Shown: positions 1 through 64,000, counted from the stretch's first letter. The stretch: 64,000 nucleotides of DNA from an uncultured Bacteroidota bacterium (GCA_903851365.1 CAINOB010000103.1:62001-126000); one strand, 5' to 3'. Numbers and translations are program-made. The notes: generated by a model from the letters alone, not told the origin.

Positions 1-80
1 CGCCCAGATACATATGTTTTTCTCGACGGCATTTGTTCGGAATTATAATTAACTCATCACCACTAAACTCCTTACCTGTA

Positions 81-1442
81 ATGGATACTATCAAAGAATA
101 CATCTCGCAGAATCAGTATCGTTTTCTCGAAGAACTTTTTGGCCTGATCCGGATCCCATCCATTAGTTCGATAGCCGCCCATAAGCCCGATATGTATCGG
201 GCAGCGGAATATTTAAAGCGGATGTTGCTCGAAGCTGGGGCCGATAGTGCTGCGGTGTATGAAACAGCGGGCAATCCGGTAACTTTTGCCGAAAAGATTG
301 TTGACAGGTCCTTACCTACAGTACTGGTTTATGCTCATATGGATGTAATGCCAGTGGATCCGATCGATCTATGGACAACCGATCCGTTTGATCCGGTAGT
401 GGTTGATGGTAAAATTTTTGCGCGGGGGGCAGATGACGATAAAGGCCAGTCCTTTATGCATATCAAGGCATTTGAATATCTGGTAAAGACCGGTCAGCTG
501 AAATGCAATGTTAAATTTCTTATCGAAGGAGAAGAAGAGGTAGGATCTCCGAATCTGGGAGATTTTTGTAAAAAGAATAAGGAACTTCTTCAATGCGACA
601 TTATCCTGATCTCTGATACCTCAATGATAAGTCAGGAAATTCCTTCGATCACTACGGGGCTAAGGGGATTGACTTATCTTCAGATTGAGGTGACAGGGCC
701 CAACAAAGATCTCCACTCCGGACTTTTTGGCGGAGCGGTCGGGAATCCGGTAATCCTTTTATCGAAGATGCTCGCTTCGGTGCATGACGAGAATAACCGA
801 ATCACGATTCCTGGATTTTACGACGAAGTTATGGAACTGACTGCCGAGGAGAAAGGCCTTCTGGCACAAGCACCCTTCGATGTTGAACACTATAAGTCGA
901 TGCTTGGAATCGGCGAGGTTTGGGGTGAAAAGGGATACCGGGTTCCGGAGTTAACAGGCACCAGGCCAACTTTTGATGTGTGCGGGATCTGGGCAGGGTA
1001 TACCGGCGAAGGGAGTAAAACAGTTCTTCCATCAAAGGCCTATGCCAAGGTGAGTTCCAGGATAGTTCCCAATCAGGATCATCACCAGATAGCTGAATTG
1101 ATAAAACGGCATTTTGAATCTATCGCTCCCCCGCAGGTAAAAGTAAACGTGGAAATCCTGCATGGGGGTCCTGCTTATATATGCCCGATCACACTCCCAG
1201 CCTATAAGGCGGCCGAAAAGGCATATGCCGATACTTTTGGAAAACGACCCGTCCCATTTCGCAGTGGTGGCAGCATCCCGATCATTTCGACATTTGAAAA
1301 GGTGCTTAATGCTAAATCTCTCCTGATGGGATTTGGTTTGGAATCTGATAACATACATTCACCCAATGAAAGTTATCCGGTCTGGAATTTTTTAAAAGGC
1401 ATCGAGACCATAACGAAGTTCTACGAGCATTATACAGCTTAG
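81..1442 (+). CDS. M20 family dipeptidase (metallopeptidase)
   Basis: A 453-residue M20/M28-type zinc dipeptidase, close in layout to the CNDP-like peptidases that cleave small peptides in the cytoplasm. Visible metal-site motifs are AHMDVMPV near residue 85 (His and bridging Asp), GADDDKGQ near 116 and EGEEEVGSPN near 149, which carries the general-base Glu pair. The lid/dimerisation domain motif DLHSGLFGGAVGNP follows, and HSPNE near the C-terminus supplies the last His ligand. The frame stays open to an upstream ATG at 33, but family alignment starts at the ATG at 81 (MDTIKEYI), and no signal peptide is seen. A 7-base-period repeat begins right after the stop. The family assignment is firm; substrate preference cannot be read from sequence. 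Confidence 0.93.
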   Translation: MDTIKEYISQNQYRFLEELFGLIRIPSISSIAAHKPDMYRAAEYLKRMLLEAGADSAAVYETAGNPVTFAEKIVDRSLPTVLVYAHMDVMPVDPIDLWTTDPFDPVVVDGKIFARGADDDKGQSFMHIKAFEYLVKTGQLKCNVKFLIEGEEEVGSPNLGDFCKKNKELLQCDIILISDTSMISQEIPSITTGLRGLTYLQIEVTGPNKDLHSGLFGGAVGNPVILLSKMLASVHDENNRITIPGFYDEVMELTAEEKGLLAQAPFDVEHYKSMLGIGEVWGEKGYRVPELTGTRPTFDVCGIWAGYTGEGSKTVLPSKAYAKVSSRIVPNQDHHQIAELIKRHFESIAPPQVKVNVEILHGGPAYICPITLPAYKAAEKAYADTFGKRPVPFRSGGSIPIISTFEKVLNAKSLLMGFGLESDNIHSPNESYPVWNFLKGIETITKFYEHYTA

Positions 1443-1463
1443 TAGGCAGCAGGCAGTCGGCAG
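1443..1463. repeat. Short tandem repeat, 7-base period (NNGGCAG x3)
   Basis: Three consecutive 7-base units (TAGGCAG, CAGGCAG, TCGGCAG) start directly after the stop codon of the dipeptidase gene. The unit matches the first units of the repeat at 55205. It is one of several 7-8-base-period tracts that sit at gene ends in this window. Confidence 0.7.
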
Positions 1464-1563
1464 TATCCCATATTTTTCGTATCTGTCTAAAAAATGCGAA
1501 TTTCTTGAATTAGGTATCAAGATTTCAACTATTTTCTAAAAAAGTTGATAAATATTTCTGAAC

Positions 1564-1608
1564 ACCCCCTGTTTTTTAGGGGGGGTATCGGAATATTATA
1601 TAATTTTG
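1564..1608 (+). promoter_or_regulatory. glnN upstream region: C/G hairpin plus TAnnTTTG box
   Basis: A hairpin with arms ACCCCCT (1564-1570) and AGGGGGGGT (1578-1586) around a T-rich loop lies just ahead of a Bacteroidota-type -7 box TAATTTTG at 1601-1608, 22 bases before the glnN ATG. No TTG is present at the usual -33 distance, so the promoter may need an activator, or the hairpin may be a terminator for the gene upstream. The function is inferred. Confidence 0.4.
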
Positions 1609-1630
1609 TCCCAAAATAAATAAACCCGAT

Positions 1631-3820
1631 ATGTCAAACATCCGCGTTGAAGCCGTTAAGGAGCTGTTCTCAAGAAAACCTTTAGAGGTGGTAGCTCCGG
1701 GTGAAAAAGTATCCGATTATTACGGAGTACACACCTTTGGATTGGAAACGATGAAAAAGTACCTCCCAACCGAGGCTTATGAAAATGTTAAAAAAGCTGT
1801 TGATACCTGGGGATATATCGACCGCAGGTCAGCCGATTCAGTGGCTGCAGCTATGAAAGCATGGGCAATGAGCTTTGGCGTAACGCATTACACACATTGG
1901 TTTCAGCCTTTGAACGGTTCAACTGCAGAAAAGCATGATGCATTTTTTGAGCCGACGAAAGATGGGAAAATGTTTGAACATTTCGGTGGTAAAGAATTGA
2001 TCCAGCAGGAACCAGATGCTTCGTCCCTTCCAAGCGGCGGTATCAGAAATACCTTCGAAGCTCGGGGTTATTCGGCGTGGGATCCGTCGTCGCCAGCCTT
2101 TATTGTTGAAAAAACACTCTGTATTCCAACAGTATTCGTGTCTTATACCGGTGAGGCGCTCGATTATAAAACACCGCTTCTTAAATCATTGTACGCTCTT
2201 GATAAAGCTGCTGTTGATGTTTGCCAGTTATTCGATAAAGACGTTAATAAGGTCATCGCTACCCTGGGCTGGGAACAGGAATATTTTCTCGTGGATGAGG
2301 CGCTCTTTTATGCACGCCCTGATTTGCTGCTTACCGACCGCACCTTAATGGGACATGCCTCGGCCCGCGATCAGCAGCTCGCTGACCACTACTTTGGATC
2401 GATACCTGAAAGGGTTACTGCTTTCATGCGTGAATTTGAATTTGATTGCTTTAAATTGGGTATCCCTGTCAGAACCAGGCACAATGAGGTGGCTCCCAAT
2501 CAGTTTGAGTGTGCTCCGGTTTTTGAGGAGGCAAACCTTGCAGTCGACCACAACCAACTTTTGATGGATATCATGAAAAAAGTGGCGCGCAAACATAATT
2601 TCCGCGCGCTGCTGCATGAAAAACCTTACAAAGGAATCAACGGATCAGGAAAACATAACAACTGGTCGATGCTTACCAATACCGGGGTCAACCTGTTAGC
2701 TCCCGGAACAAATCCAAAGTCGAACCTGCAGTTCCTGACATTTATCGTTAATACTATTAAAGCGGTTCATGATTATGCTGATCTGTTAAGAGCCAGTGTG
2801 ATGTCGGCTGGAAACGAACACCGTTTGGGTGCTCATGAGGCTCCTCCAGCAATTATATCAGTTTTTATCGGTCAGCATCTGACCAGGATTCTACAGGAAA
2901 TTGAAGATAAAGTTCCTGCTGCCGAGATGACTCCGGATCAGAAAACCGAACTTAAACTTGACATCGGTAAAATTCCTCAGATCCTGCTCGATAATACTGA
3001 CAGGAACCGTACCAGTCCGTTTGCTTTTACCGGAAATCGTTTTGAATTCAGGGCCGTGGGTTCAGCTATGAACTGTGCTGCCCCAATGACCATATTGAAT
3101 GCAGCAGTCGCTAATCAATTGGCCGAATTTAAAGTGGAGGTGGATGAGTTGCTCGAGAAGGGGGCCAAAAAAGATGAGGCCATTTTCCGTATCCTCCGGA
3201 AATATATCATTCATTCCAAAAAGATATTATTTGAAGGTAACGGTTATGGCGAAGAGTGGAAAAAAGAGGCCGAACGCCGTGGTCTTTCCAACGTTTTGAA
3301 TGCTCCGGAGGCACTGAAAGCCTATATTGATCAGAAAAATATGGATATGCTTGGTCACTTGAAAGTTCTGTCGGAACGTGAACTGAATGCACGGTATGAT
3401 ATCCGTCTGGAACTGTTTACCAAGAAAATCCAGATCGAATCCAGGGTTTTGGGAGATCTGGCGGTCAACCATATCATTCCAACGGTCATAAAATATCAGA
3501 ACCGGTTAATAGAAAACGTTAAAGGACTAAAAGAGATTCTTCCTGCAAGTGAATTTGCCGATGCTGCCAGCTACCAGTTGAATGCCATCCGCAGAATATC
3601 CAAACATAAGGCGCTGATTCTTGAAATGGTAGAGGAAATGGTGAATGCCAGAAAGGAAGCCAACAAAATTGAGGATGTTCGTCAACTTGCCGATGAGTAC
3701 AATTCCAAGGTCAAGCACTTCCTCGATGAGATCCGTTATCATATCGATAAACTTGAATTAATTGTTGATGACGACCTCTGGCCCCTGCCGAAATACCGGG
3801 AGTTGCTGTTTGCACGTTAA
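1631..3820 (+). CDS. glnN: Glutamine synthetase type III
   Basis: Cytoplasmic ATP-dependent glutamine synthetase (glutamate + NH3 to glutamine) of the GSIII class; 729 residues match the usual 700-730 for this class and are much longer than GlnA. Catalytic-domain landmarks appear in order: GWEQEYFLVDEALF near residue 213 (metal-binding Glu), KGINGSGKHNNWSM near 331, GNEHRLGAHEAPPA near 394 (glutamate/ATP site) and NRFEFRAVGSAMNCAAP near 470. The GSIII-specific N-terminal region and long helical C-terminus are both present. It stands alone, with no glnB or amtB beside it. The upstream region holds a C/G hairpin and a candidate -7 box. The frame is intact throughout. Confidence 0.97.
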   Translation: MSNIRVEAVKELFSRKPLEVVAPGEKVSDYYGVHTFGLETMKKYLPTEAYENVKKAVDTWGYIDRRSADSVAAAMKAWAMSFGVTHYTHWFQPLNGSTAEKHDAFFEPTKDGKMFEHFGGKELIQQEPDASSLPSGGIRNTFEARGYSAWDPSSPAFIVEKTLCIPTVFVSYTGEALDYKTPLLKSLYALDKAAVDVCQLFDKDVNKVIATLGWEQEYFLVDEALFYARPDLLLTDRTLMGHASARDQQLADHYFGSIPERVTAFMREFEFDCFKLGIPVRTRHNEVAPNQFECAPVFEEANLAVDHNQLLMDIMKKVARKHNFRALLHEKPYKGINGSGKHNNWSMLTNTGVNLLAPGTNPKSNLQFLTFIVNTIKAVHDYADLLRASVMSAGNEHRLGAHEAPPAIISVFIGQHLTRILQEIEDKVPAAEMTPDQKTELKLDIGKIPQILLDNTDRNRTSPFAFTGNRFEFRAVGSAMNCAAPMTILNAAVANQLAEFKVEVDELLEKGAKKDEAIFRILRKYIIHSKKILFEGNGYGEEWKKEAERRGLSNVLNAPEALKAYIDQKNMDMLGHLKVLSERELNARYDIRLELFTKKIQIESRVLGDLAVNHIIPTVIKYQNRLIENVKGLKEILPASEFADAASYQLNAIRRISKHKALILEMVEEMVNARKEANKIEDVRQLADEYNSKVKHFLDEIRYHIDKLELIVDDDLWPLPKYRELLFAR

Positions 3821-3825
3821 TTCGG

Positions 3826-3855
3826 TTGCATCTAGGTAATTATTCCCTATTTTTG
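3826..3855 (+). promoter_or_regulatory. Bacteroidota-type promoter of the PorE-like gene
   Basis: TTG at 3826-3828 and TATTTTTG at 3848-3855 are separated by 19 bases, matching the -33/TAnnTTTG -7 layout of the phylum's housekeeping sigma factor. The predicted start of transcription near 3862 argues for translation from the ATG at 3881 rather than the in-frame TTG at 3863. Confidence 0.6.
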
Positions 3856-3880
3856 AGCGTTATTGATCAAAAATGCTCGT

Positions 3881-6037
3881 ATGAAATTATTTCGGTTGAT
3901 CGCAGGTCTGATGGTGACTCTCTTGCTGGCAGGTCCTGTGATGGGTCAGAAGAAAAGGGATCTTATCGCTCAGGCTGATAAAACCTATGCTATCGGTGAA
4001 TACTTTAATGCTATAGAAAAGTATAAAAAGGCTTTTTCACGCGAGAAGGACCGTACGAAAAGGCTGGCAATTAAGCTGAAAATCGGCAATTGCTATCGCC
4101 TGATCAATGATACCCGAAAGGCTGAATCGTATTATTCATTGGTGGTCAAGCAAAAGCTGGCCGATCCAAAAGCACATCTGTATTATGCAGATGTGCTTAA
4201 GGCCAATGGGAAAACTGCCCTGGCAAAAGCGGAATATGAAGAATACCTAAAGTCGGAGCCTGCTGATCTGATGGCTTTGATGGCTTACCAATCATGCGAT
4301 TCCATTCTTACCTGGACAAAAAATCCTACCCGATACCAGGTTGCCAACGTCAAGGATTTTAATACTAAATTCAACGATTACAGTCCTTTTTTCGCATCAA
4401 AAGATTATAAGGAACTGTACATTTCTTCCTCACGTGATGGAAGTAACGGCACCAAAAAGCACGGAGCCACCGGTCAGAGTTTTTCAGACATCTACTTTAC
4501 CCGATTGGATAATAAACAGAAATGGGCGGTTCCGGCTCCCGTTGATAAATCCATTAACAGTATTTATGATGATGGAACGCCATGGGTATCTCCCGATGGC
4601 AACACAATGTACTTTACCCGCTGCCGCGTCGACAAACAGTCATCTCTGGGATGCCAGATCATGATGACCAAGCAGGTGAACTCAAAATGGTCAGATCCGG
4701 TTGCCGTGCCAATGGCCAAGGATTCCGTGATTATCGCACATCCTAGCCTGACAGATGACCAACTCACTATTTTCTTTGTAAGCGATATGATGGGTAGTGT
4801 TGGTGGAAAAGATATCTGGAGGGCAAAAAGAGCCAAACCCGATGGGCCTTTTGGTGCGCCGGAAAATCTTGGCGAAGTGATCAATACGCCTAAAGACGAA
4901 ATGTTCCCGTTCGTAAAATCCGATACACTCTTTTATTTCTCATCAAACGGGCACCCGGGGATGGGTGGTCTGGATATCTTTAAGGCTCATACTGATATCG
5001 AAGGGAAATGGGTGGTTGAAAATATGAAGTCCCCGATCAATAGTTCGGGTGATGATTTTGGTATCATTTTCCAGAAAGATGAGGAAAAGGGATTTTTCAC
5101 CAGCAGCCGTCTTGATAAAAGCATGGGTGGAGATGATATTTATTCCTTTGTTCTTCCTGAAAAACGATTTAATATGACGGGTCGCGTGATCTCCGAAAGA
5201 ACGACACTGGCACTGAAGGGCGCTGATGTCCGCCTGATCGGAAGCGATGGAACCAGCCTGGAATCAAAAACCGATTCCACCGGAACATTTTCATTCAAGC
5301 TGAAACCAGAGACGGATTATCTGTTAGTTGCCTTTAAAAAAGGCTATCTCAATGGAAAACTCCGCGAAACCACCATGGGTCTTGAGGCCAGCCGCGATTT
5401 TAATGCTACTCTGGTATTGGCTCCTTATGAAAAACCTATCGAATTGCCGAATATCCTTTATGATTTGGCAAAATGGGACCTCAGGCCGGAATCCATGGTT
5501 GCCCTGGATGCACTTGTTGAAACGCTGGAGGACAATCCGAACATCACCATTGAATTGATGTCGCATACCGACGTGAGACCTTTCCGGGCCATGTCGAACC
5601 TCGAGTTATCTCAAAAAAGGGCCGAGTCGGTTGTTGATTACCTGATCAGCAAGGGTATTGCATCAGATCGCCTGAAAGCCAGGGGATATGGTCCGGATGT
5701 ACCACGTGTTGTGGATGAAAAAATTGCCGCACAATATAATTTCCTGAAAGCCGGGGATTCGCTGACAAAACCAAATATCGATCTTCTGCCGAATGACCAG
5801 GACAAGGAAATAGCTCATCAGCTGAACCGCCGTACTGAATTCCGTGTACTCCGGAACGACTATGTTCCGGCAGGAAAACCAGCCAGTGAAGTCGACGGAC
5901 AGCAGCAGATCCTGATACGCGGAATGGAAGAGTTGCAGCAGGGGAAAAGAAAGCGGATCAAAGATCAGGGTGCCGCTGTAGTCGAACCTGAAAAGCAGGG
6001 TGTACAAGGCGGTGCCGCCATCAAGAAAATGCCATAA
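3881..6037 (+). CDS. OmpA-family envelope protein with TPR and PD40 repeats (PorE-like)
   Basis: Secreted 718-residue protein with a signal peptide (MKLFRLIAGLMVTLLLAG, cleavage after VMGQ or nearby). Domains in order are TPR helices (about 25-130), WD40-like PD40 beta-propeller blades (about 150-425, with FTSSRLDKSMGGDDIY-type blade ends), a carboxypeptidase-regulatory beta-sandwich (about 430-515) and an OmpA-type peptidoglycan-binding domain (about 525-665, with HTDVRP and SQKRAESVVDYL). This is the architecture of PorE, a peptidoglycan-anchored part of the type IX secretion system, but Bacteroidota encode several paralogues of this shape. The window does contain T9SS cargo. The C-terminus is an Arg/Lys/Gln-rich tail. 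The start at 3881 is preferred because it gives a clean signal peptide and lies 19 bases past the predicted transcription start. Confidence 0.85.
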   Translation: MKLFRLIAGLMVTLLLAGPVMGQKKRDLIAQADKTYAIGEYFNAIEKYKKAFSREKDRTKRLAIKLKIGNCYRLINDTRKAESYYSLVVKQKLADPKAHLYYADVLKANGKTALAKAEYEEYLKSEPADLMALMAYQSCDSILTWTKNPTRYQVANVKDFNTKFNDYSPFFASKDYKELYISSSRDGSNGTKKHGATGQSFSDIYFTRLDNKQKWAVPAPVDKSINSIYDDGTPWVSPDGNTMYFTRCRVDKQSSLGCQIMMTKQVNSKWSDPVAVPMAKDSVIIAHPSLTDDQLTIFFVSDMMGSVGGKDIWRAKRAKPDGPFGAPENLGEVINTPKDEMFPFVKSDTLFYFSSNGHPGMGGLDIFKAHTDIEGKWVVENMKSPINSSGDDFGIIFQKDEEKGFFTSSRLDKSMGGDDIYSFVLPEKRFNMTGRVISERTTLALKGADVRLIGSDGTSLESKTDSTGTFSFKLKPETDYLLVAFKKGYLNGKLRETTMGLEASRDFNATLVLAPYEKPIELPNILYDLAKWDLRPESMVALDALVETLEDNPNITIELMSHTDVRPFRAMSNLELSQKRAESVVDYLISKGIASDRLKARGYGPDVPRVVDEKIAAQYNFLKAGDSLTKPNIDLLPNDQDKEIAHQLNRRTEFRVLRNDYVPAGKPASEVDGQQQILIRGMEELQQGKRKRIKDQGAAVVEPEKQGVQGGAAIKKMP

Positions 6038-6043
6038 TTTTCT

Positions 6044-6051
6044 TACCTTTG
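6044..6051 (+). promoter_or_regulatory. Candidate -7 box (TACCTTTG)
   Basis: TACCTTTG matches the TAnnTTTG consensus and ends 9 bases before the ATG at 6061. No good -33 TTG is visible, because that stretch lies in the end of the upstream gene. A transcript from here would have almost no leader. Confidence 0.35.
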
Positions 6052-6060
6052 CCCCTCGTT

Positions 6061-7230
6061 ATGGAGCAGGGTAACAGATATTCACAGCGCGGTGTTTCGT
6101 CATCCAAAGAGGATGTGCATCAGGCGATAAAAAACCTGGATAAGGGTTTATATCCCAAGGCATTTTGCAAAATCATTCCCGATGTGCTTACCGGAGATCC
6201 CGATTGGTGCTGCATCATGCATGCCGATGGTGCCGGAACTAAATCATCACTCGCATACATCTATTGGAAAGAAACCGGCGACCTGTCGGTTTGGAGAGGT
6301 ATCGCTCAGGACGCGGTCATCATGAATATCGATGATTTACTCTGTGCGGGAGCCACAGGGCCGATTTTGCTGAGTTCGACAATCGGACGGAATAAGAATC
6401 TTATCCCAGGTGAAGTTATCAGTGCGGTCATCAGCGGAACACAGGAGGTTGCGGATTTTCTCACCGCAAATGGTGTTGAAACCGTTTTCTGCGGAGGTGA
6501 AACAGCTGATGTAGGTGATCTGGTCCGTACTATCATAGTTGACAGCACCGTTACTGCCAGGCTCAGAAGAACTGATGTGATATCAAATCACAGGATTGTT
6601 GCCGGAGATGTTATCGTTGGATTATCCTCCTCGGGTCAGGCAACCTATGAATCAGCGTATAATGGTGGCATGGGAAGCAATGGCCTGACCTCGGCAAGGC
6701 ATGATGTATTTGCTCATTACCTGGCCGGGAAATATCCCGAATCCTTTGATCCTCATGTTCCGGATAGCCTGGTTTATGCCGGGAATACCAACCTTACTGA
6801 CACGATTGCCAATACCGGTCTCGACGCAGGAAAGCTTGTTCTTTCGCCAACCCGTACCTATGCCCCTGTGATCAAGGCTATTCTCAATAAATTCAGGAAG
6901 GATGTTCATGGAATGGTCCACTGTTCTGGCGGGGGTCAAACGAAAATTCTTCATTTTATTGATAATCTGCACGTTGTTAAAAATAATCTGTTCGATTTAC
7001 CCCCATTGTTCCGATTGATTCAGGAACAGTCAGGAACACCCTGGCAGGATATGTATAAGGTTTTCAATATGGGGCACCGTTTTGAAATTTATCTTCCGAA
7101 GGAATTTGCGGAGGGAATAATTGATGTCTCCTCCTCTTTCGGGATTGATGCCCGGATTATCGGTTATTGCGAATCGTCTGAAACGAAAAGGTTGACTATC
7201 AGCAGCCCTTACGGTGACTTCCTGTATTAA
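6061..7230 (+). CDS. PurM-like AIR synthase-related protein
   Basis: A 389-residue cytoplasmic protein of the PurM/AIR-synthase ATP-binding superfamily. The N-terminal half carries HADGAGTKSSLAY (about 57-69) and a region with AQDAVIMNIDDLLCAGA that matches the conserved Asn-Asp-bearing helix of PurM. VFCGGETADVGD and GLSSSGQATYESAYNGGMGSNG match later PurM motifs. It is longer than the usual 340-350-residue PurM and is the form common in Bacteroidota, annotated variously as phosphoribosylformylglycinamidine cyclo-ligase or AIR synthase-related. No other purine gene is nearby, so I cannot say whether it is the functional PurM. The start at 6061 is chosen over an upstream TTG at 6049. Confidence 0.8.
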   Translation: MEQGNRYSQRGVSSSKEDVHQAIKNLDKGLYPKAFCKIIPDVLTGDPDWCCIMHADGAGTKSSLAYIYWKETGDLSVWRGIAQDAVIMNIDDLLCAGATGPILLSSTIGRNKNLIPGEVISAVISGTQEVADFLTANGVETVFCGGETADVGDLVRTIIVDSTVTARLRRTDVISNHRIVAGDVIVGLSSSGQATYESAYNGGMGSNGLTSARHDVFAHYLAGKYPESFDPHVPDSLVYAGNTNLTDTIANTGLDAGKLVLSPTRTYAPVIKAILNKFRKDVHGMVHCSGGGQTKILHFIDNLHVVKNNLFDLPPLFRLIQEQSGTPWQDMYKVFNMGHRFEIYLPKEFAEGIIDVSSSFGIDARIIGYCESSETKRLTISSPYGDFLY

Positions 7231-7250
7231 GTAATTATAAATCAAGTTAA

Positions 7251-8330
7251 ATGTTATTAGATAAATTAGCCGGGATAGTAGCCAGATATGACGAAGTAGC
7301 GCGATTGATCACCGAACCGGATGTGGTCAACGATATGAAGCGCTATGTTCAGCTAAACAAAGAATATAAAGAGTTGACCAAAGTAGTAGCATTTTATAAT
7401 GAGTATAAAAATGTGATTCAGAATATTGATTCAGCCAAGAAGATCCTCGACGAGGAAAAAGATGAAGAGATGCGCGAAATGGCTAAGGAGGAACTTGAAA
7501 TCCTGAACCGTCGCTGGATGGAGATGGAAGAAGAGATCAAGGTGCTTCTTTTGCCTGCCGATCCTCAGGATGCCAAAAATGCCATTGTTGAACTCAGGGC
7601 AGGGACCGGAGGCGATGAAGCCAGTATTTTTGCCGGCGACCTTTTCCGGATGTACTGTAAATTCTGTGACATGAGGGGCTGGAAATACAGCATCAATACT
7701 TTTACCGAAGGAACCAACGGTGGATATAAAGAGGTCATTTTTGCCATTACCGGTGAGGGCGTTTATGGCGTTATGAAATATGAATCAGGGGTTCACCGAG
7801 TTCAGCGTGTTCCGCAAACTGAAACCCAGGGCCGTATACATACCTCAGCCGCTACGGTTGCGGTGCTTCCTGAAGCCGAAGAGTTTGATATTGAGCTGCT
7901 GCCTTCAGATATCAGGGTTGATACCTACTGCTCTTCAGGACCAGGAGGACAGTCAGTGAACACTACCTATTCAGCTGTGCGGTTGACCCATATGCCATCC
8001 GGAATCGTTGTTACCTGCCAGGACCAGAAATCGCAGATCAAGAATAAGGAAAAGGCTATGATCGAGCTTCGTACAAGATTGTATGACAGGGAATATCAGA
8101 AATATCTTGATGAGATATCCTCGAGAAGGAAGACTATGGTTAGCACCGGTGACCGTTCGGCGAAAATCCGGACCTATAACTACCCGCAGGGCCGTATGAC
8201 CGATCATCGTATTTCTCTTACCATGTACAACCTTCCGGCTATCATGAATGGTGATATTCAGGAAATTATTGATAAATTGCAGATAGCTGAAAATGCTGAG
8301 CGTTTGAAAACATCTGAAACTTCAAGATAA
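7251..8330 (+). CDS. prfA: Peptide chain release factor 1
   Basis: RF1, the class I release factor that reads UAA and UAG stop codons; 359 residues, normal length. The catalytic GGQ motif is in SGPGGQSVNTTYSAV near residue 230. The codon-reading tripeptide of the P-x-T type is PQT in VQRVPQTETQGRIHTS near 188, which marks RF1 rather than RF2 (SPF). An N-terminal coiled region and C-terminal helix are as expected. It lies 20 bases after the PurM-like gene, and its TAA shares one base with the pyrF ATG (TAATG), so the two are probably translationally coupled. Confidence 0.97.
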   Translation: MLLDKLAGIVARYDEVARLITEPDVVNDMKRYVQLNKEYKELTKVVAFYNEYKNVIQNIDSAKKILDEEKDEEMREMAKEELEILNRRWMEMEEEIKVLLLPADPQDAKNAIVELRAGTGGDEASIFAGDLFRMYCKFCDMRGWKYSINTFTEGTNGGYKEVIFAITGEGVYGVMKYESGVHRVQRVPQTETQGRIHTSAATVAVLPEAEEFDIELLPSDIRVDTYCSSGPGGQSVNTTYSAVRLTHMPSGIVVTCQDQKSQIKNKEKAMIELRTRLYDREYQKYLDEISSRRKTMVSTGDRSAKIRTYNYPQGRMTDHRISLTMYNLPAIMNGDIQEIIDKLQIAENAERLKTSETSR

Positions 8331-9136
8331 TGACTGCATCGGAGCTAAATCTTGAAATCCGTAAAAAAAAGTCCTTCCTGTGTGTTGGACTGGATATCGA
8401 TATTACCCGGATTCCAGCACATTTGCATAGGGAAGCAAATCCTGTTTTTGCGTTTAACCGGGCCATCATTGATGCCACTGCCGATCTGGCCATCGCTTAT
8501 AAACCCAATCTGGCTTTTTACGAGGCTATGGGGACCGAAGGGATGAAGCAACTGGAGATGACCGTGGACTATATCCGATCAAAAGATCCAAACCTGTTTA
8601 TCATTGCTGATGCCAAGCGGGGAGATATTGGCAATACCGCCGAACAGTATGCAAAAGCATTTTTCCTCCATTACGATTTTGATGCGATAACCCTTTCACC
8701 CTACATGGGGAGGGACTCGATTGAGCCATTCCTGCAGTTTCCGGGTAAATGGGCCATTCTGCTTGCCCTGACCTCAAATCCGGGAGCTTCAGATTTTCAG
8801 ATGCTGAGTGTAAATCAGGATCAGCCATTATATGAGCATGTTTTAATGCAATCGGTAACCTGGGGTACAACCGATAACCTGATGTTTGTCGTTGGCGCTA
8901 CCAGACCAGAGTATTTCCGGAGCATTCGCCGAATCGCTCCCGATCACTTCTTGCTCGTTCCCGGTGTAGGTGCCCAGGGTGGATCAATCGAAATGGTAGT
9001 CGAAAATGGTAAATCATCTAAGGGCGGTTTGCTGATCAATAATTCAAGAGGTATCCTTTATGCTGGTAATGGCCTCGATTTTGCTCAGAAAGCACGTACT
9101 GCAGCCGAAAATATGCTGATAGGCTTTGGTTTGTAA
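8330..9136 (+). CDS. pyrF: Orotidine 5'-phosphate decarboxylase (type 2)
   Basis: OMP decarboxylase, the last step of UMP synthesis (orotidylate to UMP + CO2), of the longer subfamily 2; 268 residues. The active-site Lys/Asp motif is FIIADAKRGDIGNTAEQY near residues 91-108. CVGLDIDITRIP near 16-27 holds the phosphate/base-site Asp, and the C-terminal LVPGVGAQGG and INNSRGILYA motifs form the phosphate-binding loops. The start codon overlaps the prfA stop by one base, so the pair forms an operon. No other pyrimidine gene is in the window. Confidence 0.95.
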   Translation: MTASELNLEIRKKKSFLCVGLDIDITRIPAHLHREANPVFAFNRAIIDATADLAIAYKPNLAFYEAMGTEGMKQLEMTVDYIRSKDPNLFIIADAKRGDIGNTAEQYAKAFFLHYDFDAITLSPYMGRDSIEPFLQFPGKWAILLALTSNPGASDFQMLSVNQDQPLYEHVLMQSVTWGTTDNLMFVVGATRPEYFRSIRRIAPDHFLLVPGVGAQGGSIEMVVENGKSSKGGLLINNSRGILYAGNGLDFAQKARTAAENMLIGFGL

Positions 9137-9172
9137 AAAATCCGCCTGAAAAATTCCATTGCTTGTTTGTTT

Positions 9173-9206
9173 CTGCATCTATATCTGAAAACAATATCAG
9201 ATGCAG
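9173..9206 (+). promoter_or_regulatory. Hairpin covering the DUF2851 start codon
   Basis: Inverted arms CTGCATCT (9173-9180) and AGATGCAG (9199-9206) can pair, with four more pairs (ATAT with ATAT) past a single bulged base. The right arm contains the ATG at 9201. A start-masking role in the mRNA is inference only. Confidence 0.35.
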
Positions 9207-10466
9207 GAAGATTTTCTACAATATCTCTGGAAATATGGATTATTTCCGGCAGATAAATTATTTACAGCCGATCATCAAAATGTTCAGATCTTAACCCCCG
9301 GTCAGCTCAATACAGATGCCGGCCCCGATTTTTTAATGGCTCGTATCCGTATAAATGAGGCTGTTTGGGCGGGTCATGTAGAAATCCATGTAAAGGCTTC
9401 CGATTGGTACAGACATAATCATAATGAGGATCCTGCATATGATCCTGTGATCCTTCATGTTGTATATGAAGCGGATTGTAATGTCAAACGGACAAATGGT
9501 GACGATATTCCCATGGTAGTGATTCCCGTAAAACCCTCCTATATTGATAATTATCATCTGATGCTATCAGCCATGTCCCCAGTGCCTTGCGAGTCTTCCT
9601 GGAAAAAAGTGGAAACTTCGGAGGTCGAAAACTGGATCGTGAATATGGGTATTGAGCGCATGCAAACAAAATCAAGCGAAGTGTTTAAGCGACTCGAAGT
9701 GAATAAGGGAGGATGGGAGGAAACCTGGATTCAGATGATTTTTCGGTCGTTCGGTTTTGGAATAAACCAGGATTCTTTCGACAGGTTGGGTCAAGCGATA
9801 CCGCTAGCTGCAATCCGGTCAACCGGCTCAAATTTGTTCAGGCTCGAGGCGATACTTTTCGGACAAGCCGATCTTATTCCCGTGCGCAAACCTGATCCGT
9901 ATTGCAGGGCCCTCATGGTGGAATACGGTTTTGCGCGGCAGAAATTCAACCTGATACCGGTGACAAATCCCGGATGGAAGTTTTTAAGAATGCGACCGGC
10001 TAATTTTCCAACGGTCCGAATTGCTGAACTTGCAGCTTTTCTGGCTGGCAATCCCGACCGGATTGAGTCTGTACTGAGAACAGCGGAAGAGGAGATTAAA
10101 ATTATTACTGATTATCCTGTATCTTCTTATTGGCGAATTCATTATGATTTCGGTAAGAAATGGGAGGGCAGAACCACAGGCTTTGGAACCTCAACGCTCA
10201 ACCTGTTTTTCATTAATGCAGTTTTGCCTTTCAGGGCAAGCTATGCAAACCGAAATGGTGATCCCGGAGCCTGGGAAAAGTGGATGGACCGTCTCGAGAA
10301 ATTGCCACCAGAAAATAACAAGATTACACGTTTATGGACAAGCTTTGGATTTAGGGTACCTAATGCTTTTTATTCTCAGGCTTTTTTGCACTTGTATTCA
10401 AATTATTGCCGCACGAGGAATTGTCTGCATTGCCACATCGGCCAATGCTTGATTCGTGGCAGGTAA
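9201..10466 (+). CDS. DUF2851 family protein
   Basis: A 421-residue protein of the DUF2851 family, found across Bacteroidota and of unknown function. The N-terminus has the family hallmark pattern around ILTPGQLNTDAGPDF (about 32-46) and GHVEIHVKASDWYRHNH (about 59-75), which looks like a small acidic/His-rich active or metal site. Nothing suggests secretion or membrane spans. The last 25 residues hold four cysteines in the order C-x4-C-x2-C-x4-C with His between (CRTRNCLHCHIGQC), a plausible metal-binding knuckle. It is separated from pyrF by 64 bases, and a hairpin overlaps its start codon. Confidence 0.85.
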   Translation: MQEDFLQYLWKYGLFPADKLFTADHQNVQILTPGQLNTDAGPDFLMARIRINEAVWAGHVEIHVKASDWYRHNHNEDPAYDPVILHVVYEADCNVKRTNGDDIPMVVIPVKPSYIDNYHLMLSAMSPVPCESSWKKVETSEVENWIVNMGIERMQTKSSEVFKRLEVNKGGWEETWIQMIFRSFGFGINQDSFDRLGQAIPLAAIRSTGSNLFRLEAILFGQADLIPVRKPDPYCRALMVEYGFARQKFNLIPVTNPGWKFLRMRPANFPTVRIAELAAFLAGNPDRIESVLRTAEEEIKIITDYPVSSYWRIHYDFGKKWEGRTTGFGTSTLNLFFINAVLPFRASYANRNGDPGAWEKWMDRLEKLPPENNKITRLWTSFGFRVPNAFYSQAFLHLYSNYCRTRNCLHCHIGQCLIRGR

Positions 10467-10497
10467 GGCTGATAGGATTTTTTGTACCTTTACCCTA

Positions 10498-11406
10498 ATG
10501 CTGAAAATCCTGATTACCGGTGCCAATGGACTTGTCGGACAAACACTTGTTCGTAAGTGCTTGCTCCTATCCGGATATAATATTCTTGCCACGTCGGCTT
10601 CGGAATGCAAAATCAGGGAGTTCGATCCGGTTCGATACCGGCAAATGGATATTACCGATAAGGTCCTGGTTACAGAAGTTTTTGAAGATTTCAGACCGGA
10701 TGTTGTTATTCATTGTGCCGCCATGACTCAAGTGGACCCGTGCGAGCTCGATCCTGATGTCTGCGATCGAGTTAATATCGAAGGAACCCGAATAGTTGCA
10801 AAAGCCTCAGAAAATATTGGCGCAAGATTCATTTACCTTTCAACTGATTTTGTTTTCGATGGCCTCAAAGGCCCTTACAGCGAGGATGATGAGCCGGGCC
10901 CCGTTAGTGTTTATGGATGGTCGAAGTTGCAGGGAGAATTCATTACCAAGTCGTTGAAGGTTCCGTGGGTGATTGTCCGTACAATTCTGGTTTATGGTGT
11001 TACCTTTTCCATGAACCGATCTAACCTGGTTACCTGGGTGCGGGATTCACTCACACGTAATAGCCCAGTCAGGGTGGTCGAGGACCAGTTTCGCATGCCT
11101 ACCCTGGTTGATGATCTGGCCGAGGGGATTATCAGGATAATTGAAAAAGAGAAGACCGGGATTTTTCATCTGTCAGGTCCGGAAATGATCTCAGTGTATA
11201 ATTTCGCCTTGGAAATTGCACGATTTTTTGGCCTTGATGAGTCTCTGATAACAAATATTCCATCGGTTTCGCTTAACCAGCCTGGCAAACGACCGGTTTC
11301 AACAGGATTCTGCCTGGATAAGGCAATCGAAGAATTGGAATATTATCCAAAAAATACTCAGGATGGCCTGGCGGTGGTACAGAATTTGATTGAAGAATTT
11401 TCATGA
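10498..11406 (+). CDS. NAD(P)-dependent sugar reductase, RmlD-like SDR
   Basis: A 302-residue extended short-chain dehydrogenase resembling dTDP-4-dehydrorhamnose reductase. It has the N-terminal Rossmann motif ITGANGLVGQTL (residues 5-16), MDITDK, the catalytic STDFVFDG (about 116-123) and the Y-x3-K pair in VYGWSKLQGE (about 137-146). No other rml gene is near, so the substrate (a nucleotide-sugar intermediate, or possibly a methionine adenosyltransferase beta-like role) is open. ATG 10498 is chosen over a GTG at 10456 that would overlap the previous gene; TACCTTTA at 10485-10492 resembles a -7 box. Its stop overlaps the next start as ATGA, which couples it to the lipoprotein island. Confidence 0.85.
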   Translation: MLKILITGANGLVGQTLVRKCLLLSGYNILATSASECKIREFDPVRYRQMDITDKVLVTEVFEDFRPDVVIHCAAMTQVDPCELDPDVCDRVNIEGTRIVAKASENIGARFIYLSTDFVFDGLKGPYSEDDEPGPVSVYGWSKLQGEFITKSLKVPWVIVRTILVYGVTFSMNRSNLVTWVRDSLTRNSPVRVVEDQFRMPTLVDDLAEGIIRIIEKEKTGIFHLSGPEMISVYNFALEIARFFGLDESLITNIPSVSLNQPGKRPVSTGFCLDKAIEELEYYPKNTQDGLAVVQNLIEEFS

Positions 11407-11897
11407 AAAAGATTTTCTTCTGGTTGATTGCATTATCCTTGCTGATAGGTAGTTGCGCCCGGGAACCGGCTTCTGACCCTGCTGTCGGATCAGTTAGTTC
11501 GTCGAAATGCAAAAGCCATGGAGTCAAGTCAACCTCGGACCACGCTGCAAATCAGGATTGTATGCAGTATAATTGGGTGTCTGGTGATACATTGAACATC
11601 AAACATGTGAATGCAGGGTTTAACTGCTGTCCCGGAGGTGTCGTCGCTGAGCTTAAAATTTCCGGTGATACTCTGGTTGTTACCGAAAAGGAAAACTCCT
11701 CTCTCTGTGATTGCAATTGCCTGTATGACCTGAACTATCAACTCAGCGGAATCAGTAAAGGTACCTGGTGGATCAAAGTGGTGGAACCTTATGTCCAGCA
11801 GCCATCTTCTCCGCAAATTCTGTTTAAAATTGAATTAAGAAAAAATGAATCCGGCGAGTTTTGCATCACCCGAACCGGATATCCTTGGGGAACATGA
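11403..11897 (+). CDS. Eight-cysteine lipoprotein, copy 1 (unknown function)
   Basis: A 164-residue predicted lipoprotein: MKKIFFWLIALSLLIGSC gives a lipobox ending at Cys18. The mature part has eight cysteines: KCKSHG, QDCMQ, GFNCCPGG, LCDCNCLYDL and EFCITR. The sequence is beta-rich (alternating hydrophobic strands around SGDTLVVTE and WWIKVVEPYV). All eight cysteines are matched in the gene at 13196, which makes the two paralogues. The start overlaps the RmlD-like stop (ATGA) and the stop overlaps a possible start of the serpin gene (ATGA). I do not recognise a named family; the Cys spacing could form disulfides in the periplasm or at the surface, or bind a metal. Confidence 0.8.
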   Translation: MKKIFFWLIALSLLIGSCAREPASDPAVGSVSSSKCKSHGVKSTSDHAANQDCMQYNWVSGDTLNIKHVNAGFNCCPGGVVAELKISGDTLVVTEKENSSLCDCNCLYDLNYQLSGISKGTWWIKVVEPYVQQPSSPQILFKIELRKNESGEFCITRTGYPWGT

Positions 11898-13138
11898 TTT
11901 TAATGAATAATAGCTCTCTTATGAAAACAGGTATTTGGACCTTATTTGGATTCGCTGTTATAGCGATAATATCTTCCTGCACAAAAGAAAAAGATTATGA
12001 GCCTGTTCCACTAAATCTGCCGCAAAAGTCAGCCGCTGTAATTACTGCGGACAATACTTTTGGCCTGGATTTATATTCCCGGCTTTCAGGTTCAGCAAAA
12101 TCCGGAACCAATTTAATGATTTCACCTTTGAGCGTATCGCAAGCCTTGTCGATGACGCTTAATGGTGCAAGTGGCGATACAAAAACGGCTATGGAGGAGG
12201 CGTTAAGGGTAGCAGGATACGACAGGGATGAATTGAATGAGTTAAATAGGACATTGATTTCAGCCCTTGTTGCTCATGATCCAAAGGTGGTCATATCAGT
12301 GGCAAATTCGATATGGTACCGGCAGGAATATACCATCCAGTCTGACTTTGTTACTCGAAACCAGACTTATTATAATGCTGAGGTCAGGCCGGTGGATTTT
12401 GCAGCTGCAGGTTGTAAGGATTTAATCAACAACTGGGTTTCCGATAAAACAAACAAGAAAATCACTCAGATTGTTGATCAGATTAATCCCGATGCTTTCA
12501 TGTTTCTGATCAACGCAGTCTACTTTAAAGGTGCCTGGACCAATGAATTTAACCCCAAAAACACAAACAGACAATCCTTTAATCTTGAAGATGGATCTAA
12601 TACTCAGGTTGACATGATGCATAAGAAGATGGATCTGAATATGTTTTCCAACGAAACCTTCACTTCTGTGGAACTGCCTTATGGAAAGGGCAATTGGAGG
12701 ATGTTTCTGTTTCTCCCGCAAACAGGTAAAAAAGTTGCCGATGTTGAAAGTACCCTGAACGCTGAAAACTGGAATAAATGGTTGCTGCGCTACGATACCG
12801 TTCGCGAGGTTCAATTCTCACTTCCCAAATTCACTTTCTCGAACGACGAAAACCTGAAAGATGCCCTTACGGCGATGGGTATGGGCGTCGCATTCACTGA
12901 TAAGGCTGATTTTACTGGTATTCTGCAACAGGGAGGATTGCAGATTACCGGAGTTAAACACAAAACTTTTATTGAGGTTAATGAAGAGGGTACCGTGGCT
13001 GCAGCTGTAACTTCGGTAGAGGTTGGCGTTACCTCGATAGGAAATTTTATCAGTTTCGATAAGCCTTTCCTGTTTGTCATAGCGGAGAAAACTACGGGGA
13101 CAATATTATTTGTCGGACGTTTTATGAAACCAGAATGA
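11894..13138 (+). CDS. Serpin-family lipoprotein (protease inhibitor)
   Basis: A 414-residue serpin with a lipoprotein signal (hydrophobic FGFAVIAIISSC). Serpin landmarks include NLMISPLSVSQALSMTLNGASGDT near residue 75, FLINAVYFKGAWTNEF near 205 and the C-terminal FDKPFLFVIAEKTTGTILFVGRF. The reactive-loop hinge is EEGTVAAAVT near residues 363-372, with small residues at P12-P9, the pattern of inhibitory serpins that form covalent complexes with proteases. Counting from the hinge puts Thr-Ser at P1-P1'. A surface serpin of this phylum, miropin of Tannerella forsythia, blocks host and bacterial proteases. The start at 11894 uses an ATGA overlap with the previous gene; ATG 11921 (MKTGIWTL) is an equally good signal-peptide start. 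Confidence 0.92.
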   Translation: MILMNNSSLMKTGIWTLFGFAVIAIISSCTKEKDYEPVPLNLPQKSAAVITADNTFGLDLYSRLSGSAKSGTNLMISPLSVSQALSMTLNGASGDTKTAMEEALRVAGYDRDELNELNRTLISALVAHDPKVVISVANSIWYRQEYTIQSDFVTRNQTYYNAEVRPVDFAAAGCKDLINNWVSDKTNKKITQIVDQINPDAFMFLINAVYFKGAWTNEFNPKNTNRQSFNLEDGSNTQVDMMHKKMDLNMFSNETFTSVELPYGKGNWRMFLFLPQTGKKVADVESTLNAENWNKWLLRYDTVREVQFSLPKFTFSNDENLKDALTAMGMGVAFTDKADFTGILQQGGLQITGVKHKTFIEVNEEGTVAAAVTSVEVGVTSIGNFISFDKPFLFVIAEKTTGTILFVGRFMKPE

Positions 13139-13170
13139 CAATGTGCTAATGTGCTGATTTGCCAATTTGC
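13139..13170. repeat. Short tandem repeat, 8-base period
   Basis: Four 8-base units (CAATGTGC, TAATGTGC, TGATTTGC, CAATTTGC) begin at the base after the serpin stop codon, and a fifth decayed unit follows. It fills most of the 57-base gap to the next lipoprotein. Confidence 0.75.
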
Positions 13171-13195
13171 TAATTAAAGAATTAAGTCAGAGGTT

Positions 13196-13693
13196 ATGAA
13201 GAAAGCGGTGATTATGGCAGGGTTGGTAGTGATTACGGGAATAATCTGGTCATGCGAGAGAAACAACAGTAATGGAACACTTGCGATTTCAGTTACTTCG
13301 GATATGATTTGCAAGAGTAATGGATTGCTTAAAACTCAGGGAACTCCATTGGAAAATTCATGCATAAACTACACTTATTACGGTGATAGCTTACTTTCGC
13401 TTAAGCATATTAATGCAAGTTTTAATTGTTGTCCCGAAAAGTTTTTGGTCGAGATTGAAGTAAAGGGAGACAGCTTGATTATCCATGAAGATGAATTAAA
13501 GCATGGCTGCAGGTGTAACTGCGTTTTTGATTTGGATATTTCGGTACGCAATCTCCCGGCAGATAAATACCATGTCAGAATTGTTGAACCCTATGTAAAT
13601 AATACCTGGCCAAGATTAATTTTTGACCTGGATCTGAAGAAAACCACCACCGGACAATACTGTGTGACCAGGCCTGAAGGTTGGTGGCGATGA
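13196..13693 (+). CDS. Eight-cysteine lipoprotein, copy 2 (unknown function)
   Basis: A 165-residue predicted lipoprotein (MKKAVIMAGLVVITGIIWSC, lipidated Cys20). It is paralogous to the gene at 11403: both share ICKSNG/KCKSHG, HINASFNCCP/HVNAGFNCCP, CRCNCVFDL/CDCNCLYDL, RIVEPYV/KVVEPYV and YCVTR/FCITR, so all eight mature cysteines are kept while the rest has diverged widely. That pattern suggests selection on the Cys framework. The two copies flank the serpin, which suggests a duplication with the serpin between, or an inserted serpin. No named domain is recognised. Confidence 0.8.
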   Translation: MKKAVIMAGLVVITGIIWSCERNNSNGTLAISVTSDMICKSNGLLKTQGTPLENSCINYTYYGDSLLSLKHINASFNCCPEKFLVEIEVKGDSLIIHEDELKHGCRCNCVFDLDISVRNLPADKYHVRIVEPYVNNTWPRLIFDLDLKKTTTGQYCVTRPEGWWR

Positions 13694-13694
13694 G

Positions 13695-13723
13695 GAAGAC
13701 AGGAGACACCAAGACACTTAGAC
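13695..13723. repeat. Short degenerate tandem repeat, 7-8-base period
   Basis: Imperfect units ending in AGACA (GAAGACA, GGAGACA, CCAAGACA, then CTTAGAC) fill the short gap after the stop of the second eight-cysteine lipoprotein. It is weaker than the tracts at 13139, 14414 and 55205. Confidence 0.5.
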
Positions 13724-13727
13724 GAAA

Positions 13728-14411
13728 ATGAAAAATAAGTACTTTATCTCAGCGATTTCGATTTTAATGATTTTTGGAAATTTCGTTTCATGCCGTTTAG
13801 AACCAAATGAAGATTGTGGCTGCGTGTTTAAAAAAGGCATTATTGTATTTGCCGGAGCGCCTGAGGTTGATGGATGCGGATGGGAGATCCTGGTTGATTC
13901 GGTATACTACCATCCTGTAAATCTTGAGGCAGATTATAAAGTGGATGCCCTGCCGGTGCTTTTAAAATTCGTTGCCGATCCTGAGGAATTCAGATGCGGC
14001 CGGGGTGGGGTAACCTACTCCTCCATAAGGATTACAGAGATTAAAATGAATCCACCTGAGGTGAAGAATCTGAATAATGATGAATGGGAAAAGTATTCGA
14101 TGGATCCTTTTCATCTGGATTCAGCTTATGTCAAAGGAGATTGCCTGTTTATGCAGGTAGGATACAGCGGAGGGTGTCGTGAACATGAGTTTAATTTATG
14201 GAGATTGCCTCCAAATGCACTTAATCCGCCGCCGATTGAGATAGCACTGTCGCATAAGTCTAATGGTGACGTTTGCGAAGCCTATATAACCAGGTGGCTG
14301 ATATATTCCCTCCTTCCGATTCGCGAAGACGGTAAGCACGAGGTCAAGTTTTTACTAAGAGGTTCACCCGAGATGTCGGCCTATTTTGGGACGTTTATCT
14401 ACAAATATTAA
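13728..14411 (+). CDS. Cysteine-rich lipoprotein, two-domain (unknown function)
   Basis: A 227-residue predicted lipoprotein (signal MKNKYFISAISILMIFGNFV, lipidated Cys22). The mature part looks like two small beta domains. The first (about 28-105) contains CGCVF, EVDGCGWEILVDSVYYHPVN and FRCGRGGVTYSSIRI. The second (about 125-227) contains GDCLFMQVGYSGGCREHEF and GDVCEAYITRWL. The VDGCGW and YSGGCxEHxF patterns are ones I recall in other Bacteroidota lipoproteins of unknown role, without a name I can give. It closes the run of four adjacent genes for lipoproteins that includes the serpin; the following gene, rpsO, has its own promoter. Confidence 0.75.
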   Translation: MKNKYFISAISILMIFGNFVSCRLEPNEDCGCVFKKGIIVFAGAPEVDGCGWEILVDSVYYHPVNLEADYKVDALPVLLKFVADPEEFRCGRGGVTYSSIRITEIKMNPPEVKNLNNDEWEKYSMDPFHLDSAYVKGDCLFMQVGYSGGCREHEFNLWRLPPNALNPPPIEIALSHKSNGDVCEAYITRWLIYSLLPIREDGKHEVKFLLRGSPEMSAYFGTFIYKY

Positions 14412-14413
14412 TA

Positions 14414-14441
14414 GTCACCTGTCACCAGTCACCTGTCACAA
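14414..14441. repeat. Short tandem repeat, 7-base period (GTCACCW x4)
   Basis: Units GTCACCT, GTCACCA, GTCACCT and GTCACAA follow each other exactly at 7 bases, starting two bases after a TAA stop and ending just upstream of the rpsO promoter. Confidence 0.75.
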
Positions 14442-14450
14442 AAATTCTGA

Positions 14451-14480
14451 TTGCTTTTCCGATTCTTTTGAATATCTTTG
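14451..14480 (+). promoter_or_regulatory. rpsO promoter (TTG-N19-TATCTTTG)
   Basis: TTG at 14451-14453 and TATCTTTG at 14473-14480, 19 bases apart, match the Bacteroidota housekeeping promoter. The predicted leader is about 30 bases before the rpsO ATG at 14519. Confidence 0.7.
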
Positions 14481-14518
14481 CGCGTTAATTTAACGACAAC
14501 AGTAAAATTATAGTAAAC

Positions 14519-14788
14519 ATGTACTTAACGGCAGAAAAGAAACAAGAATTTTTCGAGAAGTACGGGAAGTCCAATACAGATACCGGTTCACCAGAGGGAC
14601 AGGTAGCTTTATTCTCATACCGTATATCTCATTTGACGGAGCATTTGAAGAAAAACCGCAAGGACTTCAGCACCCAGAGATCATTGATCAGATTAGTAGG
14701 AAAACGCAGGCGACTGCTAAACTACCTGAAGGACCAGGATATAAATCGCTACAGGGCGATTATCAAAGAATTGAACTTACGTAAATAA
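14519..14788 (+). CDS. rpsO: 30S ribosomal protein S15
   Basis: An 89-residue S15, the primary binder of the central domain of 16S rRNA. Conserved stretches include the [23 protein letters not shown] helix region (residues 22-44) and the RNA-binding [14 protein letters not shown] near 64-77. It has its own promoter upstream and a strong hairpin with a T-run after it, then pnp, the same gene order as in many bacteria. Confidence 0.98.
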
Positions 14789-14795
14789 CCCAAGG

Positions 14796-14827
14796 GAAAA
14801 AAGGCAATTGCATAGTTGCCTTTTTTC
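14796..14827 (+). terminator. Intrinsic terminator or attenuator between rpsO and pnp
   Basis: Perfect 12-base arms GAAAAAAGGCAA (14796-14807) and TTGCCTTTTTTC (14816-14827) enclose an 8-base loop, and the right arm ends in a T-run. Because pnp follows 25 bases later with no clear promoter of its own, partial read-through is likely. Confidence 0.75.
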
Positions 14828-14852
14828 TTCTTATCTAATCCAATTATATAAA

Positions 14853-17105
14853 ATGTATCAAGCTTATCAGAAGACCATCACATTAAATGATGGCCGGACG
14901 ATAACCATTGAGACCGGTAAACTGGCCAAGCAGGCCGACGGTTCAGTGGTGGTAACCATGGGAAAGACCATGGTTCTGGCGGCAGTGTGTGCCTCCAAAA
15001 CGGCAAAAGAAGGTGTAGACTTCATGCCACTAAGTGTTGAATATAAAGAGAAATTTGCTGCAGCCGGCCGTTTTCCGGGTGGCTTCATGAAAAGAGAGGC
15101 TCGTCCAAACGATAACGAGATCCTTATTTCCCGATTAGTTGACCGCGCCTTGCGCCCACTTTTCCCGGATGATTATCATGCAGAAGTTTTTGTATCGATC
15201 AGCCTGTTATCGGCCGATCCTACCTGCCCGCCGGATGCGTTGGCAGGATTAGCTGCTTCGGCAGCATTTGCTCTTACCGATATCCCCTTCGCTGGCCCGA
15301 TCAGTGAAGTGCGGGTAGCTCGCATCGGTGGCGAACTGGTGATCAATCCCGGCATGGAAGACATGAAAACTGCCGATCTGGATATCATCGTAGCCGGAAC
15401 CTATGATAATATCATGATGGTTGAAGGTGAAATGCATGAAGTGTCAGAAGCTGAAATGCTGGAAGCAATAAAACTTGGTCATGACGAAGTAAAAAGACAT
15501 TGCCAGGCTCAGCTTGACATGCGTAAGGAACTTGGAAAAGACAGCGTAAGGGAATATAGCCATGAGACAAATGATCCCGACCTGAAAGCCAGAGTTTTTG
15601 AAGCAACTTACAAGCAGGTCTATGATATCGCCAAAGCCCAGAAGCCTAAGCATGAACGTGCCGAAGCATGGGAAAAATTAGAAGAGGAATATATCGCTTC
15701 TTTAGGTGAGGAAGCAACCGACAGCATTAAAGCGATGGTTAAGAGATATTTCCACGATGTAATGAAAGAAGCTATGCGTAATATGCTCCTCGATGAAGGT
15801 ATCCGTCTCGATGGTCGTAAGACTGATGAGATCAGGCCTATCTGGAGTGAAATTGATTACCTGCCGATGGCACACGGTTCAGCAATTTTCACCCGCGGTG
15901 AAACCCAATCGCTGACAACCATTACGCTTGGAACTAAACTCGACGAAAAAATCGTTGATGAGGTTATGAACCAGGGGAAAGACAGATTCCTTCTTCATTA
16001 TAATTTCCCGCCATTTTCAACAGGCGAAGCCCGACCAGTTCGTGGCATCAGCCGTCGGGAAATTGGCCATGGCAACCTTGCACACCGTGCGATTAAACCC
16101 ATGCTTCCCAGTGTGGAAGACAATCCCTATGTAATTCGTATTGTTTCAGATATTCTGGAGTCAAACGGCTCGTCCTCTATGGCAACTGTTTGCGCTGCCA
16201 CTCTCGCACTGATGGATGCAGGCGTAAAAATCAAAAAACCGGTTTCCGGTATTGCGATGGGACTCATCGTTGGTAGAGACAAGAGGTATAAAGTTCTTTC
16301 AGATATTCTGGGCGACGAAGATCATCTTGGTGATATGGACTTCAAAGTTTGCGGTACCAGGGATGGTATCACCGCTTGCCAGATGGATATCAAAGTTGAC
16401 GGACTCTCCTACGAGATTCTGGAAGATGCTTTGGCTCAGGCAAATCGCGGCAGAATGCATATTCTTGATAAAATTCAGGAAACGATTGCTGCTCCACGTG
16501 AAGATTACAAACCTCACGTTCCAAGAATTCAGACTATGACCATTCCGAAAGAAATGATCGGTGCTGTTATTGGAACCGGTGGAAAAATAATTCAGGAAAT
16601 CCAGCTACGCACACATACCATTATTACTATTGAAGAGAAAGATGGTATCGGATTTATTGAAGTGGCTGCTCCTGACAAGGAAGCTATCGAAGCTGCCATG
16701 GAAATTATCCAGGGTATCTGCGCAGTTCCTGAGGTTGGTCTGACTTACAACGGGAAAGTTGTTTCGATTCTTGCCTTCGGTGCATTTGTCGAAATTCTTC
16801 CGGGTAAGGAAGGCTTGCTGCATATCTCGGAAATTTCGTTTCAGCGTGTGGAAAATGTTGAGGATGTCCTCAAAGTTGGCCAGATGATTGAAGTGAAACT
16901 GATTGAAATTGATGAAAAATCAGGCAAATACAGGCTTTCGAGAAAAGCGCTTCTGGAAAAACCTGAAGGTTATGTTGAACCCGCTCCTTTTGATCGTGGT
17001 CCGAGAGGCCCTCGTGATGACCGTGGCGGACGCGACAACCGTGATCGCCGCGATGGTGGTGACCGCGGAGGCCGACCTCCCCGCAGAGATTTTGACCGTC
17101 GTTAA
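14853..17105 (+). CDS. pnp: Polyribonucleotide nucleotidyltransferase (PNPase)
   Basis: A 750-residue phosphorolytic 3'-5' exoribonuclease of the RNA degradosome. There are two RNase PH domains (about 10-230 and 315-545), with [21 protein letters not shown] in the first and [14 protein letters not shown] plus the catalytic Asp region (CQMDIKVDG) in the second. A KH domain ([14 protein letters not shown], about 570) and an S1 domain (about 625-695) follow. The last 45 residues are a charged Arg/Gly/Asp tail ([12 protein letters not shown]) beyond the S1 domain. The family start is MYQAYQKT at 14853; an upstream TTG at 14808 lies inside the terminator hairpin. A terminator follows the stop. Confidence 0.97.
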
Positions 17106-17130
17106 AAGATCGGTTAATAAGATAAAGCTC

Positions 17131-17166
17131 AGAAAATCCCTGCATTCGCGGGGATTTTCTATTTTT
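17131..17166 (+). terminator. Intrinsic terminator after pnp
   Basis: Arms AGAAAATCCC (17131-17140) and GGGATTTTCT (17151-17160) form a 10-base stem, followed by a T-run to 17166. Confidence 0.75.
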
Positions 17167-17170
17167 GGCA

Positions 17171-17833
17171 ATGGAATTGAGTGATAAATATCCGTGTAAG
17201 TACCGGATGGTAATAATTGAAGGCAATATTGGCGCTGGTAAAACATCTTTAGCCAGGCGCATCAACAATGATTATAGTAGCCACCTGATTCTGGAACGAT
17301 TTGCAGACAACCCCTTTTTGCCAAAATTTTATCAGGATCCTGATCGTTTTGCTTTCCCACTGGAGATGTCGTTCCTGGCCGACCGATACACACAACTTAA
17401 AAAGGAACTGATCGATCCCGATATTTTTGCCCCTTTTATTGTGGCTGACTACTATTTCATGAAGTCCTTGATTTTTGCAGCCAATACACTTACAGGTGAT
17501 GAGTATAATCTTTATTCTCAGCTGTTTCACCTCATGTATTCGTCGCTGCCAAAACCCGATTTGTATATTTATTTACATCAGGACGCTGAAAATCTACTCA
17601 CCAATATTTGGAACCGGGGCCGCGAATATGAGTCGGCCATTACTGCGGATTATCTTAAAAAGATACAATCAGGTTATTTTGATTTCTTCCGGCAGGAGCC
17701 TTCCATGAGAATCCTTCTAGTGGATACCCGAGAAATTGATTTTGTAAATAATCAGGAAGATTATAACACCTTGATCGATGCTATTTTCGGTCAGGAATAT
17801 CCTATCGGATTATCACGAGTTTTTTTGCATTGA
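17171..17833 (+). CDS. Deoxynucleoside kinase
   Basis: A 220-residue P-loop kinase of the deoxyribonucleoside kinase family (dNK/dGK/dAK), which phosphorylates salvaged deoxynucleosides. Walker A is EGNIGAGKTSLARR (about 15-28). LERFADNPFLPKFYQDPDRFAFPLEMSFLADRY is the substrate-side Glu-Arg region typical of Bacteroidota members, YIYLHQDAENLLTNIWNRGREYE is the DRS/lid area, and VDTREIDFVNNQEDY is near the C-terminus. ATG 17171 gives MELSDKYPCKYRMVIIEG; ATG 17207 (MVIIEGNIG) is possible, notably because a TATTTTTG at 17160-17167 would start RNA just past 17171. Nucleoside preference cannot be told from sequence. Confidence 0.88.
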   Translation: MELSDKYPCKYRMVIIEGNIGAGKTSLARRINNDYSSHLILERFADNPFLPKFYQDPDRFAFPLEMSFLADRYTQLKKELIDPDIFAPFIVADYYFMKSLIFAANTLTGDEYNLYSQLFHLMYSSLPKPDLYIYLHQDAENLLTNIWNRGREYESAITADYLKKIQSGYFDFFRQEPSMRILLVDTREIDFVNNQEDYNTLIDAIFGQEYPIGLSRVFLH

Positions 17834-17856
17834 TCTCCAAAAGATTTATATTTTTG
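17824..17856 (+). promoter_or_regulatory. Promoter of the TPR/OmpA-like lipoprotein gene
   Basis: TTTG at 17824-17827 and TATTTTTG at 17849-17856 are 21 bases apart and match the Bacteroidota -33/-7 pair. The leader to the ATG at 17900 would be roughly 36 bases. Confidence 0.55.
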
Positions 17857-17899
17857 TCGTACATTGAAATCGAAAATCACAAACATAAAACTAGTAGTT

Positions 17900-19624
17900 A
17901 TGAAGAAGTTGAACCTGAGTTTTTTAGCGGCCATAGCAGTCATTGCTCTTTTTTCGGGCTGCAGCGGTCTTAACAAAATGAAGAAATCCGCATCAGGGAT
18001 TAAGTATGAAGTAAAACCAGAAGTTCTGGAAATGAATGGCGGAATCGTCGGCCTGACTCTTGAAGCCACTTATCCGAAGAAGTTTTTCAACAAAAAGGCA
18101 ATTGTTGTTGCTACTCCGGTTCTGAAAACTCCTTCAGGCGAAGTTGACTTTAAACCTTTAACTCTCCAAGGTGAAAAGGTTACTGACAATAATAAAGTTG
18201 TGAATTATGCTTCAGGCGGAAAAGTCAGTTATGAAGGTACTGTTCCTTATACCAAGGAAATGCGCCAGTCTGAACTGATTGTTAAAGTTGACGCTTCAAT
18301 GAAAACCAAAAAGGTTTCATTTGATCCGGTCAAAGTTGCTGACGGTGTGATTTCAACTCCAACCCTTCTGGCTAACCAGCTTGGCGAAGTGGTAGTTGCC
18401 CCTGATAAATTCCAGAGAATTATTCCTGAAACCTACCAGGCCGACATTAAGTTTGATATTAATAAATCCGAAGTTAAAAAATCGGAAATGAAATCAGACG
18501 ATATCACAGCACTGAAGGATAAGGTTAAATCAGCCAATGCACAGAAAAATTACAATATTAAAGGCATTGATGTTTCCGCTTATGCCTCACCAGACGGAAA
18601 ATTAGCTTTAAATGATAAACTGGCTAAAGATCGTTCACAGACCTCTTCCAAGTTCTTCAAAAAAGAACTTGAAAACATGAAGGTGTCTAAAGCTGATCAA
18701 TCAGAATTTTTTAAACTGATGTCAACAGCTGAAGACTGGGACGGTTTTAAAGAAATGGTTTCAAAATCAAAAATTCAGGATAAAGATTTGATTTTGCGTG
18801 TTTTGTCAATGTATAATGATCCTGAAGTTCGTGAAAAGGAAATACGTAACATTTCTGCTGCTTTCTCAGAATTGGCTACACAAATCCTCCCGGCTTTGCG
18901 TCGTTCAAAATTCTCTGTTAATGTTGATGTCATTGGAAAATCAGACGATGAACTGCTGAAAATCGCTACCACAAAACCAGCTGACCTGGGTATCGAAGAA
19001 GTTCTTTATGCTGCCAGCCTGACAAAAGATGTTAAAGTTCAGAATGGTATTTATAAAGCTGCTACTGAAAAATTCCCGACCTGCTACAGGGCATGGAACG
19101 ATTTTGGGATGACTGCTGCTGAGCAAGGGGACTATAAAACCGCTAAAACTGCAATTGAGAAGGCTAATTCATTAAAGGCTGATGATCCTATTATCCTCAA
19201 TAACCTTGGAGTTGTTGCTTTGGCTGAAGGTAATTATGATAAAGCTGAAGGCCTGTTCCACAGTGCATCGGCAGCCGGAAGTGAAGTTGATCATAACCTG
19301 GGTATCATTAATATCAAGAAAGGTAATTACAGTCAGGCTGTCACCAATTTTGGCGCTTCCTGCCTATTTAATGCAGCATTGGCTCAGACCTTAAGCAAAG
19401 ATTACGCTAAGGCACTGAAAACCCTGGATTGCATTAAAGATCCTAACGCCATGACCAATTACCTCAGAGCTGTTGTATATGCCCGCCAGGGACAGACTGC
19501 AAACATGTTTAAATCACTTGAAGCTGCTGTTGCTGCCCAGGCTGATCTGAAACAACTGGCAAAAACTGATCTCGAATTCGGTAAATTCTTTGCTGATCCT
19601 AAGTTTACGGCTTTGGTGAAGTAG
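17900..19624 (+). CDS. TPR lipoprotein with OmpA-like central domain
   Basis: A 574-residue predicted lipoprotein (MKKLNLSFLAAIAVIALFSGC, lipidated Cys21). The mature N-terminal part (about 30-175) is beta-rich (YEVKPEVLEMNGGIVGLTLEATYPKKFF). The middle (about 185-345) resembles an OmpA-type fold, with ADIKFDINKSEVKKSEM and ASPDGKLALNDKLAKDRSQ in the positions of the OmpA D/R peptidoglycan motif. The C-terminal third is TPR repeats (WNDFGMTAAEQGDYKTA, LNNLGVVALAEGNYDKA). Lys-rich, strongly biased codon use and a good promoter suggest high expression. It probably links the outer membrane and peptidoglycan; the exact role is unknown. Convergent with the M56 gene, with a terminator between. Confidence 0.8.
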   Translation: MKKLNLSFLAAIAVIALFSGCSGLNKMKKSASGIKYEVKPEVLEMNGGIVGLTLEATYPKKFFNKKAIVVATPVLKTPSGEVDFKPLTLQGEKVTDNNKVVNYASGGKVSYEGTVPYTKEMRQSELIVKVDASMKTKKVSFDPVKVADGVISTPTLLANQLGEVVVAPDKFQRIIPETYQADIKFDINKSEVKKSEMKSDDITALKDKVKSANAQKNYNIKGIDVSAYASPDGKLALNDKLAKDRSQTSSKFFKKELENMKVSKADQSEFFKLMSTAEDWDGFKEMVSKSKIQDKDLILRVLSMYNDPEVREKEIRNISAAFSELATQILPALRRSKFSVNVDVIGKSDDELLKIATTKPADLGIEEVLYAASLTKDVKVQNGIYKAATEKFPTCYRAWNDFGMTAAEQGDYKTAKTAIEKANSLKADDPIILNNLGVVALAEGNYDKAEGLFHSASAAGSEVDHNLGIINIKKGNYSQAVTNFGASCLFNAALAQTLSKDYAKALKTLDCIKDPNAMTNYLRAVVYARQGQTANMFKSLEAAVAAQADLKQLAKTDLEFGKFFADPKFTALVK

Positions 19625-19625
19625 A

Positions 19626-19668
19626 TTTTATAGTTGCCAACTTGAAAGAAAAGTTGGCAACTATAAAA
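19626..19668. repeat. Perfect 18-bp inverted repeat
   Basis: Arms TTTTATAGTTGCCAACTT (19626-19643) and AAGTTGGCAACTATAAAA (19651-19668) pair completely around a 7-base loop. A/T polarity is opposite to that of an intrinsic terminator (T-run leads, A-run trails) on both strands, so another role such as RNA 3'-end protection or a dispersed REP-like element is possible. Confidence 0.75.
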
Positions 19669-19671
19669 TAA

Positions 19672-19706
19672 AAAAGAGGCTGTCTCAATGCGAGGCAGCC
19701 TCTTTT
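19672..19706. terminator. Bidirectional intrinsic terminator
   Basis: Arms AAAAGAGGCTGTCTC (19672-19686) and GAGGCAGCCTCTTTT (19692-19706) form a 15-base stem with one T-G pair and a 5-base loop. The A-run and T-run at the base serve both the plus-strand lipoprotein gene and the minus-strand M56 gene. Confidence 0.85.
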
Positions 19707-19722
19707 ATTGTAAATCAGACGG

Positions 19723-21006
19723 TCATTTTTTCTTTTGGTCAAGAGTGAAATTTACCGGGATGGTAATATTTACACTGCATGGTTTTCCGTCGAGCTCAGC
19801 TGGTTTCCATGCAGGTGATGAATTGATTACTCTGACAGCTTCCTTGTCGAGCATCGGATTGGCACTTCTTACCACCTTAACATCACGGATTTCGCCAGTC
19901 TTGCTGATCTCAAATGACACGAATACCTTACCGGTAATATTAGCTTCAATGGCTTTTTCCGGATACTTGAGGTTTTCCCCGATCCACTTGGAAAAGCCTT
20001 CCATATTGCCCCCCTGGAACAGAGGCGGCGCATTGAACTTGGCAGGTTCCTTTGCTTCAATTTTTTTGTCCTGGTCAACGGTAGTTTCCTTTACAGTTTC
20101 TTTTTTGTTTTGAACCTGTGCCAGAACCGATGACGACCAGCCACTCAGAAGGACCATCACGGCGATCAGAGGGGCTGAGAGCAGATATTTCAATCCTGCC
20201 AACCTTGTTTGTTTGGTTTTGAGTAACATAATAAGTCTCCTTTTTAAAAATGATTGATTGTTGAATGAATTCATTTGAATAAGTCGGGGAGCGTGGAACT
20301 GATGATTTATCAGGGTGGTGGAATATCCTGCTTTATCGCTTCCGGCAACTGCTGCATCGGCAATATATTCATGCGTAAGACGAAGTTTTCCGGCGATAAG
20401 ATGAATGGCCGGATTGTAAAAGAAAAGAATCCTGATTATCAGTATTATCAGATTATCAAAACTGTGCAGCTGAATTGCATGCACTTTTTCATGCTCCAGA
20501 ATGGCTTGGGTCTCACTTTTTTCGGGTTCAAAAGGAGCAGGGAAGTATATCATATGAAAAAAGCTGAAGGCTGACCATGGTTTATCAAGGATCACGATGT
20601 GGTGAGAGTTCCATTTCTGTCTGGGCATTGTTTTTGACCAGATCAGCAACCTGATAAACTGAACAAATGCAACGGTGATCAGCACCACGACAATGGAAAT
20701 ATAAAGGATTCCCGGCCAGGGTATCATCTGACCCGTTAATGCCATGTTGGAATGACCATTCGATTGTGGGTTATTGATGGAGATTTCCCTGAGCAAAATC
20801 ATCGGGATGCCAAAAATTGAATTTATCTGAGATCCCATTTTAATTTGTAAGGGCAACCAGGGTATAATCACAGCCAGAATCGATCCCCCAAGTAAAAAGA
20901 ACCTGTTTGCCTGGAAGAACCTGATTTTGTTGAAAAACAATTCAAAAGAAACCCAGATAAAAACCAGGAAAACATTGGTAAGAATGAGGTTTGGTAAATA
21001 GCTCAT
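19723..21006 (-). CDS. BlaR1/MecR1-like M56 sensor protease with TonB-type C-terminus
   Basis: A 427-residue membrane protein. N-terminal hydrophobic segments (about 5-25, 37-53, 98-122, then one near 275-292) surround an M56 zinc-peptidase domain with HEKVH at 172-176 and a second Asn-Pro metal-side motif (FFYNPAIHLIAGKLRLTHEYIAD). The C-terminal 95 residues (about 333-427) form a TonB-C domain (GKVFVSFEISKTGEIRDVKVV, AWKPAELDGKPCSVNITIPVNF). In place of the penicillin-sensing domain of BlaR1, this protein carries the TonB-type fold, so the signal sensed is unlikely to be a beta-lactam. Its start overlaps the BlaI stop by four bases, as in classical blaI-blaR1 operons. Confidence 0.88.
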   Translation of the reverse strand: MSYLPNLILTNVFLVFIWVSFELFFNKIRFFQANRFFLLGGSILAVIIPWLPLQIKMGSQINSIFGIPMILLREISINNPQSNGHSNMALTGQMIPWPGILYISIVVVLITVAFVQFIRLLIWSKTMPRQKWNSHHIVILDKPWSAFSFFHMIYFPAPFEPEKSETQAILEHEKVHAIQLHSFDNLIILIIRILFFYNPAIHLIAGKLRLTHEYIADAAVAGSDKAGYSTTLINHQFHAPRLIQMNSFNNQSFLKRRLIMLLKTKQTRLAGLKYLLSAPLIAVMVLLSGWSSSVLAQVQNKKETVKETTVDQDKKIEAKEPAKFNAPPLFQGGNMEGFSKWIGENLKYPEKAIEANITGKVFVSFEISKTGEIRDVKVVRSANPMLDKEAVRVINSSPAWKPAELDGKPCSVNITIPVNFTLDQKKK

Positions 21007-21374
21007 GGCTTTTCTTTTTTCAGGTTTTCCATCATTTTCAGTAAGTCATCCATTTCTTTCACCGACATCTTCTCCTTCCGTGAAAAAAACGATACCATTT
21101 GCTTCAGACTGCCATCAAAATAATTCTCCATCATTTTTTTTAATGAAAAATGGGAGTACTCTTCCTTGCTGATGATTGCCTTGTACCGGTGGGTGGGGCC
21201 AAAAGCCTCATGATCGATAAATCCTTTTGATTCCAGAATTCTTACAATCGTTGAAACCGTGCTGTATGCTGGCTTAGGTGTGGGTAGCTCGGCAATTATG
21301 TCCTTAACAAATGCGGGTTCTATATCCCATAAAACCTGCATAATCTGTTCTTCTGCCTTTGTTAAATCGCGCAT
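21003..21374 (-). CDS. BlaI/MecI-family transcriptional repressor
   Basis: A 123-residue winged-helix repressor: LTKAEEQIMQVLWDIEPAFVKDI and KPAYSTVSTIVRILESKGFIDHEAFGPTHRYKAI are the hallmark DNA-binding segments, and the C-terminal helices form the dimer region. In the known systems the M56 protein cleaves the repressor between those parts, inducing the operon. Two inverted repeats upstream (21420-21457), with AACTAA/TTAGTT arms, are good operator candidates, so the pair is probably autoregulated. The start is the ATG at 21372-21374. Confidence 0.92.
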   Translation of the reverse strand: MRDLTKAEEQIMQVLWDIEPAFVKDIIAELPTPKPAYSTVSTIVRILESKGFIDHEAFGPTHRYKAIISKEEYSHFSLKKMMENYFDGSLKQMVSFFSRKEKMSVKEMDDLLKMMENLKKEKP

Positions 21375-21391
21375 CTCGTTACATTTTAAAT

Positions 21392-21422
21392 CAAATATAT
21401 AACGAGGAAATTAATTATCCAA
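21392..21422 (-). promoter_or_regulatory. Promoter of the blaI-M56 operon
   Basis: On the minus strand TTG (21422-21420) and TATATTTG (21399-21392) are separated by 20 bases. The -33 TTG lies inside the first operator, so repressor binding there would block polymerase. Confidence 0.6.
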
Positions 21423-21457
21423 CTAAATTGTTAGTTGATTTAACTAAAGAGTTAGTT
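21420..21457. promoter_or_regulatory. Twin BlaI-type operators
   Basis: Two dyads: CAACTAA-ATTG-TTAGTTG at 21420-21437 and AACTAA-AGAG-TTAGTT at 21442-21457. Both have a 4-base centre, and their centres are 21 bp apart, about two helical turns. The arms resemble the TACA/TGTA-type BlaI boxes only in layout, so the assignment rests on position ahead of blaI and on symmetry. Confidence 0.65.
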
Positions 21458-21476
21458 CACTTCACAGATGAGCACA

Positions 21477-21989
21477 TTATCTTATAATTTCCCAGAGCAG
21501 AATGCCAACGCTTACAGCAACATTAAGGGAGTGCTTGGTGCCATATTGCGGTATTTCAATGGCAGCTTCACATATTGCAAGGACTTCCGGGGAGACACCA
21601 TGAATTTCATGACCAAAAACAAATGCCAGAGATCCATCAGCCTTGAATTCATTGAGGGGTGTTGTCAGGGTGGTTTGCTCCACGGCAAATACGTGGTACC
21701 CTTTCGATTTAAGGTCCACAATAGCATCAGAAGTATGTTCAAAATACTGCCAATCAACGGAAAGTTCGGCCCCGAGAGCACTTTTGTGAATATCGCGATG
21801 AGGCGGAGGGGTACTGATACCGCAGAGTATAATCTTTTCGATACGGAATGCATCGGCTGACCGGAAGATTGAACCTATATTGTTCAGACTACGGATATTA
21901 TCCAGAATAATAGTAATTGGATTTTTTTCAGAGGCTTTGAATCCTTCCACATCCAGTCGTCCGTGTTCATCGTTAGTAAGTTGTCTCAT
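21477..21989 (-). CDS. TrmH/SpoU-family RNA methyltransferase
   Basis: A 170-residue SPOUT-class 2'-O-methyltransferase. Motif 1 is ILDNIRSLNNIGSIFRSADAF (Asn and Arg of the catalytic knot), motif 2 AFVFGHEIHGVSPEVL and motif 3 IEIPQYGTKHSLNVAVSVGI, which form the SAM-binding trefoil knot. It lacks an N-terminal substrate-binding extension, so it is a minimal form acting on tRNA or rRNA; which one cannot be told. The start MRQLTNDEHGR at 21989 is preferred over an upstream ATG at 22019. It lies upstream of the BlaI operators and is divergent from sucC. Confidence 0.88.
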   Translation of the reverse strand: MRQLTNDEHGRLDVEGFKASEKNPITIILDNIRSLNNIGSIFRSADAFRIEKIILCGISTPPPHRDIHKSALGAELSVDWQYFEHTSDAIVDLKSKGYHVFAVEQTTLTTPLNEFKADGSLAFVFGHEIHGVSPEVLAICEAAIEIPQYGTKHSLNVAVSVGILLWEIIR

Positions 21990-22114
21990 CGTGCATATTT
22001 TGCGTAAAAATAGCACCATTGGGATTAACCTATGTAAATGATTTTTGTTTAACCTAAAAAAGTTGCAATTTTAGAGCCTTCCAATAGTTATATAACCAGA
22101 TTAATCTTGCGTTT

Positions 22115-23314
22115 ATGAATCTTCACGAATACCAGGCCAAACAACTGCTTCAACTTCATGGAGTACCGGTTGCTGAAGGACTTATGGTTGAATCACCTGA
22201 AGCAGCAGTTGAAGCTGCCCAAATCATACAGAGTCAGACTGGCACAAAATTCTGGGTGATCAAGGCTCAAATACATGCCGGGGGCCGGGGAAAAGGCGGC
22301 GGTGTAAAGATTGCTTCTTCACTGGATCAGGTAAAGGAACTGGCTACTAAAATTCTTGGAATGACGCTGGTTACCCCCCAAACCGGTCCCGAAGGGAAAC
22401 TGGTTCGTAAGCTTTTAGTTCAACGCGACATGTATTATCCGGGTGCTGATGGGAAACCAGCAGTAAAGGAATTCTATATGAGTGTCCTTCTTAACCGCAA
22501 AACCGGTAGGAATATCGTTATGTATTCAACTGAAGGAGGTGTTGATATTGAAGGTGTTGCAGTAAATACGCCCCATCTGATCTTTACTGAAGAAATTGAT
22601 CCGGGTGTTGGAATATTGCCGTTTCAGGCCAGGAAAATAGCCTTTAACCTCAAGTTGCAGGGGACGGCCCATAAGAACATGGTGAAATTTGTCACCTCAC
22701 TTTATAATGCCTATTTGGCAACTGATGCTTCACTGTTGGAAATCAATCCTTTAGTAAAGACATCCGACGACCTGATTCTGGCCGCTGATGCCAAGGTCAA
22801 TCTTGATGAAAACGCCTTGTTCCGTCATCCCGATTATGCTGCCCTGCGTGATCTTTTTGAGGAAGATCCCACCGAGGTGGAAGCTTCGCAGTTTAATCTC
22901 AATTTTATTAAGCTCGACGGTAATGTCGGTTGTATGGTTAATGGTGCTGGTTTAGCCATGGCAACCATGGATATGATTAAGCTTTCGGGTGGTCAGCCTG
23001 CTAACTTTCTGGATGTTGGAGGTACGGCCAGTCCGGAGACTGTGGAAGCAGGGTTCCGCATCATCCTGAAGGACCCCAATGTAAAAGCCATCATGATCAA
23101 TATTTTTGGTGGAATTGTACGTTGCGACAGGGTAGCGCAGGGTGTGGTAGATGCTTATAAACAGATTGGAACAATACCTGTACCGGTTATTGTCCGGCTC
23201 CAGGGAACCAATGCTGTTGAAGCTAAGGTTATCATTGACCGATCGGGACTTAAGGTGTCGTCAGCAATTACACTTGAAGAGGCCGCCGCTCTGGTGAAGA
23301 AGGCTGTTTCCTGA
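22115..23314 (+). CDS. sucC: Succinate-CoA ligase, beta subunit
   Basis: The beta subunit (399 residues) of succinyl-CoA synthetase, the substrate-level phosphorylation step of the TCA cycle. The ATP-grasp N-terminal part starts MNLHEYQAKQLL and carries KAQIHAGGRGKGGGVK (about 47-62), LEINPLV (about 209) and DAKVNLDENALF. The C-terminal ligase-CoA part includes FLDVGGTASPETV (about 295) and NIFGGIVRCDRVAQGV (about 329). The alpha subunit sucD is not adjacent, so the two subunits are encoded at separate loci. The nucleotide specificity (ADP or GDP) is not certain from sequence. Confidence 0.96.
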   Translation: MNLHEYQAKQLLQLHGVPVAEGLMVESPEAAVEAAQIIQSQTGTKFWVIKAQIHAGGRGKGGGVKIASSLDQVKELATKILGMTLVTPQTGPEGKLVRKLLVQRDMYYPGADGKPAVKEFYMSVLLNRKTGRNIVMYSTEGGVDIEGVAVNTPHLIFTEEIDPGVGILPFQARKIAFNLKLQGTAHKNMVKFVTSLYNAYLATDASLLEINPLVKTSDDLILAADAKVNLDENALFRHPDYAALRDLFEEDPTEVEASQFNLNFIKLDGNVGCMVNGAGLAMATMDMIKLSGGQPANFLDVGGTASPETVEAGFRIILKDPNVKAIMINIFGGIVRCDRVAQGVVDAYKQIGTIPVPVIVRLQGTNAVEAKVIIDRSGLKVSSAITLEEAAALVKKAVS

Positions 23315-23316
23315 TA

Positions 23317-23324
23317 TATCTTTG
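23317..23324 (+). promoter_or_regulatory. Candidate -7 box (TATCTTTG)
   Basis: TATCTTTG follows the sucC stop by two bases, 33 bases ahead of the DUF4294 gene start. No -33 TTG stands out, so this is a weak call. Confidence 0.35.
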
Positions 23325-23357
23325 TAAAAAATCGGCAAAGGAATTGCCTGGGTACGT

Positions 23358-23951
23358 ATGCGGTTTATTGTAGCAGCGATTCTCTTTTGCCTGGCAGGGA
23401 CAGGTTTATCCGCTCAAACGGTGAAAACGGCCAGGAAGGATTCGACTATTCAGGTCGTTATCGTAAATGGAGATACCCTCTGGCATATAGATCTGAAGGA
23501 AGTCGTAATTTTCCCACCCAAAACTTTTAAAAGCCGATCCGATGAAAAACAATACTGGAGATTGGTTTATAATATCAAAAAGGTATTACCCTATTCAAAA
23601 ATTATTGCCGCCACAGTAAATGAGGTTGAATTTAAATTGGGATCACTGACCAATGATCGGGAACGGAAGAAATTCATCAAGAATATGGAAGATTCCCTTT
23701 GGAAAAGATATGAGCCTGATATGCGGCAAATGACTACCACTCAGGGGGAGCTTCTGTTTAAACTGGTTGACCGTGAAACTTCAAATTCCTCGTATTTCTG
23801 GATCGAGTCGTTCAGGGGATCCGTCAGCGCTTTTTTTTGGCAGGGAGTAGCCCGCCTTTTCGGTACCAACCTCAAATCCAAGTATGATCCAACAGGCGAG
23901 GATGCGCTTATCGAGCAGATCGTCAAGTATATAGAAAAGGGGATTCTTTAG
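23358..23951 (+). CDS. DUF4294 domain-containing exported protein
   Basis: A 197-residue protein with a signal peptide (MRFIVAAILFCLAGTGLSAQ). The mature part matches the DUF4294 family of Bacteroidota: GDTLWHIDLKEVVIFPPK, YWRLVYNIKKVLPYSKI and SLWKRYEPDMRQMTTTQGELLFKLVDRET, with YDPTGEDALIEQIVKYIE at the end. Its function is unknown; it is periplasmic or surface-exposed by prediction. Its stop overlaps the stop of the convergent elbB gene by four bases, leaving no room for a terminator. Confidence 0.85.
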   Translation: MRFIVAAILFCLAGTGLSAQTVKTARKDSTIQVVIVNGDTLWHIDLKEVVIFPPKTFKSRSDEKQYWRLVYNIKKVLPYSKIIAATVNEVEFKLGSLTNDRERKKFIKNMEDSLWKRYEPDMRQMTTTQGELLFKLVDRETSNSSYFWIESFRGSVSAFFWQGVARLFGTNLKSKYDPTGEDALIEQIVKYIEKGIL

Positions 23952-24613
23952 GGCAGAGGGCAGAGTTCAAGCAGCGCATTAACAGTATTCATGGCCCCTT
24001 CGGCTATATCAACGATATTGGAATCGAGCATATAGCACGGATTGGTTACCACCTTATTCTTTTTATCGACAACAATTTCCTGAGCGTTCGTAGTTTCGTG
24101 ATTTGCGCCCATCTTTTTAACATTCTGGATTGCAGATGGATCCTGCCCCATGGTGATAGTCACATTGTTAAGGACTTTTGCCAGAATCACAGGTGAGATG
24201 CAAAGTGCACCAATTGGCTTGCCTGCTTTGTGCATTGATTTAACTGCTTTCTCTACCTCCGGATTAACGGTGCAATCGGCTCCGTCAAAAGCATAAGTGC
24301 ATAAGTTTTTAGCAACGCCAAATCCTCCGGCGAACATCAGGACATCAAAGTCCTGATCCTTAAACTCACTCAGCGGCCTGATTTTTCCACGGGCAATTCT
24401 GGCGGCTTCAACCAGAACATTGCGGGTTTCGTCAGCAGGCTGACCGGTAAGGTGGTTGATAACATGATGTTGATTGATATCAGGTGCAAAAACCTCGTAT
24501 GTTGATTTGGCTCTGGCAATGGCATAAAGGGCCATTACGGATTCCTGAATTTCGGCGCCGTCCTTATGGCCACAACCGGCGAGAATAACAGCAAATTTCT
24601 TAGGTGTTTTCAT
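23948..24613 (-). CDS. elbB: ElbB-type glyoxalase / DJ-1-PfpI superfamily protein
   Basis: A 221-residue protein of the DJ-1/PfpI fold matching ElbB (isoprenoid biosynthesis glyoxalase ElbB): FAVILAGCGHKDGAEIQESV at the N-terminus, FAPDINQHHVINHLTG, FDVLMFAGGFGVAKNLCTY and GKPIGALCISPVILAKVL with the nucleophile-elbow Cys. E. coli ElbB has glyoxalase activity in vitro. It lies 11 bases after the sugar-phosphate transferase gene on the same strand, so it is probably the last gene of that operon, though no functional link is obvious. Confidence 0.9.
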   Translation of the reverse strand: MKTPKKFAVILAGCGHKDGAEIQESVMALYAIARAKSTYEVFAPDINQHHVINHLTGQPADETRNVLVEAARIARGKIRPLSEFKDQDFDVLMFAGGFGVAKNLCTYAFDGADCTVNPEVEKAVKSMHKAGKPIGALCISPVILAKVLNNVTITMGQDPSAIQNVKKMGANHETTNAQEIVVDKKNKVVTNPCYMLDSNIVDIAEGAMNTVNALLELCPLP

Positions 24614-24624
24614 AATCTGGGTAA

Positions 24625-26040
24625 TTATTTTCCACTGGCGTTAAGCACTGTTTTGACAGTATAAATCATGATTTTCAAATCAACCAATAACGACATGTTC
24701 TCAATATAAAGGATATCATATTTAAGTCGTTCAACCATCTCCTCGACATTTGAGGCATACCCAAATTTAACCTGGCCCCACGAGGTTATTCCCGGTCTAA
24801 CCTTTTGTAAATGATTAAAATGAGGCGCCTTTTTTATTATCTGATCGATAAAGTACTGTCGTTCAGGCCTAGGTCCAACAAGCGACATGTCGCCGATCAG
24901 CACGTTATAGAATTGAGGAAGCTCGTCGAAACGCATTTTACGCATAAACATTCCGAAACTGGTAATCCGTGCATCGTTATGGCTCGACAGTGCCGGTCCA
25001 TTGGATTCAGCATCCATAAACATCGAACGGAACTTGAAAATCGTGAATGGCTTACCATAACGGCCTATGCGCTCATGTGAATATAGTATCGGTCCTTTTG
25101 AAGATAGCTTGACTCCAATGGCCAGCGCAAGGTAAAGCGGGGAGAGAATTATCAATGCAAATAAGGAGGTCAGAATATCAATAATCCGCTTCATGTTGGC
25201 TTCCCAGGCAGGCATCAGATCATGGCTGATCTGAATCAGCGGGGTTCCAATAATGGAGGACATTTTAACCATGCCAGTCAAAATATCGTACATATCCGGA
25301 AGTACTTTTATGGTTATTTTTCTGTATTCCAGTCTATTGATAATTTTTTTTAATAGCTCATGCTCTGAACTTTCGATTGCTATAATCACTTCTTCCACCG
25401 GATGTTGTACTAGTATTTTCTGAAGGTCGGATAGGGTGCCCAGGTTCTGTATATATTTATCCATCAGATATTTATCGTGTTTACTGACACTGATAAATCC
25501 AATAAAGCGGTTGCCCGTGGATCGTGGCTGATTTTCCATCCCGAGGAAAAGCTCCTCAGCCTGCTTGTCAGAGCCGATTAAAAGAGTTGGGAACCCGATA
25601 ACCCTGTTGTGAATACGGTGGGCTGAAATGGTGGTAAAAACGAGCCTGGGGAGGTAGGTCAGGACAAAGTGCAGCCCGAAAAGCACCAGAAAGGAAAGGT
25701 AATAATTAGTATAAGTTTTAACTGTATCGTCCAGGATCAGAACAAAGAAAATAATCAGGACTCCTATAAATGTGGTTGCAATAGTTTGGCCCAACTCACT
25801 TAACCTCGATTTCCTGTAAACATCCTTATAATAGCCGGTTATGAAATAGAAGAGAACCCAGGCAATTGGAAGAATGGCTAAACCCAGAAAGAAAGAGTGG
25901 TCGAATTCAATAGGAACGGGATATCCGAATTTCTTGGATTCGATATATACCTTTCGGAAAATAAAAAACAGGGTCCAGCTTGCACCAGCTGCAATAAAAT
26001 CTGAACATAAGTACTTGAGCAGTTGTATTCTTCGGTTCAT
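24625..26040 (-). CDS. Polyprenyl glycosylphosphotransferase (initiating sugar transferase)
   Basis: A 471-residue membrane enzyme that loads the first sugar-1-phosphate onto undecaprenyl phosphate for capsule, exopolysaccharide or O-antigen synthesis. There are four N-terminal membrane helices, a CoA-binding-like nucleotide domain (about 145-255), a membrane re-entrant helix (about 283-305) and the WbaP/CpsE-type catalytic domain: ERIGRYGKPFTIFKFRSMF, MRFDELPQFYNVLIGDMSLVGPRPER and the C-terminal VRPGITSWGQV. No other polysaccharide gene is adjacent, so it is an isolated initiator. Its ATG shares a base with the stop of the upstream lipoprotein gene (TAATG). Confidence 0.93.
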   Translation of the reverse strand: MNRRIQLLKYLCSDFIAAGASWTLFFIFRKVYIESKKFGYPVPIEFDHSFFLGLAILPIAWVLFYFITGYYKDVYRKSRLSELGQTIATTFIGVLIIFFVLILDDTVKTYTNYYLSFLVLFGLHFVLTYLPRLVFTTISAHRIHNRVIGFPTLLIGSDKQAEELFLGMENQPRSTGNRFIGFISVSKHDKYLMDKYIQNLGTLSDLQKILVQHPVEEVIIAIESSEHELLKKIINRLEYRKITIKVLPDMYDILTGMVKMSSIIGTPLIQISHDLMPAWEANMKRIIDILTSLFALIILSPLYLALAIGVKLSSKGPILYSHERIGRYGKPFTIFKFRSMFMDAESNGPALSSHNDARITSFGMFMRKMRFDELPQFYNVLIGDMSLVGPRPERQYFIDQIIKKAPHFNHLQKVRPGITSWGQVKFGYASNVEEMVERLKYDILYIENMSLLVDLKIMIYTVKTVLNASGK

Positions 26041-26906
26041 TAAAAATGGATCAATTTAAGGTTGTCCATAATAATTCCCTGAGTGGCAATTCCGGTGGAA
26101 TCCCATGCGGCGCGGAATCCAGGTCGGAATGCAACAGCAGTTTGGTTGTTTTCTGCGGTTGTACCAAGATCAATATAAATCCGGGTCCAGGTTTTTGATG
26201 GTCTTACATAAACCAGGTCGTTCCATACAGCTGATCCATCAGCCAATACATAAACACCGACTTCCATCAATCTGTTGCTCTTGTAATCGAACTCCAGGAT
26301 AACCTTTGAGCCATCCATTGGCAAAGCATAGTCTGTGCTGCTATAGGCTTCGAAAAATCGATGTTTGGTATCCAGGTAAATGGCACCTGAAAAATGCCCT
26401 TCACGGACTGAATCGTTTTGAATTTTAAAGACGGTATCACTGTATGTCGGATAAATAAATGTGACTCCGGCATCCTCAAAGTCTTCCATCCAAACGAATT
26501 TGCATTCTTTTTTGTAGGTAGTTGTGGGCACTACTGTTATCACCTTACCCGGGACAAGATCAAATTTTCCGGTTCCGATATAAGGTGTAAAGAAAGGGTA
26601 AACCTCGCGGGTTCCTGATATGCCGTTTACTTCATAAACCGGCTCAATGAAAAGGCTTTGCGGTCCTGTGGAGAGGCAGGGAACCAGGATGGGGAACTGA
26701 AAGAATCCAATCGTAGTACCCGCAACGTTGATTTTCATGCATGTCATGCTGTTGCTGGCAGATCCCTGGTCAAAATTGGTAACTTTGACCTGTAACGTGT
26801 CAATTTTGATATACGATGGTATATCTTCGGGTGGGTTAATAATATTGCAGGAAAGAAAAAATACGGCAAGGGTAATCACCGGTAAGATCATCCACGTTTT
26901 TCGCAT
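26040..26906 (-). CDS. Lipoprotein with jelly-roll-like C-terminal domain
   Basis: A 288-residue predicted lipoprotein (MRKTWMILPVITLAVFFLSC, lipidated Cys20). The N-terminal half is a beta domain (IDTLQVKVTNFDQGSASNSMTCMKINVAG), and the C-terminal half looks like a carbohydrate-binding-type jelly roll (FEDAGVTFIYPTYSD, SKVILEFDYKSNRLMEVGVYV, IIMDNLKLIHF). ATG 26906 is preferred over 26930 because a TAACTTTG box on the minus strand (26942-26935) would start transcription about at 26928. The overlap with the sugar transferase suggests a surface-polysaccharide or matrix role, but that is inference. Confidence 0.75.
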   Translation of the reverse strand: MRKTWMILPVITLAVFFLSCNIINPPEDIPSYIKIDTLQVKVTNFDQGSASNSMTCMKINVAGTTIGFFQFPILVPCLSTGPQSLFIEPVYEVNGISGTREVYPFFTPYIGTGKFDLVPGKVITVVPTTTYKKECKFVWMEDFEDAGVTFIYPTYSDTVFKIQNDSVREGHFSGAIYLDTKHRFFEAYSSTDYALPMDGSKVILEFDYKSNRLMEVGVYVLADGSAVWNDLVYVRPSKTWTRIYIDLGTTAENNQTAVAFRPGFRAAWDSTGIATQGIIMDNLKLIHF

Positions 26907-26953
26907 CTTAAATTTTTTCTGATATTTCACTTCACAAAGTTAACAGAATTGTA

Positions 26954-27598
26954 ATGATCGAAGATAGCTTTCTGCATTGGGGATTACGACGTAAATTGGT
27001 TGATCAGGTTAAAAGCAAAGGGATTCTCGATCAACGCATATTGGATGCCATGCTAAAAATTCCCAGGCACGCATTCATGGATTCTTCCTTCCTGAAATTT
27101 GCCTACCAGGACCAGGCTTTTCCAATTGCTTCAGGCCAAACTATCTCACAGCCATATACTGTAGCTTTTCAAACAGAACTTATCAAACTGGAGATACATC
27201 AAAAAGTGCTGGAGGTTGGAACTGGTTCAGGATACCAGGCAGCCATACTGGCCGAATTGGGCGCCCGGGTATATACGGTGGAGAGAATCAGGAAGTTGTA
27301 TCAGGAAGCCCAGGTAATACACCGTGAATTGGGCTATCAGGTGAAATTTTTTCTTGGTGACGGGAATATGGGGCTTCCATCCTATGCCCCATTCGACAGG
27401 ATATTGATAACCGCAGCCACGCCATCGATCCCGGAGGCACTTAAACAGCAACTTATCATAGGAGGTATCCTGGTTGCGCCTGTCGGACAGGGCGATAATC
27501 AGATAATGACAAAATGTGTGCGAACAGGAACCGACACTTTTGACATCACTACTCATGGCAATTTTATTTTTGTTCCGATGAAAACCGGATTGGAATGA
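26954..27598 (+). CDS. pcm: Protein-L-isoaspartate O-methyltransferase
   Basis: A 214-residue SAM-dependent repair enzyme that methylates L-isoaspartyl residues in damaged proteins. The family features are IPRHAFMDSS near residue 37, AYQDQAFPIASGQTISQPYTVAF (about 50-72, the substrate loop), the SAM motif I VLEVGTGSGYQAAILAEL (about 81-98) and FDRILITAATPSIPEAL (about 150). Length is normal. It is divergent from the lipoprotein gene at 26906 and six bases ahead of the metzincin gene, so it may be cotranscribed with it. Confidence 0.95.
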   Translation: MIEDSFLHWGLRRKLVDQVKSKGILDQRILDAMLKIPRHAFMDSSFLKFAYQDQAFPIASGQTISQPYTVAFQTELIKLEIHQKVLEVGTGSGYQAAILAELGARVYTVERIRKLYQEAQVIHRELGYQVKFFLGDGNMGLPSYAPFDRILITAATPSIPEALKQQLIIGGILVAPVGQGDNQIMTKCVRTGTDTFDITTHGNFIFVPMKTGLE

Positions 27599-27604
27599 CT
27601 TTCT

Positions 27605-30448
27605 ATGATTGCTGACAATAGATCTGGATTTTCTGGCCTGATCAGGTTTTTGATCCTGGGATTTGCTGTCTTCTTCCAGCAAGTGAAAGCCCAACCTGCC
27701 GATACCGTTTTGTTGCCGATAAAAACCCTAAGGGTCTCAATTTATATCTTTCAGGATGATGCCGGGCAAAGGAACTTTAGCGCGGATTCGGCCGGTCAGG
27801 TGAAGTTCCTTCATGAGCTTACCGATTGGGTAAATCACAGGCTTGCCAACCTTGATACGCTAAAACCTGCAATGCCCTCTCCGTTCGTTGGAGATAGCAG
27901 GGTAAGGATCAGGCTCGATACCATTTATTATATAAGGGATAACAGGGCCTGGGATTGCTCGGTAGATATTGATGCACCCTATATGCGTGATCAATACGTA
28001 GATGCCAGTAAATTACTCGATTACCGGCAGAAATATCAGACCCTTCCCATTTTTATCGGGGCCAATTATTCCGTCATCGGAGGACATTCGAGGAATATTG
28101 GTGACCGCGGGTATATTGCGGTTCGGGGCTATTATGAAAAATTCCTGAGTCAGCCAAAATCAGATGCACTTGATGAATGCGGGCGAAACCTGGTTCATGA
28201 ACTTGGACATTGTGCCGGACTTTCGCATAACTTTTCGGGTGGTCCGGATGGTGACCAATGCGATGATTGCGGCGATAACGGCTGTCCTCTCGAAGGCACA
28301 TCGAATAATATTATGGATTACTGGCCATCCTACGGATATGCATTGTCGAAATGTCAGTTTAATCAAATGCAATTCTGCCTTAACGGAGGAATGGGGAATA
28401 TCTCTGAGGCAGTGATCAATGACAGCTGCTATAAGGTTTCGGGTATCGGGTATCAGGTATCGGGAGGAGATACTGTTGTCATAAAAGATACGGTTTATGC
28501 GCATCAGGATTGGCTGATAAAAAGCGGAGGATATTTAAAGGTTACCGGATATCTGTCCATGCCTTCGGATACCAAGATTACTTTGGAAGCCGGTGCCAGC
28601 CTTGTTATCGACGGAGGCACTATAGGGAACCTTTGCGGCGATTTGTGGTCAGGATTAAGGCCCGAAGTTTCTACACGATCAAATCCTGCAAGAATAACTG
28701 TCAGCCATAATGGGACAATCGAAAATGCTTATACGGGAATCCTGGCAGCCAGATTACTGGAGGTTAATCTTGAGAATTCAGTATTTCGAAATTGTTCCGA
28801 GTCATTGGTTTTTCCAGAGATTTCGGTTGATTCCCTTAGCCTGAGCAACTGCTCCTTTCTGATCACCACAAAATTGAATCATTACGAGGAGGGCTTGACA
28901 CCGGTTAGTTTTTTGCGAACCGACGGTATTTCCCGGTTGTCGGTCACCAATTCGCGTTTTATCAATGTACCGGGCACCTCAATCACTGACGCAAATTGGC
29001 TGGGTATTGGTATTATCGCAGCTGCAGGCTCAATTTTTATCAATAAATGTGAGTTTACAAACCTCACAACCGCATTGGATCTGAGCACCCAATTTTCTGA
29101 TTCAAAATTGAGAATCATTGAAAATTCATTTGTTGATAATAAGATTGGTATTAAAACTGATTTTGCCGGGCTTCAGAAAATTTCCAATAATCACCTGACC
29201 CTGCAAAGGTTTAACAGCGGATATTCTTTAGGGATTTTGCTCTGTTTTCCAGATCGCTTTTCCGTTGACCATAACCGTTTCGAATCGTTGTATGGGGGAG
29301 GACAGCAGGCTGGATTGGCAATTATTAGCCCGTCTCATCAAAATTCTCCTGTTTTCAATAACAAATTTTCCAATCTGCCACTTGGTGTTTATCTTGATGG
29401 TCCACCTGCAATTGATCTCGCCTTATTTCAATGGGCTAAATTTCCGGGATCAGAAAATCTTCTGCAATTAGGACCGCAATTGCGGTTTAATGAATTTGAC
29501 ACTGTTTCGCTCCCTTTTGCCGTATCCACCGATTCTGTGTTTGGATCAGCAATCGGAACTCCGGAGAAAATTCGTTCCGTGGATTCTCTTCCACCGACCC
29601 GCTGGAATATTGGTGGCTATCTATGGTACAATAATCAGGTACCGATGGTAGCATTTAATGGTTGGAGGCAGGGTTCAGAAGCTTTACCTGATCACGGTTT
29701 GTATTGGTTTATGAATTATATCGGGGTAACAAATCCGAACATGACTTGTGAAGGCTGCATTGGCGGGGTAATGGTCAACCGGAATTCTGAACTTATTGAA
29801 TATCTGAATAAACTTGCCAATTATCAGCACACCGAAGAGAGCTATAATGGGTCTGATATTTATCAGGCACTTCAGCGAGTTTCCAAGGTGCCTGCAGTTT
29901 TAAGGTCCTCAATATTTTCCTCCTGGTGGGATAAATACAATCCGGGAGAAAATATCTGGCTTTCGGCATCACTTGCGTCAATCGCCGGCAACTTTGTGAG
30001 GGCTGACACCCTCCTGACCGTTTTAGGAACGATACTTTCGCAAAAGAACCTTTTGGAATGGAGTTCTTCGCAACCGTTGAAAAATATTTTTAATTCATCC
30101 AGGCAAAAGAGTTCTGCTGATTTTCAATTCATTTTTCCGGATTTATCCTGTTTTCGCTTTGTCAGGCCACAGCAATCTGAACCTCTTACTTCTGGGTTTT
30201 TTATTTACCCTAATCCGGCTGAAGATTATTTATTGGTCGAACCCAATGCAGGCTATTCATTCAACAATGTCTGGCAAGGACGTATTACTTCAGCCATCGG
30301 GAGTTATTCGAAAGAAATCAGGATTGGTTCCTGGCAGGATCAGAAATTGAACATTTCAGATTTGCCTTCAGGGTTATATATCATTGAATTTTATACGGGG
30401 AATAAATACCTTGGCGCCGCAAAGTTGATAAAAATCACACATCGATAG
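27605..30448 (+). CDS. T9SS-exported metzincin-like protease with beta-helix region
   Basis: A 947-residue exported protein. A signal peptide (LIRFLILGFAVFFQQVKA) is followed by a metzincin-type zinc protease domain with HELGHCAGLSH (198-208, fitting HExxHxxGxxH) and a Met-turn-like NIMDYW near 235. Residues about 300-620 are rich in short strand repeats with Asn turns (LENSVFRNCSES, LSLSNCSFLIT, LRIIENSFVDN), as in right-handed parallel beta-helices. The last 90 residues are a type IX secretion sorting domain (YPNPAEDYLLVEPN, SDLPSGLYIIEFYTGNKYLGAAKLIKI). A 7-base-period repeat lies within the frame at 28434-28468, encoding VSGIGYQVSGG. Substrate unknown; it probably acts at or outside the cell surface. 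Confidence 0.82.
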   Translation: MIADNRSGFSGLIRFLILGFAVFFQQVKAQPADTVLLPIKTLRVSIYIFQDDAGQRNFSADSAGQVKFLHELTDWVNHRLANLDTLKPAMPSPFVGDSRVRIRLDTIYYIRDNRAWDCSVDIDAPYMRDQYVDASKLLDYRQKYQTLPIFIGANYSVIGGHSRNIGDRGYIAVRGYYEKFLSQPKSDALDECGRNLVHELGHCAGLSHNFSGGPDGDQCDDCGDNGCPLEGTSNNIMDYWPSYGYALSKCQFNQMQFCLNGGMGNISEAVINDSCYKVSGIGYQVSGGDTVVIKDTVYAHQDWLIKSGGYLKVTGYLSMPSDTKITLEAGASLVIDGGTIGNLCGDLWSGLRPEVSTRSNPARITVSHNGTIENAYTGILAARLLEVNLENSVFRNCSESLVFPEISVDSLSLSNCSFLITTKLNHYEEGLTPVSFLRTDGISRLSVTNSRFINVPGTSITDANWLGIGIIAAAGSIFINKCEFTNLTTALDLSTQFSDSKLRIIENSFVDNKIGIKTDFAGLQKISNNHLTLQRFNSGYSLGILLCFPDRFSVDHNRFESLYGGGQQAGLAIISPSHQNSPVFNNKFSNLPLGVYLDGPPAIDLALFQWAKFPGSENLLQLGPQLRFNEFDTVSLPFAVSTDSVFGSAIGTPEKIRSVDSLPPTRWNIGGYLWYNNQVPMVAFNGWRQGSEALPDHGLYWFMNYIGVTNPNMTCEGCIGGVMVNRNSELIEYLNKLANYQHTEESYNGSDIYQALQRVSKVPAVLRSSIFSSWWDKYNPGENIWLSASLASIAGNFVRADTLLTVLGTILSQKNLLEWSSSQPLKNIFNSSRQKSSADFQFIFPDLSCFRFVRPQQSEPLTSGFFIYPNPAEDYLLVEPNAGYSFNNVWQGRITSAIGSYSKEIRIGSWQDQKLNISDLPSGLYIIEFYTGNKYLGAAKLIKITHR
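28434..28468 (+). repeat. In-frame tandem repeat, 7-base period, inside a CDS
   Basis: Units AGGTTTC, GGGTATC, GGGTATC, AGGTATC and GGGAGGA run at exact 7-base spacing in the metzincin/beta-helix gene, at the junction between its protease and beta-helix regions. Thirty-five bases is not a multiple of three, yet the frame stays open. Confidence 0.7.
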
Positions 30449-30450
30449 AT

Positions 30451-31080
30451 ATGCCTCTACTTAAAATTTTCCCATTTAATCCACTTCAGGTCAATGCTTA
30501 TTTGATTTATGAACCCAATGGTGCCGGAATCCTTATTGATCCGTCGTGCATGGATAAATCGGAATTCAAAGTCCTGCAGGATTTCATCAGGAATAATAAT
30601 GTAAGCCTTGAATATCAACTTAATACTCATGGTCATTTTGATCATGTTTTTGGTATTGGTATGGTAAAAGAAGCTTACAATCCGAAATTTTATATTCATG
30701 AGGGAGATTCGTCATTTCTTCGGATGGCCGGTGACCAGGCACGAAGTTTTGGTTTCGATTATGTTGGAGAGATTCCGATGCCTGATGGATTTTTGTCGGA
30801 TTCGGATGAAATCACCGCAGGAGGCATCCGGTTAATTGTGATTCAGGTTCCTGGCCATTCACAGGGCAGCGTTGCCTTTTATGAACCCTTGGAGGGCTGG
30901 CTTTTTTCAGGAGATACTCTTTTTGCCGGGGGAATTGGCAGAACCGATTTGAGAGGCGGAAACTATGATCAGATTATTACCAGCATCAAAACCAGACTAT
31001 TGACCTTGCCTCCAGAAACACTGGTATTCCCAGGGCACGGACCACAAACTTCCATAGCTGCCGAGAGCCCGGATTTTTAA
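30451..31080 (+). CDS. MBL-fold metallo-hydrolase (glyoxalase II-like)
   Basis: A 209-residue metallo-beta-lactamase-fold hydrolase of the short YcbL/glyoxalase II-like type. Metal ligands are seen in NTHGHFDHVFG (HxHxDH, about 58-68), VPGHSQGSVAFY (about 132), FSGDTLFAGGIGRTDLRGG (bridging Asp, about 152) and FPGHGPQTSI near the C-terminus. It lacks the C-terminal helical domain of full glyoxalase II. It starts two bases after the metzincin stop, so it is in the same transcript, but no functional tie is evident. The substrate is probably a thioester; not certain. Confidence 0.88.
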   Translation: MPLLKIFPFNPLQVNAYLIYEPNGAGILIDPSCMDKSEFKVLQDFIRNNNVSLEYQLNTHGHFDHVFGIGMVKEAYNPKFYIHEGDSSFLRMAGDQARSFGFDYVGEIPMPDGFLSDSDEITAGGIRLIVIQVPGHSQGSVAFYEPLEGWLFSGDTLFAGGIGRTDLRGGNYDQIITSIKTRLLTLPPETLVFPGHGPQTSIAAESPDF

Positions 31081-31144
31081 TAACAAATGTCATTCTTCTT
31101 CTTAATTTTACCTTCTTAATTTGTAATACAACAACCCAAATATT

Positions 31145-34006
31145 ATGATCACTGATCAATTCATTTACAGGCATATCGGCCCAAGGCCGCACGAAATTCA
31201 GGAAATGCTTGAAAAAGTTGGATGCTCCACCATGGAGGAGTTCATCTCTTCAGTTGTTCCGGACGAGATAAGGATGAAAGAACCGCTGAAACTTCCTGCC
31301 GGCTTGACTGAGCAAGAGTATGCAAAGAAAATCAAGCAGATCGGTTCGAAAAATAAACTTTACAGAAGTTTAATCGGGATGGGCTATTACGGAACCGTGA
31401 TGCCGGCAGTGATCAAAAGAAATATTCTGGAGAATGCATCCTGGTATACCTCTTATACTCCTTATCAGGCTGAGATTTCGCAGGGCCGACTCGAAGCCTT
31501 GCTTAATTTTCAGACACTTGTTATGGAGCTCACTGCAATGCCTTTGGCAAATGCATCGCTGCTTGATGAAGCAACTGCAGCTGCCGAAGCGATGATCCTT
31601 ATGTATAATGCCCGTTCGAGAGACCTCGTTAAGCGCGATGCCAATCTGCTTCTGATCGATGAGAATATTTTCCCACAAACCCTCGAGGTAATCCGCACCC
31701 GTGCTTTACCTCTTGGCATCGAGGTTGAGGTATGCAAGATGTTCAAAAAGCAACTGACAGATAGAGTTTTTGGCATCATTGTTCAATATCCCGCAAACGA
31801 TGGAAAAGCTTTGATATACAGAAAAGCTGTTGAACAGATTCATGCGCTTGGCGGTTTGTATACCGCGGTGAGTGATTTGTATTCTTTGGTACTCCTGACT
31901 CCTCCGGGAGAGTGGGGCGCTGATATTGTTGTTGGAAGCACCCAGCGTTTTGGGGTGCCAATGGGTTTCGGAGGTCCGCATGCAGCCTTTTTTGCTTCGC
32001 GTGAAGAACTGAAAAGGAGCCTGCCGGGCAGGATTATCGGCGTATCCCAGGATGTTCATGGAAACAAGGCTTTGCGCATGGCTCTTCAGACTCGTGAACA
32101 GCACATTAAACGTGAAAAGGCAACCTCAAATATTTGTACCGCACAGGCACTTTTGGCCACTATTGCAGGTATGTATGCTGTTTATCATGGCCCGGATGGC
32201 TTGCTGGAAATTGCAGGAAAAATTCACCGGTCGGCTCATACTTTGGAGCTTGAACTGGGGCAATACGGTTACGTTCAGGAAAATAAAGATTATTTTGATA
32301 CCCTGAGGCTCGTACTTCCCGAAAAAGTTACGATTAAGCATTTTAAGTCTATAGCCCTGAAGCACCATGTTAATTTCAGGTATTTCGATGATGAAACGAT
32401 TGGTTTGTCAACCGATGAACTTACCGATGTGGCAGAAGTAAATCGAATCATTGAGATATTTGCTGAAGCTGCCGGTAAAATGGCTATTCCAGTGTTTGAA
32501 TTATGCGACTCTGCTGGTTTTGATCCCGAATTTGCGCGTACTTCCGAGTTCCTGACTCAATCATGCTTTAATAAGTATCAGTCGGAAACGGAAATGATGC
32601 GGTACATTAAGAAATTGGAGAATCGCGATATTTCACTTACGCATTCCATGATTCCGCTTGGTTCATGCACCATGAAGCTGAACCCCGCAAACTCGATGTT
32701 TGCTTTGTCATGGGATGAATTTGCTGGTATCCACCCATTCGTGCCTGTTGATCAGGCTGAAGGATATCATCAACTAATCAGTGAATTAGAAAGTGCATTG
32801 GTGGAGGTGACCGGTTTTCCGGCCATCTCGTTCCAGCCAAATTCCGGAGCATCAGGGGAATATGCAGGTCTGATGGTCATCGAAGGCTATCACAGGAGCC
32901 GTGGCGAGGGTCATCGTAATGTAGTACTGATCCCGGCATCAGCACACGGTACCAATCCCGCAAGTGCGGTAATGGCTGGCAATAAGGTTGTTGTGGTAAA
33001 ATGCGATGAACATGGTAATGTTGACATCGAGGATTTAAGAGAAAAAGCAGCAGAATATGCCTCTGTGCTCGCAGCCTTCATGATTACTTATCCGTCGACT
33101 CACGGTGTTTTTGAAACCGGCATAAAAACCATGGCAGATATTATCCATCAGCATGGTGGATTGGTCTATATGGATGGAGCCAACATGAATGCGCAGGTCG
33201 GTCTGACTAAGCCCGCTCTGATTGGTGCCGATGTTTGCCACCTTAACCTGCACAAGACCTTTGCCATTCCACATGGTGGAGGTGGTCCGGGAGTTGGCCC
33301 GATTGGGGTTGCTCAGCATCTTGTTGAGTTTTTACCTTCGCATCCGGTAGTAAAAGTTGGTGGAGAAAAGGGTGGGGTAATTTCTGCCGCACCTTATGGC
33401 AGCGCCCTTGTGCTGACAATTTCGCATGCCTATGTGCAGATGCTTGGCGGTGCCGGGTTGAAGGCAGCAACAGAGATGGCTATCCTGAATGCCAACTATC
33501 TGGTGGAGTGCCTCAAGGGACATTATGAAGTATTGTATACAGGTGCTAATGGACGGGTTGCTCATGAATGCATCCTTGATTGCCAGAATTTCAAGGCACA
33601 AACCGGTATTGAAACTGGGGATATTGCACGCAGATTGATGGATTACGGATTCCATGCACCTACACTTTCATTCCCTGTTCATGAAACCCTGATGATTGAG
33701 CCAACCGAAAGTGAATCGAAACAGGAACTCGATCGTTTTGCTGAATCCCTGATTTCCATCCTTTTTGAGATAACTGATGTTGAAATGGGAATCACTCATG
33801 CTGATAATAACGTCCTGAAAAACGCTCCGCATACAGCGGTTCATATTGGTGACGATACCTGGAGCCATCCTTACGGAAGGTTAAAAGCAGCTTTTCCACT
33901 TCCCTGGATTGCCGGAAATAAATTCTGGCCTTCTGTTGGTAAGATCGATAATGCCTATGGTGACAGAAACCTGATTTGTTCGTGCAAAGGATTGGATGAA
34001 TATTAG
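31145..34006 (+). CDS. gcvP: Glycine dehydrogenase (decarboxylating), P-protein
   Basis: A 953-residue single-chain P-protein of the glycine cleavage system, which decarboxylates glycine with PLP and passes the aminomethyl group to the lipoyl H-protein. The N-terminal half starts with FIYRHIGPRPHEIQEML and has YTPYQAEISQGRLEALLNFQT. The C-terminal catalytic half has LGSCTMKLNPA, the PLP-Lys motif HLNLHKTFAIPHGGGGPG near residue 700, and EPTESESKQELDRF. Both halves are full length, unlike the split GcvPA/PB form. gcvT and gcvH are not in the window. A bidirectional terminator follows. Confidence 0.97.
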   Translation: MITDQFIYRHIGPRPHEIQEMLEKVGCSTMEEFISSVVPDEIRMKEPLKLPAGLTEQEYAKKIKQIGSKNKLYRSLIGMGYYGTVMPAVIKRNILENASWYTSYTPYQAEISQGRLEALLNFQTLVMELTAMPLANASLLDEATAAAEAMILMYNARSRDLVKRDANLLLIDENIFPQTLEVIRTRALPLGIEVEVCKMFKKQLTDRVFGIIVQYPANDGKALIYRKAVEQIHALGGLYTAVSDLYSLVLLTPPGEWGADIVVGSTQRFGVPMGFGGPHAAFFASREELKRSLPGRIIGVSQDVHGNKALRMALQTREQHIKREKATSNICTAQALLATIAGMYAVYHGPDGLLEIAGKIHRSAHTLELELGQYGYVQENKDYFDTLRLVLPEKVTIKHFKSIALKHHVNFRYFDDETIGLSTDELTDVAEVNRIIEIFAEAAGKMAIPVFELCDSAGFDPEFARTSEFLTQSCFNKYQSETEMMRYIKKLENRDISLTHSMIPLGSCTMKLNPANSMFALSWDEFAGIHPFVPVDQAEGYHQLISELESALVEVTGFPAISFQPNSGASGEYAGLMVIEGYHRSRGEGHRNVVLIPASAHGTNPASAVMAGNKVVVVKCDEHGNVDIEDLREKAAEYASVLAAFMITYPSTHGVFETGIKTMADIIHQHGGLVYMDGANMNAQVGLTKPALIGADVCHLNLHKTFAIPHGGGGPGVGPIGVAQHLVEFLPSHPVVKVGGEKGGVISAAPYGSALVLTISHAYVQMLGGAGLKAATEMAILNANYLVECLKGHYEVLYTGANGRVAHECILDCQNFKAQTGIETGDIARRLMDYGFHAPTLSFPVHETLMIEPTESESKQELDRFAESLISILFEITDVEMGITHADNNVLKNAPHTAVHIGDDTWSHPYGRLKAAFPLPWIAGNKFWPSVGKIDNAYGDRNLICSCKGLDEY

Positions 34007-34034
34007 AGGTTGAGTTATCAAGATACTTTAACGG

Positions 34035-34061
34035 GAAAAGGAGGCCATTGGCCTCCTTTTC
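34035..34061. terminator. Bidirectional intrinsic terminator
   Basis: Perfect 12-base arms GAAAAGGAGGCC (34035-34046) and GGCCTCCTTTTC (34050-34061) with a 3-base loop lie between convergent gcvP and the lipoprotein gene at 34094. Confidence 0.85.
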
Positions 34062-34093
34062 GTGCATAATCAATCTTTTTTTAGATTAATCAA

Positions 34094-34804
34094 CTATTCT
34101 TTCGACAAATTAACCTGAAAACACCAATCGGTCATTGGGTAGCACAGGCAGTAATAGAGTTTAATGTTTTGTGGCGTGTTTACATGATACATGAATGTCC
34201 TGTTACATGTTTCCCCAACCCAATCGGAGTTGAACCATCTGTGCGTCTGTTCTACCTTAATTTCAGTGTCCTGACGGCTCAGCGGTTCAAAGAATCCCTT
34301 CATGGATGATGGATCCTTGTCGCCGGTCATAATCTGGGTAAATTCAAGTTTAATTTCGCCTGCAGCGGTTATGTCTGCATTAACTCTCATCAAGCCCGAA
34401 CCAAAATCTATTGGTCCGCTAACCCAGCTTCCAATGTAAGGTGCGGGTGCTGTTACAACCGTTGCGGTAAAAGTCTTGGTTGAACCATCTTCTGCAGTAA
34501 CGGTATAAACCACCGGTCCGGAAAAATCTGTAAGCTGACCGGCTTTTGGGCTTAAAGTTGCCCGAGGCGATATTTCTATCGTTGGAATAAGCTGATTGGT
34601 ACTAACGCCAAAAGCAACCTCGGCCGAGACTGCAGTTCCGTTAATATCTCCCAGGTAATTCCTATCCAGTTGCGGGTTTTTGCTGGCTTCAAAAATCAAG
34701 GAGAGGATCTCCTTTTTACTGGATAATTCTTCCTTTTTGCAGGAAGAGAAAAATACTGCTCCCACTAGTAGGAACAGGGCCAGAAAGGCGGTCTTTCTAA
34801 CCAT
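34094..34804 (-). CDS. Lipoprotein with Ig-like DUF5018-type domain
   Basis: A 236-residue predicted lipoprotein (FLALFLLVGAVFFSSC, lipidated Cys22). Residues about 30-115 resemble the DUF5018-type Ig-like repeat of Bacteroidota surface lipoproteins (KKEILSLIFEASKNPQL, GVSTNQLIPTIEISPRATLSP, VVYTVTAEDGSTKTFTATV). The remaining C-terminal beta domain (GSWVSGPIDFGSG, MRVNADITAAGEIKLEFTQ) is unassigned and ends with three cysteines (NRTFMY preceded by Cys, YYCLCYPMTDWC). It lies 22 bases after ddl on the same strand. Confidence 0.75.
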   Translation of the reverse strand: MVRKTAFLALFLLVGAVFFSSCKKEELSSKKEILSLIFEASKNPQLDRNYLGDINGTAVSAEVAFGVSTNQLIPTIEISPRATLSPKAGQLTDFSGPVVYTVTAEDGSTKTFTATVVTAPAPYIGSWVSGPIDFGSGLMRVNADITAAGEIKLEFTQIMTGDKDPSSMKGFFEPLSRQDTEIKVEQTHRWFNSDWVGETCNRTFMYHVNTPQNIKLYYCLCYPMTDWCFQVNLSKE

Positions 34805-34826
34805 GGCTGATTTTTTTTTGGTTGAC

Positions 34827-35816
34827 CTAAAGTGTCATAGCATCCTCAATGAGGATGCTGAAAAGATCGTTGAGACTCAGGCCTGAAATGTTGGCCTGTT
34901 TGGGGACAATGCTGTGCGGGGACATTCCTGGAACAGTGTTCACTTCGAGGAACCAGGGGATTTTGTCGACCAGGATATAGTCCATACGCACTACTCCCCG
35001 GCAATCCAATAAATCATAGATCAATGATGACAGGTCTTGCACGGACCGTGCAGTCTCCGCGGAAATTCTTGCAGGCGTTATTTCGTCTGACATTCCTGGA
35101 GTATACTTAGCTTCATAATCGAAAAATTCCTTTTTACTGACAATTTCAGTAATGGGAAAGACATCACTCGATTTTCCGGTCTTAAACAGACCGCACGTAA
35201 CTTCGGTTCCAACCAGGAGCTTTTCAATAATCGCTTCCCGGTCTTCGTTTAAAGCCCGTTCGAGGGCAGGCAGGATTTCGCCAGAATGATTAACCCTGGA
35301 AGTTCCACAACTTGAACCTCCGTTGTTTGGTTTGATAAAACAAGGTAATCCAATAGCTTCAATAATATTGTTAATGTCGATAGGTTGGTCTTTTCGGATC
35401 AGGATGGATGGGGAAATGTTTATTCCACATTGTTTCAGGAACTGATTACAAAAATATTTATTGAATGTCAGCGCACTGGCAAACGAGCGGCAACCTGTAA
35501 ACGGCATACCGATTAATTCAAAGTAGGCAGGAAGGATTCCGTTTTCACCCGGAGTTCCATGAATCGAATTTATCACTGCATCGAAATGCCTGACTTTACC
35601 GTTTGGCTGCCAGCTGAAGTCATGCCGGTTGATGGGATAAACCGAACCATCAGCATCATAAACATTCCAGTCTTGCTGAGAAATTACCACCACACGTGCA
35701 TCAAACTGAGCCTTGTTGAGTTGGCTTAAAATGTTATTGGCACTGTTAATGGAAACTTCGTATTCACCCGAGTCTCCACCGGCAACAATCGCAATATTTA
35801 AGGGACTGGAATTCAT
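34827..35816 (-). CDS. ddl: D-alanine-D-alanine ligase
   Basis: A 329-residue ATP-grasp ligase that makes D-Ala-D-Ala for peptidoglycan. The N-terminal motif is IVAGGDSGEYEVSINSA (residues 9-25), then HGTPGENGILPAYFE, the ATP-grasp segment CFIKPNNGGSSCGTS and the metal/product motif WFLEVNTVPGMSPHSIVPKQ near the C-terminus. It sits between the RluD-like gene (76 bases) and a lipoprotein gene (22 bases) in a minus-strand run that also holds a PASTA protein, so the run has a cell-wall flavour. Confidence 0.95.
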   Translation of the reverse strand: MNSSPLNIAIVAGGDSGEYEVSINSANNILSQLNKAQFDARVVVISQQDWNVYDADGSVYPINRHDFSWQPNGKVRHFDAVINSIHGTPGENGILPAYFELIGMPFTGCRSFASALTFNKYFCNQFLKQCGINISPSILIRKDQPIDINNIIEAIGLPCFIKPNNGGSSCGTSRVNHSGEILPALERALNEDREAIIEKLLVGTEVTCGLFKTGKSSDVFPITEIVSKKEFFDYEAKYTPGMSDEITPARISAETARSVQDLSSLIYDLLDCRGVVRMDYILVDKIPWFLEVNTVPGMSPHSIVPKQANISGLSLNDLFSILIEDAMTL

Positions 35817-35892
35817 TTCTTTAGTAAATCAGGATTAATTACTAATCCACACTTTGTGTACGGATTTCTTGACATTTTTGTTTCATAAAAAA

Positions 35893-36942
35893 CTAGAGTT
35901 CCTGGGTGCGTCCGGCAAGATATGTATGCCATTTCCGGATGACCTCTGCCATATCGTATGGAAGTTCGGAATCAAATTGCATCCATTGCTTAGTTTCGGG
36001 ATGAATAAATCCAAGTTCCTTTGCATGTAACGCCTGCCTGGGCAGGATACGAAAGCAGTTTTCGATAAATTGACGATACTTCGTAAAGGTGGTTCCCTTG
36101 AGAATTACATTGCCTCCATATTCCGAATCATTGAATAATGGATGGCCGATATATTTCATATGCGCCCTGATCTGGTGGGTTCGGCCTGTTTCGAGCCGGC
36201 ATTCAATAAGCGAAATATAACCAAGATCTTCCAATATCCTGTAATGGGTGATGGCTGGCTTTCCCTGCGAATTGTCAGGAAAGACAGTCATAACCTGCCT
36301 GTTCTTAGGGTTTCTTCCGATGGCCCCTGTTATCGTGCCTTCCGTTTCTTTAGGGGTTCCCCAGACGAGAGCCTGATAAATGCGGTGTGATGTTTTATTG
36401 TAGAATTGTTTGCCCAGGTGAGTTTTTGCTTTTTCGGTCTTGGCAATTACCAGCAACCCCGAAGTGTCTTTATCTATTCGGTGAACTAATCCTGCCCTGA
36501 TATCCTCCTTCGTAAACATCTCCAGCTCACGATATCTCCAGGCCAGTGCATGTATCAGCGTGCCTGTATAATTTCCATGAGCAGGATGAACAACCATGCC
36601 CGGTTTCTTATTGATTACCAGGAGTGTTTCATCCTCATAAACAATGTCAAGCGGTATATCTTCCGGAATCAGCTCGAATTCTTTTCTTGGAAAAGTGAGC
36701 ATGATCACGATCAGGTCTCCAGGTTTTACCTTATAACTTGCTTTAACTGGATTGTTATTGACCAGAATGCATCCGGCATCTGCCGCATCTTTGATTTTTG
36801 TACGGGAAGTGTCCTGAAGCCTGTCGATCAGAAAACGATCAATTCGGATAAGTGACTGCCCCGGATCTGCAACAAATCTGAAGTGTTCGAAAAGTTCTTT
36901 GTTTTCCTCCAGTTCGTCGAGGTGCAACCACATTTTATTCAT
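35893..36942 (-). CDS. RluA/RluD-family 23S rRNA pseudouridine synthase
   Basis: A 349-residue pseudouridine synthase. An N-terminal S4 RNA-binding domain (IRIDRFLIDRLQDTSRTKIKDAADAGCILVNNNPVKA, about 32-68) precedes the catalytic domain, with the Asp157 motif GLVHRIDKDTSGLLVIAKT (151-169) and LETGRTHQIRAHMKYIGHPL near 250. Domain layout fits RluD, which modifies helix 69 of 23S rRNA, but the target is not proven by sequence. The ATG at 36942 overlaps the upstream T9SS gene by eight bases; ATG 36933, directly after that stop, is also possible. Confidence 0.9.
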   Translation of the reverse strand: MNKMWLHLDELEENKELFEHFRFVADPGQSLIRIDRFLIDRLQDTSRTKIKDAADAGCILVNNNPVKASYKVKPGDLIVIMLTFPRKEFELIPEDIPLDIVYEDETLLVINKKPGMVVHPAHGNYTGTLIHALAWRYRELEMFTKEDIRAGLVHRIDKDTSGLLVIAKTEKAKTHLGKQFYNKTSHRIYQALVWGTPKETEGTITGAIGRNPKNRQVMTVFPDNSQGKPAITHYRILEDLGYISLIECRLETGRTHQIRAHMKYIGHPLFNDSEYGGNVILKGTTFTKYRQFIENCFRILPRQALHAKELGFIHPETKQWMQFDSELPYDMAEVIRKWHTYLAGRTQEL

Positions 36943-38803
36943 GAATAATGATCAGCTTTTGTCTTGTGTTTATTCCGGAATCAGATTGAATGCCAATAAT
37001 GTAAATTCCTTTCTGAAGATCTGTAACGCTTATTTTACAGGAAGGACCCGACTCCAGATAGCTTTTTACCACCCTGCCCTGTAGATCAGTAAGTGTAATT
37101 CTCATTATTCCCGACTGGTCGCCGCAATCGATCCGTACCATATCGCTAGCAGGATTGGGATACACCCTGGCCAGAATATTAACTCCAGTTGATAATACAG
37201 TGGGATCAACCCCTGATTTCAGTGACTTATTGGCAAACACCGGCCTGATCATCAGCGAACCTTCGAATGATGACTGAGTCCAGTCACTGACGGTTTTGTA
37301 ATAAATGTCCTGACCATGATTGTTTTGTTTGTCAAACCCCACGTTTAGAAAATCTGATGTGGTTTGTATCCAGCCGATATAATAATTGCCACTGACCAGC
37401 TGCGATGTATCCAGCTTAATTCTTTGGAACTGGTTGATGCCATTATAAGCAGGCATTATACCGGCTTGTTTGTGAATCAAGGTTCCCGGCTTATTGTTAT
37501 CGTCGGCCCATATGGCCAGCGTAAAATATTTTTTGCTTGCATCAGCAAAACTGCGATTGAAATAGAAATCAACAGCATCCAGGGAATCTGCCGCATTGAA
37601 ATTTTTAAAACGATAAGCCACTTTCGCTGATTTTGCACCTTCACCAACCATTCCATATCCGGCTTCGGCCGATCCGTCGTCGTAGGCATAGTAATCCGAG
37701 AAGAGCTGTTGTGACACAATCTTGTCGTTTCCAGGTATCCAATCGGTTGCAGATTGATTCATATCGAGTGACACCTCAAAAAGAGCGGAGTCCTTGGCAT
37801 TTAGGGTAAATCCATAATTAAAAGTTGCATCGTATTTAAGAGTCTGAAATGCTTTAACCTCATCAGGGTCCATGGTTTTTTCGAAACCTGTTCCTGAGGC
37901 CCATATCGGCGTAATTTTAAAAACAGGTGTAAACACGCGCCGGTCGCCGGACAGGTTATTAAGATTGATCGGGAATATAGCTTTCACCGATGAAATTCCC
38001 GCCAACTTGAAATGTTCCCAGGGCATGGCGGTGTAGTTGGTCAATAGCGATCCTACCGGCTGGACGAGTGAAGCATCTTTCATAATGGTATCATTGAAAT
38101 GTCGTCCATTATTAAGATAGACGTAATCGATGTTCCAATGGTCGGCATTTACTTTCAGACTGGGCTCATAAGCAGGGGCCAGTGATGCATAATTCCTAAA
38201 CCGGAATTTGAATCCCGGTTGCAGGAAGCGGGAATCCGTAATATTCACCATTGCAATTTTAAAATCGCTGGTAGATGAGCCGGGCATACTCCAAACCCTG
38301 AGCCAGTGCTTGCTGTCGGGTGCATAGAATTCAACCACCAGTGAATCTTCAGGTTCCGGAGCATCGCCAAGTCCCTGGGGCTGGTAAAAAAAGCTCAGGT
38401 AAATAGTAGTATCCAGTGGAAAAAAGAGATTAATCGGCTTCGATGTGAGTGCATCAGCAAGAAAAGCTTCTGTGGTAGCATTACTATATACCTGACCAGC
38501 AGAATCGATTGCATCAAAAGTTGCTACTCCGTAGGTCGGAGGGTTTATGCAGAAAGTATTATTAATATAAACCTGATAATCGGTCCATATGGCACTGGTC
38601 GGAAAAGGAGATGAATTGCTAAAATCATCCATGACCGGAAGGGTTAATGTGTCGGGTACTCCGGTTTTAAGCGAAACAGGCCTAAGGCCTTTCATTAACG
38701 CTGGATAAGCGGCAACCGAGGACAGCCGCTCCTGGGCCATGCCTTGAATGCTTGTAGCGGCTAATAGAAAACAAAAACAATAGACAATATCCCTGACCTT
38801 CAT
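36935..38803 (-). CDS. Secreted protein with T9SS C-terminal sorting domain
   Basis: A 622-residue exported protein with a signal peptide (MKVRDIVYCFCFLLAATSIQGMAQ). The C-terminal 80 residues are a type A type IX sorting domain: ARVYPNPASDMVRIDCGDQ, MRITLTDLQGRVVKSYLES, ISVTDLQKGIYIIGI and RQKLIIIHE. The body is beta-rich with no enzyme motif I recognise; VEFYAPDSKHWLRVW and FNIDYVYLNNG-like stretches resemble the jelly-roll modules of other T9SS cargo. It sits between a PASTA protein (7 bases) and the pseudouridine synthase (overlap), so it is in a tight operon with cell-wall and RNA-modification genes. Confidence 0.82.
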   Translation of the reverse strand: MKVRDIVYCFCFLLAATSIQGMAQERLSSVAAYPALMKGLRPVSLKTGVPDTLTLPVMDDFSNSSPFPTSAIWTDYQVYINNTFCINPPTYGVATFDAIDSAGQVYSNATTEAFLADALTSKPINLFFPLDTTIYLSFFYQPQGLGDAPEPEDSLVVEFYAPDSKHWLRVWSMPGSSTSDFKIAMVNITDSRFLQPGFKFRFRNYASLAPAYEPSLKVNADHWNIDYVYLNNGRHFNDTIMKDASLVQPVGSLLTNYTAMPWEHFKLAGISSVKAIFPINLNNLSGDRRVFTPVFKITPIWASGTGFEKTMDPDEVKAFQTLKYDATFNYGFTLNAKDSALFEVSLDMNQSATDWIPGNDKIVSQQLFSDYYAYDDGSAEAGYGMVGEGAKSAKVAYRFKNFNAADSLDAVDFYFNRSFADASKKYFTLAIWADDNNKPGTLIHKQAGIMPAYNGINQFQRIKLDTSQLVSGNYYIGWIQTTSDFLNVGFDKQNNHGQDIYYKTVSDWTQSSFEGSLMIRPVFANKSLKSGVDPTVLSTGVNILARVYPNPASDMVRIDCGDQSGIMRITLTDLQGRVVKSYLESGPSCKISVTDLQKGIYIIGIQSDSGINTRQKLIIIHE

Positions 38804-38810
38804 TTGATCT

Positions 38811-39656
38811 TTATGGTATTAGGTTCGAGTCCTTGAAAAGTGTGTCGTTCACAATGTTAGTGGAATCCATTTTCTTGATTATCAATGAATCAATGGTAAG
38901 CCAAATATCAATGGATGTTCCCAGCTTGGATTGAGTTTTTACATCAGGGAACTGCCTGAAAACTTTGGCTTGCATGCTATCCCTGGCATTGGTAACAGTA
39001 GAGTCGTATTTTACAGCTCCCAGATTAAAGTAGCTGTTCATGGCAAGTATTCTTGCTGTTTCCCGGCTGATGTTGAGCAGGCTCGGCACGGGAGCAAGTT
39101 CATTGCTCAATCCCATGCCTACAACCAGCGTAATGCCTGAGCCTTTGGCAATATTGCTACCTTCGGATATCGCTCGCCCATCAAATTTTTGTCCAAGGAC
39201 ATAAGTTGGTGCGAAATGCGGTATATATTCGATATTAGCTATGCGAAGTCCAGCACTTGCTAATACTCTTTCTGCCTGACGATAAGGCATATCGAAAGCC
39301 TTAGGCATTTTAATAATTTGAGGAAACCAGCAATTGGTAATAAGAAATATTTTCCGATTTTTCTTGATGCCAGCACCCGGTTCGGGATATTGATCTAAAA
39401 CCGCTCCCCGGGGCGATTCCTCGAAATAGGTCGAGTCTTGAATAACCCACTTGATATTATTTTCAGCACATAACCGATTTACTTGTTGCAGAGACATGCC
39501 GGTGAAGTCGGGGACCTTGATTTTCTTACCATGACCTGTATAGAAATACAGACTGATCTGCACTAAAATCACCAGGCCGACTGTAATAGAGAGAGCTATC
39601 AGAACATTTTTCCAAAATATCCGGCTGAGCAGAAACTGAATAAAAGGTGACTTCAT
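38811..39656 (-). CDS. Stand-alone PASTA-domain membrane protein
   Basis: A 281-residue protein with one N-terminal membrane helix (ALSITVGLVILVQISLYFYT, about 20-40) and three PASTA repeats outside the membrane: VPDFTGMSLQQVNRLCAENN (about 48-110), MPKAFDMPYRQAERVLASAGL (about 116-180) and VPSLLNISRETARILAMNSYF (about 192-255). PASTA modules bind peptidoglycan in Ser/Thr kinases and PBPs; here there is no kinase or transpeptidase domain. The C-terminus is a short polar tail. A TATCTTTG box precedes it, and it leads the minus-strand operon through ddl. A cell-wall role is likely. Confidence 0.88.
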   Translation of the reverse strand: MKSPFIQFLLSRIFWKNVLIALSITVGLVILVQISLYFYTGHGKKIKVPDFTGMSLQQVNRLCAENNIKWVIQDSTYFEESPRGAVLDQYPEPGAGIKKNRKIFLITNCWFPQIIKMPKAFDMPYRQAERVLASAGLRIANIEYIPHFAPTYVLGQKFDGRAISEGSNIAKGSGITLVVGMGLSNELAPVPSLLNISRETARILAMNSYFNLGAVKYDSTVTNARDSMQAKVFRQFPDVKTQSKLGTSIDIWLTIDSLIIKKMDSTNIVNDTLFKDSNLIP

Positions 39657-39688
39657 AATTGATTAATGCTGTGATAACAACGTTTCGG

Positions 39689-39696
39689 CAAAGATA
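39689..39696 (-). promoter_or_regulatory. -7 box of the PASTA operon
   Basis: TATCTTTG on the minus strand (39696-39689) lies 32 bases before the PASTA gene start. No clear -33 TTG is seen. Confidence 0.45.
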
Positions 39697-39716
39697 AAAT
39701 TATATGACGGATTGAG

Positions 39717-40817
39717 TTAATAGGTTTTCAGCGTGTTGTACAAGGTATCCCGCTCCACCGGCTCCAATCCGCAGCTCCTGATCAGAGACACCAAACCATC
39801 GGTTGTCATCGCCGGATTCTGATCTTCGGCTCCGGCCATGGAATATATTCGTGTTGTATCCTCAATGGTACCATCGAGATCATCAACGCCGAATGAAAGC
39901 GATAATCCGGCAATCTCTTTCCCGATCATCGGCCAGTAAGCTTTCAGATGAGGAAAATTGTCGAGGTAAATTCTGCTGACAGCATAATTGCGCAGATCTT
40001 CAATGGTACTTACTTCACCGATTGTACCCAGGGCATTATTTTCTTTTCGGTATTTGAGCGGAATAAAAACCTGAAACCCCGCGGTTCGATCCTGTAATTG
40101 CCTCAGACGGTTCATATGGTCAATCCGATGAGTATATTTTTCAATATGCCCGTAAAGCATAGTTGCGTTGGTCGGAATTCCTGCAACATGAGCAGCTTCA
40201 TGAATTGAAAGCCAAGGGTCGGATCCTGTTTTATCCGGACAAATCATTTTCCTCAATTCCTCATCGAAAATTTCGGCTCCACCTCCGGGAATTGCATCCA
40301 AACCGGCAAGCTTAAGCCTTTTTAGTCCATCTTTTATGGATACCTGGCTTTTACGGAACATGAAATCAAGTTCTACAGCTGTGAATGCTTTAATAAATAG
40401 CTTTGGATTTAACTCTCTGATCTGCCTTATCATACCCTCATAATATTCAAGGGTGCGATGTGGATGCACTCCACCGACAATATGCACCTCGGTGGCAGAA
40501 CGATCTTTAAATTTATTGATCTCCTGCAAGATATCCTCAAGACTCATTTCCCAGGCACCCTCTTGATTGACTTTGCGTGAGTAAGAGCAAAATCTGCAAT
40601 TATGTATGCAGATATTTGTTGGCTCAATATGAAAGTTATGATTGAAATAGACGTTCTTCCCGCTTATTCGCTCTTTAACCAGACAGGCGAGCCTTGATAA
40701 ATAGCCCAGCCCCGCATGTTCATATAAATATAATCCGTCGTCTGAATCCAGTCGATTACCTTCAACGACAGATTTTTCGATTTCTATTAAACGATCATCC
40801 TGAATCCCTGGCATCAC
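39717..40817 (-). CDS. mqnE: Aminofutalosine synthase (radical SAM)
   Basis: A 366-residue radical-SAM enzyme of the CofH/MqnE group. The 4Fe-4S cysteines are in [16 protein letters not shown] (Cys70, Cys74, Cys77). [11 protein letters not shown] and [22 protein letters not shown] match MqnE, which makes 6-amino-6-deoxyfutalosine in the futalosine route to menaquinone; MqnC is the closest alternative but differs in those stretches. No other mqn gene is in the window. It is divergent from the flavoprotein gene at 40909, with a TACCTTTG -7 box upstream. Either of the two leading ATGs could be used. Confidence 0.85.
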
Positions 40818-40842
40818 CGATTTTGTTAGATTTTATGGCCAA

Positions 40843-40850
40843 CAAAGGTA
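40843..40850 (-). promoter_or_regulatory. -7 box of mqnE
   Basis: TACCTTTG on the minus strand (40850-40843), 25 bases before the mqnE ATG, matches TAnnTTTG. The -33 element is not obvious. Confidence 0.45.
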
Positions 40851-40908
40851 CGACAAAATGCCATTTGGGCGATCGGCTATCTTTTTCGATATTTGTTCGC
40901 ATACATCC

Positions 40909-42498
40909 ATGACCCAAAAGAAGAGAGCCATTATAATAGGTGCCGGTCCGGCCGGACTGACTGCAGCTTTTGAATTGCTGGGCAGAACAGACATTGAAGT
41001 GGTTGTACTTGAGGCCACCCCGCAGATAGGCGGCATTTCTCAGACCGTTAATTATAAAGGCAATCGAATGGATATCGGTGGCCACCGTTTTTTTTCAAAA
41101 TCAGCCCGGGTGATGGACTGGTGGCTACGAATTTTGCCCTTTGATAGGGCAGAGGAGGAGGCAAAGGAGCTGACTTTGACTTACCAGACTAAAACTAAGA
41201 CAATTAAGACAGATGACCTGCCAGATAAACCAGTAGATCCGGATAAAGTGATGATGGTTCGAAACCGGCTCTCCAGAATATTTTATGGCAGAAAATTTTA
41301 TTCTTATCCCATAAGATTGGATATTAATACTATTCGCAATTTGGGTCTGATCCGGATGGGTGCTATCGGATGGTCGTACCTGATGGCCATGGCCAGGCCG
41401 ATAAAGCCGGAAAAAAGTCTGGAGGATTTCTTTATTAATCGTTTTGGTAAACTGCTTTTCCAAACTTTTTTCAAGGATTATACGGAAAAGGTATGGGGAG
41501 TGCCATGCAAAGAAATTAAGCCCGAATGGGGTTCGCAAAGGGTGAAAGGATTATCGGTATCTAAGGCACTCTGGCATGCCCTGAAATCTATCTTTCCAAA
41601 GGAAACCGGTATTGGCCAGAAGTCGACCGAGACCAGCCTGATTGAGCGATTCCTTTACCCGAAATTTGGTCCCGGTCAGCTTTGGGAAGAGGTTGCCACT
41701 CAGGTAACCGATATGGGCGGAATAATCAGAAAATCCTGCCGGGTAGTGCGATTGCAATATCATGATGGAAAAATCAAAGGGTTATGGTTCCGTGACAATG
41801 AAAGTGGTGTGGAGGAATTTTCGGAAGCTGATTATGTTTTCTCAACCATGCCTGTTCAGGACCTGATCAGTGGCATGGGGACAGAAGTTCCTGAGGCGGT
41901 GAGAGTAATTGCCGAAGGTTTGCAGTACCGCGATTTTGTTACGCTGGGCCTATTATTTCGCAGGATGATGGTTTGCCAACCGGACTGTACTGATGGCAAC
42001 AGGGTTCCCGATAACTGGATTTATATTCAGGAGGCGGATGTGAAAGTGGGCAGAATCCAGGTATTTAATAACTGGAGTCCTTACATGGTAAATGATCCTG
42101 ATACGGTTTGGCTGGGGTTGGAGTATTTCTGCCAGGAGGGCGACGATTTATGGAATTCTTCGGATAAGGAATTGATTCATAAGGGAATTATGGAGCTTTC
42201 GAAAATCGGATTCTGTTCGCCTGATGATTTTATTGATGGCACGGTTGTTCGGATGCCAAAAACCTATCCGGCCTACTTTGGTACCTACGAACAGTTTGAT
42301 ATCATTCGCAATTTTACCGATTCTATTGAGAATCTCTTTCTACTTGGGCGCAATGGGATGCACCGGTATAATAATCAGGATCACAGTATGCTAACTGCAA
42401 TGACCGCAGTAGATCTCCTTATCGAAGGTAAAACTGAAAAAGTTGCGATATGGGCAGTCAATACTGAGGAGGATTACCATGAAAGTTCTGAAAAATAG
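40909..42498 (+). CDS. FAD-dependent oxidoreductase, UDP-galactopyranose mutase / amine oxidase-like
   Basis: A 529-residue flavoprotein of the protoporphyrinogen-oxidase/UGM-like superfamily. The FAD Rossmann motif is [17 protein letters not shown] (7-23), followed by [17 protein letters not shown] and [14 protein letters not shown], the latter a pattern common to UGM-like and desaturase-like enzymes. The C-terminal FAD motif includes [20 protein letters not shown]. Its partner in the next frame is a GT-C-like membrane protein whose start overlaps this gene by 20 bases, which suggests a cell-surface glycan or polyprenyl substrate. The actual reaction is not identifiable. The start MTQKKRAI at 40909 is chosen over an upstream ATG at 40858. 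Confidence 0.8.
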
Positions 42499-44239
42499 AC
42501 CGGTAACGTTACTCCTTGTACTGATCATTGTCGTGCTGACAGGCATTTATGCGATTGTTGGAATTCCATCTACCGAAGGTTTTAATCCAAGCGATGATGG
42601 TGTTATACTGGCCCAGTCCTATCGCATGATCCATGGGGAGGTTCCGCACCGTGATTTTATTTCCATTCGTCCGGCTGGTTCAGGTGTTATACATGCTATT
42701 AATTTTTACTCACCGCTTCCCCTGGAGATCTCGGCACGGTGGATGGTGCTTTTTGAGTATCTGTTCGGATCGATTTTTATCACCTCACTTCTTGCTGGCT
42801 CCTGGTTCCGCGGGTTGCGAAAATCCCTGTTCCTGCTGGTTGTTGGCGTATCTGTCGTGCTAATGTTTCTTCTGAATCAGAATCACTATAATCTTTTCCC
42901 CTGGACCACGATCGATGCACTATTCTGGTTCAGTTTAGCTTTATATGGATGGTATAAGCTGAAAAATAGTCCTGGAAAAAGAAATTTAGGATGGCAAATA
43001 CTGGTGCTTTTCGGCGCAACATCTTCCTTGCTGTGCCGTCAGACCTTTTTATTGCCAGCCCTGCTGCTTTCCTGCCGCATGATTGCCTGGGAATTCAGCA
43101 AGAACCGGGGGAACGCAGCAAGATGGATTAAAACCTTAATTCCAGCGCTGATTATTGGCCCTTTGCCAGGCTGGATTTATGCTGGGGTATTAACTTATAC
43201 CGTTTCGTGGAGTGAATTCATCAGGCAGCTTACCGGACGCACAGAATTGTGGGAAACCGGCTTTGTGAAGTTCTCTCACACCTTTTGGCATTCACCTCTG
43301 CTGATATTATTTGGCCTTGCAATCATTACCGGGCTGATCAAAATCTGGTACTCTGAATCAGGGAAAAATACTTATTGGGTTGATCTGGCCATAATGATTC
43401 AGAAATTTATCAGTTTCCTGGTCAAAGTCATTTTCGCATTTGCAGTATTTCTTAAGCCGGATTTTCTCTTCGCGATTTCCTTTGCTTTCTTCTGGATTCT
43501 GATTTTAGATATTTTCCTGATCTATCTTCATGACGGTCATTTACCGCGCTGGACCTGGCCGGCTTTCTGGATTTTACTGATTGCCTGGACAAGCGCGGTT
43601 TCGTTGGGTGATAATGCACCTGTTTTTGCTACCGGGTGGCTTGCCGGAACCGCTATGTTGATGCAAGTCAAGGATTTTTGGAATAGGATTTACAGAAACG
43701 CCAGACCGTATCAGTGGATCGCAGCTGGATTGCTGATGCCATCGTTGCTGGCTTTGTCCCTGATTGTTCAGAGGCAGGTTAACTATCGTGATCTGCCGGC
43801 TGAAAAATTGACTTGTGAGGGTGGCGATATTTTTCCCGGTTTGGCAGGTGTTAAGATTTCCTCCGGGATGTCGGACTACTTAACCGAGATTAAAAGAATT
43901 TATCAGGAGTCGGGTTCTCCCAAGGGGAAATTTATCGTCTGGCCCAACGATGCGTTCATCTATCCTCTTCTGGGTAGTAAAAATCCTTTCCCGTTGGATT
44001 GGATGCAATCTGCGGAATTTGTCGGGAGTGAAAAAAGAATCAGGGAATCGATCATTAAAATTCTGAAGAGTAAGGATATCGTTATTCTTGTCGAAAAGAT
44101 GAACATAAAATGGATTGCGTCCGTTCAGGTTGCTGTAGATTACCACTCTAAGGATTACCAATATCTTCAGCTGCTTGATTCATTAGCAATGAAGACCTCT
44201 GCAGAGAGCAGGTTTTTTACGGTATACCACACAAAATAA
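42479..44239 (+). CDS. Multi-spanning membrane protein, GT-C glycosyltransferase-like
   Basis: A 586-residue protein with about 10-12 predicted membrane helices. The first periplasmic loop has [19 protein letters not shown] (Asp39-Asp40) followed by [16 protein letters not shown] (Asp59), the acidic-loop pattern of GT-C enzymes that use polyprenyl-phosphate sugars. A soluble C-terminal part (about 440-586) follows. The start overlaps the flavoprotein gene by 20 bases, and the ATG at 42479 is preceded at a 5-base gap by GAGGAGG, one of very few Shine-Dalgarno-like sites here, though that run also codes for the end of the upstream gene. The sugar and acceptor are unknown. Confidence 0.75.
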
Positions 44240-44263
44240 AAAATCCCCGTTGTTCGCGGGGAT
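44233..44263 (-). terminator. Intrinsic terminator of rpmH
   Basis: Arms ATCCCCG (44243-44249) and CGGGGAT (44257-44263) with a 7-base loop. On the minus strand the stem is followed by a T-rich run (complement of 44233-44242), so it ends the rpmH transcript; it may also slow the plus-strand gene. Confidence 0.65.
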
Positions 44264-44301
44264 CGTTGTATCATTGCAGGGAACTACCCTGAGCTAATGT
44301 T

Positions 44302-44460
44302 CTATCTCTTGTGTTTTGGCTCGTCAGAAACGGACAGCTTTTTGCGACCTCTTGAGCGACGGTTATTCAATACGGCACGTCCGCCAACAGTTGCCATTCT
44401 TTCGCGAAAACCGTGTTTGTTCTTTCTTTTGCGGTTGTGAGGTTGAAATGTCCTTTTCAT
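44302..44460 (-). CDS. rpmH: 50S ribosomal protein L34
   Basis: A 52-residue L34, read on the minus strand from the ATG at 44460 to a TAG at 44304-44302. The protein starts [18 protein letters not shown] and continues [34 protein letters not shown], so the universal FQPHNRKR...HGFRERM core is intact and the C-terminus carries a short extra [12 protein letters not shown]-type tail. It has its own strong promoter and terminator. rnpA and the origin region, common neighbours of rpmH in other bacteria, are absent here. Confidence 0.97.
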
Positions 44461-44501
44461 GATCGTGTCGCTTTACGTATGTTTCCCTAAAAATTGGATT
44501 G

Positions 44502-44531
44502 CAAAGATAAAGATTATTTAATAAAAACAAA
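44502..44531 (-). promoter_or_regulatory. rpmH promoter (TTTG-N18-TATCTTTG)
   Basis: On the minus strand TTTG (44531-44528) and TATCTTTG (44509-44502) are 18 bases apart, a near-ideal Bacteroidota promoter. The leader to the ATG at 44460 is about 35 bases. Confidence 0.72.
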
Positions 44532-44548
44532 AACCTAGATCAGATTCA

Positions 44549-45169
44549 TTAAGACGGAAGGAAAATTATTTTTTTTGTCTCGAAGCAATCCTCTTCAAAA
44601 TAGGATGATATTTCCTGAATTGTTGCTTTGCCGGCATAGGTACGCAGTTCTTCTTCCAGGTCACCGCCTTTTAGGTAGATGATCCCGTTTGGGAGGTCGT
44701 TGAATCCACCGGGGATGATTTTTTTACGCACCCAGTGGGCAAATTCCGGTAGTGAAGTAACGGCTCTTGAAACGACAAAATCGAATTTTTCATCCAGGGT
44801 TTCTACACGGGTCCAAAGTGCTTTTACATTGGTTAGTCCGAGTTCCTCAGATACAGCCTCAACAACCTTGATTTTTTTGGCGATGGAATCGACGAGAGTG
44901 AATTCCACGTCGGGGAAATAGATAGCCAGCGGAATGCCAGGGAATCCTCCGCCGGTGCCTGCATCCAATACCTTTGTACCCGGCTTGAATGAAACAAAAC
45001 GAGCAATAGCCAGTGAATGAAGAACGTGGTGGAGGTAAAGATGGTCAATATCTTTTCGTGAAATCACGTTAATCTTTTCATTCCATGACCTGTACAGATG
45101 ATCGAGTTGCTCAAACTGAGCAAACTGTTTCGAGGAGAGGTTCTGAAAATGGGAAGCAATCGGGTTCAA
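44549..45169 (-). CDS. rsmG: 16S rRNA (guanine527-N7)-methyltransferase
   Basis: A 206-residue RsmG, which makes m7G527 in 16S rRNA with SAM. Motifs are LYRSWNEKINVISRKDIDHLYLHHVLHS (about 27-54), the SAM-binding VLDAGTGGGFPGIPLAIYFP (about 66-85), VEFTLVDSIAKKIKVV, and FVVSRAVTSLPEFAHWV (about 132-148). Length is standard. It follows the sigma-factor gene by one base on the minus strand, so GT2, sigma and rsmG form one operon. Confidence 0.96.
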   Translation of the reverse strand: MNPIASHFQNLSSKQFAQFEQLDHLYRSWNEKINVISRKDIDHLYLHHVLHSLAIARFVSFKPGTKVLDAGTGGGFPGIPLAIYFPDVEFTLVDSIAKKIKVVEAVSEELGLTNVKALWTRVETLDEKFDFVVSRAVTSLPEFAHWVRKKIIPGGFNDLPNGIIYLKGGDLEEELRTYAGKATIQEISSYFEEDCFETKKIIFLPS

Positions 45170-45170
45170 C

Positions 45171-45761
45171 TTAAACTTCTTTTGAAACGATAATATGATA
45201 CAAGAGTTCCTTGGCCCGGAAAAGTTGAGCTTTAACAGTACCGATAGGCAGGTTAAGTGTTTCAGCGATCTCCTCGTAGGAATATTCCTCGAAATAGCGA
45301 AGATGAACCAGCCTGGAATATCTCGGCTTCAATTCTTTGACAATAGTTTTAAGAAATTCGGTTTTTTGCTTGCTGATCAATACTTCTTCCGGATCTGGTG
45401 TGTCGGACTGAAGCTGAACGGGGTTGTCCTCATCGGCATCGCGACCCTGGCTATCTATCGAAATAGTTTTGGTATGCTGCTTTCGGAGAAAATCGATGGC
45501 GTTATTGTTAGCTATTTTGAAAAGCCAGGTGCTGAATGCAAATTCCGGCTCGTAATTCTGGATGAATTTAAAGGCCTTTCCGAAGGCTTCAATCGTCAGA
45601 TCTTCGGCATCATCCTTGTTGTGTGCCATTTTCAGAATCATGAAGTAAACCGAGTCCCAATAGCGGTTTAGCAACTGCGCAAAAGCGTGTTGATCACCGT
45701 GTTGTGCTTTTTGCACAAGGGCATAATCCTGCTTGGCTTTATCGGAAAGGTCAGATACCAT
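45171..45761 (-). CDS. ECF-type RNA polymerase sigma factor
   Basis: A 196-residue sigma-70 family protein with region 2 (FAQLLNRYWDSVYFMILKMAHNKDDAEDLTIEAFGKAFKFIQ, about 27-68) and region 4 (YSRLVHLRYFEEYSYEEIAETLNLPIGTVKAQLFRAKELL, about 148-187), joined by an acidic linker (DADEDNPVQLQSDTPDPEE). There is no adjacent anti-sigma gene; it lies between a GT2 gene (its ATG shares a base with that stop, TAATG) and rsmG. Sigma factors of this long-linker form are common in Bacteroidota; its regulon cannot be deduced here. Confidence 0.9.
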   Translation of the reverse strand: MVSDLSDKAKQDYALVQKAQHGDQHAFAQLLNRYWDSVYFMILKMAHNKDDAEDLTIEAFGKAFKFIQNYEPEFAFSTWLFKIANNNAIDFLRKQHTKTISIDSQGRDADEDNPVQLQSDTPDPEEVLISKQKTEFLKTIVKELKPRYSRLVHLRYFEEYSYEEIAETLNLPIGTVKAQLFRAKELLYHIIVSKEV

Positions 45762-46924
45762 TACCAGGCAAACTTATTGTTTTTCTTTAATTTGTTTTTC
45801 AGGATCAGGAATCCTGAAATTATTGGCATGACGAGGTCGTAAATCAGTGAAAACAGCCAGATTCCTTTTTCCTGGAACCTTTTCATCGTGAGTTTAACGA
45901 TCCAAAGGTGCATGATCCATCGGAACAGGATCAATACAATAAGGTAGCCGGGAAATTTCCAAAATGATAAAAGGACAATAACGCTCAAGTAAAAATACTC
46001 GCGCGACACAAGCTCCAGGCCAATGAGAAAGCGGTGTATGGGTTTATAGTACATCCCCGCAGTCAGGTGCCTCCTTTTCTGACGGAGCCAGTTATTCATA
46101 GTAAGCATTGGCTCCGATATGGTTTTACTGTCGGGGTCAATTTCTATAGCTGTATTGGTTTTTGTTGCGGTGTAATTGACAAACAGGTCATCATCACCTG
46201 ACTGCAGATGAAGTTGATTGGCAAATCCCTTATTATTAAAAAAAAGCGATCGACGGTATGCAAGGTTTCGGCCAACGCCCATGAAGGGAATTCCGCGAGC
46301 TGCAAAACTCAGGAAATGCTGAGCAATCCAGAGGGTATCCATGCGGATGAACTTATTGACCATTCCCCTCTTCTTTTCATATGCTCCATAACCCAGTACA
46401 ATCTCCTTTTTAGGAAGGAAATTTGATTGCATGCAAGAGATCCAGTTCGCGCTTGCAGGCCGGCAATCGGCATCAATAAAAAGTAACTGATCATAATTTG
46501 CAGCTTTGATCCCGATGGTCTGCGCAAGTTTTTTAGCGTGGGGGTAAGGATGCGTATGCTCAATCCGCGTTACATACAAGTGTTTATACTTTTCTTGCAG
46601 TTCCGACAAAATTTCTGAAGAACCGTCATTGGACCCATCATTGACCACAATTACCTGGAATTCGGGATAGTCCTGTTCCAGCACCAATGGAAGAAAATTC
46701 TTAAGGTTTTCGGCTTCATTTTTCGCACAGATAATTACCGAAACCGGATCCTTGGTTTCCTTTGGATTAACCTTACGGTATCGGTGAATTCTAAGATAGA
46801 AATAGAAATAGTAGAAGATTTGCACACCCAGGGCTATCACTGTGAGCCCGGCCAGGGAAAGGAACAAGAAATCTGTCCAATGGGTTAATGTAATACGAAA
46901 TAAGTCTGTAAGTACCTGAATCAT
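45761..46924 (-). CDS. Family 2 glycosyltransferase (membrane)
   Basis: A 387-residue GT2 enzyme with an N-terminal membrane helix (LFLSLAGLTVIALGVQIFYYFYFYL) and two to three C-terminal helices (about 295-375). The catalytic GT-A domain shows PVSVIICAKNEAENLKNFLP, VVNDGSNDGSSEIL, LLFIDADCRPAS (the DxD-type metal site), GDDDLF and LRQKRRHLT (a Q-x-x-R-H variant of QxxRW). The architecture resembles processive synthases and lipid-glycosylating enzymes. The start at 46924 (MIQVLTDLF) is preferred over the longer 46972 start, whose leader has no homology I recognise. It is the first gene of the GT2-sigma-rsmG operon and is divergent from tgt. Confidence 0.87.
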   Translation of the reverse strand: MIQVLTDLFRITLTHWTDFLFLSLAGLTVIALGVQIFYYFYFYLRIHRYRKVNPKETKDPVSVIICAKNEAENLKNFLPLVLEQDYPEFQVIVVNDGSNDGSSEILSELQEKYKHLYVTRIEHTHPYPHAKKLAQTIGIKAANYDQLLFIDADCRPASANWISCMQSNFLPKKEIVLGYGAYEKKRGMVNKFIRMDTLWIAQHFLSFAARGIPFMGVGRNLAYRRSLFFNNKGFANQLHLQSGDDDLFVNYTATKTNTAIEIDPDSKTISEPMLTMNNWLRQKRRHLTAGMYYKPIHRFLIGLELVSREYFYLSVIVLLSFWKFPGYLIVLILFRWIMHLWIVKLTMKRFQEKGIWLFSLIYDLVMPIISGFLILKNKLKKNNKFAW

Positions 46925-46991
46925 ACAATAATAAATTCTAAAACTAAGGGACATGACCTCAATGGCCACCAAAGATAGTTTTAAAATACCA

Positions 46992-46999
46992 TATCTTTG
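46992..46999 (+). promoter_or_regulatory. -7 box of tgt
   Basis: TATCTTTG, followed by C, matches TAnnTTTG(C) and puts the RNA start near 47006, giving a very short leader before the ATG at 47014. Confidence 0.5.
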
Positions 47000-47013
47000 C
47001 GGTTTTGCGAATG

Positions 47014-48144
47014 ATGAATTTCCGGATCGAACGTACTGATTCCGACAGTAAAGCCAGGGCGGGTATCTTCACCACGGCCCATGGCGATATCCCTACACCT
47101 ATATTTATGCCGGTTGGCACAGGTGCCACGGTTAAAGCCGTCCATCAACGTGAACTGGCCGATGATATTGATGCTCCGGTGATTCTTGCCAACACTTATC
47201 ACTTGTATCTCAGGCCTGGAATGGAAATCCTGAAAGAGGCCGGAGGGGTGCACAGGTTTATGAACTGGGACCGCACCATTCTCACTGATAGTGGAGGATA
47301 TCAGGTTTTCAGTATGGCAGCAAACCGGAAGCTTACCCCTGAAGGTGCATGGTTTTCTTCACATATCGATGGATCGAGACATTTGTTCAGCCCGGAAAAA
47401 GTGGTCGAGATTCAACGGGTGATCGGAAGCGACCTGACAATGGCTTTTGATGAATGCACACCTTATCCGTGCGATGAAAAATATGCTCGCGAATCCATGG
47501 AGCTTACCCATAGCTGGCTCCTTCGCGGTATTGAGCATTTTCGAAAAACCGAACCTCTTTATGGATATGATCAATTCTTTCTGCCGATCGTTCAGGGTTC
47601 AGTTAACCGTGATCTTAGAAAAAGATCGGCCTCCTTTATTGCTGAACAGGGTATGCCTGCTAATGCCATTGGCGGGTTATCAGTTGGTGAACCTGAAGAC
47701 GTGATGTATGAAATGATTGAAGTGGTCAATGATATCTTGCCTTTGGATAAACCCAGGTATCTGATGGGCGTTGGTACTCCTGTTAATATTCTTCAGGCGA
47801 TCAGCCGTGGGGTAGATATGTTCGACTGTGTTATGCCAACGCGTAATGCCCGCAACGGGATGCTTTTTACGAGCAACGGAATTATGAACATGAAAAATGA
47901 GAAATGGAAAGCCGACTTTTCTCCTATTGATCCAGATGGTACTTCTTATGTCGATAGTTCCTACTCGAAAGCTTACCTTAGGCACCTGATAATTTCGGGC
48001 GAGAGGCTTGGCGCCCAAATCGCAAGCATTCACAACCTGGCTTTTTATCTTTGGCTTGTCCGCGAGTCAAGAAGACATCTGTTAAATGGAGATTTTTCCG
48101 AATGGAAAACGAATATAATACCATCCTTGTCCAGCCGTTTATAA
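47014..48144 (+). CDS. tgt: tRNA-guanine transglycosylase (queuine/preQ1 insertion)
   Basis: A 376-residue TGT, which exchanges G34 of tRNA for preQ1. The catalytic Asp lies in LTDSGGYQVFS near residue 93, and the nucleophile region is MFDCVMPTRNARNG near 268-282. PVGTGATVKAV and GGLSVGEPEDVM (preQ1 pocket) are present. Unusually, the zinc site C-x-C-x2-C that normally lies in DFSPIDPE-CDCYTC has no cysteines here (FSPIDPDGTSYVDSSY, about 306-321), although the His-bearing IASIHNLAFYL remains. I believe this is shared with other Bacteroidota TGTs, so it is probably functional. ATG 47011 is an alternative start one codon earlier. Confidence 0.95.
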   Translation: MNFRIERTDSDSKARAGIFTTAHGDIPTPIFMPVGTGATVKAVHQRELADDIDAPVILANTYHLYLRPGMEILKEAGGVHRFMNWDRTILTDSGGYQVFSMAANRKLTPEGAWFSSHIDGSRHLFSPEKVVEIQRVIGSDLTMAFDECTPYPCDEKYARESMELTHSWLLRGIEHFRKTEPLYGYDQFFLPIVQGSVNRDLRKRSASFIAEQGMPANAIGGLSVGEPEDVMYEMIEVVNDILPLDKPRYLMGVGTPVNILQAISRGVDMFDCVMPTRNARNGMLFTSNGIMNMKNEKWKADFSPIDPDGTSYVDSSYSKAYLRHLIISGERLGAQIASIHNLAFYLWLVRESRRHLLNGDFSEWKTNIIPSLSSRL

Positions 48145-48147
48145 AAT

Positions 48148-49224
48148 ATGCTTAAGCGACTCGATATATATATTATCCGCAAGTTCCTGGGAACATTTTT
48201 CCTTGCGATAGGGTTGATTATCCTTGTTGCGGTGGTATTTGATTTCTCGGAAAAAGTCGACGATTTTATTGGGCATAAAGCACCTTTCCGGGATATTGTC
48301 GTACAGTACTATCTCAATTTCATCCCATTTTTCAGCAATCTCTTCAGCTACCTCTTCGTTTTTATTTCGGTGATTTTCTTTACCTCGAAAATGTCGGTGT
48401 ACAGCGAAATCACAGCGATACTTTCCACTGGAGTTAGCTATAGACGCTTAATGTTGCCCTACATGGTATCGGCTGTTTTCATTGCTGCCCTGAGTTTCGC
48501 CCTTTCGAATTATATCATACCCTATTCCAGCGTCAGCCGTTTGGAATTTGAGGCTAAATATTTCGATAAACGATATGGAACACCTGAGAGGGATATCCAT
48601 AAACAGATCGATGACGGCGTATTTATTTATGTTGAGAATTTTTCGCGTAGGAATAACTGGGGAGGAAAATTTTCCATGGAAAAATTCGATAAAGGGATAC
48701 TAAAGTCTAAACTGATGGCTGAATCAATTCGATATGATTCGATCAATAAAACCTGGAAAATCAAGGATTACTGGATACGCAATATTGATGGGGTAAAAGA
48801 AACCACCATTAGCGGGGCATCGATAGATTCGGCGCTGAACCTTTCCCCGGATGAATTCAACAGGAATGCTAATTTGGTTGAATCCATGACCACCCCTCAA
48901 CTAAAAAAGTTTATCAAAAGAGAATTGTCGAGGGGGCATGGCGATGTTTTGTATGATATTGAATTGCACAGGCGGTATGCCGGTCCATTTGCCGTATTTA
49001 TTTTAACCATCATCGGAGTTTCGCTCTCCAGCCGAAAAGTACGGGGTGGTATAGGTATGCATATTGGTTTTGGAATAGCGCTCAGCTTTTCCTACATACT
49101 TTTCATGCAGATATCAAAAGAATTTGCCAGGGCCGGTGAACTGGCGCCCTGGATGGCAGTCTGGCTCCCTAATTTTGTGTATGCTGCTATTGCGGTGGTG
49201 CTATACCGGATGGCACCAAAATAG
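48148..49224 (+). CDS. LptF/LptG-family lipopolysaccharide export permease
   Basis: A 358-residue YjgP/YjgQ-family inner-membrane protein that, with LptB, pulls lipopolysaccharide to the periplasmic bridge. There are three N-terminal helices (FLGTFFLAIGLIILVAVVF, FFSNLFSYLFVFISVIFF, LMLPYMVSAVFIAALSFAL), a soluble jelly-roll region (about 135-270) and three C-terminal helices (FAVFILTIIGVSLS, HIGFGIALSFSYILFM, MAVWLPNFVYAAIAVVLY). The coupling-helix-like stretch MSVYSEITAILSTGVSYRRLMLP is present. It starts three bases after tgt, so the two are cotranscribed. Whether it is LptF or LptG is not clear. Confidence 0.92.
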   Translation: MLKRLDIYIIRKFLGTFFLAIGLIILVAVVFDFSEKVDDFIGHKAPFRDIVVQYYLNFIPFFSNLFSYLFVFISVIFFTSKMSVYSEITAILSTGVSYRRLMLPYMVSAVFIAALSFALSNYIIPYSSVSRLEFEAKYFDKRYGTPERDIHKQIDDGVFIYVENFSRRNNWGGKFSMEKFDKGILKSKLMAESIRYDSINKTWKIKDYWIRNIDGVKETTISGASIDSALNLSPDEFNRNANLVESMTTPQLKKFIKRELSRGHGDVLYDIELHRRYAGPFAVFILTIIGVSLSSRKVRGGIGMHIGFGIALSFSYILFMQISKEFARAGELAPWMAVWLPNFVYAAIAVVLYRMAPK

Positions 49225-49230
49225 AACCTG

Positions 49231-49677
49231 TTAGTTATGTACTTTTTTATCAAGGAATCTTGCTAATAACAGGAACGCCCAGGTCAGCAAAATTCCCCCT
49301 CCGATAATCCAGGTAATCGTTGAAGAAAGGTTTGAGTTCGGTAGGTTTATATTCAGATGTAATCCTGAAAACCATGAATTAATGGAATTGAAGGCTTTAT
49401 CAAACAGGGAAGGTCCTTTAGCCTGCTGTGCAGTATTATTTTCATTTCCCCACACAAGTAGCACGAGCATCAGAGATATGATGGTAGCTGGTATTCCCCA
49501 TTTTAGCCATAGAGGTGGATTATAAGGCTTGATGGCGGTAGCAGCAGGAATTGGACCGATCTGGTTCATGATACCGTCAAGTAAACCTTCCGGCGCCTTT
49601 AACGGCTTGTCAGACCTGACCATCGCAGAAATAAAATCATCGCGAAGATCATCTTCTGAAATCATCTTGTTTGCCAT
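49231..49677 (-). CDS. Small membrane protein, likely partner of the upstream ECF sigma
   Basis: A 148-residue protein with a soluble N-terminal part (about 1-55), a membrane helix (WGIPATIISLMLVLLVW, about 62-78), a loop (about 80-120) and a second helix (TITWIIGGGILLTWAFLLLA, about 121-140). It overlaps the ECF sigma gene by 16 bases, which fits a regulatory partner such as an anti-sigma factor: the cytoplasmic N-terminal stretch could bind sigma. There is no classical zinc-binding HxxxCxxC motif, so the anti-sigma role is inferred from position only. Confidence 0.75.
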   Translation of the reverse strand: MANKMISEDDLRDDFISAMVRSDKPLKAPEGLLDGIMNQIGPIPAATAIKPYNPPLWLKWGIPATIISLMLVLLVWGNENNTAQQAKGPSLFDKAFNSINSWFSGLHLNINLPNSNLSSTITWIIGGGILLTWAFLLLARFLDKKVHN

Positions 49678-50240
49678 ATATGGATCTCCTCTTTTAATGC
49701 TGTTTTAATTTGCCCGTGCATTTTCTGCCTGGCTCGGAAAAGTTTAACCTTAACATTGCTCTGACTTAACCCTGTCATAGCTGAAAGTTCATCAATAGAA
49801 CACTCTTCATGATAAAACTGTTCAACCAGAAATATCTCCTCCGGACTGAGGACTTCGTATGCCTTTAGCAACATCTCCTTCATATCTTCTTGATCCAGAT
49901 TGGCGATGGCTTCATTGTCGCTGGCGGAATTATTCCAGACAGGATCATCAGTTTCAAAGCCGGTATCGGTTCTATCCTTTCTGATTTTATTAAGGCATGT
50001 ATTATATATTATACGGTAGAACCAGGTGGAGAACTGTGAATCGAGCCTGAATCCCGGCAGGGCCTCATAAGCCTTGATAAAGGCATCCTGAGCTGAGTCA
50101 CGTGCTTCTTCCTTGTCCCTCAGTATCTTGTAGCAAAGGCTATATGCTTTATCCTCATATTTCTTTACCAGAAAGGCAAAGTAAGCTTTTTCTCCCCGGA
50201 GAATCATCCGGATGCATTCCGTATCGTTTATTTCGTGCAT
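49662..50240 (-). CDS. ECF RNA polymerase sigma factor (RpoE-like)
   Basis: A 192-residue group 4 sigma factor with region 2 (FLVKKYEDKAYSLCYKILRDKEEARDSAQDAFIKAYEALPGF, about 23-64; SQFSTWFYRIIYNTCLNKIRKDR) and region 4 (LSPEEIFLVEQFYHEECSIDELSAMTGLSQSNVKVKLFRARQKM, about 133-176). It overlaps the small membrane protein gene, and the divergent region upstream has an ECF-like promoter facing this gene, implying autoregulation. Confidence 0.93.
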   Translation of the reverse strand: MHEINDTECIRMILRGEKAYFAFLVKKYEDKAYSLCYKILRDKEEARDSAQDAFIKAYEALPGFRLDSQFSTWFYRIIYNTCLNKIRKDRTDTGFETDDPVWNNSASDNEAIANLDQEDMKEMLLKAYEVLSPEEIFLVEQFYHEECSIDELSAMTGLSQSNVKVKLFRARQKMHGQIKTALKEEIHIWQTR

Positions 50241-50250
50241 TCGTTATTTA

Positions 50251-50277
50251 GACGCGAAGAAGCAATTTTTGGTTACA
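50251..50277 (-). promoter_or_regulatory. Candidate ECF promoter for the sigma operon
   Basis: On the minus strand TGTAACC (50277-50271), 16 bases, then CGTCTAAA (CGTC at 50254-50251) follows the -35/-10 style of ECF sigma factors. RNA would start only a few bases before the ATG at 50240. Confidence 0.55.
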
Positions 50278-50281
50278 AAGG

Positions 50282-50307
50282 TGTAACCGATTTTTTTTAG
50301 CTGCGTC
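50282..50307 (+). promoter_or_regulatory. Candidate ECF promoter for the DUF6249 gene
   Basis: TGTAACC (50282-50288), 15 bases, then CGTCATA (CGTC at 50304-50307). The two -35 boxes form one palindrome, GGTTACA-AAGG-TGTAACC (50271-50288), so the same sigma could fire both directions. The TAnnTTTG housekeeping box is absent. Confidence 0.55.
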
Positions 50308-50333
50308 ATAAAGGAAATTAATACTTCAAAATC

Positions 50334-50711
50334 ATGGGACTAACAATTGTTTTTATCGTTTTTTTCCTCTCTATTTTCGGGGTTTTCTATTTGCATATAA
50401 CAACAAGAAACCGTGAAAGAATGGCAATGATTGAAAAGGGCGTGGATCCCGCTCTCTTTTCATCTGCCCGTATGCCAAAAGCTGTCAGGGGAGGCAGCAT
50501 TTCTTCGGGTGTCAAGTTTACATTGAAAACAGGTATGTTGTTCATCGGTGTCGGTATCGGAACTGTAATATCAGTGTTCTTTAGTGGGACTCTCCCTCAC
50601 GATATTTATCCTTTACTGGTCTTTGGAATCATATTTGTCTGTGGCGGTGCTGGTCTGGTAGCTGGCTTTTATATGGGTCGAAACCTGGATAAGAAAGACA
50701 TGAAGGAGTAG
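50334..50711 (+). CDS. DUF6249-type membrane protein
   Basis: A 125-residue protein with an N-terminal helix (IVFIVFFLSIFGVFYLH, about 5-21), an amphipathic cytoplasmic stretch (RERMAMIEKGVDPALF), and two more helices (GMLFIGVGIGTVISVFF and YPLLVFGIIFVCGGAGLVAGFYM), ending in charged residues (RNLDKKDMKE). I match it to the DUF6249 family, often found beside ECF sigma/anti-sigma pairs in Bacteroidota. The divergent ECF-like promoter pair links it to the sigma gene. Function unknown. A terminator follows. Confidence 0.8.
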   Translation: MGLTIVFIVFFLSIFGVFYLHITTRNRERMAMIEKGVDPALFSSARMPKAVRGGSISSGVKFTLKTGMLFIGVGIGTVISVFFSGTLPHDIYPLLVFGIIFVCGGAGLVAGFYMGRNLDKKDMKE

Positions 50712-50733
50712 GATTTCCGTACAAATCGATTTT

Positions 50734-50767
50734 GAAAGCCGCAATGGTCCGTCCGTTGCGGCTTTTC
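50734..50767 (+). terminator. Intrinsic terminator of the DUF6249 gene
   Basis: Arms AAAGCCGCAA (50735-50744) and TTGCGGCTTT (50756-50765) form a 10-base stem; the right arm runs into a short T-run. Confidence 0.75.
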
Positions 50768-50788
50768 ATTTAACATCTTTTAACAACC

Positions 50789-50819
50789 TTAGGTTTTAAA
50801 CCTAAACCGTATATCTTTA
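50789..50819 (+). promoter_or_regulatory. Palindromic operator candidate and -7 box before the ABC genes
   Basis: The perfect palindrome TTAGGTTTTAAACCTAA (50789-50805) overlaps the expected -33 position of a TATCTTTA -7 box (50812-50819); the GTG start is at 50847. The TTAGG...CCTAA form is like DtxR/MntR-family boxes, but no such regulator is nearby, so the identity is open. Confidence 0.5.
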
Positions 50820-50846
50820 TCCAAAAGCTAAATCACTATATAAACC

Positions 50847-51743
50847 GTGGAAATCAGAATCGAAAACCTGAGCAAGATTTACAAAGGTGGAAATAAGGCC
50901 ATATCCGACATTAACCTCGTAATAGAGGATGGCATGTTCGGATTACTGGGCCCCAACGGAGCTGGTAAATCTTCGCTAATGCGCATTCTCGTAACGCTTA
51001 TGAAACCAACCTCCGGGAGGGTATTGGTCAATGGAATGGATTTACAGAAAAACCGGAAACAAGTGAGGACCTTACTTGGGTACCTTCCTCAGGATTTCAG
51101 GTTTTTTGCCAAATACCGCACCTGGGAGTTTCTGGATTATTCTGCCCGCCTTGCCGGACTAAAGCAAAGGTCGGTACGCAACAAGGAAGTAGAGCGCATG
51201 CTTGAGCAGGTTGGCCTGTTTGAAGCACGCGACCGGAGTGCAAGCAAGCTCTCCGGAGGTATGAAAAGACGCCTTGGGATTGCACAGGCATTGATCGGAG
51301 ATCCAAAAATCGTTATCGTTGATGAACCGACTACTGGTCTGGATCCCGATGAACGTATCAGATTCAGGAATCTTCTATCGAAAATGACTGAGAAAGAGAT
51401 GATTATCATTCTTTCGACTCATATCGTCGGTGATATATCCAGTACCTGCCGCAGTATGGCTTTGCTCGAAAAGGGCAAGCTGGTTTTTAATGGAGCACCG
51501 GATGACCTCGTTGCACAAGCACGTGGTCATGTATTTCAGATGACTGTCTCAAACCGTGAGTTTGAGGATGTTAAAGAAAAGTATAATGTTATTTCCACTA
51601 TACCGTCGATAAACGGTTGGGATATTCAGGTAGTAGCTCAGGATACAGGTAATTACCCTTCAATTCCGATTGAACCGAACCTTGAGCATGCTTATGTTTA
51701 TTTTATGGAACTGGTATTAAATCAACCGCAATTATTGTATTGA
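50847..51743 (+). CDS. ABC transporter ATP-binding protein
   Basis: A 298-residue ATPase with Walker A (GLLGPNGAGKSSLMRIL, about 32-48), signature SKLSGGMKRRLGIAQ (about 134-148), Walker B IVIVDEPTTGLDP (about 154-166) and the H-loop STHIV (about 190). The start is a GTG (50847). The C-terminal 70 residues (about 225-298) are the regulatory type seen in multidrug/export ATPases. Its stop is two bases ahead of the ABC-2/M1 fusion gene, so they form the transporter pair; the substrate is unknown. Confidence 0.92.
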   Translation: MEIRIENLSKIYKGGNKAISDINLVIEDGMFGLLGPNGAGKSSLMRILVTLMKPTSGRVLVNGMDLQKNRKQVRTLLGYLPQDFRFFAKYRTWEFLDYSARLAGLKQRSVRNKEVERMLEQVGLFEARDRSASKLSGGMKRRLGIAQALIGDPKIVIVDEPTTGLDPDERIRFRNLLSKMTEKEMIIILSTHIVGDISSTCRSMALLEKGKLVFNGAPDDLVAQARGHVFQMTVSNREFEDVKEKYNVISTIPSINGWDIQVVAQDTGNYPSIPIEPNLEHAYVYFMELVLNQPQLLY

Positions 51744-51745
51744 TC

Positions 51746-54700
51746 ATGAAAACTATCAGAATTATTGCAACTATCGCCTGGTTTGAAATGCTGGTCCTTT
51801 TCAGAAGCTGGTTTTTCAGGATTTTCACCGGTTTGATTTTGCTGGTGCTTTTGGTTATGAACATCAATGTTCTTAGCGATACTGGCGGGAATTGGGCCAT
51901 TAAAGCGATTGCCGCCAATGTTCCTTATTTCAATATCCTGATATTAAGCCTTACACAGGCTTTCATTGCTATGTTTCTGGCATTGGATTTTCTCAAACGG
52001 GATAAGAAACTAGATACCTCCGAAGTTATTTTTACCCGCTCCATGAGCAACTGGGATTATATCTGGGGAAAAACTTTCGGAATCCTTACTGTATTTCTGG
52101 TGCTGAATTTCCTTGTTCTCTTGCTCGCACTCATTATAAATATGGTGATGGGCGATGTATCAGTTAATTGGATGGCCTATCTCTATTATCCATTGATTAT
52201 CAGCATTCCATCTCTAATTTTCATCTTGGGATTTTCTTTTATGGTGATGTCTCTTCTGAAGAATCAGGCCATCGCTTTGGTAATCCTATTGGGGTACACA
52301 GGCATGATCATGTTTTTTGGTAAGGATAAATTCGATTTCATTTTCGATTATATGGGATTCCGATTACCGATGGTTCATTCAGATATGATCGGTTTTGGGT
52401 TTGAAGGAAGACTGCTGCTCCAGAGAGGAATTTATTTCTTCCTCGGCCTTTCGTTCATTTCCGGAAGTATCCTGCTGATGAAACGATTGCCGCAATCAAA
52501 GTTTCATTCCACGATATCATGGTTCATGACTATCGGTTTGGCCGCTGCTGCGGTTATAGGAATCTTTACCTATGCAGGAACCACCGCTTATGACAATCAT
52601 TTCAGATCTGAAATGATTACCCTCAACGACCAGAATTTCAAGACTCCGTCATTGAATACGGATGCGTGCGATCTGAACATTAAGCACCATGGGCGATCGA
52701 TCACTGTGGACGCTAAAATGTCCTTTACCAATAAAACAAATGAGAGTATTTCGAAAACGGTTTTCTCCCTTAACCCGGGTTTGAAATTAGAAGAGCTAAC
52801 ATTAAATGGAGCCAAGGCTTCTTTCGATAGGAAAGATCATTTAGTATTTGTTACGTTGCCTCAACCCCTTGCTTCAGGGCAAAGTGTGCAGGCTGAATTC
52901 AATTATAAGGGGGGTATTGACGAACGGGTTTGTAATCTGGATATCAAGGATGAACAGGCAGCTGAAAAGTGGGGTCCGGATTTCCTTATCGCCATTCGCA
53001 AACGATTCGCTATCCTCGAACCTGACTATGTTTTATTAACGCCGGAATGTGCCTGGTATCCAATTCCTGGTGTTCTTCATGGCTCGACAATTTCCATCCA
53101 TCCAACCTGGAATTTTTCAACTTTTAAAGCTTCAGTAGAAACAAAAACCGGACTGCAGCCTATCATGCAGGGAAAAGTTGAACAGTCGGGAAATTCCTGG
53201 GTGTTTAATCCGGAAAATCCATTGCCTGGCATGACTCTGATTATCGGTGCCTACAAGCCGTCAAATCTGCTGGCCGGCGGAGTTGATTTTGAACTGAATA
53301 TTATCAAGGGACATGATTATTTCAGTAAAGTGCTGGATTCCATTTCCGATACACTGCCAAAGTTTGTCGGTGATATGAAACAGGATCTGGAGCGGAGGCT
53401 TGGTTTAAAATATTCGTACAAAAGACTTCGACTGATTGAAGTTCCGGCGCAATTTTATGCTTATTCAAGATTATGGATCAAAAACCGTGACTTCCTCCAA
53501 CCCGAGATGATTTTACTTCCCGAAATGGGTGGAATGTTAAGCCGGTCGGGGTTTGCCCAAGAACTCAGGCAATCTAAAAAGAGCGCCAAGGAACGAGAAG
53601 AGTCCCTGTCGGAAAAGGAAATTCAACTCAGGGTACTCCGGAATTTCATCTCAGAGAACTTCCAGCCAGGAGCTTCCGACAATCGCATGTCGTTTAATAT
53701 GAATGGCCCATCGATGTCGACGGATACAGATAAGAAATTTTCCCTATTTCCTAACTTTTTTACTTTCGTAAATCACCTCGGCTCCAGTCAATATCCGGTA
53801 CTGAATATTGCACTGGAGGCATATCTCAGCAATTCAGGAGATACACAGATGGGTGGATTTGGCATGGGAACAAGTGGATTAAGCGCTGCTGAACAAGCCA
53901 ATGTGGAACTTCAGAAGAAATCCTTTAAGAAATTGCTTAGTACCGATATGGATAATCTCGCTTTGCGTCAGGTTATCGATGCAAAAGGGAAATATTTCTT
54001 TACCTATCTCGAAGCAATTGCAGGGTCGGTGGATTTTATGCCTTTTATTTTAGATGAAATAGCAAAATCGCATTATAAGACCATTGAGTTTGCAGAGTTC
54101 TCTGCTGATTTTAAATCTAAATTCCGTTTTGATGCGGATTCACTGGCTAACAGATGGTTTAATGCTGATCAATTGCCTGGTTATCTGATTGGACATGTAA
54201 GGGTTATTGAGGTTCAGCAGGATGACAGGACACGTTACCAGTTGCTGTATGATGTATCAAACCCATCCAAAGAGAGCGGTTTATTGCAGGTTACGCTTCG
54301 TGCTGGTGGCCGTGGCGGTATGGGTGGTGGACGACAGGGTGGTGGTGGTGGCCGGGGAGGCGCAAGCTTTGCACTCGCCGGAAGAAATGCTGCAACAGAC
54401 AAGTTCCTTGTGGTTCCTGCCGGTCAGGCTTTCCAGATTGGCTACGTGCTTGATGATCAGCCCAGGGCGATGTCGGTCAATACAATGATCTCTACAAACC
54501 TTCCAAATAATATCAGCTATCCTTTCCCGAAACTTGAGCAGATCAAGGGCTTTGATCCAATGGAGGGACAGAAACCTATTTCCCTTATCCTGACGATGAG
54601 CGAGCCGGGTGAGATTGTTGTGGACAATGAAGATCCGGGCTTCTCCACAGCAGGTGCCGCCACGGTCAGCCGGATGGTTAAATGGCTGAAGATAAATGCT

Positions 54701-55210
54701 AAAAATCCGAATGTGCCTTATGAGAGCATGCGTTCCTGGAGGCCTCCGACATTCTGGACACCAATTATCCAATCCGGTTTCTATGGCGATTTTATCAGAT
54801 CAGCCGTATATATGAAATCCGGAGATGGTAGTGTTTCCGTGGTTTGGAGAACACTGATTCAAAAACCTGGATTTTATGATGTTTATACTTTCCTGAACCC
54901 GAACCTTGCTCGAATGGGGATGAGATTTGGCGGTGGTGGAGGCGGTGGCGGTGGCCAGCGTCCACAAGGCGGTGGTCCCGGTGGTGCCCAGGGTGGCATG
55001 CCTGAAATTGCTGACGAATACCATTTTACAATATTCCATTCCGAAGGCAAGGAGGATGTCACCATTGCCTTAAAATCTGCCGAAACCGGATGGAACAAGC
55101 TGGGCTCATTCTATTATGGAGGAGCTGATACAGCAAAGATTATCATGACTAATAAAAATACTGGTAAAACGGTGGTGGCTGATGCAGTTAAATGGGTGAA
55201 ACAGCAGTAG
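51746..55210 (+). CDS. ABC-2 permease fused to M1-aminopeptidase-like domain
   Basis: A 1154-residue fusion. The N-terminal part (about 1-280) has six to seven membrane helices in an ABC-2 layout. The soluble C-terminal part resembles M1 aminopeptidases in topology (beta-domain around LDIKDEQAAEKWGPDFLIAIRKR, then a helical domain around SRLWIKNRDFLQPEMILLPEMGG). The catalytic HExxH is missing: FVNHLGSSQYPVLNIALEAYL occupies the place I expect it. Two Gly-rich low-complexity insertions occur (GGRGGMGGGRQGGGGGRGG near 852-872 and RFGGGGGGGGGQRPQGGG near 1060-1078). The gene is coupled to the ABC ATPase. Probably an exporter or remodeller with a dead peptidase as a binding module; inference. 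Confidence 0.87.
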   Translation: MKTIRIIATIAWFEMLVLFRSWFFRIFTGLILLVLLVMNINVLSDTGGNWAIKAIAANVPYFNILILSLTQAFIAMFLALDFLKRDKKLDTSEVIFTRSMSNWDYIWGKTFGILTVFLVLNFLVLLLALIINMVMGDVSVNWMAYLYYPLIISIPSLIFILGFSFMVMSLLKNQAIALVILLGYTGMIMFFGKDKFDFIFDYMGFRLPMVHSDMIGFGFEGRLLLQRGIYFFLGLSFISGSILLMKRLPQSKFHSTISWFMTIGLAAAAVIGIFTYAGTTAYDNHFRSEMITLNDQNFKTPSLNTDACDLNIKHHGRSITVDAKMSFTNKTNESISKTVFSLNPGLKLEELTLNGAKASFDRKDHLVFVTLPQPLASGQSVQAEFNYKGGIDERVCNLDIKDEQAAEKWGPDFLIAIRKRFAILEPDYVLLTPECAWYPIPGVLHGSTISIHPTWNFSTFKASVETKTGLQPIMQGKVEQSGNSWVFNPENPLPGMTLIIGAYKPSNLLAGGVDFELNIIKGHDYFSKVLDSISDTLPKFVGDMKQDLERRLGLKYSYKRLRLIEVPAQFYAYSRLWIKNRDFLQPEMILLPEMGGMLSRSGFAQELRQSKKSAKEREESLSEKEIQLRVLRNFISENFQPGASDNRMSFNMNGPSMSTDTDKKFSLFPNFFTFVNHLGSSQYPVLNIALEAYLSNSGDTQMGGFGMGTSGLSAAEQANVELQKKSFKKLLSTDMDNLALRQVIDAKGKYFFTYLEAIAGSVDFMPFILDEIAKSHYKTIEFAEFSADFKSKFRFDADSLANRWFNADQLPGYLIGHVRVIEVQQDDRTRYQLLYDVSNPSKESGLLQVTLRAGGRGGMGGGRQGGGGGRGGASFALAGRNAATDKFLVVPAGQAFQIGYVLDDQPRAMSVNTMISTNLPNNISYPFPKLEQIKGFDPMEGQKPISLILTMSEPGEIVVDNEDPGFSTAGAATVSRMVKWLKINAKNPNVPYESMRSWRPPTFWTPIIQSGFYGDFIRSAVYMKSGDGSVSVVWRTLIQKPGFYDVYTFLNPNLARMGMRFGGGGGGGGGQRPQGGGPGGAQGGMPEIADEYHFTIFHSEGKEDVTIALKSAETGWNKLGSFYYGGADTAKIIMTNKNTGKTVVADAVKWVKQQ

Positions 55211-55267
55211 GCAGTTGGCAGTAAGACAGAAGAGAATAGACAGAAGACAGAAGACAATAGATAAACC
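55205..55267. repeat. Tandem repeat, 7-base period, nine units
   Basis: Units CAGTAGG, CAGTTGG, CAGTAAG, ACAGAAG, AGAATAG, ACAGAAG, ACAGAAG, ACAATAG and ATAAACC keep exact 7-base phase from the stop codon of the ABC-2/M1 gene (TAG at 55208-55210, inside the first unit) to 11 bases before the tolC-like ATG. It is the longest of the gene-end tracts here. Confidence 0.8.
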
Positions 55268-55277
55268 TTAATAAATT

Positions 55278-56747
55278 ATGAATAAGAAAACGTTATTATT
55301 TGCCCTATTATTCGGCCTGATTTTCTCGGGTTCATTGTGGGCACAGCAACTGGTTAAATTACAGGATGCTTTGCTGATAGCAGCCAAGAACAGCCCTGAT
55401 ATTAAAATTGTACAGTTAAATCTGGTGCAAACTCAGGAATTGCTGAAGGCTACTGAAGCTTCTTATAAAGCAAATTTTAAGATAAACCTGAATCCATTGA
55501 CTTATGGAAATAACAGAGTTTGGTACGACCTGGACCAGAAATTCTGGACAACCAAGAATTTGAAAACTGCTGGTAATTTTAATATTTCCCAGAGATTACC
55601 GTGGACCGATGGAACCGTTTCTCTGACCAACACGCTGTTTTGGCAACAGAGCAGTATTGAGAAATACTCGCAGACAACATCAAAATTCAATAATAATGTT
55701 AACCTGCAATTTGATCAGCCAATTTTCACCTATAATAAGATGAAACTGGAATTGAATTCATTACGGTTATCATTTGAGAATTCACAACTCAACTATAACC
55801 TCCAGATGTTGCAGCTGGAGAAATCAGTGACCCAGCAATTTTACCAGGTGTACAGTGCACAGATGAGACTGCAGATTTCATTGGAAGAATACAATAACCA
55901 GAAAGCCAACTACGAGATTATCAAGAATAAGGTGGCAGGAGGTTTATCTGCATTAAAAGAACTCTATCAGGCCGAATTAAACCTGGCGTCCAGTAAATCG
56001 ACCTGGGAAAACGGACAGGTTTCACTGGATAACGCGAAAGATAATTTCAAGATGCTGATTGGTATGGATATCTTCAGCGAGGTCAGTGTACTTGCTGATC
56101 CTGTTGTAGATTCCGTTCCGGTAAATCTTGATCAGGCCATAAAATATGCTTTGGATAACAGAATGGAACTTCGTCAGCGGCAGATCACCGTTGAAAATGC
56201 GCAGCAAAGCCTTACTCAGACGATGGCCTTTAATTCATTCCAGGGAAATGTTTCCCTGGCAGTAGGACTCGTAGGCGACAATACAAATGCAGCTAAGATT
56301 TTCTCATCACCAACAGATAATGAGCAGGTTGCATTAAGTTTGCAAATTCCGATCTTTGACTGGGGCGAACGAAAAGCAAGAATCAAGGCATCTCAGACAA
56401 GTATAGAGAGTGCCAAGGTAAATCTTGATGATCAGCGGAATACGATTATTCAAACTGTCAGACAATCTTACAGGAACCTGCAGAACCTTTTAACTCAGAT
56501 TTCAATAGCTCAGCAAAACGTTCGTAATGCCCAGCTTACTTATGATATTAACAAGGAGATTTATCTTAATGGTGATTTAACTGGTATGGACCTCAACTTG
56601 TTCCAGAGCCAGCTCTCCTCGAAAAAACTTGATCTGATTACTGCACAGATCAATTATAAGAATGAAATTTTAAATATGAAGATTCAAACCCTATACGACT
56701 GGGAAACCAAAACATCCATTGTACCAACCGACATTAAAAAAAAGTAA
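55278..56747 (+). CDS. TolC-family outer membrane efflux protein
   Basis: A 489-residue outer-membrane efflux duct component with a signal peptide (MNKKTLLFALLFGLIFSGSLWAQ). There are two OEP repeats: LQDALLIAAKNSPDIKIVQLN... with long helices (about 150-255) and LDQAIKYALDNRMELRQRQIT... with the second helical pair (about 380-470), plus beta-barrel strands (NFNISQRLPWTDGTVSLTNTL). Trimeric assembly in the outer membrane is expected. First gene of the efflux operon; the adaptor starts six bases downstream. Confidence 0.93.
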   Translation: MNKKTLLFALLFGLIFSGSLWAQQLVKLQDALLIAAKNSPDIKIVQLNLVQTQELLKATEASYKANFKINLNPLTYGNNRVWYDLDQKFWTTKNLKTAGNFNISQRLPWTDGTVSLTNTLFWQQSSIEKYSQTTSKFNNNVNLQFDQPIFTYNKMKLELNSLRLSFENSQLNYNLQMLQLEKSVTQQFYQVYSAQMRLQISLEEYNNQKANYEIIKNKVAGGLSALKELYQAELNLASSKSTWENGQVSLDNAKDNFKMLIGMDIFSEVSVLADPVVDSVPVNLDQAIKYALDNRMELRQRQITVENAQQSLTQTMAFNSFQGNVSLAVGLVGDNTNAAKIFSSPTDNEQVALSLQIPIFDWGERKARIKASQTSIESAKVNLDDQRNTIIQTVRQSYRNLQNLLTQISIAQQNVRNAQLTYDINKEIYLNGDLTGMDLNLFQSQLSSKKLDLITAQINYKNEILNMKIQTLYDWETKTSIVPTDIKKK

Positions 56748-56753
56748 ATTGAT

Positions 56754-57824
56754 ATGAAATCTTACCGAAACTCCCTGATTACTTTCTTGTTTTCCGGATT
56801 AGCCATTCTGGTGGTGAGCGGCTGCAAGAACCAGCAAACGGATGCTACAACTGAAGTGGCTGTACCTGTATCCGTACTTGACATCAAGTTATCTTCGATT
56901 GAAGAATTTCTTGAAACCAACGGAACCGTTTATCCGACCCGTGAAGTTGAGTTGAAATCCGAGATGTCAGGAAAATATATGCTTCAGAATAATCCCCGTG
57001 CCGGACGCCCTTGGTTGATCGGCGACCTGGTGAAGACCGGTGATGTGATTGTAAAATTTGAAGATGCTGAATATGTTAATGGTATTCAGATTGATTCAAA
57101 AAAGCTGAATCTTGATGTTTCCGAAAGTGAGTTTGAAAAGCAAAAATCACTGTACGATAAGGGTGGTGCTACATTACGTGAAAAGATGACCTCGGAACAA
57201 TCCTTGATCAATGCAAGATATACCTACGCTGCAGCCGAACTGCAGATGGCAAAAATGGTTGTTAAGGCTCCTTTTGATGGTGTAATCGTTGACCTGCCAT
57301 TCTATACCACCGGTAATAAACTTACTACCGGCCAATCGCTGGTTAAAGTTATGGATTATAAGAAATTGTATATGGAGTTTCAGTTGCCGGAAAAAGACTT
57401 AAGGAAAATTTCCGTCAATCAGAGGGTTAGGATCCTGAATTATGCCCTACCGGATGATACTTTGTATGGCTTGGTTAACCAGCTTTCACCTGCTATCAGC
57501 CCTGATACCCGTAATTTCAAGGGATCACTGACCATTCTGAATGATAATTTGAAACTTCGCCCGGGTAGTTATATCAAGGCTGAGATCATTACTCAGAAAA
57601 AAGATAGCACTGTCGTCATCCCTAAAAACATCATTGTTTCACGTCAGCGTGGAAAAACCGTATTCGTAATTGACCAGAACACAGCCATGGAGAGGGTTAT
57701 TACGACAGGATTGGAAAATCCTGATTCAGTTGAAGTTGTAAAAGGGTTACAGAAGAATGACCGGATTGTAATTCAAGGATTTGAAACCCTCGGCAACCGT
57801 TCAAAAGTTAAAATCGTCCGTTAA
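56754..57824 (+). CDS. RND efflux periplasmic adaptor (membrane fusion) lipoprotein
   Basis: A 356-residue HlyD/AcrA-family adaptor with a lipoprotein signal (FLFSGLAILVVSGC, lipidated Cys24). The barrel-sandwich/lipoyl halves (YPTREVELKSEMSGKYML, VVKAPFDGVIVDLPFYTTGNKLTTGQ) enclose a short helical hairpin (about 115-165: SEFEKQKSLYDKGGATLREKMTSEQ). A beta-barrel (about 200-285) and membrane-proximal domain (VIPKNIIVSRQRGKTVFVI, FETLGNRSKVKIVR) follow. It bridges the TolC-type gene product upstream and the RND permeases downstream. Confidence 0.94.
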   Translation: MKSYRNSLITFLFSGLAILVVSGCKNQQTDATTEVAVPVSVLDIKLSSIEEFLETNGTVYPTREVELKSEMSGKYMLQNNPRAGRPWLIGDLVKTGDVIVKFEDAEYVNGIQIDSKKLNLDVSESEFEKQKSLYDKGGATLREKMTSEQSLINARYTYAAAELQMAKMVVKAPFDGVIVDLPFYTTGNKLTTGQSLVKVMDYKKLYMEFQLPEKDLRKISVNQRVRILNYALPDDTLYGLVNQLSPAISPDTRNFKGSLTILNDNLKLRPGSYIKAEIITQKKDSTVVIPKNIIVSRQRGKTVFVIDQNTAMERVITTGLENPDSVEVVKGLQKNDRIVIQGFETLGNRSKVKIVR

Positions 57825-57844
57825 TAGGACATATTCTTATTATC

Positions 57845-60800
57845 ATGAGAAAGATTACCGAGTTTTCAGTCAGATACCCGGTCACAGTTACCATGTTTAT
57901 CCTGGGGGTCATACTTCTGGGGTATATTTCCTTTGGTAAACTGGGCACGGATCTGTTTCCGAAGCTTAACAATCCGAGGATATATATCGAGCTCAAAGCG
58001 GGTCAGCGTCCACCTGAAGAAGTTGAAAAGCTTTTTGTCGACCCGATTGAGTCTGTTTGTATCCGGCAGAGCCAGGTTACAGGGGTTAAGTCAGTTACCC
58101 GTGTGGGAACGGCTCAGATCACCGTTGAGTATGCCTGGAACAAAGATATGGACGATGCATTTCTGGAACTTCAGAAAGCGCTCGGAACTTATTCCCAGAA
58201 TAGTGAAATTGAGTCGTTGGCGATCACCCAGCACGACCCTAATCAATCACCGGTTATGCTGGTTGCCATGCGTCACGAGACGATGGTTGATATGGATGAA
58301 CTCCGACAGATTGGGGAAAACTATCTCAGGAATGAACTCGTCAGGCTTGAAGGGGTAGCTGATGTCCAGCTTGAAGGGCAGGAACAAAAAGAGGTTTTGA
58401 TCAGCACAAACCCATATTTGCTTGATGCATTTGGTATTACCACTTCGGAGATCACTTCCCAGATCACCAATTACAACAAGAACGTGTCAGGGGGATCTAT
58501 TGTCGAAATGGGTACTCAATATGTAATCAAGGGAGTGAGCGTGTTTTCGAATCTGAATGATATTTCGTCATTGATCGTCGGATTCAAGACCGGGACTGCT
58601 ACTTCAACTTCCTCGACAACAACCGGTACAGCTACAACTTCTTCAAGAGTACCTGTTTTCCTGAGGGATGTGGCTAAAGTGGAATTCAAAAATAAGGAAC
58701 CTAATAATATCGTCAGGATTAACGGTCAGCGTGCCATTGGTCTTGCGATTTATAAAGAGCCGAGTTTTAACACGGTTAAGGCGGTAGATCAGTTGAAAGA
58801 GGAGTTTATCACGCTTCAGAAATCTCTGCCTGGTTACTCTTTTGATATTATTCAGGATCAGGGAACCTTCATTTCGAAGGCCATAGGGGAAGTGGAATCA
58901 AGCGCTTTAATGGGCATGGCCCTCGCGGTATTTATTATGTTTGTTTTCTTCCGCCACATAGGATCGACATTGATTGCGAGTGCCGCAATACCTATTTCAA
59001 TCATCGCAACTTTCAACCTGATGTATTTTAACGGGTTGACAATGAACCTAATGACACTTGGAGGACTTGCCCTTGGGGCAGGTATGCTGGTAGATAATGC
59101 CATTGTGGTCATAGAGAGTATTTTCAGGAACCTTGAGAAAGGGATGTCCATCCGTGAGGCTTCGATTACCGGAACCTCGATTGTTGGTGGAGCCATTTTC
59201 GCGGTTACCCTAACGCATATCGTGGTTTTTCTGCCAATCGTTTTCCTTCATGGAGCGTCCGGCGAACTGTTTAAAGATATGGCATGGACAGTGGCTTTCT
59301 CACTGGTATGTTCATTGATAGTTGCCGTTCTGGTTATTCCGATGTTGTTTAATCAATTCATGAAACCGGTAGGAGCAGCCAAGCAGTTGAAGGCTATTGG
59401 ATTTAAATGGTATCCTTCTGTTCTGGAGAAATTCCTGCGTTTCAAATGGCTGATCATCTTTCTCTCTCTCCTTCTTATGGGGGGTGCAGCATTACTGATC
59501 AAGCCTATCGGAAGCGAGTTTATGCCACGTACAGAAACCAAGGAATTCACGATTAATATCAGGTTGCCCGAGGGTACTCAGCTGGAGCGGACCGACCAGG
59601 CCGTAAAAACTCTGGAAGGTATGATCCGTGAATTGCTGGGGAAAGACCTTAAGAATCTTTATTCAAGGGTTGGACCATCAGCCGCAAGTGCAACTACTGA
59701 TCAATCGATATTTGAAAGCGAAAATACCGCTTCCCTTAAGGTTTCGCTGGTAGAGAAAGCCACGCGGACCAGTGATGTTTTACTTGCCGACCTGGGCAAG
59801 TTGTTTACTTCAATGCCGGAAATGCAATTCAGTTTTGTATTGGATGAAACGGCACTTCAGGCCACATTAGGAACCGATGCGGCTCCGATTATGGTGGAAG
59901 TCGTTGGTAAGGATTTTATTCAGATCGATCGTCTTACCAAAGAAGTGGAAACAATCATGAATGGTAATGGCGACCTGTTTAACGTTGAATCTTCAATTCA
60001 GCCCGGTGCACCCGAGGTGGAATTGGTGATCGACCGTTATCGGGCCGGAATGTATAATATCACCATTGATCAGATTACCAGTCAGGTAACCCAGCTATTA
60101 ACAGGGACTGCTGCTGGCAAGTTTGATTACAAAGGTGAAATGACGGAGATTCGGCTTAAACTGCCGGATGTTGAAGTGAATCAGCTTCAGGATATCCAGC
60201 TAAAAGCGGGTTCGAATACCGTGAGACTCGGAGATGTGGCCAATATCCGCGAGGTTATTGCACCAAAAGAAATATTGAGAACCAACCAGAACCGTGTTGG
60301 ACAGGTTTCAGCGCAGTTCAAAAAAGGCAAGCCGATCGACCAGGTTATTAAAAACCTGGATGTAAATCTTGCTAAGGTTGTTTTGCCTCCAGGATACACG
60401 ATAAGACAGGCCGGTGAAGAACTTAAGCGTAAAGAGTCGATGAAAAGTCTTGGCTTTGCTTTACTTCTTTCGTTGATTCTGGTTTACATGGTACTTGCCT
60501 CTCAGTTTGAATCATTGATTCATCCATTCACCATCATGTTAACCATTCCGCTTGCCGGTGTTGGAACCGTGGCATTGTTCTACATTCTTGGAATGCCTTT
60601 CTCAATGATGGCTTACATCGGAATAATCATGCTTGCGGGTATAGCGGTAAGTAACTCAATCCTGCTTATCGATGCCATTACGAAAAACCGAATGGCAGGC
60701 ATGAACAGGCATGAGGCTATTCTGCAGGCAGGGTTGCAAAGGATCAGACCGATTCTGATGACCAGTCTGACTACTATTTTAGGACTTGTGCCGATGACTG

Positions 60801-60976
60801 TTGGAATTGGACAGAGTGCTTCGCTGAGAGCACCGATGGCCCTGGCGGTAATCGGTGGTCTGGTAACCAGTACTATCCTGACCCTTATTGTGATACCTTG
60901 TTATTATGATGTTATTGACCGGGTCACTTCGGGGAAAAAGTTTGCCAATGCACAAATAGTTAAGGAGAACGTCTGA
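57845..60976 (+). CDS. RND-family efflux permease 1
   Basis: A 1043-residue proton-driven pump of the AcrB-like RND family. There are 12 helices in two repeats, with two large periplasmic loops. The TM4 motif is GMLVDNAIVVIESIFRN (about 415-431): the first Asp is kept and the second is Asn. In the first loop there is a Ser/Thr-rich insertion (GTATSTSSTTTGTATTSSR, about 251-269), typical of low-complexity linkers. The stop overlaps the next permease start (TGATG). The substrate is unknown (drugs, bile-type detergents or lipids are all possible). Confidence 0.95.
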   Translation: MRKITEFSVRYPVTVTMFILGVILLGYISFGKLGTDLFPKLNNPRIYIELKAGQRPPEEVEKLFVDPIESVCIRQSQVTGVKSVTRVGTAQITVEYAWNKDMDDAFLELQKALGTYSQNSEIESLAITQHDPNQSPVMLVAMRHETMVDMDELRQIGENYLRNELVRLEGVADVQLEGQEQKEVLISTNPYLLDAFGITTSEITSQITNYNKNVSGGSIVEMGTQYVIKGVSVFSNLNDISSLIVGFKTGTATSTSSTTTGTATTSSRVPVFLRDVAKVEFKNKEPNNIVRINGQRAIGLAIYKEPSFNTVKAVDQLKEEFITLQKSLPGYSFDIIQDQGTFISKAIGEVESSALMGMALAVFIMFVFFRHIGSTLIASAAIPISIIATFNLMYFNGLTMNLMTLGGLALGAGMLVDNAIVVIESIFRNLEKGMSIREASITGTSIVGGAIFAVTLTHIVVFLPIVFLHGASGELFKDMAWTVAFSLVCSLIVAVLVIPMLFNQFMKPVGAAKQLKAIGFKWYPSVLEKFLRFKWLIIFLSLLLMGGAALLIKPIGSEFMPRTETKEFTINIRLPEGTQLERTDQAVKTLEGMIRELLGKDLKNLYSRVGPSAASATTDQSIFESENTASLKVSLVEKATRTSDVLLADLGKLFTSMPEMQFSFVLDETALQATLGTDAAPIMVEVVGKDFIQIDRLTKEVETIMNGNGDLFNVESSIQPGAPEVELVIDRYRAGMYNITIDQITSQVTQLLTGTAAGKFDYKGEMTEIRLKLPDVEVNQLQDIQLKAGSNTVRLGDVANIREVIAPKEILRTNQNRVGQVSAQFKKGKPIDQVIKNLDVNLAKVVLPPGYTIRQAGEELKRKESMKSLGFALLLSLILVYMVLASQFESLIHPFTIMLTIPLAGVGTVALFYILGMPFSMMAYIGIIMLAGIAVSNSILLIDAITKNRMAGMNRHEAILQAGLQRIRPILMTSLTTILGLVPMTVGIGQSASLRAPMALAVIGGLVTSTILTLIVIPCYYDVIDRVTSGKKFANAQIVKENV

Positions 60977-63900
60977 TGAAGTCGATCGTAACACGGAAGG
61001 TTCTGATCTCGATGATTTTCATCGGGTTGACGTTACTTGGAATAGTATCCTACCGTCAGCTCAAGATCGAACTTTTCCCAAATGCAGAATCACCTTACCT
61101 GGTGGTTCAGGTATCGGCGCAGACGGAGGTGGATCCCGGATACATGGAAAAGCAGGCTGTTATTCCCATTGAGGGAGCAGTTGGAGGCTTGCCGGGTATC
61201 AAGGAGCTTACTTCTACTGCGTCACAGCGAAGGGGAACTGTAACGGTAGCCTACGAGCCCAAAACGAATCTTAAATATGCCCAGCTAAAGCTTCAGGAGC
61301 GGATTGATGAATTGAAGACAACGTTACCAACTGAATTTACAGTAACGGTATTGAAGGTTGATCTTCAACAGGCATCAAACCAGGTCATGTCGCTTGAAGT
61401 CAGGGGAGCCGGGGGAGCCAATCGAATCCGTCAGATTACTGATGAGAAAATTACTCCCCGGATTGAAAACGTTGACGGTATTGCGGGTGTCACTGTTTTT
61501 GGCGGTCAGCAGAAAACTCTGGAGATCACATTGGATAAGGAAGCTTGTGATGCCTATGGTATTACCCCTTTCCAGGTGAGAAATGCCATTGCACAGAACG
61601 GCCGCGATCGAACATTTGCCGGTCGTGCCTTTGCAGGGAATAAAATGTATTTCGTGCATGTAACCGCTGAATATGTTGATCCAAAACAGATTGAAGATAT
61701 CGTAATCAAGGAATCTGGTCCTGTACTGCTTAAAGATGTGGCCTCGGTATATTTCGGTGTAAAGGAACAAACTTCCTATGCACGTGTAAATGGTATGGAG
61801 TCTGTAACCATGAATCTCGTGGCTGATTCGCAGGTGAATATCATTGATATCTCACATTCTGTAAAAACACTTATCGACGAGCTCAATAAGGAGTATGGTC
61901 CATTGGGGGTTGAGATCAAGGTTCAGGAAAACCTTGCGGAGACGATGGAAAAGAATATCGATTCAATCATCGATCTGGCTATTACAGGTGGTTTGCTTGC
62001 CATGTTCATTCTTTGGATTTTCCTGAAAAATGCACGCCTTGTTTTGTCCATTGCCTTAGCGATTCCAATATCGGTTTATGTAGCATTCAATTGCTTTTAT
62101 GCTTTCGGTATAACGATCAACAGCCTTACCCTGGTTGGTATGGCCCTTGCTATTGGAATGCTGGTGGACAACAGTGTGGTAGTGCTGGAAAATGTATACA
62201 GGCATGCGGCCAGAGGAGAGTCGCCTGATATTGCGGTTACGCAGGGCACAGCAGAGGTTTGGCGCTCTGTTGTTGCATCGACATTAACAACGGTGACCGT
62301 CTTTCTGCCATTCCTGTTTTCCGAAAATTACCTGATCAGAACGCTGGGTACCAATGTTGGGATATCAATCATCTCCACATTGCTGATTTCCCTAATGGTA
62401 GCGCTATTGCTGATCCCTATGCTGACGCATTATACCCTGGTGCACAATCCGCATAAGGGCCCTCAGATTTTCGAAAAAGTTTCGCTTCATAAACGATTGA
62501 TCCAGATTTATACGCTGATACTGAAATCAGGTATCCGTAATCCGGCAGCTACTATTATTGGGGCAATCGTAATGTTCTTTGTTACCTTATTTGCTGCTAT
62601 GGCGCTGTCAAATGATACGCTTAAGGAAGCAGCAACTACGGAAGTAAGGATCGCGATTACCATGCCCCAGGGAACTACTCTGGATAAAACCGACCTCACC
62701 GTAAGAACCATTGAAGAGAGATTGATGGATCTCCCGGAAAAAGAAGACCTGGTCACTTCAACTCAGGAGGCTGCGGCGACTGTTACAGTTAAGCTGGCAG
62801 AGAAATATGAAAAAATCAAGAATCGTAAACTTCCTGAAATTAAAGCTGATATTGAGAATAAGATCAGGAATATACCTCAGATGACCTATGAGTTCCAGCA
62901 ATTCTCCTCCAGTTCGGGCTTTTCCGGCAGTGGTGGAGGTGGTGGAGCTTCAGCTTCCGGAGGCGGCCTTGAAAGTTTGATGGGTATTGGTACCCAACAG
63001 GAAAAGGTTATCATAAAAGGCCAGAATTTCGACCTGATGAAGGCTGTTGCCGAGGATGTTAAGTATTATTTGGATCAAATTACCACCATCCAGCAGTCGA
63101 CTGTCAGCGTTCAGGATAATCGCCCGGAAGTTAGAATGGCATTTAATACCCGGCAGATGGGGGAACGTAATGTATCCCTCAACTCTGTAATGTCGGAACT
63201 TAGTTCTTTTCCGACAGAGGTAACCAGTGGTGTTAAATTCAAGGAGGGAACAGAAGAATATGATATCCTGATTAAATACAATAAGGTCATTGTCGATAAG
63301 AACAAGACCCGTACGATGAATGATCTGCAAACAATGGATGTGCCTTCGACCGATGGCTCGAGGCATCGTTTGACCGATCTTGCGAAGGTGTATTTCGCCT
63401 TTGGTATGGGAACTATCAACCGGTTGAATCAGGAAAAACAGATTGCCGTCACCTATCGATTTGATGCAGAAACTAATGGTTCGAAAACCTTGCTTGAGGC
63501 TGCCCGCGGTGATGTCGACGGTCTCGTTTCAGGAATGAAAATTCCTGCCGGGGTTGCTGTAGAAGTTCAGCACGAAGTGAATCAGTTTGCTGATTTCTAC
63601 TTTCTTATCGCGGCTGCTTTTATTCTGATATTCATGATCATGGCAGGTGTTTTTGAATCGCTCAGCACTCCATTTGTATTGCTGTTATCGATTCCGCTTG
63701 CAGGTATCGGGTCGTTTTTGGCCATCCTGTTTACGAAAACATCCCTGCTCAATGCGAATACGCTCATTGGGTTTATTATCCTCATCGGTATTGTGGTTAA
63801 CAACGGAATAATTCTGATTGATTATACCAATATCTTAAGGAAAAATGGCAATCGTAAGATACGTGCGCTGCTGATAGCCGGTCTGGCCCGTTTGCGCCCG

Positions 63901-64000
63901 ATTTTAATCACGGCATGCACAACCTGTGTGGCTATGGTTCCACTGGCCATGGGCCAGTCGGAATATGTAAGCCTCATCGGCAAGCCTTTTGCTATTACCG
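60976..64000 (+). CDS. RND-family efflux permease 2 (runs off the end)
   Basis: A permease whose reading frame stays open from the ATG at 60976 to the end of the window (about 1008 codons). It begins MKSIVTRKVLISMIFIGLTL, has PGYMEKQAVIPIEGAVGGLPG and the TM4 motif GMLVDNSVVVLENVYRH, and the second half carries YFLIAAAFILIFMIMAGVFES, LAGIGSFLAILF and RLRPILITACTTCVAMVPL. A Gly/Ser-rich insertion (SGSGGGGGASASGGG) at about 62930-62970 lies in the second periplasmic loop. It is clearly diverged from permease 1, so the operon encodes two different RND subunits, an arrangement that in MdtB/MdtC gives a mixed trimer. Only the C-terminal end is missing. Confidence 0.94.
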   Translation, partial: MKSIVTRKVLISMIFIGLTLLGIVSYRQLKIELFPNAESPYLVVQVSAQTEVDPGYMEKQAVIPIEGAVGGLPGIKELTSTASQRRGTVTVAYEPKTNLKYAQLKLQERIDELKTTLPTEFTVTVLKVDLQQASNQVMSLEVRGAGGANRIRQITDEKITPRIENVDGIAGVTVFGGQQKTLEITLDKEACDAYGITPFQVRNAIAQNGRDRTFAGRAFAGNKMYFVHVTAEYVDPKQIEDIVIKESGPVLLKDVASVYFGVKEQTSYARVNGMESVTMNLVADSQVNIIDISHSVKTLIDELNKEYGPLGVEIKVQENLAETMEKNIDSIIDLAITGGLLAMFILWIFLKNARLVLSIALAIPISVYVAFNCFYAFGITINSLTLVGMALAIGMLVDNSVVVLENVYRHAARGESPDIAVTQGTAEVWRSVVASTLTTVTVFLPFLFSENYLIRTLGTNVGISIISTLLISLMVALLLIPMLTHYTLVHNPHKGPQIFEKVSLHKRLIQIYTLILKSGIRNPAATIIGAIVMFFVTLFAAMALSNDTLKEAATTEVRIAITMPQGTTLDKTDLTVRTIEERLMDLPEKEDLVTSTQEAAATVTVKLAEKYEKIKNRKLPEIKADIENKIRNIPQMTYEFQQFSSSSGFSGSGGGGGASASGGGLESLMGIGTQQEKVIIKGQNFDLMKAVAEDVKYYLDQITTIQQSTVSVQDNRPEVRMAFNTRQMGERNVSLNSVMSELSSFPTEVTSGVKFKEGTEEYDILIKYNKVIVDKNKTRTMNDLQTMDVPSTDGSRHRLTDLAKVYFAFGMGTINRLNQEKQIAVTYRFDAETNGSKTLLEAARGDVDGLVSGMKIPAGVAVEVQHEVNQFADFYFLIAAAFILIFMIMAGVFESLSTPFVLLLSIPLAGIGSFLAILFTKTSLLNANTLIGFIILIGIVVNNGIILIDYTNILRKNGNRKIRALLIAGLARLRPILITACTTCVAMVPLAMGQSEYVSLIGKPFAIT

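Follow-up and report, generated by a model that had tools for sequence, protein, structure and literature searches.

We identified an island of four lipoprotein genes, built around a serpin, in a 64,000-nucleotide stretch of DNA (hereafter the window) belonging to a Bacteroidales genome of 5.2 Mb. The genes occupy the interval between rmlD and rpsO in the order Cys8-1, serpin, Cys8-2 and NigD-like gene (Table 1), and no second serpin was found in this genome. The slot is retained, with losses, in 12 genomes of the same GTDB family. We read the island as a surface anti-protease cassette, a reading to which we give about an even chance, with the serpin as its core, the NigD-like and potempin-like protein as a possible second inhibitor and the Cys8 proteins as optional accessories. 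This reading rests on four co-directional lipoprotein genes held in a conserved slot of which the serpin is the constant member. Bacterial serpins seldom lie among genes that give a clue to their role; a slot kept throughout a family provides one.

Table 1. Genes of the lipoprotein island and its flanks, with positions counted from the first letter of the window.
Feature	Position	Strand	Remarks
RmlD-type NAD-dependent reductase, upstream flank	10456..11406	+	PF04321 E 4e-67
Cys8-1, eight-cysteine lipoprotein, 164 aa, unnamed family	11403..11897	+	Start overlaps rmlD stop by ATGA
Serpin lipoprotein, inhibitory-type hinge EEGTVAAAVT, loop VEVGVTSIGNF	11921..13138	+	PF00079; likely start ATG 11921
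Cys8-2, second eight-cysteine lipoprotein, 165 aa	13196..13693	+	34% identical to Cys8-1
NigD-like lipoprotein, 227 aa, OB domain ~33-110 and C-terminal beta sandwich ~126-227	13728..14411	+	NF051862, PF17415, fold
rpsO-like ORF, 89 aa (ribosomal protein S15, named from sequence), downstream flank	14519..14788	+	

A signal peptide and a lipobox were found in all four products (SC-AREP, SSC-TKEK, SC-ERNN and SC-RLEP), in agreement with a preliminary description of this DNA that had placed four adjacent lipoprotein genes here. The fourth gene, then taken for a further cysteine-rich member, does encode a lipoprotein but not another eight-cysteine protein; it belongs to a different family and is NigD-like. 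Cys8-1 had also been said to overlap both of its neighbours by ATGA. The overlap with rmlD is exact (11403-11406), but the one with the serpin (11894-11897) needs an upstream serpin start that relatives do not share. Starts at 11894 and 11861 are open as well; since the serpins of relatives start at the Met codon that corresponds to the in-frame ATG at 11921, Cys8-1 and the serpin are more likely separated by a 23-nt gap than overlapping. The lipobox Cys codon of the serpin lies at 11978. The RmlD-type gene, which is the same neighbour in relatives, is the conserved left border of the slot and stands outside the cassette function, and the rpsO-like ORF and the pnp-like ORF that comes after it make up the right border. 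No protease gene is present among the genes of the slot, and a terminator and promoter scan of the locus gave no excess over shuffled sequences.

The GTDB family of the window was sampled by 12 genomes from four genera. Serpin-1 is present in all 12, and its sequences form one vertically inherited clade in the tree (support 100/99). Cys8-2, which forms an orthologous clade of its own within the family, was found in 11 of the 12 genomes, the NigD-like gene in 10 of the 11 that could be evaluated (G248 lacks it beside Cys8-2), and Cys8-1 in eight of the 11 in which the upstream side is visible, being missing from G252, G249 and G254. In G254 both Cys8 genes are gone, and two serpins and the NigD-like gene are retained. 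A divergent second serpin was seen in five genomes (G022, G136, G249, G251 and G254); we rejected a recent duplication as its source, as the tree places it in a divergent serpin lineage of its own. Gene order is kept across the four genera, all island genes are co-directional and the intergenic gaps are mostly below 130 bp, and the short gaps and shared direction fit an operon. Judged from the coding sequences, the island genes are under purifying selection, with dN/dS of about 0.04-0.13 where dS was estimable, values that serve as a rough guide only because many dS estimates are saturated. Neighbours that change freely between related genomes, an outcome that the preliminary description had named as counting against it, were accordingly not what the family displays.

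The serpin is covered completely by PF00079 (profile positions 2-370 of 370, E 1.2e-111), and the closest solved serpins are the entries for miropin (5ncs and relatives; phmmer E 1.8e-83), the serpin named earlier for comparison. Surface serpins had at the same time been called uncommon in bacteria; in Bacteroidales serpins are common, not rare, with at least one in 105 of 247 genomes. The hinge of inhibitory serpins (G-T-x-A-A-A at P15-P10) reads EEGTVAAAVT in the window serpin and EEGTEAAAVT in nearly all of its relatives, and E-E-G-T-x-A-A-A-V-T is retained by the serpins of the GTDB family. Within the family the loop core of serpin-1 is (V/I)Exx(V/L/F)TSIGN, with TS(I/A)(G/T)N-like variants, and the loop varies less than among serpins of other families. 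The canonical P1 residue of the window serpin is threonine. This residue, and a loop shorter than that of miropin, would be in keeping with a non-inhibitory serpin used for binding or storage in a cluster unrelated to proteases, but the inhibitory-type hinge G-T-x-A-A-A-V-T and the conservation of the loop within the family speak against it, and we consider such a role very improbable.

Export of lipoproteins to the surface in Bacteroidota is signalled by C-X-K-(D/E)2-X (PMC5080379). The mature N-terminus of the window serpin, CTKEKDYE, resembles this signal, with a lysine and a single acidic residue followed by K and D, and the exact C-X-K-(D/E)2 is present in several of its orthologues, not in all (CNKEEY, CNKDDV and CDKEDI); more generally, residues of the type C-x-K-(D/E) come after the lipobox in the serpin orthologues. 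We infer that surface display of the serpin and trapping of proteases by it are both likely. In the cassette as we propose it, the four lipoproteins would sit on the outer membrane and face outwards, and proteases from outside would be the presumed targets of the shield. The serpin loop would act as bait, being cleaved between VEVGVT and SIGNF (or one residue to either side) and snapping shut, and the serpin would then trap the serine or cysteine proteases that attack it, in the manner of miropin.

Cys8-1 and Cys8-2 are 34% identical and 59% similar (BLASTP E 4e-37). All eight mature cysteines are common to both, as had been noted before, but the statement that the two copies keep little else was too strong. 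Characteristic motifs are H-x-N-[AS]-[GA]-F-N-C-C and C-x-C-x-C-L-Y-D. None of the Pfam and NCBIfam models covers Cys8, and its assignment to a known Pfam, NCBIfam or PDB family was dropped for want of a credible match. Prediction of the eight-cysteine protein alone, as suggested in the preliminary description, gave a confident all-beta sandwich for Cys8-1 (AlphaFold2, 59-sequence alignment, pLDDT 88, pTM 0.79), for which a Foldseek search of the PDB returned no match at E <0.001. All eight cysteines are present in 110 of 119 distinct complete Cys8 domains. Cysteines disappear pairwise, C53 together with C154 and C76 together with C102, and this covariation in the alignment indicates that C53-C154 and C76-C102 are structural disulfides. 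The best four structure-alignment (VIA) matches of Cys8 are C-terminal domains of NigD type, at Z-scores of only 5.0-4.2. Because the hhalign scores of Cys8 against NigD (13.1 and 12.5) lie within those of shuffled controls (which reach 17.8 and 20.8), we claim no kinship between the two and do not regard Cys8 as a stand-alone NigD C-terminal domain. By eye, an aligned C-C / C-x-C pattern is suggested between Cys8 and the NigD C-terminal domain.

The Cys8 domain was found at no fewer than 154 places in one genome collection, and the 79 loci kept span Bacteroidota, Ignavibacteria, Zixibacteria, Krumholzibacteria, Latescibacteria, Aminicenantes, Acidobacteria, Calditrichota and others. The locus also exposes an unnamed eight-cysteine extracellular domain across many bacterial phyla and candidate phyla. 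Cys8 is often tandemly duplicated, and in Zixibacteria dockerin domains and, in one case, a C25-peptidase-like domain stand in front of it, fusions that mark it as a general extracellular module. A serpin lies within 8 kb at only nine of the 79 loci, seven of them in the GTDB family and the others being L102 and L104, which leaves two of the 72 loci outside the family. Of 393 genomes sampled from the order, 30 have Cys8 (E 1e-15 or better), 24 of these outside the family; 17 of the 24 also have a serpin, some have none at all, and the two genes are adjacent in two of the 17 (G145 and G351). Adjacent pairs within 3 kb were expected 0.05 times (P about 0.001) under a naive uniform model that ignores any general clustering of lipoprotein genes. 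Trees of the serpin and of Cys8 place the linked cases outside the family apart from those within it, so the linkage probably arose more than once; unrelated Bacteroidales have brought Cys8 and serpin genes together at least twice. The association outside the family is real but minor.

These distributions bear on the earlier proposal that the Cys8 proteins are dedicated partners of the serpin. In most genomes of the family the serpin has a Cys8 gene on each side, and the adjacency recurs outside the family, but G254 retains two serpins without any Cys8, G252 and G249 do without Cys8-1, and most Cys8 genomes outside the family have the gene unlinked to a serpin or, in some, no serpin. Neither does the serpin need a carrier, because it has a lipid anchor of its own. 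A model in which Cys8 proteins bind the serpin at the surface, or present or target it there, is thus quite unlikely, and a role in carrying or aiming it is the least supported of the ideas considered here. The preliminary description had advised a search for the same gene order and had named Cys8 occurring mostly without serpins as evidence against itself; the order is conserved in the GTDB family, with losses, but elsewhere Cys8 is mostly serpin-free, and on the large scale outside the family that adverse outcome is largely what was obtained. The earlier interpretation is partly supported, in that the conserved lipoprotein island stands and the dedicated partnership of Cys8 does not.

The chief rival of the cassette is that the genes are co-located bystanders. 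The slot after rmlD would then simply be a co-transcribed place that tolerates fast-evolving lipoprotein genes, with the serpin alone directed against proteases and the Cys8 and NigD-like proteins in unrelated surface roles. The predominance of Cys8 without serpins, its fusion elsewhere to dockerins and a C25-like peptidase, the persistence of serpins after loss of both Cys8 genes, the missing NigD-like gene beside Cys8-2 in G248 and the lack of any constant neighbour among 40 serpin loci sampled beyond the family are all in line with such an arrangement, which is less easily reconciled with a gene order preserved across four genera and with the renewed Cys8-serpin adjacency in G145, G351 and L102, for which the trees indicate independent origins. 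We regard co-location as a serious, if somewhat doubtful, possibility.

Of the four genes, the last was the surprise. Its product is matched by the NCBIfam model NF051862 at E 1.9e-7 (31.1 bits, under the 60-bit cut-off) and by PF17415 at 12.8 bits (under the 22.6-bit cut-off), and weak matches to PF17415 were obtained for seven of eight aligned family members (best E 1.9e-4). The predicted model, of moderate confidence (pLDDT 75), has the two domains of NigD, an OB domain and a beta sandwich, and aligns with NigD structures from end to end, with Z-scores of 12.3 (3k0y) and 11.8 (4pqx), these two over 172-174 residues, and a range down to 11.5. The rmsd of 10-11 A to 3k0y and 4pqx probably reflects the orientation of the domains in the model. 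Next after the NigD group rank potempins A and D, which match the OB domain (Z 8.6-7.9; other OB proteins reach at most 5.6). On potempin A the OB domain aligns at Z 8.6 with an rmsd of 2.8 A over 71 residues and 21% identity; Foldseek also matches it to potempins (probability 1.00), and at the sequence level no match of this domain to potempins was found. Adjacency of serpin and NigD-like genes recurs in G176 and L102; most NigD-like genes are not adjacent to serpins.

NigD proteins are abundant surface lipoproteins (PMC13114119; PMC13088901) and have been described as members of a stress regulon with no assigned role (PMC13114119). With its potempin-like OB domain, the NigD-like protein would be the strongest contender for a second inhibitor, of reversible action, or for a surface stress protein. 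The Cys8 proteins would be small, disulfide-locked beta-sandwich domains on the same surface, accessory or binding modules that are optional and on which the serpin does not depend as carriers. A bolder version, which we consider unlikely, has three unrelated inhibitor folds on one surface. Besides the serpin, these would be NigD-like proteins, related to potempins along their entire length, and Cys8, which would then be a novel disulfide-rich domain, spread over many phyla, that inhibits or binds proteases. If true, the ubiquitous NigD family would gain protease inhibition as its role. The slot prompts the question whether NigD proteins, ubiquitous in gut Bacteroidales (PMC13114119), are protease inhibitors.

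Among known systems, miropin shares with the window serpin the serpin fold, the inhibitory hinge and an origin in Bacteroidales. The loop of the window serpin is about four residues shorter than that of miropin, and it reads GVTS in place of the V-K-T-S of miropin, with valine instead of lysine; the protein is thus not a miropin orthologue by its reactive loop, and these differences suggest that its specificity should differ. With the NigD-like lipoproteins (3k0y, 4pqx, 3qwn; PF17415; NF051862), the product of the fourth gene has in common the two-domain fold and the lipoprotein nature, and it differs from them in scoring below both curated cut-offs and in having a serpin as neighbour. Potempins of Tannerella forsythia are inhibitor lipoproteins encoded next to their target proteases (PMC7296668); T. 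forsythia carries both potempins and miropin. Unlike these small proteins beside a protease gene, the NigD-like protein has two domains, the extra one being the C-terminal beta sandwich, and stands in a slot without an adjoining protease gene. What it shares with potempins A and D (8b2m, 8b2n, 8b2q, 8ehb) is, in the predicted model, the OB-fold domain of a lipoprotein.

Outside the window, the eight-cysteine domain (Cys8) was identified in tandem, with two to three copies, at ten loci (L085, L091, L093, L099, L118, L120, L124, L131, L134, and L138) belonging to Zixibacteria, Krumholzibacteria, and other groups, and in this set it is preceded by dockerin domains or by a C25-peptidase-like domain. 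A common C-terminal region, marked by a motif resembling GxKPCGGPWxYLxYS, is present in seven Cys8 tandem proteins (L091, L099, L117, L118, L124, L125, and L134); a Pfam scan of two of these, L125 and L134, gave no domain match in this region.

In five relatives within the GTDB family, the slot that carries serpin-1 also holds serpins of a second, divergent lineage, the loops of which differ strongly from those of serpin-1. This lineage is absent from the window. In G351, a Bacteroidales genome outside the family, a long run of lipoprotein genes includes two near-identical Cys8 genes, three serpins, and one OB-only NigD relative, and parts of this run look recently duplicated. The OB and sandwich halves of the NigD-like protein were each found as stand-alone proteins of ~120 or 150 aa, as though NigD had been assembled from two modules.

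Within the window, a gene 13 kb from the serpin encodes a secreted protein in which an M43-like zinc-protease motif scores below the Pfam cut-off. The short repeat between the serpin and Cys8-2 has 18 near-copies (≤2 mismatches) in the window's genome, compared with none for the reversed pattern.

Features and their locations
Feature	Location	Remark
Short repeat GTGCTAATGTGCTGATTTG	window 13143-13161	intergenic
M43-like secreted protein	window 27605-30448	also beta-helix, T9SS sorting tail
Second-lineage serpins	L034:9374-10627; L035:3-1031; L165:3203-4438; L169:7252-8460; L171:7463-8677	
Lipoprotein gene run	L214:3269-18052	G351
Single-half NigD matches		genomes G198, G229, G210, G067 and G056, G065, G171, G031
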